This document shows positions 1-32,662 of a DNA stretch of 32,662 bases, one piece after another. The notes under the pieces were generated by a model. The model was not told where the DNA came from. It searched no databases and saw nothing but the letters and a program-made list of their open reading frames with translations. Positions within the stretch are counted from its first letter, which is position 1; every line of letters begins with the position of its first letter. Location of the stretch: the IMG/VR virus record IMGVR_UViG_3300021963_000419, positions 1 through 32,662 of that record; one strand, 5' to 3'. A program made the position numbers and the translations under genes. Origin of the DNA: a virus.

Positions 1-2
1 TT

Positions 3-173
3 TGGGATGGTTGGTCTGTAGTAAACAGGTACAGATCAGACAAGGGTAGTACGTCAAAGTATGGAGCATACATTGATGGTAAATGGTATATGACTCGTAG
101 ATTTGACTTAGGCAGAAATGGCTGGAATATACCAGAAAGTTTTATAAATGCACAAACTAAAATGGAAAGATAA
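3..173 (+). CDS. C-terminal end of an unidentified protein (5' truncated)
   Basis: An open frame enters from the left edge and ends at TAA 171-173, giving 56 residues rich in Tyr, Arg and Trp (W-D-G-W-S near the start, ending N-A-Q-T-K-M-E-R). Its last 26 nt overlap the WhiB start, as is typical of the packed phage genes that follow. No family is recognised from this fragment. Confidence 0.55.
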   Translation, partial: WDGWSVVNRYRSDKGSTSKYGAYIDGKWYMTRRFDLGRNGWNIPESFINAQTKMER

Positions 174-435
174 TGCATCATGTATCGATTATGATACAAA
201 TTTATTTTTTGAAAAATATGAAGAGTCTGAATCATTACGTCCAGCAATAGACAAACTTTGTGGTCAATGTCCAGTAGCAAAAACATGCTTTGCTGTTGGG
301 GTGTCAAGCAAAGAGTGGGGAGTATGGGGCGGTATATATTTAGAATCAGGGGCTATCGCTAAAGATATTAACTCTCATAAGACTGCTCAAGATTGGGCTA
401 ACATATGGCAGGTATTAACATTGGATAAGGAATAA
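148..435 (+). CDS. WhiB-family iron-sulfur transcription regulator
   Basis: This 95-residue protein carries the WhiB signature: four cysteines (C12, C38, C41, C47) with the central CxxC, and the GVWGG turn at residues 58-62. WhiB proteins bind a [4Fe-4S] cluster through the four Cys, respond to O2 or NO, and act with the primary sigma factor; they occur only in Actinobacteria and their phages, so this gene is the best host marker in the window. The C-terminal basic tail common in host WhiB is weak here: it ends in an acidic/aromatic stretch. It is coupled to the next gene by a TAATG overlap at 433-437. Confidence 0.9.
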   Translation: MHKLKWKDNASCIDYDTNLFFEKYEESESLRPAIDKLCGQCPVAKTCFAVGVSSKEWGVWGGIYLESGAIAKDINSHKTAQDWANIWQVLTLDKE

Positions 436-674
436 TGTATACAGAATCTATGCGTAAAGCCTTCAGATCGCTTGATCACTTTGCTCCTAAAGGGTTTAAG
501 TTAGATTTAATAGATAATGATACCTTTATTACTGTTCGTGCTTCTGAAAAAACGTTTATGTCGTTACTTGACGAAGACAAACGTCGTGCTGTAGAATATA
601 TGGTAAGGGTAAAAAAAGCCCTTGAAGATAACGGAGCAATTGTTTTATTAGTTAGAGAGGGTGGCAAGGAATAA
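435..674 (+). CDS. Hypothetical protein, 79 aa
   Basis: A charged alpha/beta protein of unknown family. Its start overlaps the whiB stop (TAATG) and its stop overlaps the next start in the same way, so it is translated as part of the whiB cluster. No metal motif or membrane segment is visible. Confidence 0.75.
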   Translation: MYTESMRKAFRSLDHFAPKGFKLDLIDNDTFITVRASEKTFMSLLDEDKRRAVEYMVRVKKALEDNGAIVLLVREGGKE

Positions 675-1159
675 TGCAAACATTTTTACCATCAGCAAAC
701 GCATTAACTTCTGCAAAATGGCTTGATAGTAAGCGTCTTAATAAGCAAATACTTGAGTGCTATCAAATACTAAATGTTTTATCTGGCAAGTCGCCTACTG
801 GTGGATGGCGAAATCATCCTGCTGTTCTTATGTGGAAAGGGTATGAGCGTGGACTGTGGCAGTATGTTCAGGCTATGATTCGTGAGGCTAAGTTTAGAGG
901 TATTCGCACAGAAAACAATGAAGCCAATCTAAATAGACTAAAAGATCAGTGTTGGGATAATTGGGGAGACAATGCACCATCTTTTTGGAATGATAGTAAT
1001 AAACTTATGCGTGTAACTACTACACATAAAGCAAGTTTATTTGACAAGGATCCTATGTATTATGCAAAATTTGCATATGCCAAGCATAGCATTTATAATC
1101 AACCATGCTGTAGTACATGTAAGTATTACTGGGTTACACATGAGGAGAAATATGCTTGA
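674..1159 (+). CDS. Pyrimidine-dimer DNA glycosylase-like protein (Pyr_excise / T4 endonuclease V-related)
   Basis: The 161-residue protein begins M-Q-T-F-L-P and has LDSKRLNKQILECYQIL (residues 17-33), then GWRNHPAVLMWKGYE (43-57), the pattern of the family annotated as pyrimidine dimer DNA glycosylase in actinobacteria and their phages. A later H-K-A-S-L stretch followed by YYAKF also fits. Members are predicted to excise UV photoproducts, useful to a phage in sunlit water. Assignment is by motif memory; the fold is only remotely related to T4 DenV. The start is fixed by a TAATG overlap with the preceding gene. Confidence 0.65.
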   Translation: MQTFLPSANALTSAKWLDSKRLNKQILECYQILNVLSGKSPTGGWRNHPAVLMWKGYERGLWQYVQAMIREAKFRGIRTENNEANLNRLKDQCWDNWGDNAPSFWNDSNKLMRVTTTHKASLFDKDPMYYAKFAYAKHSIYNQPCCSTCKYYWVTHEEKYA

Positions 1160-1565
1160 TTTATTAACTTTTATAGTTGTTATTATTGTAATATTTGGTG
1201 CTGTAATAGAAAATATTAGACTAAAAAATAAAAATACCGAACTTATATTTATGCTTTCACAATCTTTATTAGATTTAGAAGGCATAAAAAAGAATTCTTT
1301 TGCTAACAATGATCAAAAAGAAACAGAAAAAGATCATTTAATATTATTTTTATCAGAAACAAGAGATATAGCATTTGAAGAAATTGAAAAAGTTCAAAAT
1401 GCTATAAGAGAGTTTACAGATATCGCAGATATACATTTTGGTTATTTCGATCAGTATGGAATTTTAACAGATGGATATCCTCATTATGAATCCATGAAAA
1501 TATTATCAGAGGAATATAAAAAGTTAAAAAAGTTTATTCCAGAAGAAGATCCTAATGGACGCTAG
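1152..1565 (+). CDS. Small membrane-anchored coiled-coil protein, 137 aa
   Basis: The start chosen is ATG 1152, preceded by a good ribosome site (GAGGAG, 1142-1147); longer in-frame starts would lie inside the upstream gene. Residues 2-22 form one hydrophobic membrane segment (L-D-L-L-T-F-I-V-V-I-I...), followed by a Lys/Glu-rich, probably coiled-coil cytoplasmic part. It overlaps its neighbours at both ends (8 and 11 nt). Function unknown. Confidence 0.75.
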   Translation: MLDLLTFIVVIIVIFGAVIENIRLKNKNTELIFMLSQSLLDLEGIKKNSFANNDQKETEKDHLILFLSETRDIAFEEIEKVQNAIREFTDIADIHFGYFDQYGILTDGYPHYESMKILSEEYKKLKKFIPEEDPNGR

Positions 1566-1740
1566 AGGAATACCAACATCACAGTGCCCAAATTGTGGAT
1601 CAGTATTTTTTAAGGCTGTAATTCAGTTTGACCCAACAGATTATGAGATAGGGTTATATTTTTTAGATGCAGAATGTAGAGATTGTGGAACATTGGTTAC
1701 GCTTCCTACACCTATAGATAAGATAAAGGAGAATGAATAA
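1555..1740 (+). CDS. Zinc-ribbon microprotein, 61 aa
   Basis: Two CxxC knuckles, CPNC (residues 11-14) and CRDC (42-45), sit on two beta-rich halves, a classic zinc ribbon. The start overlaps the preceding gene by 11 nt and the stop overlaps the XapX gene (TAATG). The partner, nucleic acid or protein, is unknown. Confidence 0.75.
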   Translation: MDARGIPTSQCPNCGSVFFKAVIQFDPTDYEIGLYFLDAECRDCGTLVTLPTPIDKIKENE

Positions 1741-1898
1741 TGAAAGAAATTTTATTATCTACGATTACTGGATTTGGCGCAGGAGTTATATTTGCTGCCT
1801 TTAAATTGCCAGTTCCAGCCCCGCCAGTATTTGCTGGAGTTGCTGGTATAATAGGATTATGGCTTGGCTATGATGTAATAACTAAGGCCATATCCTAG
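1740..1898 (+). CDS. XapX-domain small membrane protein, 52 aa
   Basis: A two-helix membrane protein: residues 9-20 are G-F-G-A-G-V-I-F-A-A-F-K, then LPVPAPPVFAGVAGIIGLWL (23-42). The proline-rich turn P-V-P-A-P-P followed by a Gly-rich second helix is the mark of the XapX/DUF1427 family, whose function is unknown. It is coupled by TAATG to the zinc-ribbon gene. Confidence 0.7.
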   Translation: MKEILLSTITGFGAGVIFAAFKLPVPAPPVFAGVAGIIGLWLGYDVITKAIS

Positions 1899-1906
1899 GA
1901 GGAAAA

Positions 1907-2161
1907 ATGGATAACAAAACAAAGGCAATGCTTGCCTCGTATGCTAGATCAGTTCTTGCAGCAGCAGCAGCATTATATATGGCTGGAGTACCAGCACAGG
2001 ACTTGCTTTATTCACTAGTTGCAGCAATTGCACCAGTAGCACTTCGTGCAGCAAATCCAAATGACAAGGCTTTTGGCAAAATGCCATCTGTCTCAGCACT
2101 TGAAGAAGCCCTCAAAGATGTAAAAGTCAAAAAGGCTCCAAAGAAGAAGTCTGCTAAGTAG
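1907..2161 (+). CDS. Two-helix membrane protein with basic tail, possible holin
   Basis: This 84-residue protein has two Ala-rich hydrophobic helices (about residues 10-27 and 31-47), a N-P-N-D-K-A-F-G turn, and a C-terminal Lys-rich tail (V-K-K-A-P-K-K-K-S-A-K). Size, topology and charged tail fit small class II holins, and similar proteins are common in aquatic phages, but no lysin is seen next to it. AGGAGG (1897-1902) is its ribosome site. It is the last gene before a terminator. Confidence 0.6.
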   Translation: MDNKTKAMLASYARSVLAAAAALYMAGVPAQDLLYSLVAAIAPVALRAANPNDKAFGKMPSVSALEEALKDVKVKKAPKKKSAK

Positions 2162-2177
2162 TAAATAAAAATAGATT

Positions 2178-2209
2178 ACGGGCCAGTTGTTTGACTGGTC
2201 CGTTTTCTT
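2178..2209 (+). terminator. Intrinsic terminator
   Basis: A 10-bp stem (2178-2187 with 2194-2203, one G:U pair) with a 6-nt loop is followed by TTTTCTT. It ends the cluster starting with whiB. Confidence 0.8.
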
Positions 2210-2219
2210 ATGCTATAAT
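2191..2219 (+). promoter_or_regulatory. Promoter of hsp20, embedded in the terminator
   Basis: TTGACT (2191-2196), a 17-bp spacer and TGC-TATAAT (-10 at 2214-2219) form a near-consensus extended promoter. The -35 box lies in the loop and right arm of the preceding terminator hairpin. Confidence 0.75.
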
Positions 2220-2279
2220 ATTATAGTACCTGCCCAAAGGGGGGTATGAAAACTGAACTCGCTTAATAAGGAGGAAATA

Positions 2280-2699
2280 ATGGTAAGTTCATTTGCATTG
2301 GATCTTTTTAAGGATCCTTTTTTTATTGGTTTCAACAGAGAGTTGGACCGTCTTTCAAATATCCATCGTGAGGCAACTCGTCAATCTTATCCACCATATG
2401 ATGTGGTAAAACTTGATGAGGATACTTACAAACTATCTTTAGCAATTGCTGGTTTTAGCAAGAGCGAGGTAGAGGTTTCTGTGGATAATGGAAGTTTAAT
2501 TATCAAGGGTGAGAAAGCCGAAGAGGACTCAACTAACGTCCTACATAAGGGTATCGCAACTCGTAAGTTCACACGCACCTTTGCTCTTGGAGAGTATATG
2601 GAGGTTGATCGTGCTGAAATGGCAGACGGTATTCTTAGCGTCATTGTGGAAAGAAACATCCCTGAAGAAAAGAAACCAAAAACTATCAAAATCAAGTAA
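2280..2699 (+). CDS. hsp20: Small heat-shock protein Hsp20 (alpha-crystallin, IbpA type)
   Basis: The 139-residue chaperone has an N-terminal phenylalanine-rich arm, an alpha-crystallin domain from about residue 40 (Y-P-P-Y-D-V-V-K) to 128 with AIAGFSKSEVEVSV, the GIATRKFTRTFALG segment, and the late G-I-L-S-V motif (G-x-L-x-V), then a tail IPEEKKPKTIKIK. sHsps hold unfolding proteins in solution, and Hsp20 genes occur in cyanophages, where virion assembly is a suggested use. It has its own promoter (2191-2219), a roughly 55-nt leader, and a strong AAGGAGG site. Confidence 0.92.
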   Translation: MVSSFALDLFKDPFFIGFNRELDRLSNIHREATRQSYPPYDVVKLDEDTYKLSLAIAGFSKSEVEVSVDNGSLIIKGEKAEEDSTNVLHKGIATRKFTRTFALGEYMEVDRAEMADGILSVIVERNIPEEKKPKTIKIK

Positions 2700-2722
2700 G
2701 TAACAGTATTGTCATACTGCCA

Positions 2723-2746
2723 CCTGAGCATGTGGATAAACTGCTC
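2723..2746 (+). repeat. CCTGAGCA...AAACTGCTC stem element, copy 1
   Basis: Dyad GAGCA/TGCTC with an 11-nt loop, 24 nt after the hsp20 stop and upstream of pstS. The same element recurs at 18522, 19705, 20557 and 21161 on the other strand. The loop also holds a DnaA-box-like TGTGGATAA. Confidence 0.65.
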
Positions 2747-2810
2747 AATATTCATTATCTGTTAAGTTGATTTTAACCAATATTAATAAATCATAAGATA
2801 GTATTAGTAT

Positions 2811-3824
2811 ATGAGATTAAAGTCTATTGTTTTATTCATAGCACTTGTTGTTAGTATTTTTACAACACCTGCTGCTAACGCTGAATCCTTTAAAGGTGCT
2901 GGATCAACATTTTCTGCTAATTTTGTTGATCAATGTCGAGTTATGTATGCTAAACAAACTGGGAATACTTTAACATACACCCCTAATGGATCTGGAGCAG
3001 GTCGCAATTTTTTTAATAATAAGTTAGTAGATTTTGCTATATCAGACACGCCATACTCTGCAGCAGACAGGACACCAACGGAAGATTTTATTTATGTACC
3101 TTTAGTTTCGGGACCAATTGCTGTTGTCTATAATCTTCCACAATATAAAACAAGATTAAAACTATCTAAAGAAGTATTGGCAAAAATATTTGCTGGACAA
3201 ATAACCATGTGGAATGATCCACAAATTCAAAAATTAAACGCTACCAAATTACCAAAACTTAAAATAACCGTAGTGTATAGATCTGATGGATCAGGCACAT
3301 CTGAAGTCTTTACATCTTATCTAAACTCAATTGCTCCTGAAATATGGACTAAACCAGGCAGTAAAACATTTGTTACGTCTTTTCCTGGTAAGATAAATGA
3401 TTATATTGGATATTATCAAGGAGTAAATGGATCTACTCAGATTGCGTTTACTCAGGCTACCCTTCCTGGCTCTATAGCCTACAATGAGGTATCTTATGTA
3501 AGAGGTATGCAGAGTGCGCTTATTGAAAATGAGGCGGGAAGGTTTATGGCTGCTACTAGAAATGCAACATCTTCATTTTTATCTAATCTTAAATTTAATA
3601 AAGACGGCACCGCAATATTAAATTATCTTAACCAATCTAAAACCTCTTATAATATATCAACATTTGCTTATGCAATTGCATATGTTAATACTGGAGAAAA
3701 GGCTGCGGTACTGAAAGACTTTTTAACTTTTGCTGTTACTAAATGTAATAAAATAGAAGGATATGCTTCTATATCTGGCAATGCTTTAAAGATTGCCAAA
3801 ATTCAAATAGCCAAAATTAAGTAG
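2811..3824 (+). CDS. pstS: Phosphate-binding protein PstS
   Basis: The 337-residue protein has a cleavable signal peptide (residues 1-24, ending A-N-A before E25) and PstS phosphate-binding loops: GAGSTF (29-34), NGSGAGR (59-65), SDTPY (78-82) and RSDGSGTS (157-164). It would capture phosphate outside the membrane for the host PstCAB importer, a well-known auxiliary role in cyanophages. The signal peptide has no lipobox cysteine, unusual for a Gram-positive host where PstS is normally a lipoprotein. ATG lies 11 nt after a TAAGAT-like -10, with TTGATT at 2767-2772 as a weakly placed -35, so it may be leaderless. Confidence 0.92.
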   Translation: MRLKSIVLFIALVVSIFTTPAANAESFKGAGSTFSANFVDQCRVMYAKQTGNTLTYTPNGSGAGRNFFNNKLVDFAISDTPYSAADRTPTEDFIYVPLVSGPIAVVYNLPQYKTRLKLSKEVLAKIFAGQITMWNDPQIQKLNATKLPKLKITVVYRSDGSGTSEVFTSYLNSIAPEIWTKPGSKTFVTSFPGKINDYIGYYQGVNGSTQIAFTQATLPGSIAYNEVSYVRGMQSALIENEAGRFMAATRNATSSFLSNLKFNKDGTAILNYLNQSKTSYNISTFAYAIAYVNTGEKAAVLKDFLTFAVTKCNKIEGYASISGNALKIAKIQIAKIK

Positions 3825-3838
3825 TACAATATAAAGAG

Positions 3839-3914
3839 TCCTCCGCAGGACCTTGGGATGATTAGTTACCATCTTATTAACCTGGGCCTTCGTGCCTGAA
3901 TTTCCTGCGGGGGA
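3839..3914 (+). ncRNA. Candidate structured RNA, three-stem fold
   Basis: A 12-bp closing helix (3839-3850 with 3903-3914, all paired, one G:U) encloses two smaller hairpins (GATG...CATC near 3857-3873 and GGGC...GCCT near 3884-3896). It lies between pstS and the leaderless HNH gene. It could be a 3' end of pstS, a small RNA or a cis element. No known RNA family is recognised. Confidence 0.5.
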
Positions 3915-3928
3915 TTTATAATTTGCAG

Positions 3929-3934
3929 TATAAT
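3929..3934 (+). promoter_or_regulatory. Leaderless -10 box for the HNH gene
   Basis: TATAAT ends 10 nt before ATG 3945; there is no Shine-Dalgarno sequence and no clear -35. Confidence 0.65.
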
Positions 3935-3944
3935 TATCTTATCT

Positions 3945-4208
3945 ATGACTGACAAAGAACTTCATAGGCAAAAGCAGGCTTATAAAAAAAGACTGACAGA
4001 AATAAAGCAGTCTAGTGGATGTGTGGACTGCGGAGAAAATAACCCAATAGTGTTAGACTTTGATCATATTAAAGACAAAAAATATAATGTTTCACGCATG
4101 ATTCATGACGGCTTTTCCTGGAGGTCTATAAAGAGGGAAATAGAGAAATGTCAGGTAGTATGTGCTAATTGTCATAGAATAAGAACATACAACAGATTAG
4201 TTTCTTAA
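3945..4208 (+). CDS. Small HNH endonuclease
   Basis: An 87-residue protein with CVDC (26-29), D-F-D-H (38-41) and CANCH (73-77): zinc-binding CxxC pairs around the first catalytic His and a final His-containing helix, the usual layout of free-standing phage HNH proteins. It may be a homing or packaging-associated nickase. It has its own leaderless promoter and follows a structured RNA candidate. Confidence 0.85.
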   Translation: MTDKELHRQKQAYKKRLTEIKQSSGCVDCGENNPIVLDFDHIKDKKYNVSRMIHDGFSWRSIKREIEKCQVVCANCHRIRTYNRLVS

Positions 4209-4215
4209 TATATGA

Positions 4216-4221
4216 TATACT
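4216..4221 (+). promoter_or_regulatory. Leaderless extended -10 for the 4229 gene
   Basis: TGA-TATACT ends 7 nt before ATG 4229, without a Shine-Dalgarno sequence. Confidence 0.6.
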
Positions 4222-4228
4222 ATTTGTT

Positions 4229-5371
4229 ATGCCGTATCATATTGGTGCAAAAGGATCCTATGGATGTTCTGGATACCCTGCCTTAAAAGACACAGGAGAG
4301 GTTATGGGGTGCCACGAAACTCGTTCTGAGGCTGCAGCACAGATCTATGCTATAAACCGCTCTGAGGGCAATATAGGCAAGGCAATGGTCAAAGAGGGCG
4401 ACATGGTTATGGCCCCACATGAAGAAGAAATGTATGTTGGTCGTATTGTTCATGTAATGACTGAAGGAATGCTTGGAGTTCCAGGATCAGAATATTCTCT
4501 TGAAGCAAGTGCTGAAGATCCTGCTATCTTAATTCAATTATTTGAAATGGAAGAAGGAGAACTTGAAGAGACAGAGTATTTTGTAGGTGCAAAAGCAAAA
4601 GATGTAATGATCTTGCCTCAAATAGTTTTAGACAATGAAATGGATAAGTCAATAGCCAGCGGACCATCGAGTGATGAAGAAGATGATGAAGAAGATGATG
4701 ATGTTAAAAAAGCATACGAGGGATGCGGATGCCCAATGTGTAAAGAATTAGATGTAAGTTGTGAAGATTGTCCAGTTTGTCAGGCAGGAGAAATGAAATC
4801 AGATTGCTGTGCTAATGTAAACAAGAAGGCACCATGTTGGGATGGATATGTGCAGCGTGGAATGAAGCCAGGAGATAATGGACGTATGGTTCCAAATTGT
4901 GTTCCCGCAGAAAAGGCAGACGATCTTTGGGAAGACGATGACACAGTGATTTATGAAACAGATTCAGTGTCTAAGGCTGAGGGATACTCACCACCAGCAG
5001 GTGCTCGTGCAGCAGCACGTAAAGCAATTAAATTTAAAGAGCAAGGTAAAGCAAAAGGTGCGGGAACATCAGTAGGATGGACTCGTGCAGGACAACTTGC
5101 AAGAGGAGAAACACTTTCACTAAGCACAGTTAAAAGAATGTATTCTTATTTTTCTCGTCACGAGGTAGATAAAAAGGGGAAGGATTGGGCAAATCAATCT
5201 AATCCGTCCAATGGGTACATAATGTGGTTAGCATGGGGTGGGGATGCTGGCTTTGCATGGTCACGTCGTATCGTGAATGCAGAAAAGGATAAAGCGTTAT
5301 TTGCTGATACCTTTAATTCTATTGAAAAACAAAGCAAGAGAGTTCGTGGTAGCGGTAATGGCCTCTGGTAA
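4229..5371 (+). CDS. Multidomain phage protein with acidic linker and cysteine-rich centre, probably head-associated
   Basis: Of 380 residues, the N-terminus (Y-H-I-G-A-K-G-S-Y-G-C-S-G-Y-P then M-G-C-H-E-T-R-S-E-A-A-A) matches a module found in actinophage portal/prohead-type proteins. Next come a small beta domain, a Glu/Asp-rich linker (about residues 150-160), a Cys-rich part with CGCPMC, CEDCPVC and CC, a P-C-W-x-G-Y-V-Q-x-G-x-K module, and a C-terminal helical domain ending in GGDAGFAWSRRIV. The last domain is common at the ends of phage capsid-protease/portal proteins. Exact role unknown; structural or maturation function is inferred. Confidence 0.6.
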   Translation: MPYHIGAKGSYGCSGYPALKDTGEVMGCHETRSEAAAQIYAINRSEGNIGKAMVKEGDMVMAPHEEEMYVGRIVHVMTEGMLGVPGSEYSLEASAEDPAILIQLFEMEEGELEETEYFVGAKAKDVMILPQIVLDNEMDKSIASGPSSDEEDDEEDDDVKKAYEGCGCPMCKELDVSCEDCPVCQAGEMKSDCCANVNKKAPCWDGYVQRGMKPGDNGRMVPNCVPAEKADDLWEDDDTVIYETDSVSKAEGYSPPAGARAAARKAIKFKEQGKAKGAGTSVGWTRAGQLARGETLSLSTVKRMYSYFSRHEVDKKGKDWANQSNPSNGYIMWLAWGGDAGFAWSRRIVNAEKDKALFADTFNSIEKQSKRVRGSGNGLW

Positions 5372-5516
5372 ATCATCTGGTAAATATAGATCTAAGCACC
5401 CATTTAATCCAATACAAATTAAAGATGGCATGATTGTTCGCTTAAGAAAAGACGGGACAGTTAAAGCAATTCTTGGTAAGTATGGAGAATATAAGGGTAA
5501 AGGTAATAAAGAATAA
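5358..5516 (+). CDS. Small basic hypothetical protein, 52 aa
   Basis: Start ATG 5358 overlaps the previous stop by 14 nt; a longer in-frame reading would run far into that gene. The product is Lys/Gly-rich at both ends with one beta-hairpin-like centre (K-D-G-M-I-V-R-L-R-K-D-G-T-V). Function unknown; nucleic-acid or virion binding would fit its charge. Confidence 0.6.
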   Translation: MASGKSSGKYRSKHPFNPIQIKDGMIVRLRKDGTVKAILGKYGEYKGKGNKE

Positions 5517-5535
5517 AGTAACAAGTAATAAGTAA

Positions 5536-6219
5536 ATGAATCAATACAACAGAATATATCATTTACACATATGTAAAACTGGTGGTAGATTCTATCATTC
5601 AAAAGTATTAAAACCAGCCAATGAATCAATTTCAGAAAAGATAAAACTTACACATGATCTTGGTGGTCATTATGGATGGCCTATTTTCATGAGTCCTAAA
5701 ACTTTTATTGTTGCTGGAATAAGAGATGTTGTAAAGCAACAATGTAGTCTTTTTGTTGATGTAAACATAACAAAGAAAAAAATGGTTTATAGTTATAATG
5801 ACGCTAAAGAGGTATTTCTTTCCTGGATAGAAAAAGAAAATTTTGCTAAAAACAATATGTCTAAACATTTTTTATATAATAAAAATTTTGGTGATTGGGG
5901 TAGTAAATTGCCACCACCAGAGGAAAAACATATGGATTTAATAATTGAAAGATCTAATCGAGTTAATTTATATTATAATATTGAAAATAATTTTAATTAT
6001 GAACATTTAACTAGACAACTTGCAAAAGAAATTGGAACAGAGATTAAGATTAATCCAAATATAGATTCTCTTCCAGTTGAGCCTAATAAAGGATCGGAAA
6101 TCTTATATCAGTCTTTAACAGATGAAGAAAAAGACTTTATAAAATCAATGTCTCCACTAGATGTTAAGTTATACGATCATATTCAAAATAAAATTAATTT
6201 TCATTCAGATAATTTTTAA
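5536..6219 (+). CDS. Sulfotransferase-like protein
   Basis: The 227-residue protein starts with HLHICKTGGRFYHS (residues 9-22), like the I-P-K-T-G-G-T-S loop that binds the 5'-phosphosulfate of PAPS in sulfotransferase family 2, and has F-I-V-A-G-I-R-D-V-V-K-Q-Q-C-S at about 57-71, like the R-D-P-x-x-R-x-x-S 3'-phosphate motif. Canonical Pro is Cys, and the second motif lacks its Pro, so activity is uncertain. Such genes occur in marine phages. Its 3' end overlaps a convergent small gene by 26 nt. Confidence 0.5.
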   Translation: MNQYNRIYHLHICKTGGRFYHSKVLKPANESISEKIKLTHDLGGHYGWPIFMSPKTFIVAGIRDVVKQQCSLFVDVNITKKKMVYSYNDAKEVFLSWIEKENFAKNNMSKHFLYNKNFGDWGSKLPPPEEKHMDLIIERSNRVNLYYNIENNFNYEHLTRQLAKEIGTEIKINPNIDSLPVEPNKGSEILYQSLTDEEKDFIKSMSPLDVKLYDHIQNKINFHSDNF

Positions 6220-6352
6220 ATAATTCCATTAATGCAATTGTATATTTATCATAATCTATTTCTAAGATTAAGTTTCCATCTTGCAATTTATGAATAGTTA
6301 TTTCTTTTCCTATATCAAATAGTATATCTTTAATTGATTCCTCTAAATTCAT
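6194..6352 (-). CDS. Acidic hypothetical protein, 52 aa
   Basis: The open frame runs from ATG 6352 to TAA 6194 (M-N-L-E-E-S-I-K-D-I start). Its ribosome site is the AGGAGGC that also forms the 3' acceptor strand of tRNA-Thr (6358-6364), 5 nt upstream. It converges on the sulfotransferase-like gene. No family recognised. Confidence 0.55.
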   Translation of the reverse strand: MNLEESIKDILFDIGKEITIHKLQDGNLILEIDYDKYTIALMELFKNYLNEN

Positions 6353-6356
6353 TTTG

Positions 6357-6428
6357 AGCCTCCTGTAGGATTTGAACCTACGACAACCCGCTTACAAGGC
6401 GGGTACTCTACCCCTGAGTTAAGGAGGC
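6357..6428 (-). tRNA. tRNA-Thr(TGT)
   Basis: Complete cloverleaf of 72 nt: acceptor GCCTCCT/AGGAGGC, anticodon stem CCCGC/GCGGG, loop CTTGTAA (anticodon TGT), T-arm GTAGG/CCTAC. No CCA is encoded. It sits downstream of katG and its 44-aa partner, so it may be processed from that transcript. Confidence 0.92.
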
Positions 6429-6436
6429 AATCCATA

Positions 6437-6571
6437 TTACTTCTTCTTTATAAAAGAAAAAGCAGTTTCTTTTGCACCTTTAACAGCCTGCTTAAAACCA
6501 TAGGCATAAGAACCTATCATTAAAGCAACAATTGCTGAAGAGTGTAGCAAATAAAACAGTGCGCTTCTCAT
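6437..6571 (-). CDS. 44-aa membrane microprotein coupled to katG
   Basis: ATG 6571 overlaps the katG stop (TAATG) and follows AAAGGAG. The product has one hydrophobic helix (about residues 3-24: A-L-F-Y-L-L-H-S-S-A-I-V-A-L-M-I) and a Lys-rich end (F-I-K-K-K). Coupling to katG suggests co-expression; function unknown. Confidence 0.65.
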   Translation of the reverse strand: MRSALFYLLHSSAIVALMIGSYAYGFKQAVKGAKETAFSFIKKK

Positions 6572-8661
6572 TATCTCTCCTTTACATCAAATCGATCAAG
6601 CATCATTACCTTGTGCCAAGCATTAGCAAAGTCATTCATAAACTTTTGTCCTGCATCATCAGAGGCGTATACTTCTGCAATAGCACGAAGTTCTGAGTTA
6701 GATCCAAAAATAAGATCAACACGAGTTGCATTACCTATTAAGGCTCCATCCACATAACCTTCAAAGTTATTGATTGATGTCTGCTTCCATGAAATTTGTC
6801 CAGATAATAAACTCTTTAGATATCCATTATCTAACTTATTAATCATTAAAGTTTTCATGCCACTTAGCAATACAACTAACTCAACTGGAGTTAGATTAAG
6901 CATATTTGCTTTTTCAACTAACAGAACTTCTGCAGGAGTTGTAACTCCATCCTTTAAGTAGTTTCTGAAGCCATCAGCGATTGGCTCAAGAACACTAAAT
7001 GATTCTGCATCAGTTTGCTCTTGAGTAGCATCTGTTCTTCCTGCAATGAAAGGAACGGTAATTGTATTATCAGATGCTTTCTCAATAGCAGCACATCCAG
7101 CAAGAACAATAAGATCTGCTAAAGATGCTCCATATTCCTTCTGTAATGTTTCTAAATAATTAATTACAGGATATATAAATTGCTGGTTGTTAGATTCCCA
7201 ACTTCTTTGTGGCTCCAGTATGATACGAGCACCGTTTGCTCCACCACGTTTATCAGTTTTACGGAAAGTAGAGGCAGCGGACCATGCAGTGTATACAAAG
7301 AAATATGGAGGAATATCAGAAGACTTGACAGCATTCTTGATAGCCTCTACATCAATGTTTACATTAGCATTCTTTGGAACTGGATCTTGCCAAATTAGTT
7401 CTTCTGCAGGAACTTCTTTACCGAGATAACGAGCAATAGGACCCATATCTCTGTGTGTTAGTTTAAACCAAGCACGAGCAAATTGATCTGAAAAATAATC
7501 AAAGTCCTCTAAGAATCTTCTTGAAATCTTTTCATACTCTGGATCAAACTTGAGAGCCAAGTCTGCAGTTGTCATTACTGGGGCATGGAATTTGCCTTCG
7601 ATATGTGCATCTGGTACTAAGTTAGCAGCAGATTCATCAGTAGGAATCCATTGTGTTGCACCAGCAGGAGACTTTACCTGCTTCCAATCATACTTAAATA
7701 AAATCTTTAAGTAAGAGTTATCCCACTTAGTTGGTGTAGGCGTCCATGCACCTTCGATACCACTTGTAATAGTATCTTCTGCATTACCTTTTCCAAATGA
7801 ATTCTTCCAGCCAAGACCCTGCTCTTCAATTGGCGCACCTTCTGGTTCTGGTCCAACATTCTTGGGGTCTCCAGCACCATGTGCCTTACCAAACGCATGT
7901 CCACCAGCAATAAGAGCAACAGTTTCTTCATCGTTCATTGCCATTCTTGCGAATGTCTCACGAATATCTCGTGCAGATAATAATGGATCTGGATTACCAT
8001 TAGGACCTTCAGGATTTACATAAATCAATCCCATCTGTACAGCAGCAAGAGGATTTTCTAACTCACGATCACCGCTATAACGATTATCTGCAAGCCATTC
8101 CTTTTCTGTACCCCAGTAAGTATCATCTGCTTCCCAAACATCGGCACGACCTCCACCAAAGCCAAAAGTTTTAAAGCCCATGTTTTCAAGAGCAACATTA
8201 CCAGCAAGAATCATTAGGTCAGCCCATGAAATCTTCTTGCCATACTTTTGTTTGATTGGCCACAACAAACGACGAGCCTTATCTAAATTACCATTATCTG
8301 GCCATGAGTTTTGTGGGGCAAATCTATGCAGACCTTCTCCAGCACCTCCACGACCATCAGTTGTTCTGTATGTTCCTGCGCTATGCCATGCCATACGAAT
8401 AAATAGTGGGCCGTAATTGCCATAATCAGCAGGCCACCAATCTTGCGAGGTAGTCATAACTTCCTCAATATCAGCCTTAAGAGTGTCAAGATCTAGACTA
8501 TTAAACTCTTTAGCATAATCAAAGTCTTCGCCCATTGGGTCTGACTTAGGTGAATTCTTTCTTAAAGGAGATAAGTCTAATTGGTTTGGCCACCAATCTT
8601 TATTATATGTTCCTTCATTGTTTAAACTGTTACCCGTAAATGGGCACTTTGCTTCTGACAT
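6571..8661 (-). CDS. katG: Catalase-peroxidase KatG
   Basis: The 696-residue two-domain class I haem peroxidase is complete. The N-domain has distal R89, W92 and H93 ([11 protein letters not shown]), proximal H255 (GGHAFGK), and the residues of the covalent Met-Tyr-Trp adduct needed for catalase activity: W92, Y214, M240. The C-domain has the degenerate A-W-S-A-A-S-T-F-R copy. It decomposes H2O2 to water and O2 and has peroxidase activity. It is flanked by phage tRNAs (Glu upstream, Thr downstream) and has its own extended -10 promoter, so it seems an integral phage auxiliary gene. KatG is slightly shorter than usual (about 720-740). Confidence 0.97.
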
Positions 8662-8690
8662 TATATTTTCTTTCTACTAGTAGTTTATCT

Positions 8691-8699
8691 ATTATAGCA
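8691..8699 (-). promoter_or_regulatory. katG extended -10 promoter
   Basis: TGC-TATAAT on the minus strand lies between tRNA-Glu and katG; AGAAAG then precedes ATG 8661. No consensus -35 is visible, as that position falls inside tRNA-Glu. Confidence 0.65.
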
Positions 8700-8705
8700 A
8701 ACTCG

Positions 8706-8777
8706 TAGCCCCAACGGGAATCGAACCCGTCTTGCCAGATTGAAAATCTGGAGTCCTAACCGATAGACGATGGAGCC
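8706..8777 (-). tRNA. tRNA-Glu(TTC)
   Basis: A 72-nt cloverleaf with anticodon stem CCAGA/TCTGG, loop TTTTCAA (anticodon TTC), T-loop TTCGATT, and an acceptor closed with G:U pairs. No CCA is encoded. Confidence 0.92.
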
Positions 8778-8786
8778 AATCCTACT

Positions 8787-9155
8787 TTAATTAGCAGTCC
8801 ATGGATTTGGACCTGAAGAACTGATTGCGCTAGATTTATTTAATGTTTTTGTTGTTATTCCAATGGAGTCAGCAACTACTTCAAAAGATGTTCTCTTTTT
8901 ACCTTCATTGTCTGTCCAATTTTCTTCACGCATTACACCTACAACAATAATCTCATTTCCTTTTTTAATATTATCTTTTGAGTGTTCTGCTAAAGTTTTC
9001 CATGCTTTTACAGTAAACCAAGAAGTATCTCTATCTTCCCATTCACCTTCAGCATTCTTTATTCTATCATTTGTTGCCATACGGAATCTAATACCACTTC
9101 CGATAGACTCTGGCTCTTGGCCAACACGACCAATGAGTGTTATTCTAGGGTTCAA
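8787..9155 (-). CDS. ssb: Single-stranded DNA-binding protein
   Basis: The 122-residue OB-fold protein begins M-N-P-R-I-T-L-I-G-R-V-G-Q-E-P-E and has the bacterial SSB pattern (F-R-M-A-T-N-D-R, W-F-T-V-K-A-W, G-N-E-I-I-V-V-G). The start is TTG (9153-9155) behind GGGAG; no better ATG exists. It ends P-N-P-W-T-A-N and lacks the acidic D-D-x-I-P-F tip that recruits host repair proteins, suggesting a replication-only or differently interacting SSB. It lies between tRNA-Glu and tRNA-Asp. Confidence 0.9.
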   Translation of the reverse strand: MNPRITLIGRVGQEPESIGSGIRFRMATNDRIKNAEGEWEDRDTSWFTVKAWKTLAEHSKDNIKKGNEIIVVGVMREENWTDNEGKKRTSFEVVADSIGITTKTLNKSSAISSSGPNPWTAN

Positions 9156-9198
9156 TTTGAACTCCCTTCCTCGATTTATTATTCACCTATTTGGTGAG

Positions 9199-9272
9199 CG
9201 ATCCGTATCGGACTTGAACCGACGACCTCTACCGTGACAGGGTAGCGTTCTAACCAACTGAACTAACGGACC
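9199..9272 (-). tRNA. tRNA-Asp(GTC)
   Basis: A 74-nt cloverleaf: anticodon stem CTACC/GGTAG, loop CTGTCAC (anticodon GTC), acceptor GGTCCGT/ACGGATC, discriminator G as expected for Asp. Confidence 0.92.
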
Positions 9273-9276
9273 ATAG

Positions 9277-9326
9277 GATGTAGACACGATATGTTCTTCC
9301 ATTCCCATTCATACCGTGCCTACATC
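9277..9326 (-). other. 12-bp hairpin between tRNA-Asn and tRNA-Asp
   Basis: Arms 9277-9288 and 9315-9326 pair over 12 bp; the single mismatch becomes a G:U pair only in the minus-strand RNA, the direction of tRNA transcription. Loop 26 nt. It has no tRNA features; a processing signal, small RNA or tRNA remnant are possible. Confidence 0.5.
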
Positions 9327-9327
9327 G

Positions 9328-9400
9328 CTGGTCTGGCAGGTCTCGATCCTGCGACATCTCGATTAACAGTCGAGTGTTCTACCAACTGAACTACAGACCA
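9328..9400 (-). tRNA. tRNA-Asn(GTT)
   Basis: A 73-nt cloverleaf: anticodon stem CTCGA/TCGAG, loop CTGTTAA (anticodon GTT), acceptor TGGTCTG/CAGACCA, discriminator G. A TGC-TAGAAT -10 box (9409-9417, minus strand) lies 8 nt upstream, overlapping the end of tRNA-Arg. Confidence 0.92.
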
Positions 9401-9415
9401 ATACTACTATTCTAG

Positions 9416-9487
9416 CACCCCTGGCAGGAATCGAACCTGCGACAAACGGATTAGAAGTCCGCTACTCTTCCGCTGAGTTACAGAGGT
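9416..9487 (-). tRNA. tRNA-Arg(TCT)
   Basis: A 72-nt cloverleaf: anticodon stem GCGGA/TCCGT, loop CTTCTAA (anticodon TCT, reads AGA/AGG), acceptor ACCTCTG/CAGGGGT, discriminator G. AGA is a codon favoured by AT-rich genes such as those here. Confidence 0.92.
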
Positions 9488-9490
9488 ATA

Positions 9491-9694
9491 TCACTTTCTA
9501 CCCCACTGCACCCTATCCCAGATTCTTTCATGCCAATAATAAACTCCTATTTTTAGCACGGTTTCCCAAAATGCAATTGCGGTAGCCAAAACAGCCTCAT
9601 TAGTAATTATATACACAACTACAAAAGAAGTCAAGGTGCCAAAGACTCTATAACTCCAAGCCTTAGCAAAAGACCTACTCTTCGTTACTCTCAT
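9491..9694 (-). CDS. DUF2061 membrane protein, 67 aa
   Basis: The sequence K-A-W-S-Y-R-V-F-G-T-L-T-S-F-V-V-V-Y (11-28), then A-I-A-F-W-E-T-V-L-K and Y-Y-W-H-E-R-I-W-D matches the DUF2061 pattern (S-x-R-x-x-x-T-x-x-T, Y-Y-x-H-E-R-x-W), two predicted membrane helices. Function unknown, although the family is widespread and reported beside cysteine/sulfate genes, of interest given the kinase/nucleotidyltransferase upstream. GGAG is its ribosome site. Confidence 0.8.
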   Translation of the reverse strand: MRVTKSRSFAKAWSYRVFGTLTSFVVVYIITNEAVLATAIAFWETVLKIGVYYWHERIWDRVQWGRK

Positions 9695-9800
9695 CTATTT
9701 TTTCTCCAAAAAAGAGCATGACTTCATTATCTGCAATATTATTATCAAATAATATTTTATAAGCCCAATTCTTTACGCTTTGCAGTAGCACTAATAGCAT
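9675..9800 (-). CDS. Possible overlapping small ORF, 41 aa
   Basis: ATG 9800 to TAG 9675 encodes a mixed sequence (ends F-F-G-E-K-I-D-E-S-N-E-E). It overlaps the upstream gene by 44 nt and the DUF2061 start by 20 nt, filling the gap between them. The long overlap makes it doubtful; a later start within it is possible. Confidence 0.3.
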   Translation of the reverse strand: MLLVLLQSVKNWAYKILFDNNIADNEVMLFFGEKIDESNEE

Positions 9801-10518
9801 GTATTTCAGCCCCCAAATCTACTTGTTCAATCTTATATCCTACATCCCTACCGTAAACAATATTTGTAATATTTGGTAATCTTAATACCATTGCCCCATC
9901 CATAAATTCATCTTTAGCAATATACTCTTTAACCTGATCAAACTTAAGAGGATCTTTTTCGCTTGTATTATATGTATTGCGAACTCCCAATAGCACTTGC
10001 TCTGTTCTCTTTCCCGCTTCAACATACAGCGCATGGTGCCCCTCGTGCCATGGTTGATATCTACCAAGCATTAAGGTTGTAGGTGCAGACCAATCATGTA
10101 AATCAAACTGCTTAATTATCTCTGTTGCTTTTTCATTTGCATCCCACTCATGGCTAATAAAAGCCATATCAAAGTTTGATGGCACCTCAAACATTTTATT
10201 GGTATCTTCGTATCTACCTTCTTCAATTGTTTCCATGTAGATTAAAATATCTGGCTTTCCAAATGCTGCACGAGTTAATTCTGTAGGACAAACAAAATCA
10301 ACAATTACTGGAGCAACGCCTTGCCTTGCAATAAGTCGTGCCATTTCACCCATACGACGTGCTTGTTCAATTCTGTCTTCATGACTAAATCCTAAATCAG
10401 AATTTACTGTAGCCCTTACCTCATCTGCATTAAGATGTATAGCATTTATGCGCTCTTTTAGTGCTTTTGCCAATTCAGTTTTGCCAGATCCAGGCAATCC
10501 TATAATTTGTATAATCAT
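9757..10518 (-). CDS. P-loop kinase (APS-kinase-like) fused to nucleotidylyltransferase
   Basis: The 253-residue protein starts at ATG 10518 (GGAGG 4 nt upstream); longer starts run into tRNA-Leu. The N-half has Walker A G-L-P-G-S-G-K-T (residues 7-14) and H-L-N-A-D-E-V-R, resembling the L-D-G-D-x-V-R of adenylylsulfate kinase CysC. The C-half has G-R-Y-Q-P-W-H-E-G-H, the HxGH motif of cytidylyl/NMN-adenylyltransferases. The fusion could activate a small substrate twice. A PAPS route is suggested by the sulfotransferase-like gene at 5536, but NMNAT or cytidylyltransferase chemistry is equally possible. Confidence 0.7.
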   Translation of the reverse strand: MIIQIIGLPGSGKTELAKALKERINAIHLNADEVRATVNSDLGFSHEDRIEQARRMGEMARLIARQGVAPVIVDFVCPTELTRAAFGKPDILIYMETIEEGRYEDTNKMFEVPSNFDMAFISHEWDANEKATEIIKQFDLHDWSAPTTLMLGRYQPWHEGHHALYVEAGKRTEQVLLGVRNTYNTSEKDPLKFDQVKEYIAKDEFMDGAMVLRLPNITNIVYGRDVGYKIEQVDLGAEIHAISATAKRKELGL

Positions 10519-10533
10519 CATTCCTCCAAAACC

Positions 10534-10539
10534 ATTATA
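10534..10539 (-). promoter_or_regulatory. -10 box for the kinase/nucleotidyltransferase gene
   Basis: TATAAT on the minus strand, between tRNA-Leu and the gene, leaves a short leader that contains GGAGG. Confidence 0.55.
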
Positions 10540-10542
10540 TCG

Positions 10543-10615
10543 TACCCTTAGTTGGATTCGAACCAACGCTGTCACGATTTTAAGTCGTGTGCCTCTACCA
10601 CTGGGCTACAAGGGC
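10543..10615 (-). tRNA. tRNA with TAA anticodon (Leu codon UUA), class I body
   Basis: A 73-nt cloverleaf: acceptor GCCCTTG/TAAGGGT (G:U at both ends), anticodon stem CACGA/TCGTG, loop CTTAAAA (anticodon TAA), variable loop only 5 nt (ACAGC), T-arm GTTGG/CCAAC. Bacterial tRNA-Leu normally has a long variable arm, so this short-arm form is atypical; charging identity is uncertain. Confidence 0.85.
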
Positions 10616-10619
10616 AAAG

Positions 10620-10693
10620 TAGAGCAGGTAGGACTTGAACCTACGATAGCCGAATTATGAGTTCGGGGCCTTGACCAACTTGGCTACTGCTCC
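10620..10693 (-). tRNA. tRNA-Met(CAT), or Ile2
   Basis: A 74-nt cloverleaf: anticodon stem CCGAA/TTCGG, loop CTCATAA (anticodon CAT), acceptor GGAGCAG/CTGCTCT with a G1:U72 pair, discriminator A. Elongator Met and lysidine-modified Ile2 cannot be told apart by eye. Confidence 0.88.
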
Positions 10694-10704
10694 TTATGTT
10701 TTTA

Positions 10705-10734
10705 ATTATAGACCACAAAGATTAGCGGTGTCAA
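10705..10734 (-). promoter_or_regulatory. tRNA Met-Leu promoter
   Basis: TTGACA (10729-10734), 18-bp spacer, TATAAT (10705-10710), with the tRNA 11 nt downstream: a near-perfect sigma70-type promoter. Confidence 0.75.
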
Positions 10735-10736
10735 GT

Positions 10737-11345
10737 TTATGACAAACTATCTCTAAATTCATTAACTTCTTTAAACACATCATGATTGATTGCATAATCT
10801 AAATTTGAATAATCTGATCTATTTTCTATATAGCAAAATCTAAAAAATATCATCTTAATAAATTCACCCTGATTAAAAATTTTGCGTGGTCTCCAATGAG
10901 TATATTCATTTCCATTAAACACTAATGCAGAGTTATCTTCTAACTCGTAAACCTTAAGGTCAATTCCAATGTCCCATTTTGTATTAGATGATAATTGAAA
11001 GTTAATAATTAAATCATTTGTGTCGTGGTCATAATGTACTGGTAGATTAGGAGATCCATAGGCAGCGTTATATTCTACACCAATTGCATGACTCATTGAT
11101 AATTTTTGATCTGATAAATTTTTAGCAATATCGCTTACTTTATTAACAATGCTAATTGGAAGATTAATTAAATGACCAAATTGAAGTCTGCCAAGTTCAT
11201 CATGAATTCCCATACCTTCGCCATTAGTCTTATGATCTACATAATTATTTTCATCATCAAGAGGAATTGACGAATAATCTAATTGCATATCTAATATGTC
11301 TAATTCTTCTTTAGTAAAAATATTACTTATTTTTGTTATACTCAT
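10737..11345 (-). CDS. 2-oxoglutarate/Fe(II)-dependent oxygenase-like protein (first)
   Basis: The 202-residue protein has P-V-H-Y-D-H-D-T (H104/D106 or H107) followed by strands with N-F-Q-L-S-S, and a distal N-E-Y-T-H-W-R-P (H150) with a basic residue soon after: the HxD...H facial triad of a double-stranded beta-helix oxygenase. Substrate unknown; phage members hydroxylate proteins, nucleobases or small molecules. It overlaps the upstream 100-aa gene by 4 nt. Confidence 0.65.
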   Translation of the reverse strand: MSITKISNIFTKEELDILDMQLDYSSIPLDDENNYVDHKTNGEGMGIHDELGRLQFGHLINLPISIVNKVSDIAKNLSDQKLSMSHAIGVEYNAAYGSPNLPVHYDHDTNDLIINFQLSSNTKWDIGIDLKVYELEDNSALVFNGNEYTHWRPRKIFNQGEFIKMIFFRFCYIENRSDYSNLDYAINHDVFKEVNEFRDSLS

Positions 11346-11644
11346 ATTCCATTATCCTCTAGTCTTTTTAAGATTTCTGCTGTATTGGGATCATTAATTA
11401 TTTTTTGTAGAGCATCTTTAACTACTGGCCGAATTTCTGGCAGGGAATATAAATCTTTGTTCGTAATCTTATTTAATAATTCCATTAATCTAAGACAGTC
11501 ATCATGTCTCCACCATGTTGCACAGTATAATCTTTCATCAGTCTCAACCATATTGGGGCATGACTTATACTCTTCAATAATCTGGTCTATAATGACCTTC
11601 TGTGCCTTCTTACAGCCATTACAGGGACAAACCCAGTTAGTCAC
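11342..11644 (-). CDS. Cysteine-rich hypothetical protein, 100 aa
   Basis: N-terminal C-P-C-x-x-C (C6, C8, C11) plus C29, C41 and C50 give a probable metal-binding head; the rest is helical. It overlaps both neighbours (4 and 8 nt) in an operon of oxygenases and a CDGSH protein, so an Fe or Zn role is plausible. Family not recognised. Confidence 0.65.
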   Translation of the reverse strand: MTNWVCPCNGCKKAQKVIIDQIIEEYKSCPNMVETDERLYCATWWRHDDCLRLMELLNKITNKDLYSLPEIRPVVKDALQKIINDPNTAEILKRLEDNGI

Positions 11645-11828
11645 CCTTTACCTTCTTAATGACATCAATGATAATCATTCTCATTCCAAGGGCGTTTAAT
11701 TGAGAGCCGTTGCTTTCAAGTGGAATTTTTTCTATTTCAGAAATAATTTTATCTTTAACAGACTGTACAACCTTATGCGTTCCAACACACTGAGGATATT
11801 TTGTAGAAAAACCACAAGTACATAACAT
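11637..11828 (-). CDS. CDGSH-type iron-sulfur domain protein, 63 aa
   Basis: Residues 3-18 read C-x-C-x-x-S-x-x-x-P-x-C-x-G-T-H, matching the CDGSH signature at C3, C5, C14 and H18, the four [2Fe-2S] ligands; only the Asp of the signature is Val. CDGSH proteins handle electrons or iron-sulfur clusters. A helical tail follows. It is embedded between two 2OG-Fe oxygenases, which suggests iron or redox service to them. Confidence 0.65.
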   Translation of the reverse strand: MLCTCGFSTKYPQCVGTHKVVQSVKDKIISEIEKIPLESNGSQLNALGMRMIIIDVIKKVKGD

Positions 11829-11829
11829 A

Positions 11830-12687
11830 TTATTCTTTCTCCGTTTCTTTTAATGATGTAGTATTAGTTTGTAACTGATTTTTTGATAGTGCAATTTTTT
11901 GAGGAAACTCTGATACACCTAACTCTAATAGTGGATGATCCGTGATTCCTTTGTATTTTAAAATAATCTTATTAAGTTCTTGATACTCTTCTCTTAGCCC
12001 AGAAGAGTAATTGAATTCGGAATGTATAACCATGAATATATAATATTTTGATCCACTTATAAGTGCCTTTGCCTCATGTACCGCAGTACATGGAAAGAAT
12101 ATAGCACTTCCTGCAGTTGGCTTTATTTCAATTTCTAAACCTGGAAAATATAATTCTCCGCCTTCGTAGTCATCATTTAAATAAAAAAGAACTGACCAGT
12201 CCATAGTGTTTTTTGGATTTTTTCTATTCTTATCAATGTGTGGCGCTATTTTACCTCCAATATGATATTTTCTTAGAAGGTAATTTTTTGAAACCCATTC
12301 AAGTTTTTTATTGCCAGTTTTGTCATACCAAACATCTAATAATTTTAAATATGGCTCATGAATTAAATTTAAAGTTTCTTCTACTTTTTTATGTGCAACA
12401 TCATCAAACTTTAAATCTGGTCTGGGCCAAATTCTATTATTATTGGTTGCAGTCTTATCCCAATCTATTAGTTTTTGTTTTCCTTTAGTATAGTTGTCTT
12501 CGATAGTTTCCCATTTACCATCTTTATTTTGCACAGGTATGCTATCGTACCAATCATCCCAAGGTGGTACTACTGAATAAGTGTCAGGGTCATTTTCATG
12601 CTGTTCTATTTGCTCAATAAATTCTTTTGCATTAGGAAAAGCATTTTCTATGTATATGATATTATTTGGAAATTCGTGTACGATCAT
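11830..12687 (-). CDS. Prolyl-4-hydroxylase-like 2OG-Fe(II) oxygenase (second)
   Basis: In this 285-residue protein the P4H-type core is clear: A-P-H-I-D (H150, D152), then F-Y-L-N-D-D-Y-E-G-G-E-L-Y-F-P (residues 168-182), A-V-H-E (H204) and G-S-K (K214) for 2-oxoglutarate. Substrate is unknown; collagen-like Gly-x-x repeats in the fibre at 30968 are one speculative target. It has an extended -10 promoter and a strong AGGAGG site, and heads the downstream CDGSH/oxygenase operon. Confidence 0.85.
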   Translation of the reverse strand: MIVHEFPNNIIYIENAFPNAKEFIEQIEQHENDPDTYSVVPPWDDWYDSIPVQNKDGKWETIEDNYTKGKQKLIDWDKTATNNNRIWPRPDLKFDDVAHKKVEETLNLIHEPYLKLLDVWYDKTGNKKLEWVSKNYLLRKYHIGGKIAPHIDKNRKNPKNTMDWSVLFYLNDDYEGGELYFPGLEIEIKPTAGSAIFFPCTAVHEAKALISGSKYYIFMVIHSEFNYSSGLREEYQELNKIILKYKGITDHPLLELGVSEFPQKIALSKNQLQTNTTSLKETEKE

Positions 12688-12706
12688 TGTATTCCTCCTA
12701 AATGAG

Positions 12707-12715
12707 ATTATACCA
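12707..12715 (-). promoter_or_regulatory. Extended -10 promoter of the oxygenase operon
   Basis: TGG-TATAAT, then AGGAGG and ATG 12687. Confidence 0.65.
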
Positions 12716-12717
12716 TT

Positions 12718-12975
12718 CTAATCGTGTTCTGCAAAATAAATAATATCGATTATGTCTTCTATACCTTTTTCAGGCAGATCGTGGAAATAATATGTACCAT
12801 CATCTTTAATCGTCCATCCACGCCATCCATCAGGCTCACACCACATTGCTGATGCAGTTTTCATAGCCTCTGGATCTGCAAGGGTACGTGATATAGAGTT
12901 ATAAAAATCAACCTCTGTAAATATAGCAAGTCTAAGTTTTTCCCATGAAAAAATTAAATTTATTAGTCTGTGCAT
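12718..12975 (-). CDS. Hypothetical protein, 85 aa
   Basis: ATG 12975 (M-H-R-L-I-N-L-I-F-S-W) is preferred over GTG 12984 because AGGG upstream is then well spaced. The protein is Trp-rich in the centre (W-C-E-P-D-G-W-R-G-W) with an acidic end. It follows the paralogue gene at 12977 directly. Unknown. Confidence 0.6.
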   Translation of the reverse strand: MHRLINLIFSWEKLRLAIFTEVDFYNSISRTLADPEAMKTASAMWCEPDGWRGWTIKDDGTYYFHDLPEKGIEDIIDIIYFAEHD

Positions 12976-12976
12976 A

Positions 12977-13138
12977 TTAAACACGACCCTTAATCACTAA
13001 TTCCCATTCACCAGTTTCTTTTGCAATAAAAACATTTCCAGTCTCTCTGTCAACTAATAAATATTTTTCTGGACAATCAGTGAAAAGACTTATTACTGTT
13101 TGTTTTTCTAGTTTGTTAAATTCAACTGATTTAGGCAT
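12977..13138 (-). CDS. CPEK-LLVDRETG microprotein, copy 1 (53 aa)
   Basis: The start ATG 13138 (M-P-K-S-V-E-F-N) overlaps the upstream stop (TAATG) and has AGGAG 11 nt away. It shares C-P-E-K-x-L-L-V-D-R-E-T-G-x-V and a late Gly-x-Trp with the 13435 gene, a nearby duplicate. A beta-hairpin fold is likely; function unknown. Confidence 0.7.
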   Translation of the reverse strand: MPKSVEFNKLEKQTVISLFTDCPEKYLLVDRETGNVFIAKETGEWELVIKGRV

Positions 13139-13302
13139 TATATTAAAACTCCTGTCAACAATCCTATAAGAAAACATCCAACTGCAACAGACCAGTAGTA
13201 AGTTGTTTGAAGGTAATCCCTAACAACATCCTTTATGACATCATTTGGAATTACTATTTCATACCCGTCGTTATCTGGATCTGGAAATTTATAGCCTTTC
13301 AC
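13138..13302 (-). CDS. Single-helix membrane microprotein, 54 aa
   Basis: GTG 13302 follows GGAG and overlaps the zinc-finger stop (GTGA). Polar N-half, then a C-terminal membrane helix (about residues 36-54: Y-W-S-V-A-V-G-C-F-L-I-G-L-L-T-G-V-L-I). Confidence 0.65.
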   Translation of the reverse strand: MKGYKFPDPDNDGYEIVIPNDVIKDVVRDYLQTTYYWSVAVGCFLIGLLTGVLI

Positions 13303-13403
13303 TTATGCTCCTTCATATGTCTATTCAAAGTATCATGAGCAAATATGCCCCACCTAACTTGTATTTCTTTGGCGCAAAGATTACATACTACTACCTTTTC
13401 CAT
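13299..13403 (-). CDS. Zinc-finger microprotein, 34 aa
   Basis: The sequence C-N-L-C ... H-x-x-x-x-x-x-H-x-x-x-H resembles a single C2H2 finger. ATG 13403 lies 6 nt after the -10 box, so the mRNA is leaderless. Confidence 0.65.
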   Translation of the reverse strand: MEKVVVCNLCAKEIQVRWGIFAHDTLNRHMKEHK

Positions 13404-13409
13404 TTATAT

Positions 13410-13438
13410 ATTGTATCGTGCTTGATTGTGTTTGTCAA
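13410..13438 (-). promoter_or_regulatory. Consensus leaderless promoter
   Basis: TTGACA (13433-13438), 17 bp, TACAAT (13410-13415), ATG 13403 after 6 nt. It drives the four genes 13403 to 12718. Confidence 0.8.
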
Positions 13439-13620
13439 ATATTACGATTAACTGGGTCTAGTCTATCCCAATAGCCGTTGCTGCTGCCCTGATAAACCTG
13501 ACCAGTTTCTCGATCAACCAGTAGCCACTTTTCGGGACACTTAGTATGAACCACTAGATCAACAGGACCTTCTAGTTCTTTAAACTGCTTACTGTTTCTT
13601 GACGAGTCTTCGATGGACAT
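13435..13620 (-). CDS. CPEK-LLVDRETG microprotein, copy 2 (61 aa)
   Basis: This paralogue of the 12977 gene has H-T-K-C-P-E-K-W-L-L-V-D-R-E-T-G-Q-V-Y-Q. ATG 13620 is preferred; ATG 13626 lies only 5 nt after the -10 box. Leaderless. Its stop overlaps the -35 of the next promoter. Confidence 0.7.
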   Translation of the reverse strand: MSIEDSSRNSKQFKELEGPVDLVVHTKCPEKWLLVDRETGQVYQGSSNGYWDRLDPVNRNI

Positions 13621-13631
13621 ATTCATTTTTA

Positions 13632-13640
13632 ATTATAGCA
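13632..13640 (-). promoter_or_regulatory. Leaderless extended -10
   Basis: TGC-TATAAT upstream of ATG 13620 (11 nt) or 13626 (5 nt); no -35. Confidence 0.65.
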
Positions 13641-13683
13641 TAATACATTCTTTAGAGTTCGGCGAAAAATAGAAATGTAAAAC

Positions 13684-13815
13684 CTATTCCTGACCTACAA
13701 GGTCAATATGGTTTAATAGTTCTTGTTTTTGCCAACCACAGATGCTACAAAAATGTATAACAATATCTAAGTCGCCCTGCTTGGTTTGATAAGAATTGGT
13801 TCTATGTAGATGCAC
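13684..13815 (-). CDS. Zinc-finger-like microprotein, 43 aa
   Basis: GTG 13815 to TAG 13684. H-F-C-S-I-C-G-W (C23, C26) and H36 form a partial knuckle. A TAAAAT box 8 nt upstream suggests a leaderless mRNA. GTG start and lack of a ribosome site lower confidence. Confidence 0.5.
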   Translation of the reverse strand: MHLHRTNSYQTKQGDLDIVIHFCSICGWQKQELLNHIDLVGQE

Positions 13816-13857
13816 AGTTGTATATTTTACAACCTATTTCAAAGTTACCTATCAGTA

Positions 13858-13959
13858 TTAGATTAGTGTAAAGAATATGGCGGCTAAAACAATCACTGCT
13901 GCAGAAATAATGATCTTTTGCTTTGTTTCCTTAGACCATTCCTTAGTGTCAATTGCCAT
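13858..13959 (-). CDS. Single-helix membrane microprotein, 33 aa
   Basis: AGGAG precedes ATG 13959. Charged start (D-T-K-E-W-S-K-E), then a helix I-I-I-S-A-A-V-I-V-L-A-A-I-F-F-T-L-I to the end. Follows the zinc gene by 8 nt. Confidence 0.6.
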   Translation of the reverse strand: MAIDTKEWSKETKQKIIISAAVIVLAAIFFTLI

Positions 13960-13967
13960 AATTTCTC

Positions 13968-14087
13968 CTATCCCCAATGCTTGAAGGTAAAATGCTTCTC
14001 ACAGACATCAATAATCTTGCCTGTAGTTTTCCCTGGCTGAGTATATTTAGCATCCTCATCGCAATAAAAGCATTTAGTCTTTTCCAT
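13968..14087 (-). CDS. Zinc-ribbon-like microprotein, 39 aa
   Basis: C6/C9 (C-F-Y-C) and C29/H32 (C-E-K-H) form a plausible metal site. ATG is 6 nt after TGT-TATAAT, leaderless. Confidence 0.65.
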   Translation of the reverse strand: MEKTKCFYCDEDAKYTQPGKTTGKIIDVCEKHFTFKHWG

Positions 14088-14093
14088 TTATTT

Positions 14094-14102
14094 ATTATAA
14101 CA
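14094..14102 (-). promoter_or_regulatory. Leaderless extended -10
   Basis: TGT-TATAAT; ATG 14087 follows after 6 nt. Confidence 0.65.
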
Positions 14103-14110
14103 CACCCTAG

Positions 14111-14242
14111 TTATTCATACGAATCTAATTCAGATAAAATCTCTTCGGCAAGTTCTTTGGACAACTTGTCCTTGTGTTTGCCCTTAAGATGGTCATGAAT
14201 AATTTCGGCAATAATATTAACTTTTGATTCGTGGGATAGCAT
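14111..14242 (-). CDS. Charged helical microprotein, 43 aa
   Basis: Starts M-L-S-H-E-S-K-V-N-I, rich in Lys, Glu and His, with a histidine/lysine centre (H-D-H-L-K-G-K-H-K-D-K). Leaderless (6 nt after TATAAT). Unknown. Confidence 0.6.
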   Translation of the reverse strand: MLSHESKVNIIAEIIHDHLKGKHKDKLSKELAEEILSELDSYE

Positions 14243-14248
14243 ATGGCC

Positions 14249-14254
14249 ATTATA
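14249..14254 (-). promoter_or_regulatory. Leaderless -10
   Basis: TATAAT with ATG 14242 6 nt downstream. Confidence 0.6.
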
Positions 14255-14261
14255 CTGGGTT

Positions 14262-14657
14262 TTACTGAAAAATGGGGTATCCAAGATTATGCTTGATCAT
14301 GTCCGAAAGGTAGTCCCCTAGGCCAACGTGAAACTGCTCAAAAAATGTGCGGTATTCGTAATCATATTTTGCCAAATTGGCATATCTCAAAAGATATTCC
14401 TCATCTATCACAAAGAACCATTTATCGAAATGTATTTTTATTTCATTAAAAACTAGGGTAGCCAAATGGCTGTCATATGGGACATTATATTCTACTAGGT
14501 CAGATAACATTTCTGTTATTGCTTTAGCCTCAGCAGCCATATCTACCCAATCTTGTCTTGAATATTGAGAAAGCCTATTTTTACATTCAATAACATTGGG
14601 ATTATCTGGTTCTGCAAAAAGCCAGTTTTGCCATAAATTTCTACATGTTACAGCCAT
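14262..14657 (-). CDS. Helical protein, possibly TipAS-like, 131 aa
   Basis: A helix-rich, aromatic protein with W-V-D-M-A-A-E-A-K-A-I, D-S-H-L-A, Y-L-L-R-Y-A-N-L-A-K-Y-D-Y-E-Y-R-T-F-F-E-Q-F and G-L-G-D-Y-L at the end, a pattern reminiscent of the TipAS ligand-binding fold. That match is tentative. ATG 14657 is 7 nt after its -10 box (leaderless), divergent from the 14700 gene. Confidence 0.5.
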   Translation of the reverse strand: MAVTCRNLWQNWLFAEPDNPNVIECKNRLSQYSRQDWVDMAAEAKAITEMLSDLVEYNVPYDSHLATLVFNEIKIHFDKWFFVIDEEYLLRYANLAKYDYEYRTFFEQFHVGLGDYLSDMIKHNLGYPIFQ

Positions 14658-14664
14658 ATCTTAT

Positions 14665-14693
14665 ATTATAAGCCATATTTGCGAGGGTATAAT
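14665..14693. promoter_or_regulatory. Interlocked divergent leaderless promoters
   Basis: A minus-strand TATAAT (14665-14670) and a plus-strand TATAAT (14688-14693) lie exactly 17 bp apart, so each occupies the other's -35 position. Start codons follow after 7 nt (14657, -) and 6 nt (14700, +). Confidence 0.7.
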
Positions 14694-14699
14694 AAAGTC

Positions 14700-15020
14700 A
14701 TGGATCACACCATTCTATATATAATATATCACCCTCAATACAATGCCATAAAGGTAGGGATAGGAGATATTGCTGGTAAAAGGTTTAAAGCCCATAAGAC
14801 CAAGGGATGGGAATTAGTTGCATATTGGTATTTTCAAAATCGAGCGGGAGCCAGAAGAGTAGAATCTATAGTAGTAAATACACTAAGGGATAAATACGGA
14901 CATTTCCTCAATAAGGATAATATGCCATATGGGGGATATACGGAGACATTTAATGCCAAGAAAATAACCAAGAGAAGGTTGATTGGTTTGGTCAATAGGG
15001 CTATAAAGGGTCTATCGTAA
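14700..15020 (+). CDS. GIY-YIG-like protein, 106 aa
   Basis: ATG 14700 is chosen because it sits 6 nt after TATAAT; a TTG upstream would start inside the promoter. L-Y-I-I-Y-H-P-Q-Y-N-A-I-K-V-G-I (residues 6-21) and R-A-G-A-R-R-V-E (49-56) recall GIY-YIG/T5orf172-type nucleases (the strand pair, a conserved Arg and Glu). It is the only plus gene between 6 and 26 kb and borders the origin-like repeats. Confidence 0.5.
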   Translation: MDHTILYIIYHPQYNAIKVGIGDIAGKRFKAHKTKGWELVAYWYFQNRAGARRVESIVVNTLRDKYGHFLNKDNMPYGGYTETFNAKKITKRRLIGLVNRAIKGLS

Positions 15021-15058
15021 TCTTTTTATACCCGCTTTTATATACCCTGGTTTGAAAG

Positions 15059-15111
15059 TTATCCACAGGGATATGATGGTTTTGAGATTATTTATCCACA
15101 AGTTATCCACA
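15059..15111 (+). other. Cluster of three perfect DnaA boxes
   Basis: TTATCCACA at 15059, 15092 and 15103, all on the plus strand, the last two 11 bp apart (one helical turn), followed by an AT-rich stretch. These are strong host DnaA sites. Confidence 0.75.
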
Positions 15112-15454
15112 GATAAATCTTACTGATTATATTTTTAGATAGGGTTAAAGTGGAGTGAAGTGGAGGATAGTGGAGCATGGAGCGCTTTTTAAGGCGGGGA
15201 TCGTAATGTCAAACCATCAAACCATATATCCATTCAAACCCTTATACCATATATGCCCATATATTGTCAAACCATGTATAAAAGGTTTGGCATTATATCT
15301 GCAAAACCATGGTTTGTCAAGTATCTTCGTAATGTTTTATGCAGAAAAAATTGCCAAAAGTCTGGGAAATTTCTGATAATTTCGTAATATCTTTTTATAT
15401 CCAGGAAAATGTTTTAAAATGTTTGAAAACCAGAAAACAATGGTTTGTTATATA

Positions 15455-15673
15455 CTATTCAGGGGAATTAGAGTGTTGATCGTAATCTTTTTTATATTCC
15501 CCCGCCGTTTTGTAGAAGGCAGGTAGGAACGGAAGAAGAGGCGCTTTGGCAATTGTATATAGCATGCCCGTTAAAACCGTCATGTCTTTCGTAAAGGAGT
15601 CCCAATCAGATTCTTGATCATGTCTGTGTACATTTTTGTTTTGATACATTCTAGCAAAGTGACGGGGACTCAT
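15455..15673 (-). CDS. Hypothetical protein, 72 aa, inside the origin-like region
   Basis: Basic start (S-P-R-H-F-A-R-M-Y-Q-N-K), a hydrophobic middle (A-P-L-L-P-F-L-P-A-F-Y) and a polar tail. ATG 15673 is 6 nt after TGT-TATAAT (15680-15688). Its position among iteron-like repeats makes it a candidate for copy or origin control, which is speculation. Confidence 0.6.
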   Translation of the reverse strand: MSPRHFARMYQNKNVHRHDQESDWDSFTKDMTVLTGMLYTIAKAPLLPFLPAFYKTAGEYKKDYDQHSNSPE

Positions 15674-15679
15674 AATTTA

Positions 15680-15718
15680 ATTATAACACTCCTTTATTCC
15701 CCGCCAAAAAGCGGCGGG
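15680..15718 (-). promoter_or_regulatory. Leaderless -10 and adjacent hairpin
   Basis: TGT-TATAAT (15680-15688) precedes ATG 15673. A CCCGCC/GGCGGG hairpin (15700-15718) covers the -35 position. Confidence 0.5.
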
Positions 15719-15883
15719 ATAAAAAAGATACCTAATACTCCTATAGTAAATACACTATATAGAACATACATTGGTTTGACAAACAAAGTATATTATGGTT
15801 TGTGGAAAATATGGTTTGGATCGTAATCAAATATTCTGGGAAAAATATATAATGATCGTAATGGTTTGAATACCTGAAATAAG

Positions 15884-15897
15884 GGGCCGACCACTTT
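15884..15897 (-). repeat. GGGCCGACCACTTT repeat, copy 1
   Basis: Exact 14-bp repeat, also at 19677 and 21775. Here it lies just past the 3' end of the 15903 gene. Confidence 0.6.
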
Positions 15898-15902
15898 CGT
15901 GG

Positions 15903-16175
15903 CTATCTGTCAAATCCCATTAAGAGTTCGTCCAAACTAGTATAACCAGTGTCCTCAGCACCAATGGCTTCTAACAATAAATCCCATGCTTCGTTTATAT
16001 ATCCCGTAGCAATTTCAGTAGGGGCAACAATGTCATGAGTAATAGAAAAAGCAAGTGGCAAACCAATGTCATTGTATTCAATAAAGTCTTCAAACTCAGG
16101 GTCATCTTTATAGTTTAGCCAAAGGTCTGACAAAATATTACACTTATCAGAAAAGTCTGTATTGGTGTTGCTCAT
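15903..16175 (-). CDS. Acidic hypothetical protein, 90 aa
   Basis: Strongly acidic, with W-L-N-Y-K-D-D-P-E-F-E-D-F. AGAGGAG precedes ATG 16175, and a TATAAT (16228-16233) inside the upstream gene may add transcription. It overlaps that gene by 29 nt. Unknown. Confidence 0.65.
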   Translation of the reverse strand: MSNTNTDFSDKCNILSDLWLNYKDDPEFEDFIEYNDIGLPLAFSITHDIVAPTEIATGYINEAWDLLLEAIGAEDTGYTSLDELLMGFDR

Positions 16176-16359
16176 TGTATTTCTCCTCTTTATGGTATTG
16201 TGCGCTCTCTGCGATTGTGATAAGTCTATTATACGATACTGTTGGTGCGATTACCGCCAAATACTCGCCAACCTGCTCAATGTCAAGTCGCAAGTCAGAT
16301 ACTAAAGTGGCAAGGCGCATAGCAACTCGTTCCTCGTCAGTTAGTCTGTGTTTTCTCAT
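16147..16359 (-). CDS. Basic helical protein, 70 aa
   Basis: R-K-H-R-L-T-D-E-E-R-V-A-M-R-L-A start, helical. GGAGG-type site (GAGG) before ATG 16359. Resembles no family I can name. Confidence 0.6.
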   Translation of the reverse strand: MRKHRLTDEERVAMRLATLVSDLRLDIEQVGEYLAVIAPTVSYNRLITIAESAQYHKEEKYNEQHQYRLF

Positions 16360-16374
16360 AGTGCCTCCATTGTC

Positions 16375-16403
16375 ATTGTATCAAAAAGAAAGGGGGAGCG
16401 CAA
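16375..16403 (-). promoter_or_regulatory. Promoter TTGCGC-N17-TGA-TACAAT
   Basis: -35 at 16398-16403 and extended -10 at 16375-16380, upstream of the 16359 gene. Confidence 0.55.
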
Positions 16404-16445
16404 GTGTGACTGTACCTGCGCCCCCACGGGGATGACCAGTCCCCT

Positions 16446-16805
16446 TTATTTAGTGACCGTCGTCACAAGATGATAATTAATATAATCTTGAATTTTGTGC
16501 CAATCTTCACCGCTGCCTACTGTGCCATCTGTGAAGTCGATTGTGATTGGATGGTCCAAGAATCCCTGGTCTGACGGGTCAATGGCTGATATCCCATAGC
16601 CTGTCTCTTCCAAGATACTATCCTTGATGATATAACTAATAGCCATTCGAGTCGCATATGATGTGTCGCCCATTTCGATACGTGGCATTGCATGCTGCAA
16701 GGCAGCGGCCAGGAGTTCATACATATGGTCTTCGTCCCAGTGGCTGTACAAAGCAACAGCATGGTCCTCTGATTGTTTAAAGATAAAGTTACAACGTGCT
16801 CCCAT
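16446..16805 (-). CDS. Conserved actinophage-type hypothetical protein, 119 aa
   Basis: ATG 16805 (M-G-A-R-C-N-F-I-F-K) is chosen since AGAAAGAG precedes it; a longer frame overlaps the promoter. The G-A-R-C-N-F start, V-A-L-Y-S-H-W-D and late D-G-T-V-G pattern are familiar from accessory genes of actinophages, function unknown. Confidence 0.65.
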   Translation of the reverse strand: MGARCNFIFKQSEDHAVALYSHWDEDHMYELLAAALQHAMPRIEMGDTSYATRMAISYIIKDSILEETGYGISAIDPSDQGFLDHPITIDFTDGTVGSGEDWHKIQDYINYHLVTTVTK

Positions 16806-16837
16806 TTTAGTCTCTTTCTGTAGTAGGGTTTGTGTTA

Positions 16838-16866
16838 ATGATACCAAGGTCTAGTTCTAATGTCAA
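16838..16866 (-). promoter_or_regulatory. Promoter TTGACA-N17-TATCAT
   Basis: -35 at 16861-16866, -10 at 16838-16843, upstream of the 16805 gene. Confidence 0.6.
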
Positions 16867-16876
16867 CTGCTGCCAA

Positions 16877-16972
16877 TTACCACTTCTTAGGTTCATTAGT
16901 GAATCCACCAAAACCTCCAGTTGCTGCTCCTAGTGCCATTAGAATTATAAATAAAATGATCAATATCTCCAT
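16877..16972 (-). CDS. Single-helix membrane microprotein, 31 aa
   Basis: M-E-I-L-I-I-L-F-I-I-L-M-A-L-G-A-A then Gly-rich and T-N-E-P-K-K-W. ATG overlaps the upstream stop (TAATG). Confidence 0.6.
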   Translation of the reverse strand: MEILIILFIILMALGAATGGFGGFTNEPKKW

Positions 16973-17223
16973 TATTCCTCCCTGTCTGCTATTGCAAATG
17001 ATAGTTCATACGTAAGGCCATAAACGTCCCCCAGGGCGTCTAGTACACCTTCCCAATAGGTCCGCTGCATAGAATCCATAGCCTCTCCAGATAAGTCCTC
17101 TGCAGCCTGTGCTAGTTCTAGTTGTTTCTCTGCGTCAAGCATTAATGTCTTCAGGTGCCCATGCATAACATCTAATCCTGTAGCACCTGCATTGATTGCA
17201 TTCTTTAGATAATCAGGCAGCAT
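16972..17223 (-). CDS. Helical hypothetical protein, 83 aa
   Basis: Helix-rich, with A-E-K-Q-L-E-L-A-Q-A-A-E-D-L, third gene of the four-gene operon started at 18151; both ends use overlapping stop/start codons. Unknown. Confidence 0.65.
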   Translation of the reverse strand: MLPDYLKNAINAGATGLDVMHGHLKTLMLDAEKQLELAQAAEDLSGEAMDSMQRTYWEGVLDALGDVYGLTYELSFAIADREE

Positions 17224-17423
17224 TATTCTTCTCCTAGTGCTTGTTTAAGAATGTATCTCATACCAGTGGCCTGCCCGCTGATAAAGTTGTACTCAATATC
17301 TAAGTCTGCAAAGTCTTTTGAGGCAGGGTCCATAGATTCCATTTCCTCATATAAGCCCTCTAAGTCTTGTTCAAGACTAATGATAGTAATCTTGATGAAT
17401 TCAATTAATGTTTCTAGATTCAT
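17223..17423 (-). CDS. Coiled-coil hypothetical protein, 66 aa
   Basis: Glu-rich helix (I-S-L-E-Q-D-L-E-G-L-Y-E-E-M-E-S-M) typical of a coiled coil, then G-Q-A-T-G-M-R-Y-I. Translationally coupled on both sides. Confidence 0.65.
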   Translation of the reverse strand: MNLETLIEFIKITIISLEQDLEGLYEEMESMDPASKDFADLDIEYNFISGQATGMRYILKQALGEE

Positions 17424-18151
17424 TATCCTACCTCAAATCTATATGCTGGTATGTGTTCTTCGTCCAAGTATACCTTGTGCTCATCACACTCTGCAACACA
17501 CTCTAAGTCTGCCTCGCCTAGATAGTGACAAGAATTACATATCTCGCCACAATCATTTTCACAATACTCCATTGTGTTAAATGCGTCACAGTCTCTGCAT
17601 TTGGTTTCATAGTTTTCTAATACAGTATCTTGACCATTAACGAACAATACTTCGCCACCCCAGCCAGTCTCTTCCTCGTATGACAAGGTAAATTCTAGAT
17701 TAGGATATTGTTCTGATAGGGTAGCAATTGCAGGTAGAGGTGGAGACCAAGCGGTATTGAAACGATAAGCAGTTCTATCAGTCCAATCCTCTTCATCCAT
17801 TAGTTCTGTTTCAGGATACTTATCATTATCATAAACAGCAACATCCCATTTGGTTCCCCAATTAGTTACATTCCAGTCATACCAATTCTCACCTTTAAAT
17901 AGTAATTGCTCTTCCATAGGCAATGTGTGGTCAGCCTGTTTGTTATATGCCTCTAAGTTAGTAGGCTTGATAATATTCCAGAAAGCAAATACAGGGTTTG
18001 AATATACAGTGTCCTGTAATTCCATTTTACCTGTAGCAGGATTCCATTGGTCGTGTTGACGTTGGAATGGTTGATTAAGTTGTTTCTTGACAGCAGAAAT
18101 ATCTTCTGCAGGTCCGTCAATTTGTAATGAGTTATATACCCAATTTGGCAT
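17423..18151 (-). CDS. DUF1281/Api92-like protein with C-terminal zinc-binding tail
   Basis: The N-terminal M-P-N-W-V-Y-N-S-L-Q-I-D-G, the central W-G-T-K-W-D (residues 98-103) and A-W-S-P-P-L-P match the DUF1281 (Api92-like ferredoxin-fold) family of phages and plasmids. The C-terminal 60 residues add a Cys-rich unit (C-R-D-C, C-E-N-D-C-G-E-I-C-N-S-C), a likely zinc ribbon not usual for the family. It heads an operon of four and has a strong promoter and AGAAAGGACC site. Function unknown. Confidence 0.75.
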   Translation of the reverse strand: MPNWVYNSLQIDGPAEDISAVKKQLNQPFQRQHDQWNPATGKMELQDTVYSNPVFAFWNIIKPTNLEAYNKQADHTLPMEEQLLFKGENWYDWNVTNWGTKWDVAVYDNDKYPETELMDEEDWTDRTAYRFNTAWSPPLPAIATLSEQYPNLEFTLSYEEETGWGGEVLFVNGQDTVLENYETKCRDCDAFNTMEYCENDCGEICNSCHYLGEADLECVAECDEHKVYLDEEHIPAYRFEVG

Positions 18152-18179
18152 ATTGGTCCTTTCTTATGGTCTTTGTATC

Positions 18180-18208
18180 ATTCTAGCAAAAATGGCAGGG
18201 TATGTCAA
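18180..18208 (-). promoter_or_regulatory. Promoter TTGACA-N17-TGC-TAGAAT
   Basis: -35 at 18203-18208, -10 at 18180-18185. The -35 overlaps the stop codon of the upstream gene. Confidence 0.75.
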
Positions 18209-18363
18209 ACACGTCCTTCAGCAATTAATCCCTGTAAGAAATCCTCTAGATCTCTAAGTACTGCTCTATCTTCATCTGCAAATGGTCCAACCATATGATG
18301 ATGGATAGTATAGTTTAATGTGGTCATCATTTTATCTACTTGTTCTTCTGTATACCCCAGCAT
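18205..18363 (-). CDS. Hypothetical protein, 52 aa
   Basis: AGAAAGGACC precedes ATG 18363. Contains H-H-H-M-V-G-P-F and an acidic helix. Ends on the -35 of the next promoter. Unknown. Confidence 0.6.
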   Translation of the reverse strand: MLGYTEEQVDKMMTTLNYTIHHHMVGPFADEDRAVLRDLEDFLQGLIAEGRV

Positions 18364-18391
18364 TTTGGTCCTTTCTTGTAGTCATAAATAA

Positions 18392-18420
18392 ATCATACCA
18401 AAATCTAGGGGAAAAAGCAA
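18392..18420 (-). promoter_or_regulatory. Promoter TTGCTT-N17-TGG-TATGAT
   Basis: -35 at 18415-18420, -10 at 18392-18397, upstream of the 18363 gene. Confidence 0.55.
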
Positions 18421-18555
18421 GTGCTACGTAATCAATAAAATTTGTGAGATTTTTAATCGGCTACGTAATGAAATAAGTTTATGATATTTTTGGTCGGCAC
18501 CTTTTTTGATCTTTGTCAAGAGAGCAGTTTTTACTCATGCTCAGGAGTTGAATTG
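18421..18555 (-). repeat. Intergenic cassette: stem element and TACGTA sites
   Basis: GCTACGTAAT appears at about 18422 and 18460, GGTCGGCACC near 18492, and the CCTGAGCA/TGCTC stem element at 18522-18545, 11 nt after the DUF932 stop. A TTGACA directly follows the element on the minus strand. No gene is seen. Confidence 0.6.
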
Positions 18556-19563
18556 TTAAACCAATTCTAGCGTGTTGCGAACAACATTTAGCAAACGATT
18601 TTTTTCTGCTGTGATAGCAGGGTCAAATCCACTAGAACCCATTAGAATTGATTCAGTAAGACCACGCTTACCGCCACGATACCAATCGATTCTTTCTGTT
18701 AGTGCATTCCACGCACCCCAAGCAGAACCAGCAATCATGCCATTGAATTCACCTGTGTAGATGTCATTGATAGTGTCAATCTTAGTTGTCCACTTAGACA
18801 ATGCACCCTTTTTGGTTTCATCAGGCTTAGGATACGCAGCAAGAACAATATCATTGAATTGTTGCGCTGTGATTTCTTTCTCAATCATGAGTTGAGCCAT
18901 TTTTGAGAATTCGTCCATATATGCATTAGCAACAGCAAGAGCCTCACGAGCCTGTTGAACTTTACCTTCAGCAGATTGTGTGTGACGAATCTTGAATGAT
19001 TGCTTTACGCCACCCTTTTTGCTAGTGCGACCTAGTGCAACAGCAAGAGTGTTAGCGCATACAACACGAACAGGGGTTACAGATGCTTGAATAGCAACAG
19101 AACCATCATGTGATGTATTAACAAGAAGATAAGTCTTGACAACATCAGCAACACCATTTGGGTCTAGCACAGTCTCACGCTCAAGAGCAAGAGAGCCAAA
19201 TACTACACGACCACCTTTAAGAGAGCCAGCGGTTTCCCAACGACCTCCACCATCAAGAATTGCATCACCAAAAGTGAATAGTTCTTCATTTTGTAGTGGA
19301 ACATAACGCTCACCAACAACGCCTAGAACATCAACTTGATTTGCGGTGAATGGATTATCACGCACAACATATTGATAAGATTTATCAGATGAGAGAGTGT
19401 CTGGAATTACGACATCCTCAAGACGAACATTCCAACCATCAAGGTTAGCGAGTTCCAACATTTTTTCAGTAGAGACTTCCTCCTGAAATACAGTTCCTAA
19501 ACCATGCCAAGCAGGTTCACGGAAAGATGCAAAAGAATTAGCAGATTCTAATTCATGGGCCAT
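18556..19563 (-). CDS. DUF932 / TIGR03299 phage-plasmid protein
   Basis: The 335-residue protein starts M-A-H-E-L-E-S and has W-H-G-L-G (19-23), V-V-R-D-N-P-F, Y-L-L-V-N-T-S-H-D-G-S, and V-T-P-V-R-V-V-C-A-N-T-L, the landmarks of the phage/plasmid-like TIGR03299 family (about 310-340 aa). Role unknown; found in early or accessory regions of actinophages and plasmids. Promoter carries the TGTCAC spacer box; the ribosome site is AGAAAGGA. Confidence 0.88.
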   Translation of the reverse strand: MAHELESANSFASFREPAWHGLGTVFQEEVSTEKMLELANLDGWNVRLEDVVIPDTLSSDKSYQYVVRDNPFTANQVDVLGVVGERYVPLQNEELFTFGDAILDGGGRWETAGSLKGGRVVFGSLALERETVLDPNGVADVVKTYLLVNTSHDGSVAIQASVTPVRVVCANTLAVALGRTSKKGGVKQSFKIRHTQSAEGKVQQAREALAVANAYMDEFSKMAQLMIEKEITAQQFNDIVLAAYPKPDETKKGALSKWTTKIDTINDIYTGEFNGMIAGSAWGAWNALTERIDWYRGGKRGLTESILMGSSGFDPAITAEKNRLLNVVRNTLELV

Positions 19564-19592
19564 TTTTTCTTCCTTTCTGTTTTGTTATCTAA

Positions 19593-19621
19593 AGTTTAGC
19601 ACAGGGGGGTGACAAAGTCAA
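19593..19621 (-). promoter_or_regulatory. Promoter with spacer box (TTGACT-N17-TAAACT)
   Basis: Spacer TTGTCACCCCCCTGTGC, one of seven related spacers. Confidence 0.75.
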
Positions 19622-19639
19622 TTCTTAAATGGGAAAAAG

Positions 19640-19813
19640 CCACGATCTACGTAAAACGGACATTTCAGGACAAAACGGGCCGACCACTTTTTTGCAAAAC
19701 AATGGAGCAGTTTACGTGGACGTGCTCAGGTCCCTTGCAGGCTCTTTGAAAGAAAGGATGAAAGAAGAGCGCTGCGTACATTCTGGTCCCTTTCATGAGA
19801 ACCAGAAATTTAT
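19640..19813 (-). repeat. Composite intergenic cassette
   Basis: On the minus strand, in order after the 19814 stop: stem element (19730-19705), TGCAAAAAAGTGGTCGGCCC (ending at 19677), AAATGTCCGTTTT (19665-19653), TACGTAG. Then the DUF932 promoter. Same order as at 22785-22840 and, with extra sites, 25205-25305. Confidence 0.65.
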
Positions 19814-20227
19814 TTAGATATCGATATTATCTACAGATGAAGAAACATGTGTAACTTTATCAATGTCATATGTGATTGCGTCGAAATCAATATCATTAAT
19901 TACGTCTTCTGCTTCTTCTCCAGGAGGCAATTGAAGAGTGATGTAGTAAGTTACATTAACTTCAACTTCAACTTCTTTACTTAGTTCAAATCCACCAATG
20001 TCCGCAAGTTCAGTGGCCTGCTCCTCTGTGATGTCATTGCTCTCTAGATTCTCCATGGTCCACTCGTGTAGACCGTCTCGCATTGCCTGCAGGGCACCAG
20101 CGGTACTGTAGTCTCGTTGTGCTAAACGAGAATGTGATTCCTCCAGTTGCTGAATGCGTTCATCTTTTTGTGCAATCTGAGATTTTAAATATTCCTCAGT
20201 TGCATGAATTACAGTATTAGTTTCCAT
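19814..20227 (-). CDS. Coiled-coil hypothetical protein, 137 aa
   Basis: Residues 10-40 form an Arg/Gln/Glu heptad-like helix; the C-half is a beta-rich domain (V-E-V-E-V-N-V-T-Y-Y-I-T-L-Q-L) with an acidic end. Overlaps the upstream gene by 11 nt. Unknown. Confidence 0.65.
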   Translation of the reverse strand: METNTVIHATEEYLKSQIAQKDERIQQLEESHSRLAQRDYSTAGALQAMRDGLHEWTMENLESNDITEEQATELADIGGFELSKEVEVEVNVTYYITLQLPPGEEAEDVINDIDFDAITYDIDKVTHVSSSVDNIDI

Positions 20228-20489
20228 TTAGGATATCCTTTCCAAGTTGTTCAAATTCATTTACACTAGACATCATCTCATCAATTTGAGATTCTGTCAA
20301 GAGTGCGGTTGTTGCTAATGAAGCGGTAAGTGAAGCAAGCATAGCAGAATACTTATACATAGCATGAATAAACTCATCGCCAGTCATGGCATCTTTGTTT
20401 TGATAAATAGCGGCAGCCATTTCCATTATCATTTCATCATGGACTGCGTCTTGTGTTGCTTCTTGTAGTGCGATAGCGGTTGCTAACAT
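20217..20489 (-). CDS. Alanine-rich helical protein, 90 aa
   Basis: Entirely helical by composition, with an Ala/Thr/Leu centre (Y-S-A-M-L-A-S-L-T-A-S-L-A-T-T-A-L-L) that may be membrane-active or a helix bundle. AGAAAGGA site and spacer-box promoter. Confidence 0.65.
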   Translation of the reverse strand: MLATAIALQEATQDAVHDEMIMEMAAAIYQNKDAMTGDEFIHAMYKYSAMLASLTASLATTALLTESQIDEMMSSVNEFEQLGKDILNGN

Positions 20490-20516
20490 TTTTGGTTTCC
20501 TTTCTTTCTAATACCA

Positions 20517-20546
20517 AGTTTAGCATTGGGGTCTGACAATTGTCAA
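20517..20546 (-). promoter_or_regulatory. Promoter with spacer box (TTGACA-N18-TAAACT)
   Basis: Spacer ends TTGTCAGACCCCAATGC. Confidence 0.75.
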
Positions 20547-20556
20547 GTTAGAGGTG

Positions 20557-20582
20557 GGGCAGTTTTCTATGTCATGCCCAGG
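20557..20582 (-). repeat. Stem element with compensatory change
   Basis: Here the arms are GGGCA and TGCCC instead of GAGCA and TGCTC: both sides changed together, which keeps the pairing. Confidence 0.7.
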
Positions 20583-20646
20583 ACTATTTGGTTATGATCC
20601 CCAGGGGACTCTTGCTACAAGTAGCGTGGAACGCAGGGGATAATGA

Positions 20647-20666
20647 GAGGGGCTTTTACACCCCTC
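20647..20666 (-). terminator. Possible terminator hairpin
   Basis: GAGGGG/CCCCTC 6-bp stem with an 8-nt loop just after the 20674 gene; the following bases are only moderately T-rich. Confidence 0.4.
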
Positions 20667-20673
20667 CCAATCT

Positions 20674-21093
20674 CTACAAGTATCTTGCGATAGCGTTGTA
20701 AGTAGAAGTAGAAACTACTTCCTCATCTGTCATCTTGAGAATACGAATTGCGTTCTCAATTTCCTCTACCATTTCCTTATACTGCCAATCATGGTAAGTA
20801 TCAAAATCTTTGGTAGGTTCAGTAGGTAGTTCTACGCTACCCTTTGGAAGTGTGAAGGATACATTTATGTCGCCATTGTATCTTGTATGAGCAGATAGGT
20901 CTGTTGCCTTAGAGATTTTATCAAGTGATAACTTAGCAATCTCCTTGTTGTATTTCTCCATAGCCTTTGAGAACTTCTCCTCATTGACTTTCTGATTAGC
21001 CTTATCCTTTTGGATTTGGGCTAGTTTTGTTTCTAGTGCTTTGATTACCTTAGTCGTGGCAATCTTTACACTAATAGCCTTTTGTCGTGCCAT
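20674..21093 (-). CDS. Lysine-rich coiled-coil protein, 139 aa
   Basis: N-terminal 60 residues form a long Lys-rich coiled coil (A-L-E-T-K-L-A-Q-I-Q-K-D-K), followed by a small domain. Unknown. Promoter directly behind the stem element. Confidence 0.65.
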   Translation of the reverse strand: MARQKAISVKIATTKVIKALETKLAQIQKDKANQKVNEEKFSKAMEKYNKEIAKLSLDKISKATDLSAHTRYNGDINVSFTLPKGSVELPTEPTKDFDTYHDWQYKEMVEEIENAIRILKMTDEEVVSTSTYNAIARYL

Positions 21094-21129
21094 TGTTTTT
21101 TTCCTTTTCTTTCGTTGGTCGTTTTTACA

Positions 21130-21158
21130 ATTCTAGCATTTTATTGCCAGAAAATCAA
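21130..21158 (-). promoter_or_regulatory. Promoter TTGATT-N17-TGC-TAGAAT
   Basis: -35 21153-21158, -10 21130-21135; the stem element abuts the -35 (2 nt). Confidence 0.7.
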
Positions 21159-21160
21159 GT

Positions 21161-21186
21161 GAGCAGTTTTAGTAGTCATGCTCAGG
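21161..21186 (-). repeat. Stem element copy adjoining a -35 box
   Basis: GAGCA/TGCTC dyad, 13-nt loop, 20 nt past the 21206 stop. Confidence 0.65.
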
Positions 21187-21205
21187 ACTTTTCCTGTATT
21201 AGGAA

Positions 21206-21373
21206 TTACTTTGCTGTCCAAGTTGTCCAGCGTGGTGAGCCATTGACATCAAGTTTTACACGAACGCTTGTTCCGTCCTGATTTGGCTTGATTTCTGTGA
21301 TAACACCTGTTACCTTTGACTTTTGTGAAGTGTAGGTATCTCCTACCTTGTAAGTCGCTGTTGCTACTGCCAT
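21206..21373 (-). CDS. KOW/SH3-like microprotein, copy 1 (55 aa)
   Basis: Y-K-V-G-D-T-Y-T-S-Q-K-S-K-V-T-G-V-I, beta-rich, same length and pattern as the 21472 gene (Y-x-V-G-D...V-T-G-x-I...R-V-x-L), a tandem duplication. A small RNA/DNA-binding barrel is likely. Confidence 0.7.
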   Translation of the reverse strand: MAVATATYKVGDTYTSQKSKVTGVITEIKPNQDGTSVRVKLDVNGSPRWTTWTAK

Positions 21374-21411
21374 TTCTTTCTCCTTTGTTAGTTGGTTTTG
21401 CTTATTTATTT

Positions 21412-21440
21412 ATTTTAGCATTTTGGTAGAATAATGTCAA
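21412..21440 (-). promoter_or_regulatory. Promoter TTGACA-N17-TGC-TAAAAT
   Basis: -35 21435-21440, -10 21412-21417. Confidence 0.75.
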
Positions 21441-21471
21441 ACATTTCTGACATTTTTCTCATATTTTGAGA

Positions 21472-21639
21472 TTAGTAAGTTTTTACCATAGCAAATCGCT
21501 GTTGCCCATTTGCCAAGCGAAGCATTACACGAGTTACATTTTTGCTTTGTGGAACAAACTTTTCAATTCGTCCTGTAACACCTGTCTTGCTAGTAGTGAA
21601 TAAATCTCCTACCTGATAAGTGTATCCGCCTAGTGTCAT
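21472..21639 (-). CDS. KOW/SH3-like microprotein, copy 2 (55 aa)
   Basis: Y-Q-V-G-D-L-F-T-T-S-K-T-G-V-T-G-R-I and R-V-M-L-R-L-A-N-G align with copy 1. Own promoter. Confidence 0.7.
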   Translation of the reverse strand: MTLGGYTYQVGDLFTTSKTGVTGRIEKFVPQSKNVTRVMLRLANGQQRFAMVKTY

Positions 21640-21670
21640 TTGTTTTCCTTTCTGTTTTGGTCTTAGTATT

Positions 21671-21699
21671 AGTTTAGCAGAAAAATATCAAAAATACAA
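21671..21699 (-). promoter_or_regulatory. Promoter TTGTAT-N17-TGC-TAAACT
   Basis: -35 21694-21699, -10 21671-21676. Confidence 0.6.
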
Positions 21700-21774
21700 T
21701 TCAGAGGCTCGATTTGGGAAAAAATATTTGTGAGCATAATCACAGGGTCGTAACTTGACAAATTGTGGGTTTGC

Positions 21775-21788
21775 GGGCCGACCACTTT
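21775..21788 (-). repeat. GGGCCGACCACTTT repeat, copy 3
   Basis: Exact copy, followed by TTTGCA, in the 170-bp intergenic stretch between the 21870 stop and the next promoter; copies 1 and 2 are at 15884 and 19677. Confidence 0.6.
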
Positions 21789-21869
21789 TTTGCAGCGGGA
21801 TCTACTGAGAAACAAAAAAATAGAATAAGATCCATAGAAGGAATAAGTACTCTACTTTCACGTGCACTC

Positions 21870-22589
21870 CTATTTCTTACTAGCAGAGAATACGATATCA
21901 GCCTTATTATATACACACAATCCACATGTCACACATGCACTACCGTTAGTAGAAATAAGTGGAATGCGTTTTGCATTTTCAGGACACTTTGCTCCAGGCT
22001 TAGAAATTAATTGCTTCATGGTTTCTTGTCCTGCAACAAAGTTTTGTGCAAGGTATGCCATACGAATGCCATGCTTTTGTTTTAACTCTACAGCGGTTTT
22101 GATATTTTCACTATCTGCAGAGAAATATAAACTAAGATTATCCATGCCCTTGAGAATATTGGCTGCAGAGGCCACACGAGTATATACCCAGAATTGAACA
22201 TCAGGATTATTTAGTACGATATGCTTCCATACGAATGCGTACTCATCACTAAAGAAATCCCCGTCCCAGTGAATACGGAATAGTTTATCTGCTCCACGCT
22301 TATCGCAATCTTTTTTGAAATCATCAATCATTTCTTGCAGAAGACTTTCCATAGTATCATGGTCTGCGTCTTTTAGTAAATTCCAGTTATGGAGAAGAGT
22401 ATCCCTTACTCCTTTATATACTTTCTCAAGTTTTCCTGCATAACAGACTTTGGAACATACAGAGGTCTCACCAGGACATGAGTAAGCCTTACCACTAGGT
22501 AATCCAAAAGTGTTGGCAATTGTTGGGGTTTTTCCATTTGGGGAGACTGCATTTGCTACTTTCCTATCATTGCTACGTTTTAATTTCAT
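21870..22589 (-). CDS. Gp88-family phage protein
   Basis: The 239-residue protein has N-T-F-G-L-P-S-G-K-A-Y-S-C-P-G followed by C-S-K-V-C-Y-A-G-K (C-P...C...C-Y-A), later W-D-G-D-F-F-S and a C-terminal C-V-T-C-G-L-C-V-Y motif. This fits the mycobacteriophage gene 88 protein family. Clustered Cys at both ends may bind a metal or iron-sulfur cluster; function unproven. Its start overlaps the upstream 49-aa gene (ATGA). Confidence 0.75.
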   Translation of the reverse strand: MKLKRSNDRKVANAVSPNGKTPTIANTFGLPSGKAYSCPGETSVCSKVCYAGKLEKVYKGVRDTLLHNWNLLKDADHDTMESLLQEMIDDFKKDCDKRGADKLFRIHWDGDFFSDEYAFVWKHIVLNNPDVQFWVYTRVASAANILKGMDNLSLYFSADSENIKTAVELKQKHGIRMAYLAQNFVAGQETMKQLISKPGAKCPENAKRIPLISTNGSACVTCGLCVYNKADIVFSASKK

Positions 22590-22735
22590 TGGTCATCCTT
22601 TTCTTTCTTTGACAATTCTATCATTTTCTTGTTGCTTTGTCTAGTGTAGGCCTTTTTGTTTGGCAAGGCAGAGGCAGCGTTAGATCTGCGTAATTCTTGA
22701 ATACGCCTTAATTCCTCTTTGCTTTTTCTAAACAT
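22586..22735 (-). CDS. Highly basic microprotein, 49 aa
   Basis: Arg/Lys-rich (F-R-K-S-K-E-E-L-R-R-I-Q-E-L-R-R-S-N), likely nucleic-acid binding. ATG 22735 is 6 nt after its -10 box (leaderless) and its stop overlaps the Gp88 start. A second promoter (TAGACA-N17-TGA-TAGAAT, 22615-22643) lies within it. Confidence 0.65.
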   Translation of the reverse strand: MFRKSKEELRRIQELRRSNAASALPNKKAYTRQSNKKMIELSKKEKDDQ

Positions 22736-22741
22736 AAAATA

Positions 22742-22770
22742 ATCTTATCATAAAAATATTAGGAAATCAA
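22742..22770 (-). promoter_or_regulatory. Leaderless promoter TTGATT-N17-TGA-TAAGAT
   Basis: -35 22765-22770, -10 22742-22747, ATG 22735 after 6 nt. Confidence 0.7.
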
Positions 22771-22784
22771 ATCAGGCGTTTCTT

Positions 22785-22840
22785 AACAATCTACGTAAAT
22801 CGGACATTTGGTACAAATTGGTCGGGCGCTTTTTGCAGGG
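22785..22840 (-). repeat. Intergenic cassette copy
   Basis: On the minus strand: TGCAAAAAGCGCCCGACC, then AAATGTCCGATTT (22809-22797), then TACGTAG, between the 22845 stop and the 22742-22770 promoter. Confidence 0.6.
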
Positions 22841-22844
22841 GATT

Positions 22845-23072
22845 TTATTCTACAAAAACATACCATTCAATTTTGTCATCATCTAAAACAAACACTTCAA
22901 CTTCATCATCAAAATCATCAAGACAAACTAAATGGTATCCGTTATTTGCTTCCATGATTGTTTTTATTGTTACAAACTGGTCTTCAATTTTTACCAAGTC
23001 ACCTTCCGCTAATTGATTTGGCAAAAGGTGATCAGCGAATACTAATTCCATGTTTAACATTGTATCAGACAT
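22845..23072 (-). CDS. Acidic beta-rich protein, 75 aa
   Basis: G-D-L-V-K-I-E-D-Q-F-V-T-I then a D-D-F-D-D-E-V-E-V-F acidic end; resembles small SH3-like phage proteins. ATG directly follows the upstream stop (TAAATG). Confidence 0.6.
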   Translation of the reverse strand: MSDTMLNMELVFADHLLPNQLAEGDLVKIEDQFVTIKTIMEANNGYHLVCLDDFDDEVEVFVLDDDKIEWYVFVE

Positions 23073-23282
23073 TTATTTAATTGCTACCTCTCCATTACGA
23101 TAAAAAGTTTTTGTATACATTTTCCCTGTTGGGTCTGAAAGATTATAGGTTGCGTATTCTTTAGCGTCCCCAAAATCTACGCATTTAGTCCAAGCGTCTA
23201 CCATTTCTAGCATGTCTGCGCTTCTAAGTGTTGAGCGCAATTCTCCGTCATATGAGATAGTTAGTGAGTAGTTGTATTCCAT
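23073..23282 (-). CDS. Hypothetical protein, 69 aa
   Basis: ATG 23282 (M-E-Y-N-Y-S-L-T-I-S-Y-D) is chosen over 23303 because GAGAGGA is well placed and it then just follows the upstream stop. Beta-rich. Unknown. Confidence 0.65.
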   Translation of the reverse strand: MEYNYSLTISYDGELRSTLRSADMLEMVDAWTKCVDFGDAKEYATYNLSDPTGKMYTKTFYRNGEVAIK

Positions 23283-23283
23283 T

Positions 23284-23568
23284 TTAGTATTCCTCTCGTT
23301 CAATAAGCCAAGCCTCTAGGTGGTGTTGTTCAATAATAGCGTGTGCTGGTGCGGTGGTCAAATTACCTTTATACAATACCCCTTCAGGCAGAGGTATTTC
23401 TAAGTGCCAAAGTCCTGCGTCATTTACGGCATCAATAGCCTCAATACAAGTTGGTATCATGAAGTCAGGAACGGGCGGGTAGTGATTAGACTTTAGGTGT
23501 ATCCCTATCTGTGTTTCAATATCTAGATTATCAGCCAAAGCCAAATCATTAGCAAAATTACTTCCCAT
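23284..23568 (-). CDS. Hypothetical protein, 94 aa
   Basis: ATG 23568 (M-G-S-N-F-A-N-D-L) is favoured: AGGAGG lies 9 nt before it, whereas 23607 would overlap the upstream gene by 38 nt. Unknown. Confidence 0.65.
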   Translation of the reverse strand: MGSNFANDLALADNLDIETQIGIHLKSNHYPPVPDFMIPTCIEAIDAVNDAGLWHLEIPLPEGVLYKGNLTTAPAHAIIEQHHLEAWLIEREEY

Positions 23569-23569
23569 T

Positions 23570-23779
23570 TTAGTAAGCCTCCTGTGTTGTGAATAGTTCA
23601 GGCTCACTTAGCAAGCCATTATCAAAAATAACTTCTCCATTTTCAAGGATTAGTCCATAAGGATTACAAATACAATCCTCCATGTCATAGTCCTCACCAA
23701 CAGCCCAACCCTGATAACCCTGACCATAACACAAATCGCAATTAGCGATAGTGCGTAGTGCGTATTCCAATTTATCCAT
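23570..23779 (-). CDS. DnaJ-like CxxCxGxG zinc protein, 69 aa
   Basis: C-D-L-C-Y-G-Q-G-Y-Q-G-W (14-25) and D-C-I-C-N-P (35-40) make a half DnaJ-type zinc site. The plus-strand 26657 product shares C-x-x-C-Y-G-Q-G. AGAAAGGA site. Confidence 0.7.
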   Translation of the reverse strand: MDKLEYALRTIANCDLCYGQGYQGWAVGEDYDMEDCICNPYGLILENGEVIFDNGLLSEPELFTTQEAY

Positions 23780-23806
23780 TTTTATTTCCTTTCTTTCAAT
23801 ACTGAA

Positions 23807-23835
23807 ATCTTATCATAGTGGTCTGACAATTACAA
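23807..23835 (-). promoter_or_regulatory. Promoter with spacer box (TTGTAA-N17-TAAGAT)
   Basis: Spacer TTGTCAGACCACTATGA. It overlaps the 3' end of the upstream gene. Confidence 0.7.
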
Positions 23836-24030
23836 GTCAGACACACGAACCGCAATAGTAGCCCATTTATCGCCATTAAATCTAATTGAGTAGGCTTGAT
23901 AGTCTGTGCCCACCCAAACATCATCACGCTTTTCAGCGAAATTAATTTCTCCGCCTTGAAACTTTCTAGCCATAGAGGTAGGGCGATAATATTGCCCAAT
24001 TAACAAATCAACAATTGAATAACTTCTCAT
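23830..24030 (-). CDS. VW-Y-IAVR microprotein, copy 1 (66 aa)
   Basis: Shares Y-S-I-x-x-L-L-x-G-x-x-Y-R, A-E-K, V-W and T-I-A-V-R with the 24936 gene; both leaders and promoters are near copies, so gene and promoter were duplicated together. Confidence 0.7.
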   Translation of the reverse strand: MRSYSIVDLLIGQYYRPTSMARKFQGGEINFAEKRDDVWVGTDYQAYSIRFNGDKWATIAVRVSDL

Positions 24031-24058
24031 TATTTTCCTTTCATTTTCTTACCCTGTA

Positions 24059-24087
24059 AGTTTATCAAAAAAATCTTAGAAAATCAA
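24059..24087 (-). promoter_or_regulatory. Promoter TTGATT-N17-TGA-TAAACT
   Basis: -35 24082-24087, -10 24059-24064; flanking ACCCTGTAAGTTTA is repeated at the 25168 promoter. Confidence 0.7.
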
Positions 24088-24147
24088 ATCGACACGCCGT
24101 AATTTAAGAAAAAATTCGGGTGTGTTTTTAATCACATCTTAACAGCC

Positions 24148-24168
24148 TGTGGATAAGTCTGTGGATAA
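24148..24168 (-). other. Two DnaA boxes, inverted orientation
   Basis: TGTGGATAA at 24148 and 24160, 12 bp apart, i.e. TTATCCACA on the minus strand, next to CGACACGCC repeats. Confidence 0.65.
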
Positions 24169-24171
24169 GTG

Positions 24172-24193
24172 GCCGACGCTGTCGGGCGTGTCG
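24172..24193 (-). repeat. 22-bp repeat ending GGCGTGTCG
   Basis: An exact second copy lies at 25909-25930. It starts GCCGACGC and ends GGCGTGTCG; CGACACGCC/GGCGTGTCG occurs six times from 24090 to 26223 (24090, 24185, 25266, 25922, 25964, 26215). Confidence 0.7.
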
Positions 24194-24212
24194 GAATTAG
24201 TTGAAAGTTGAA

Positions 24213-24308
24213 CTATTGTTTAGCAGCACAAGCAAAACATTTTAGATCTGCGACAAAAATTCTACCGCAGACCTCGCATGTTTTGAATTCAGTTTTCTTT
24301 TGTCGCAA
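24213..24308 (-). CDS. Zinc-ribbon microprotein, 31 aa
   Basis: C-E-V-C (11-14) and C-F-A-C (24-27) in a 31-residue ORF with TTG start at 24308. Overlaps the previous ORF's end by 20 nt. The start is uncertain. Confidence 0.45.
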   Translation of the reverse strand: MRQKKTEFKTCEVCGRIFVADLKCFACAAKQ

Positions 24309-24375
24309 GTTTTATAGTGTAATAAATAGAAGCGATAAGAAAAATTTGAACGAGTGTAGTTAGAAATCTGCTCAT
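24289..24375 (-). CDS. Membrane microprotein, 28 aa
   Basis: S-R-F-L-T-T-L-V-Q-I-F-L-I-A-S-I-Y-Y-T-I then K-L-A-T-K-E-N. ATG overlaps the preceding stop (ATGA), AGGA upstream. Confidence 0.5.
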   Translation of the reverse strand: MSRFLTTLVQIFLIASIYYTIKLATKEN

Positions 24376-24563
24376 GCGATAATTCCTAACTCATCAACAC
24401 CGCAAGCCTTTTCAAATCTTGCTTTGTCGAATAATTCGTTTTTTGTTCCGAAATAAGTTGAGAAGCCTTCTACTAAATCCTCATAGACCTGCGGATGAAT
24501 TTCATCTTTTACATCCGCAAGAATTGAAGCAATAGCCTTGAAATGTGTTTTTGAAAGTGTCAT
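24372..24563 (-). CDS. Conserved-type hypothetical protein, 63 aa
   Basis: L-S-K-T-H-F-K-A-I-A-S-I-L-A-D-V and a late F-D-K-A-R-F-E-K-A-C-G-V; this short helical pattern is common in phage accessory regions. Coupled to both neighbours. Unknown function. Confidence 0.7.
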   Translation of the reverse strand: MTLSKTHFKAIASILADVKDEIHPQVYEDLVEGFSTYFGTKNELFDKARFEKACGVDELGIIA

Positions 24564-24820
24564 TAGTTGTTATCTCCTAACAAAATAAAGGCATGAGAGC
24601 CACCTTCATTTATTCTATCTAGTTCTGCCAATAATTCGTCGCTAGTTAGTAGCGAAGGGTCACCAATAATTTCTTTAACCGCTTCCTGATTCATTTGCTC
24701 AAAAATTGGTTTAGGTAATGCGTTAATCTGAGCAAGCATTTCTGAGTGAGAATACACTCGTGAAATAAAATTTATTCCGCTTACTGTGAAGGGGAAATCT
24801 GTATAAGTTGAGTTAGTCAT
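24563..24820 (-). CDS. Hypothetical protein, 85 aa
   Basis: Beta start (F-P-F-T-V-S-G-I-N-F-I-S-R-V), helical acidic C-half. AAGGAT site and TAATG overlaps. Unknown. Confidence 0.65.
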   Translation of the reverse strand: MTNSTYTDFPFTVSGINFISRVYSHSEMLAQINALPKPIFEQMNQEAVKEIIGDPSLLTSDELLAELDRINEGGSHAFILLGDNN

Positions 24821-24936
24821 TAGTTATTATCCTTTTCTTTTGGGTTGTTAATAATTGTAGCAATTTTCTCTAAGTTTGTCAACTGTTGCGCTTTGCGCTG
24901 TGCCTCAATATAGGCCTTGAATTCATCTAATTTCAT
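24820..24936 (-). CDS. Helical microprotein, 38 aa, containing a promoter
   Basis: K-L-D-E-F-K-A-Y-I-E-A-Q-R-K-A-Q-Q-L. TAATG overlaps at both ends. TTGACA-N17-TGC-TACAAT (24854-24882) lies inside, driving the next gene. Confidence 0.6.
   Translation of the reverse strand: MKLDEFKAYIEAQRKAQQLTNLEKIATIINNPKEKDNN
24854..24882 (-). promoter_or_regulatory. Intragenic promoter TTGACA-N17-TACAAT
   Basis: -35 24877-24882, -10 24854-24859; the next start is ATG 24820. Confidence 0.65.
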
Positions 24937-25136
24937 TAGTCATTATTCCTAACTGCTATTGTGCGGTAGGTATAACGCCCACCCTCACTACGAACACGAA
25001 CAAGATACGCATCAGCATCCGCATACCATACGGCATGGGGGTGCTTTTCAGCATCTACAATTTCTCCAACAAGAGAATTGGAACGATAAGTTTTGCCTAC
25101 TAATAGGCTTGGGATTGAGTATAAATTAGCACTCAT
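24936..25136 (-). CDS. VW-Y-IAVR microprotein, copy 2 (66 aa)
   Basis: L-Y-S-I-P-S-L-L-V-G-K-T-Y-R, A-E-K, V-W and T-I-A-V-R align with the 23830 product. Duplicate gene with a duplicated promoter. Confidence 0.7.
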   Translation of the reverse strand: MSANLYSIPSLLVGKTYRSNSLVGEIVDAEKHPHAVWYADADAYLVRVRSEGGRYTYRTIAVRNND

Positions 25137-25167
25137 TTTTTACCTTCTTTCATTTTCTTACCCTGTA

Positions 25168-25196
25168 AGTTTAGCATTTTTATCTGACAAAATCAA
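25168..25196 (-). promoter_or_regulatory. Promoter with spacer box (TTGATT-N17-TAAACT)
   Basis: Spacer TTGTCAGATAAAAATGC; the copy at 24059 lacks TGTCAG, so the box differs between duplicated promoters. Confidence 0.7.
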
Positions 25197-25204
25197 ATCC
25201 AAAA

Positions 25205-25305
25205 TGCGGATAAATCGGACATTTTTTAAATTATTTTTGTGGGAAAAATCACATTCTACGTAACACGACACGCCCGAGTACGGGGGTCGGCAAATTTTTG
25301 CAATG
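25205..25305 (-). repeat. Intergenic cassette copy with CGACACGCC
   Basis: On the minus strand: TGCAAAAATTTGCCGACC, GGCGTGTCG complement pair region (25266-25274), TTACGTAG, then AAATGTCCGATTT (25224-25212). Noncoding. Confidence 0.6.
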
Positions 25306-25332
25306 TTGTCAAGATCAACACGCAAAAATTAT

Positions 25333-25542
25333 TTAGTCAAAATAAATTGCACCACGAACATCTTTGTGATTAACACAAACATTTCCACGAGGAATTTCAA
25401 CATGACATTTGAAACAAAGCATTTTCATTTCTGCTTTTGTTAGTATTGCTAATTCTAAATCTAGTTTAGTATCAGCAGAAGCATTTTATAGTGATACCCA
25501 ACCAGCACCATTAGAATTCATTTCAAAAATTTCAATAGACAT
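25333..25542 (-). pseudogene. Zinc-binding protein gene with in-frame TAA at codon 19
   Basis: ATG 25542 to TAA 25333 is one frame of 70 codons broken only by TAA at 25488-25486. The upstream part is M-S-I-E-I-F-E-M-N-S-N-G-A-G-W-V-S-L; downstream continues into C-F-K-C-H-V-E-I-P-R-G-N-V-C with CxxC and C/H ligands. Either a nonsense mutation, readthrough or an error; the downstream ATG at about 25429 could restart a 31-aa zinc ribbon. Confidence 0.6.
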
Positions 25543-25559
25543 TTTTAGTTTAACCTTTC

Positions 25560-25757
25560 TTAGTTAGGGAGAACATCTGTTCCGTAGTATTCTACGGCTT
25601 CAACAATGTTCATCATTCCTTTATAGTCACGACATGAGTAGCAGATAGCGTTCCAGCCGTCTGTTAGTGATGAGCAAAATACGCAGATTTTATCTGTTAT
25701 GCAGAAATCCATTTCAATTAACAAATCTACAACTTCATTTCTATTTAGTGTAGTCAT
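25560..25757 (-). CDS. Zinc-ribbon protein, 65 aa
   Basis: C-V-F-C (25-28) and C-Y-S-C (39-42) knuckles, helical ends. AGAAAGG site. First gene of the minus block beside the divergent control region. Confidence 0.7.
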   Translation of the reverse strand: MTTLNRNEVVDLLIEMDFCITDKICVFCSSLTDGWNAICYSCRDYKGMMNIVEAVEYYGTDVLPN

Positions 25758-25793
25758 TTTAGACCACCTTTCTTTTTTCTATCTAATACGAGT

Positions 25794-25822
25794 ATTCTAG
25801 CAGGGGGGTCTGACATTTTTGA
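25794..25822 (-). promoter_or_regulatory. Promoter with spacer box and poor -35 (TCAAAA-N17-TAGAAT)
   Basis: Spacer ATGTCAGACCCCCCTGC; extended TGC-TAGAAT. Confidence 0.65.
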
Positions 25823-25982
25823 GGGTATAAAACGGACATTTGGGACTTTGTGAGGTACATCACATGTGACGTAAGCCACACGTAACAAAAGGTACAAAAC
25901 GGACATTAGCCGACGCTGTCGGGCGTGTCGCAGCGAGGTAGAAAATGTGACCCAATTCACATACGACACGCCGTGTTAGGAC
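25823..25982. promoter_or_regulatory. Divergent control region
   Basis: Between the leftward 25757 promoter and the rightward 26043 promoter: AAAACGGACA at 25829 and 25896, the 22-bp repeat (25909-25930), CGACACGCC at 25964, and a GTGACGTAAGCC stretch. No convincing gene. Confidence 0.65.
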
Positions 25983-26011
25983 TTGACTTTTTGAGATTTC
26001 TATGATAGGAT
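25983..26011 (+). promoter_or_regulatory. Promoter TTGACT-N17-TGA-TAGGAT
   Basis: -35 25983-25988, -10 26006-26011; AGAAAGGA follows before ATG 26043. Confidence 0.75.
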
Positions 26012-26042
26012 ACTCTTGTATTTTTAGAAAGGATATATAGTT

Positions 26043-26210
26043 ATGTTATCAAATAAAACACTAGAAAAAATCGTTTATGAGTATCAGCATGGGGGCGTTC
26101 AGGCTTATCACCCTGAAATCTCACTATCTGAGAGAAAGGCTCTTTTGAGATACCTATTCTCCCTCCCTGCTAAGTGTGCTCCAGAGTGTGAGGCAACTCA
26201 CAAAAATTGA
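26043..26210 (+). CDS. Hypothetical protein, 55 aa
   Basis: L-S-N-K-T-L-E-K-I-V-Y-E-Y-Q-H-G-G-V ... C-A-P-E-C at the end. AGAAAGGA site. Unknown. Confidence 0.65.
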   Translation: MLSNKTLEKIVYEYQHGGVQAYHPEISLSERKALLRYLFSLPAKCAPECEATHKN

Positions 26211-26233
26211 TGGACGACACGCCCGAAAAACAG

Positions 26234-26262
26234 GGCAAAATGTCAGTCCCCTCTGTTATACT
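26234..26262 (+). promoter_or_regulatory. Promoter with spacer box and poor -35 (GGCAAA-N17-TATACT)
   Basis: Spacer ATGTCAGTCCCCTCTGT, -10 26257-26262. Confidence 0.6.
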
Positions 26263-26295
26263 TCCAGTATTAGAAAATAAAGAAAGGATAAGAAA

Positions 26296-26412
26296 ATGAA
26301 CACAATTTTCGAATCAAGAAATGACTACATGATAGTCAATCCAAATGACTACATCACCTGCCCAGTATGGGGTTTTCAAGTTTACAAAACTCACGATTGC
26401 TCTAAGCACTAA
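26296..26412 (+). CDS. Hypothetical microprotein, 38 aa
   Basis: Repeated N-D-Y-M-I-V-N and N-D-Y-I-T-C; AGAAAGGA site. Ends T-H-D-C-S-K-H. Unknown. Confidence 0.6.
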   Translation: MNTIFESRNDYMIVNPNDYITCPVWGFQVYKTHDCSKH

Positions 26413-26431
26413 TTTTAGAAAGGATTAGAAA

Positions 26432-26608
26432 ATGAAAACTTTAAGTTATACAGCCGAAAAAAACGGCACATTAGTAGAGGTTATCAATCGCCTCATGGTT
26501 AGCGAGTATCAAATAAATGACTTGCTAGATAGCCTAGTCCGTTGGGGCTACACTATCGAATCCGTTAGAGTAGATGAGGGTGATAACTCTCAACATTGGC
26601 AAGGCTAG
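26432..26608 (+). CDS. Hypothetical protein, 58 aa
   Basis: Begins K-T-L-S-Y-T-A-E-K-N-G and ends in D-E-G-D-N-S-Q-H-W; helical middle. AGAAAGGA site. Unknown. Confidence 0.6.
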   Translation: MKTLSYTAEKNGTLVEVINRLMVSEYQINDLLDSLVRWGYTIESVRVDEGDNSQHWQG

Positions 26609-26634
26609 ACCTTGTCAGTGCCTCATGCTAAGAT
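26606..26634 (+). promoter_or_regulatory. Promoter with spacer box and poor -35 (TAGACC-N17-TAAGAT)
   Basis: Spacer TTGTCAGTGCCTCATGC; the -35 includes the upstream stop codon. Confidence 0.6.
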
Positions 26635-26656
26635 TACAGAAACGAAAGGATAAGAA

Positions 26657-26764
26657 ATGATAAACGCAGTTCAGATTATAGATTGCTCATCTTGCTATGG
26701 GCAGGGAGTTATTTTTATTGGTGATGAAAATGATTACGCAGTAGAGCCTTGCGAGTGTGTATGA
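26657..26764 (+). CDS. DnaJ-like zinc microprotein, 35 aa
   Basis: C-S-S-C-Y-G-Q-G (10-17) and C-E-C at the end, the plus-strand relative of the 23570 product. Stop overlaps the next start (ATGA). Confidence 0.65.
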   Translation: MINAVQIIDCSSCYGQGVIFIGDENDYAVEPCECV

Positions 26765-26907
26765 GTTATTCAGAGGAACAACTACGCAGAAAGGCACACC
26801 TAGAAAATGGCGGGACATTAGGAAACTATGACCGCTCACATTATCCACATGATAGAATACAATTAGGAGAAAATACAAATGATACCAGTAAAACTAACAA
26901 CAACTAA
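26761..26907 (+). CDS. Polar microprotein, 48 aa
   Basis: S-E-E-Q-L-R-R-K-A-H-L-E-N start, ends N-T-N-D-T-S-K-T-N-N-N. Overlaps the next gene by 29 nt; contains a DnaA-box-like TTATCCACA (26841). Confidence 0.5.
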   Translation: MSYSEEQLRRKAHLENGGTLGNYDRSHYPHDRIQLGENTNDTSKTNNN

Positions 26908-27076
26908 CGGAGAATCTAAAACGATTCCATTCTACAATAAAAAAGCAGTAGAAGATTTTATTGCTTTCTTTCCTGCTAAATTGCCAAAAGGTATTGCGGT
27001 TGGAATAGATGTCCCACTTATTGGAATACACAATGCGTGGTTATTAGGACAAAAAGAGGCGGCACCCTCAGAATAA
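26879..27076 (+). CDS. Hypothetical protein, 65 aa
   Basis: V-K-L-T-T-T-N-G-E-S-K-T-I start, F-F-P-A-K-L-P-K-G and I-H-N-A-W. AGGAG precedes ATG 26879. Unknown. Confidence 0.65.
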   Translation: MIPVKLTTTNGESKTIPFYNKKAVEDFIAFFPAKLPKGIAVGIDVPLIGIHNAWLLGQKEAAPSE

Positions 27077-27090
27077 AGACTTGCCCCAGT

Positions 27091-27137
27091 AGTGAGTAGA
27101 TAACTTTGATCCTTCATTATGTGCTCACTATTTTTTT
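27091..27137 (+). terminator. Candidate terminator
   Basis: AGTGAG (27091-27096) pairs with CTCACT (27124-27129) and is followed by A and seven Ts. The long loop weakens it. Confidence 0.5.
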
Positions 27138-27231
27138 ATGTTATTTTTCTATAATTCATGTATCATGCATTTTAGCAAAAAATTCAGATTTTTATGAAAA
27201 TGGGTTTTTAAAAAATTTTTCAGATTTGAGG

Positions 27232-27237
27232 TATAAT
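27232..27237 (+). promoter_or_regulatory. Leaderless -10
   Basis: TATAAT 7 nt before ATG 27245; the in-frame ATG 27236 overlaps the box and is rejected. Confidence 0.65.
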
Positions 27238-27244
27238 GAAATAC

Positions 27245-27511
27245 ATGAAGGTCATTGTTGGTCCAGACACCAAAAACGGGGTAGTTCACAACATCTATCC
27301 AGATGGGCTTCGTATAGCAGAACATATGATGGATCCTAATGTAGGTGGATCTAGAAAAAAGTGTAGACACATTTATGAAGATGTTGGATCAGAGGTTTGT
27401 CCAGATTGTGGACGGTATACACATGAAACCGACTGGAACTTTCAGCATCAGTTACATAGAGAGTGGATATCATCAGGTAAGGCAGAGTCACAGGGGTGGA
27501 CATCTATATGA
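27245..27511 (+). CDS. Zinc-finger hypothetical protein, 88 aa
   Basis: M-K-V-I-V-G-P-D-T start; K-K-C-R-H ... C-P-D-C-G (with H/C ligands) in the middle, then a Trp/His-rich tail. Leaderless. Ends overlapping the next start. Confidence 0.7.
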   Translation: MKVIVGPDTKNGVVHNIYPDGLRIAEHMMDPNVGGSRKKCRHIYEDVGSEVCPDCGRYTHETDWNFQHQLHREWISSGKAESQGWTSI

Positions 27512-27651
27512 CAGAATCACAAAAAATTTCAGAAACTGACAATATGGGCAGAGAAAAGTTCTGGGAAGATTTGGGCAGACCAGAAAATGATGGTCTAGCA
27601 CTAAAACTTTTCAAAGATGAATGCTGTAGTAACTGTTCTTGTAAAAATTAA
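27508..27651 (+). CDS. Cys-tailed microprotein, 47 aa
   Basis: W-E-D-L-G-R-P-E-N-D-G and a final C-C-S-N-C-S-C cluster. Its 3' end overlaps the -35 of the next promoter. Confidence 0.6.
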   Translation: MTESQKISETDNMGREKFWEDLGRPENDGLALKLFKDECCSNCSCKN

Positions 27652-27667
27652 AAACCTGTCGTATAAT
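27639..27667 (+). promoter_or_regulatory. Promoter TTGTAA-N17-TATAAT of the GPx-like gene
   Basis: -35 27639-27644, -10 27662-27667; a short leader with AAGGGGG precedes ATG 27687. Confidence 0.65.
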
Positions 27668-27686
27668 TGCCTCAAGGGGGTCATAT

Positions 27687-28535
27687 ATGACACTAAAATC
27701 TATTTACGATATCGCATTAGATTCTGCTGACGGGCAGTCTAACTTTCTTGAACAATTTAGAGGCAAAGCAACTTTAATTGTAAACACAACTGTTGGATGC
27801 GGAAACGCAAATCAAATGGAAGTTTTACAATGGCTACAAGATAAGTACGGTGGAGAGCACTTCCAAGTAGTTGCTATCCCAACCAATGATTACTGTGGTC
27901 CAGGAATTACACATGGCAAATGGTCAGAAGGTATTACTTGCGGAGCAGACTCTGCAAACTATGGCAAAGATGTTTATGGAACAACATTCCAATTTTCACA
28001 AATGGTTTCTTCGATTCCAGGTGAGGGAGTTAGCCAACAACTAGGAGTTGAGCCAGGACACAATGGACTAGGACAACCTTTTGGTGAGCCACACGAACTA
28101 TATTTACAGATTAGAGCACATCAAAATACAGCAAAGACTAAATTAATAAATGCTGGTTTTAATTATGACGAAATGTATAAAGATAAGTACCACTCATACT
28201 GGTTAAATCTCGGTTTCTATAATGGAGAATGGATGGGCGGTAACTTTGAAAAGTATCTAGTAGACAAAGACGGATACGTTGACAAGCATTTCCAATGCAC
28301 AGTTCTAAACTGGGATTCTGAAGCAACTGTTAAAAAAATGGCAGAAGAGTCAGGAAAGAAGATTGGTATTGGTATGGGTCGTTCTAAGAAGATATTTGAA
28401 GAAGAATGGACCGTTGTTTGCCAAAACATTGAAGAATTAATTATGGGAAGACGATCAATAGTTAACCCAGTTAATGACAATCTTCTTGCTCCAAATGACG
28501 CATCTGAAATATCTAATACAATTTCATTTGCATAA
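27687..28535 (+). CDS. Glutathione-peroxidase-like thiol peroxidase
   Basis: The N-terminal 100 residues follow the GPx layout: S-I-Y-D-I-A, D-G-Q-S-N-F-L-E-Q-F-R-G-K (15-27), L-I-V-N-T-T-V-G-C-G (30-39, peroxidatic C38), L-Q-W-L-Q-D-K-Y and I-P-T-N. Later N-F-E-K-Y-L-V-D-K-D-G-Y-V matches the GPx end strand. The catalytic Gln position reads Asp and the Trp position Gly, so the usual tetrad is incomplete; length (282) exceeds typical GPx (about 160-180), with a long insert. It may reduce peroxides with a thioredoxin-like donor, complementing KatG. Confidence 0.65.
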   Translation: MTLKSIYDIALDSADGQSNFLEQFRGKATLIVNTTVGCGNANQMEVLQWLQDKYGGEHFQVVAIPTNDYCGPGITHGKWSEGITCGADSANYGKDVYGTTFQFSQMVSSIPGEGVSQQLGVEPGHNGLGQPFGEPHELYLQIRAHQNTAKTKLINAGFNYDEMYKDKYHSYWLNLGFYNGEWMGGNFEKYLVDKDGYVDKHFQCTVLNWDSEATVKKMAEESGKKIGIGMGRSKKIFEEEWTVVCQNIEELIMGRRSIVNPVNDNLLAPNDASEISNTISFA

Positions 28536-28540
28536 CATTT

Positions 28541-28591
28541 AAAACACTCTAGTAGTACTTACAAAAATGTATAGTATTTCTAGAGTGTTTT
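28541..28591 (+). terminator. Strong bidirectional-type terminator
   Basis: A perfect 12-bp stem AAAACACTCTAG/CTAGAGTGTTTT encloses a 27-nt loop; A-run on the left, T-run on the right. Confidence 0.7.
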
Positions 28592-28607
28592 CTATTAAAA
28601 ACTGGTA

Positions 28608-28613
28608 TATAAT
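28608..28613 (+). promoter_or_regulatory. Leaderless -10
   Basis: TATAAT, ATG 28620 after 6 nt. Confidence 0.65.
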
Positions 28614-28619
28614 GACACT

Positions 28620-28811
28620 ATGTCAGAAAATCAAATAATTGTAAACTGTTGCGCTGAATGCACTTGCACAGATCCTCATAAATCAGCACCAGTAGGAGTA
28701 GTAGAAGAAACTCAGTATGTATCAGATGAAAGATACATAACTGAAAAACCAGTAACCTGTTGTGCTGAATGTACCTGTGAGACGCCTCATAGGTCAAAGC
28801 CTATAGATTAA
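28620..28811 (+). CDS. Duplicated CCAECTC metal-binding microprotein, 63 aa
   Basis: Two copies of C-C-A-E-C-T-C-x-x-P-H-x-S (from residues 10 and 47) give eight Cys and two His, metallothionein-like. Leaderless. Ends 4 nt into the convergent gene. Confidence 0.7.
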   Translation: MSENQIIVNCCAECTCTDPHKSAPVGVVEETQYVSDERYITEKPVTCCAECTCETPHRSKPID

Positions 28812-28993
28812 AACTTAACTCCAGCCTCAACTAGTTTATTAATCATATTATCCATCATAAATGCAAGTGAAGGCTGACTTTGTTCAATTTGTGAATTAGC
28901 CTGTTCCTCACTCATACCATTTCTCAAGCATAGTTCTCTATTATCAGAATTAATGCTATCTAACATGATCTTTAGTACTTCTTCCTTATTCAT
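28808..28993 (-). CDS. Hypothetical protein, 61 aa
   Basis: Helical, acidic: M-S-E-E-Q-A-N-S-Q-I-E-Q; follows the zinc-ribbon gene by 3 nt. Unknown. Confidence 0.55.
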   Translation of the reverse strand: MNKEEVLKIMLDSINSDNRELCLRNGMSEEQANSQIEQSQPSLAFMMDNMINKLVEAGVKF

Positions 28994-28996
28994 ATT

Positions 28997-29200
28997 TCAC
29001 CACTTTCCTATTGGACATTTTGCTTGTTTTAAGGTTGACTTCAATTTCATGAAACAACCACACTTTTTACATTTTACCATACGACGATTGAACCATTCAC
29101 AAGAATTGCATATTTCAAGGCGGTACTCAATTAACGCCCTATCACTTCTTGGCTGAGAAGGATCAAACAAATCAGTAAACCTAACATCGTCTCTCACCAT
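28997..29200 (-). CDS. Zinc-ribbon phage protein, 67 aa
   Basis: R-L-E-I-C-N-S-C (28-35 region), C-K-K-C-G-C-F-M-K-L-K and C-P-I-G-K-W: a typical small phage zinc-ribbon family seen next to structural genes. Overlaps the 29194 gene by 7 nt. Confidence 0.7.
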   Translation of the reverse strand: MVRDDVRFTDLFDPSQPRSDRALIEYRLEICNSCEWFNRRMVKCKKCGCFMKLKSTLKQAKCPIGKW

Positions 29201-29961
29201 TCCATTTTATCATAATAAGTAACCGAATACTCTCCACCATATATTTCAGCATATGAGAAAATATCACACATATATTTTTTCATGGTCGTCAAACCAATTT
29301 TATCCGAACTATATTTATATCCCTTAATAAGGGTTTCATGTGAAACATTTTCTTGGACAAATGCATCATTAAGGGTTTGTATATAACGTTCTTTGCCATA
29401 TCTCTTGGATGTAAAGGATTGATTTGGGTATACCGCTCGAAATGTGTCATCCGCATATTTGGCAATATCTGAGTTACGAATGACATAATCCACAGAAGGA
29501 CATTTCATCCTATCAGACCATGTTCGCATGTTATCGCTGTAATTTTCCATATTCTTTAGAGTTGAATCAGCGTATGCCATGCGTATCATTTCTGTCGCCG
29601 ATGTTTCATCCTCCGTTGCGAACGCAATCAAATATGCCGTTGCGAATGGAAATTTGTCGCTGTACTTAGTTATACCGAAATGAATATTGGGGTTAAAACT
29701 TTTCGCCGACATATTATCATTTAATAAACGCATATGATTTCCAATAGAAACATAATCGGGGTGATTTATGTCGCAGTCAACGAACAAGCAATCCCTAGGA
29801 CTAACATCGCTAGAAAGACATAGGATGTTCTTATCGTATGTGCCGACGACTTTAGACCCATTATAACGATTTAATAACTGCGCCGAAAGAAAACCATCCA
29901 TATCTGGGGAAATTATTAAATTTTTAGAATACTCTAGCGTATTTAGTATTTCAGTTTTCAT
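29194..29961 (-). CDS. Possible DHH-like phosphoesterase, 255 aa
   Basis: N-terminal I-S-P-D-M-D-G-F-L-S-A-Q-L-L (17-30) resembles the D-x-D-G motif of DHH proteins, and F-V-D-C-D-I-N-H-P-D-Y and S-I-G-N-H-M could be motifs II and III with Asn-His-Met in place of Asp-His-His. This is tentative. GGAG precedes ATG 29961; divergent from the 29995 gene. Confidence 0.4.
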   Translation of the reverse strand: MKTEILNTLEYSKNLIISPDMDGFLSAQLLNRYNGSKVVGTYDKNILCLSSDVSPRDCLFVDCDINHPDYVSIGNHMRLLNDNMSAKSFNPNIHFGITKYSDKFPFATAYLIAFATEDETSATEMIRMAYADSTLKNMENYSDNMRTWSDRMKCPSVDYVIRNSDIAKYADDTFRAVYPNQSFTSKRYGKERYIQTLNDAFVQENVSHETLIKGYKYSSDKIGLTTMKKYMCDIFSYAEIYGGEYSVTYYDKMEW

Positions 29962-29979
29962 TTTGTTAAAACTCCGTGT

Positions 29980-29985
29980 TATAAT
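29980..29985 (+). promoter_or_regulatory. Leaderless extended -10
   Basis: TGT-TATAAT 9 nt before ATG 29995. Confidence 0.65.
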
Positions 29986-29994
29986 TTTTCCATC

Positions 29995-30276
29995 ATGTCA
30001 GTACAAGAATGGACAGGCTTAATTCTTACAGTTCTATCAATTGTAGCATTAGTTGCTGGTGGAATCAAGTGGCTCGTAAAACACTACTTTAATGATATTC
30101 GTGCCGAACTTAAGCCAAATGGTGGATCTAGTTTGAAAGATGCTGTTAATCGTTTAGAGAAAGATGTTGCAGTTCTTAAAGATCATATGATTCGTGAAGA
30201 AAAAGAACAGGATGATATGAGAAAGAAACTTGATAGAATGTACGAAATTCTCTTAGATTTTATGGCTAATAAATAG
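29995..30276 (+). CDS. Membrane-anchored coiled-coil protein (DUF2746-like)
   Basis: One helix (residues 8-29: G-L-I-L-T-V-L-S-I-V-A-L-V-A-G-G), then E-L-K-P-N-G-G-S-S-L-K-D-A-V and a long coiled coil. The P-N-G-G-S-S-L motif recalls DUF2746 proteins of actinophage lysis/tail modules. Role possibly holin-associated. Confidence 0.6.
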   Translation: MSVQEWTGLILTVLSIVALVAGGIKWLVKHYFNDIRAELKPNGGSSLKDAVNRLEKDVAVLKDHMIREEKEQDDMRKKLDRMYEILLDFMANK

Positions 30277-30569
30277 TCTATATATTATATATATTATATA
30301 AGTATTATCTTTTAGGGAAAGCCCCCCCTCCCCCCATAGATTTTTATACCGCAATCTGATGTTGAGAAGTGAGTATTATCTCTCAGTGCAAAGCCCCCAC
30401 AAACCCTTATTAACACTATACCATAAAGATTTTTCTACTTAAAATCTATTTATACCAATTGTCCGTTTTGTACTATATGATATACTTTTAATTGCTTGCC
30501 CCAATGGTTCGTCTCTCATACCCACCAACCTTGGGGCGAGTCTATATTTCATGGTATAATCTTTCTATT
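30277..30569 (+). other. Intergenic stretch with C-tracts and a hairpin
   Basis: C7 and C6 runs near 30319-30336; GTACAAAACGGACA (complement) at 30460-30472; TTGTCC-N16-TATACT around 30459-30486. A hairpin 30498-30537 has GCCCCAA/TTGGGGC plus GGTT/AACC with a bulge. No gene seen. Confidence 0.55.
30555..30560 (+). promoter_or_regulatory. Leaderless extended -10
   Basis: TGG-TATAAT, ATG 30570 after 9 nt, fixing that start. Confidence 0.65.
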
Positions 30570-30968
30570 ATGGCAAATCTCTGTGCTCCTGAAAAATTTG
30601 GTGCTGATCCAGCAAATATACAATGGCGAGTCGTACGTGGAGATACTGCAACTTTAAGAGTGGAATTTTACGAAGATGATGAAGTTACTTACTACGATAC
30701 TGAGGGATGGATTTATAGGGCAACTGCTTATGACCAATCTGGAGATGTATTAGACGCATTAGATTGCGAACCAGGAAATGGATATGTAGATATTACAGCC
30801 TATCCCTCAGTTACTAAAAATTGGGGTATACGATATGCAGCAAATGTTGCTGAGTTACCTTTTGATTTACAAGTAATTATTAACAATGAAATAGAAGATA
30901 CAGTTTGGACTCCAGTTATTGGAACCATTTATGTTTTAGGTGATGTTACACCAGGAGGGACTTTATAA
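30570..30968 (+). CDS. LtfC/p132/Gp6-like virion protein, 132 aa
   Basis: A beta-sandwich pattern: W-R-V-V-R-G-D-T-A-T-L-R-V-E-F (20-34), W-I-Y-R-A-T-A, and V-I-G-T-I-Y-V-L-G-D-V-T-P at the end, as in small domains that join tail fibres. The ATG 30492 alternative would overlap the hairpin. TAATG overlap couples it to the fibre gene. Confidence 0.55.
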   Translation: MANLCAPEKFGADPANIQWRVVRGDTATLRVEFYEDDEVTYYDTEGWIYRATAYDQSGDVLDALDCEPGNGYVDITAYPSVTKNWGIRYAANVAELPFDLQVIINNEIEDTVWTPVIGTIYVLGDVTPGGTL

Positions 30969-32662
30969 TGGCAGTTATTAAAATTGTTCCAATGCCAGGC
31001 GCAGAAGGACAGCAAGGCAATCCAGGTGCAACAGGACCACAGGGGCCACAGGGAGAAACAGGTTTACAGGGACCAGCAGGTGCTGATGCGCTATGGAGTT
31101 ATAACGGTGCATGGCAATCAAATGCTACATATGCTGAAGGCGATCTAGTAACACATGACGGACAACTTTATTATGCAACTGGAATTACAACTCTTGGAGT
31201 TACTCCTGACTTAGATTCTAACTTTGATTTAATTGCTGCAAAAGGTGCAGATGGAACTATTGGATTAGATGGTGCACAAGGAGAACAGGGGCCACAAGGC
31301 GAACAAGGTATTCAAGGTCCACAAGGATTACAAGGAGAACAGGGAATACAAGGTATTCAAGGTGAACAAGGTATACAGGGACCACAAGGAGAGCAGGGCA
31401 TACAGGGTGAGCAAGGTCCTGCAGGAGCACAAGGAACATCTGTTTCATTAAAAGGTTCTGTTTTAGATGAGTCATTTTTGCCAACTTCTGAAAACAGCGT
31501 TGGCGATTCCTATATTAATCAAGACAATGGCGATCTTTATGTTTGGGACGGATCTATTTGGAATAATGTTGGTCAAATAGTTGGCCCACAAGGTCCACAA
31601 GGAATTCAGGGTGAACAAGGTATTCAGGGAGAGCAGGGTATACAAGGAGTTCAGGGTGAGCAGGGAATACAGGGAGAAATTGGTTTTCCAGGATTTCTAT
31701 ATGATTCAAGAAGAACATTAGAAAATCAATATACTATTGGAGAAATTGTTTATTATAATGGACAATACTGGCAATGCCAAAATAATAATGATGCAATAGT
31801 TCCTGGAACAGATCCAGCATATTGGCTTCCGTATTCATTTGTTGGTCCACAAGGCATTCAGGGTGAAACAGGCCCACAAGGATTACAAGGTATTCAAGGA
31901 GAAACTGGTCCACAAGGACCACAAGGAGAACCAGGAATATCTGGAACAACCGCAGTTGTGTCTCATGAAGTAAAGGCTGGAGAAGCACTAACTAAAGGTC
32001 AAGCGGTATATATAAGTTCTGCAGACGGAACTAATATGATTGTTTCTAAAGCATCAAATGTTTCAGAATCAACATCATCAAAAACTTTAGGTTTAATTTC
32101 AGTTGATCTTGCTAATAATGGAATTGGTTATGTTATCACAGAAGGATTGTTAACAAATATAGATACTTCATCAGCAGTTGCTGGAGATCCAGTATGGCTT
32201 GGAATAAATGGTAATTTAATTTATGGTTTAGCAAATAAGCCAGTTGCGCCAGCACACTTAGTTTTTATTGGTGTAGTTACTAGATCTAATGCAAATACTG
32301 GAGAAATATTTGTTCATATTCAAAATGGCTTTGAGTTAAACGAACTTCATACTGTATTGATTGAATCTAATGGCTCACTTACAGATAATGAAGTTCTTGC
32401 TTTTGATACCGCTTCAGGTTTGTGGAAAAATAAAACAAAGTCAGAAGCAGGAATTCCAACAGATTTAAACGGACTGTCTGATGTAACAATTACTGGAACA
32501 CCAACAAATCAACAACTAATTGTTTACAATACAGTGACTGGACAATGGACAAACCAAGATCCAATTTCAGCAACAGGTATTGCTTATAAGTCAGGCTTTC
32601 CAGCATCAAAAACATCAACTGGAACAACTGGACAAATTGCTATTGATGGTGTAAATGGTGTT
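30968..32662 (+). CDS. Collagen-like tail fibre (3' truncated)
   Basis: Open from ATG 30968 to the right edge, 565 residues without stop. Four Gly-x-y tracts (about residues 10-41, 91-156, 203-243, 293-328; mostly G-P-Q, G-E-Q, G-I-Q) alternate with two aromatic modules (W-S-Y-N-G-A-W...Y-A-E-G-D-L-V and [14 protein letters not shown]) resembling CBM5/12 sugar-binding units. Then a beta domain ([13 protein letters not shown]) typical of phage fibres. Likely a receptor-binding or side fibre. Confidence 0.88.

Follow-up and report, generated by a model that had tools for sequence, protein, structure and literature searches.

Our analysis indicates that a mostly noncoding stretch of DNA, which dozens of large lake (freshwater) actinophages have retained, is a conserved cis-acting control region of this large phage family. 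Its core joins tandem DnaA boxes, a tract of DnaA-trio-like triplets and an operator of the host regulator MraZ, and two predicted promoters face this core. The arrangement leads us to propose a transcription-assisted, host-DnaA-dependent phage replication origin with an added MraZ input as the likeliest role of the region, a reading to which we give about even odds.

The locus was studied in the virus record IMGVR_UViG_3300021963_000419, analysed over its whole length of 32.7 kb (the window) and probably a fragment of a larger phage genome. The window contains a gene for WhiB, an actinophage marker (PMC10202952), and therefore points to an actinobacterial host and a large-actinophage fragment. 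Relatives reached through the two genes that flank the locus are 100-123 kb in size. One annotated relative encodes portal, capsid, protease, terminase and ribonucleotide reductase together with its own DnaB-type helicase, DNA polymerase III alpha and RecA, and this gene content, replication genes included, is of the virulent type. The known phages that match it best infect Streptomyces and measure ~120-135 kb, several of them in the Stanwilliamsviridae; the two core proteins compared, the polymerase (PolIII alpha, ~55% identity) and the portal (45-48%), suggest that it is distantly related to these viruses. We found no DNA similarity to the locus region in known phages, identified no helicase loader or initiator, and saw no phage-encoded DnaA in the window. 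The window also carries a full-length, phage-borne catalase-peroxidase gene (KatG-like, two peroxidase domains; 6571-8661, minus strand) that is missing from ten relatives, and the few matches to its product in phage collections resemble bacterial or mislabelled contigs. Genes for a PstS-like phosphate-binding protein (2811-3824), Hsp20 (2280-2699) and a glutathione-peroxidase-like protein (27687-28535) are probable auxiliary host-type genes, and a phage-encoded protein with a TipAS antibiotic-recognition domain adjoins the locus (14262-14657, minus strand).

Four kinds of short repeat are concentrated in the locus, exactly where a sequence-only reading had placed them. Three perfect host DnaA boxes, TTATCCACA, of a consensus that is conserved in relatives, lie on the plus strand at 15059-15067, 15092-15100 and 15103-15111, the last two in tandem and 2 nt apart. 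AGTGGAG follows three times on the same strand at an exact 10-bp period (15149, 15159 and 15169). Seven copies of TCGTAAT, all on the plus strand, span 15015-15862 (starting at 15015, 15201, 15327, 15382, 15480, 15821 and 15856), and eight copies of ATGGTTTG/CAAACCAT span 15210-15868 (inverted at 15210, 15218 and 15268; direct at 15309, 15440, 15795, 15811 and 15861). Compared with the rest of the window, the Poisson probabilities of these densities are 6e-4 for TTATCCACA, 5e-10 for TCGTAAT, 2e-5 for AGTGGAG and 7e-18 for ATGGTTTG, which has no copy elsewhere in the window. An AGTGGAG-type triple appeared in none of 2000 Markov-1 genomes of the same length, nor did any of these genomes carry a pair of DnaA boxes on one strand within 60 bp of each other.

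When close relatives, found through the two flanking genes and the MraZ pattern, were checked for these repeats, the locus proved to be conserved. Across 67-69 modules the core has the consensus TTATCCACAGGTTTATCCACAGATAAATCTTACTGATTATATTATTAGATAG-N-AGTGGAGTGAAGTGGAGGATAGTGGAG, and the AGTGGAG triple follows the last DnaA box after exactly 37 bp, as in the window, in 48 of 58 modules and after 36 bp in nine. TCGTAA is strand-polar in all 49 loci compared, with 2-9 copies on the plus strand and 0-1 on the minus strand, and TGGTTTG is enriched ~21-fold in 42 lineage-A loci. Much of the gap between the DnaA boxes and the triple is taken up by a DnaA-trio-like tract (ATC-TTA-CTG-ATT-ATA-TTT-TTA; 15117-15137, plus strand) that begins 5 nt past the DnaA box and consists of seven consecutive NTN triplets, or 3'-NAN-5' on the opposite strand. 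The same gap holds mostly 5-8 consecutive trio triplets in the modules of relatives. Runs of at least five were present in 53 of 55 modules versus 5.4% of control positions taken from these flanks, a count that reflects conservation among homologous modules and not 53 independent events, and in 0 of 15 other tandem DnaA pairs of these genomes.

The tract invites comparison with the basal origin unwinding system (BUS) of bacterial oriC, defined by two DnaA boxes in tandem, no more than 3 nt apart, with at least three DnaA-trios within 16 nt (PMC8287927). The window has such a tandem pair (15092/15103) followed by seven trios, and the likeness extends to the 2-3 nt between boxes and to a trio run that starts within a few nucleotides of them. 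Unlike the bacterial element, the one described here is phage-borne and fused to a MraZ box, and its trios were not found in a second phage lineage (lineage B) or in the Streptomyces relatives looked at. Judged by this layout, DnaA could bind the tandem boxes and unwind the adjoining DNA. It counts against an origin that these genomes contain further tandem DnaA pairs, so that DnaA may act as a transcription factor here. Five more perfect TTATCCACA boxes lie elsewhere in the window; they include a noncoding tandem pair on the minus strand ~9 kb to the right of the locus (24148/24160, spanning 24148-24168, 12-bp spacing), which is kept in several relatives and lacks a trio tract.

The AGTGGAG triple (15149-15175, plus strand) is, by its sequence, a MraZ box, an operator of the host's division-cluster regulator. 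MraZ sites have been described as AAAGTG[T/G] direct repeats (PMC8475190). At least three GTGG-type direct repeats at a 10-bp period are present at 15149-15175 and likewise in relatives. A scan of GTDB genomes for the exact triple pattern returned at least 80 loci, of which 58 were left once simple tandem arrays and contig ends had been dropped; among the matches listed, 43 of these 58 non-trivial loci have the mraZ N-terminal motif 20-140 nt downstream of the triple. Repeats of the same kind lie upstream of mraZ in small-genome actinobacteria (mraZ found by HMM in 27 of 30 genomes), and actinobacterial mraZ repeats overlap the apparent core promoter; an HMM-confirmed mraZ with its box is present in genome G016. 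We therefore rejected the earlier view of AGTGGAG as an iteron, since the same pattern precedes mraZ in bacteria. The box of the bacterial dcw/mraZ promoter (Eraso 2014 and Fisunov 2016, cited in PMC5138195 and PMC8475190) has, in actinobacterial mraZ promoters, the direct repeats and 10-bp period of the phage box. It differs in overlapping a core promoter, whereas the phage box adjoins DnaA boxes and has neither mraZ nor a conserved plus-strand gene behind it.

MraZ is among the most widespread bacterial regulators, and its wider role is unclear. We found no MraZ gene in 11 phage records, so the protein that would read the phage box must be host MraZ, which we predict to bind there from the match between the repeats. 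No report of MraZ sites in phages was found in the open-licence literature. No DnaA boxes were seen within ~200 bp of actinobacterial mraZ boxes, and the phage pairing of DnaA and MraZ sites is thus not simply copied from the host. Three Bacteroidota genome loci (L123, L126 and L168) have DnaA-box-like sequences, TTATCAACA/TTATTAACA, directly 5' of MraZ-box triples, so that certain bacteria may also pair DnaA with MraZ sites. Because one noncoding locus carries consensus sites for both DnaA and MraZ, two cell-cycle proteins of the host, a titration decoy also comes to mind: phage genomes, once replicated, would sequester the two proteins, stop host initiation and deregulate or derepress the dcw division cluster. 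We regard this as improbable: six relatives have only one MraZ box per genome, and a sponge would have no need of the rigid 37-bp spacing between DnaA and MraZ sites.

To the right of the MraZ box lie two sigma70-type promoters, both on the minus strand and both facing the MraZ-DnaA core. P1 (15292-15320) is a perfect consensus, TTGACA-N17-TATAAT, and P2 (15241-15270) reads TTGACA-N18-TATAAG. Perfect P1 matches on the minus strand were counted 61 times over 67 modules, with 0.018 near-consensus promoters expected per shuffled sequence, and P2 recurs in the modules as TTGACA-N17/18-TATAAG, 50 bp to the left of P1. The palindrome AAACCATGGTTT overlaps the -35 box and spacer of P1. Because ATGGTTTG-type copies overlap the -35 boxes of leftward promoters, this 8-bp, partly inverted repeat (ATGGTTTG/CAAACC) resembles an operator more than it does the iteron of a plasmid, and its eight copies in the window are probable operators. 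On the strand of the MraZ box we found no conserved canonical sigma70 promoter, no canonical rightward promoter that coincides with the box, and no widely conserved gene that follows it. The third AGTGGAG repeat could supply a -10 element (GATAGT), a weak candidate without a -35 box.

These findings bear on whether the locus is an iteron-type plasmid origin that would make the element a phage-plasmid, as the sequence-only reading had suggested. DnaA boxes and short repeats are what such an origin would contain. Its repeats, however, would be long and direct, not 8 bp and partly inverted; AGTGGAG belongs to the MraZ box; and the annotated relative has virulent-type gene content. A search of ten relatives (66-123 kb) for two protein families, Rep3 and ParA (AAA_31), found neither an initiator nor a partition protein of these kinds. 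We consider a plasmid origin very improbable, and what stands of the earlier proposal is the candidate origin itself, made plausible by tandem DnaA boxes and a trio tract at fixed geometry and by a DnaA-box cluster in Streptomyces phages.

The region had also been called almost gene-free, which it is not. A leaderless gene of 72 aa (15455-15673, minus strand), with the -10 element TATAAT immediately 5' of its ATG, belongs to a conserved small-gene family (MSPRHF..) with 31 members in 49 homologous loci. Its place is near-constant beside the MraZ box, ~260-430 bp off, and its C-terminus is very variable, with His-Phe alone invariant. The gene had been noted as a conceivable RepA; it is real and conserved, and nothing marks it as RepA. 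We rejected it as an initiator or repressor in view of its length, its single invariant His-Phe and the lack of any family match. On the right, the locus is bordered by a conserved 90-aa gene that reads towards it (15903-16175, minus strand; 132 relatives, no family matched). The left border is a GIY-YIG/T5orf172-like endonuclease gene (14700-15020, plus strand; phrog_681 endonuclease, E=4e-7; weak T5orf172), with 35 members in the 49 loci at variable distance. The right side of the core is thus stable, with the 72-aa gene followed by the 90-aa gene, and the left side carries inserted genes at variable distance; those inspected have leaderless promoters of their own. The locus has no intrinsic terminators and no credible match to known RNA families.

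The main rival of an origin, which we regard as possible and nearly as likely, is an early promoter and operator hub without origin function, where DnaA and MraZ serve purely as transcription factors, the promoters P1, P2 and that of the 72-aa gene are early promoters for host RNA polymerase, and ATGGTTTG repeats are repressor operators. Such a hub would account for leftward promoters that are perfect and conserved and whose -35 box is overlain by repeats. It would also account for the clustering near the locus of near-consensus sigma70 promoters, most of which are on the minus strand, and it has a parallel in CtrA phages, where host-regulator sites control transcription in an intergenic region (PMC9437464). 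It fits less well with the DnaA-MraZ gap, which is a trio and AT tract with no recognisable promoter, and with the course of P1 and P2 transcripts, which would begin with a few hundred bp of noncoding or antisense sequence. The inserted genes inspected, moreover, use their own promoters.

For an origin, we envision a scenario in which host DnaA, once bound to the tandem boxes, would form a polymer along the neighbouring AT-rich trio tract. Predicted leftward transcription from the strong promoters P1 and P2 would run into this tract and assist the process, much as at promoter-activated phage origins. Loading of the phage's DnaB and DNA polymerase III would come next. The ATGGTTTG repeats would serve as operators that tune P1 and P2, and the MraZ box, at its rigid spacing, could let host MraZ gate initiation or report the host's growth state. 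GC skew, proposed earlier as a check, lent an origin no support: gene orientation dominates it, and once third-position skew is corrected for strand no switch is seen at the locus, genes of both strands shifting in the same way. The missing switch weighs little, because many phages show none.

More distant relatives suggest how the region arose. Loci of lineage B (L284, L322, L313 and others) share the triple but differ in the left flank, and in L284 and L333 the DnaA boxes lie to the right of the triple instead. In Streptomyces phage BillNye, a TTATCCACA pair and two inverted boxes lie at 119.4-119.8 kb, in DNA that is mostly noncoding; this stretch can be recognised in 35 records of Streptomyces phages. 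BillNye has no MraZ box or AGTGG-type triple. In these Stanwilliamsviridae, whose polymerase and portal are homologous to those of the freshwater phages, the DnaA-box cluster sits in a noncoding gap of 1.3-1.8 kb, and in six of the 35 that were examined TCGTAA is confined to a single strand (2-3 copies, against 0 on the other). DnaA boxes, TCGTAA restricted to one strand and a large noncoding gap are thus common to the two groups; the Streptomyces cluster differs in its gene context and in lacking the trio tract and, as checked in BillNye, the triple. From this distribution, the DnaA boxes and TCGTAA seem to be old and the MraZ box a later addition in the freshwater group. Similar tandem DnaA boxes occur in intergenic DNA of Demerecviridae (T5-like), and in the T5-like Salmonella phage bastian (L455) noncoding DNA with TTATCCACA boxes resembles the left half of the core.

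The closest precedent in logic would be found in phages of Alphaproteobacteria, where intergenic regions rich in CtrA sites are linked to lytic deferment and DnaA sites are not clustered (PMC9437464). There too, conserved noncoding phage DNA in several lineages is packed with sites for a host cell-cycle regulator; here the regulators are MraZ and DnaA and the phages belong to hosts of another phylum. The RNA-based origins of cluster A mycobacteriophages (PMC7157519) likewise are noncoding, transcribed actinophage regions implicated in replication without RepA. Unlike the present locus, they belong to prophages and lie beside parABS, whereas no ParA was found in ten relatives of the present phage; DnaA is absent from the main text of that account.

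The strictly spaced MraZ-DnaA pair suggests that these phages sense the host's division and initiation jointly, or manipulate both. With considerable doubt, we suggest that a family of lake actinophages might have built the host's MraZ operator into a DnaA-driven origin, so that copying would be timed by the division and growth state of the host. For a large phage family the locus is a candidate origin that can be tested, and it offers studies of DnaA-trio unwinding a compact natural element.
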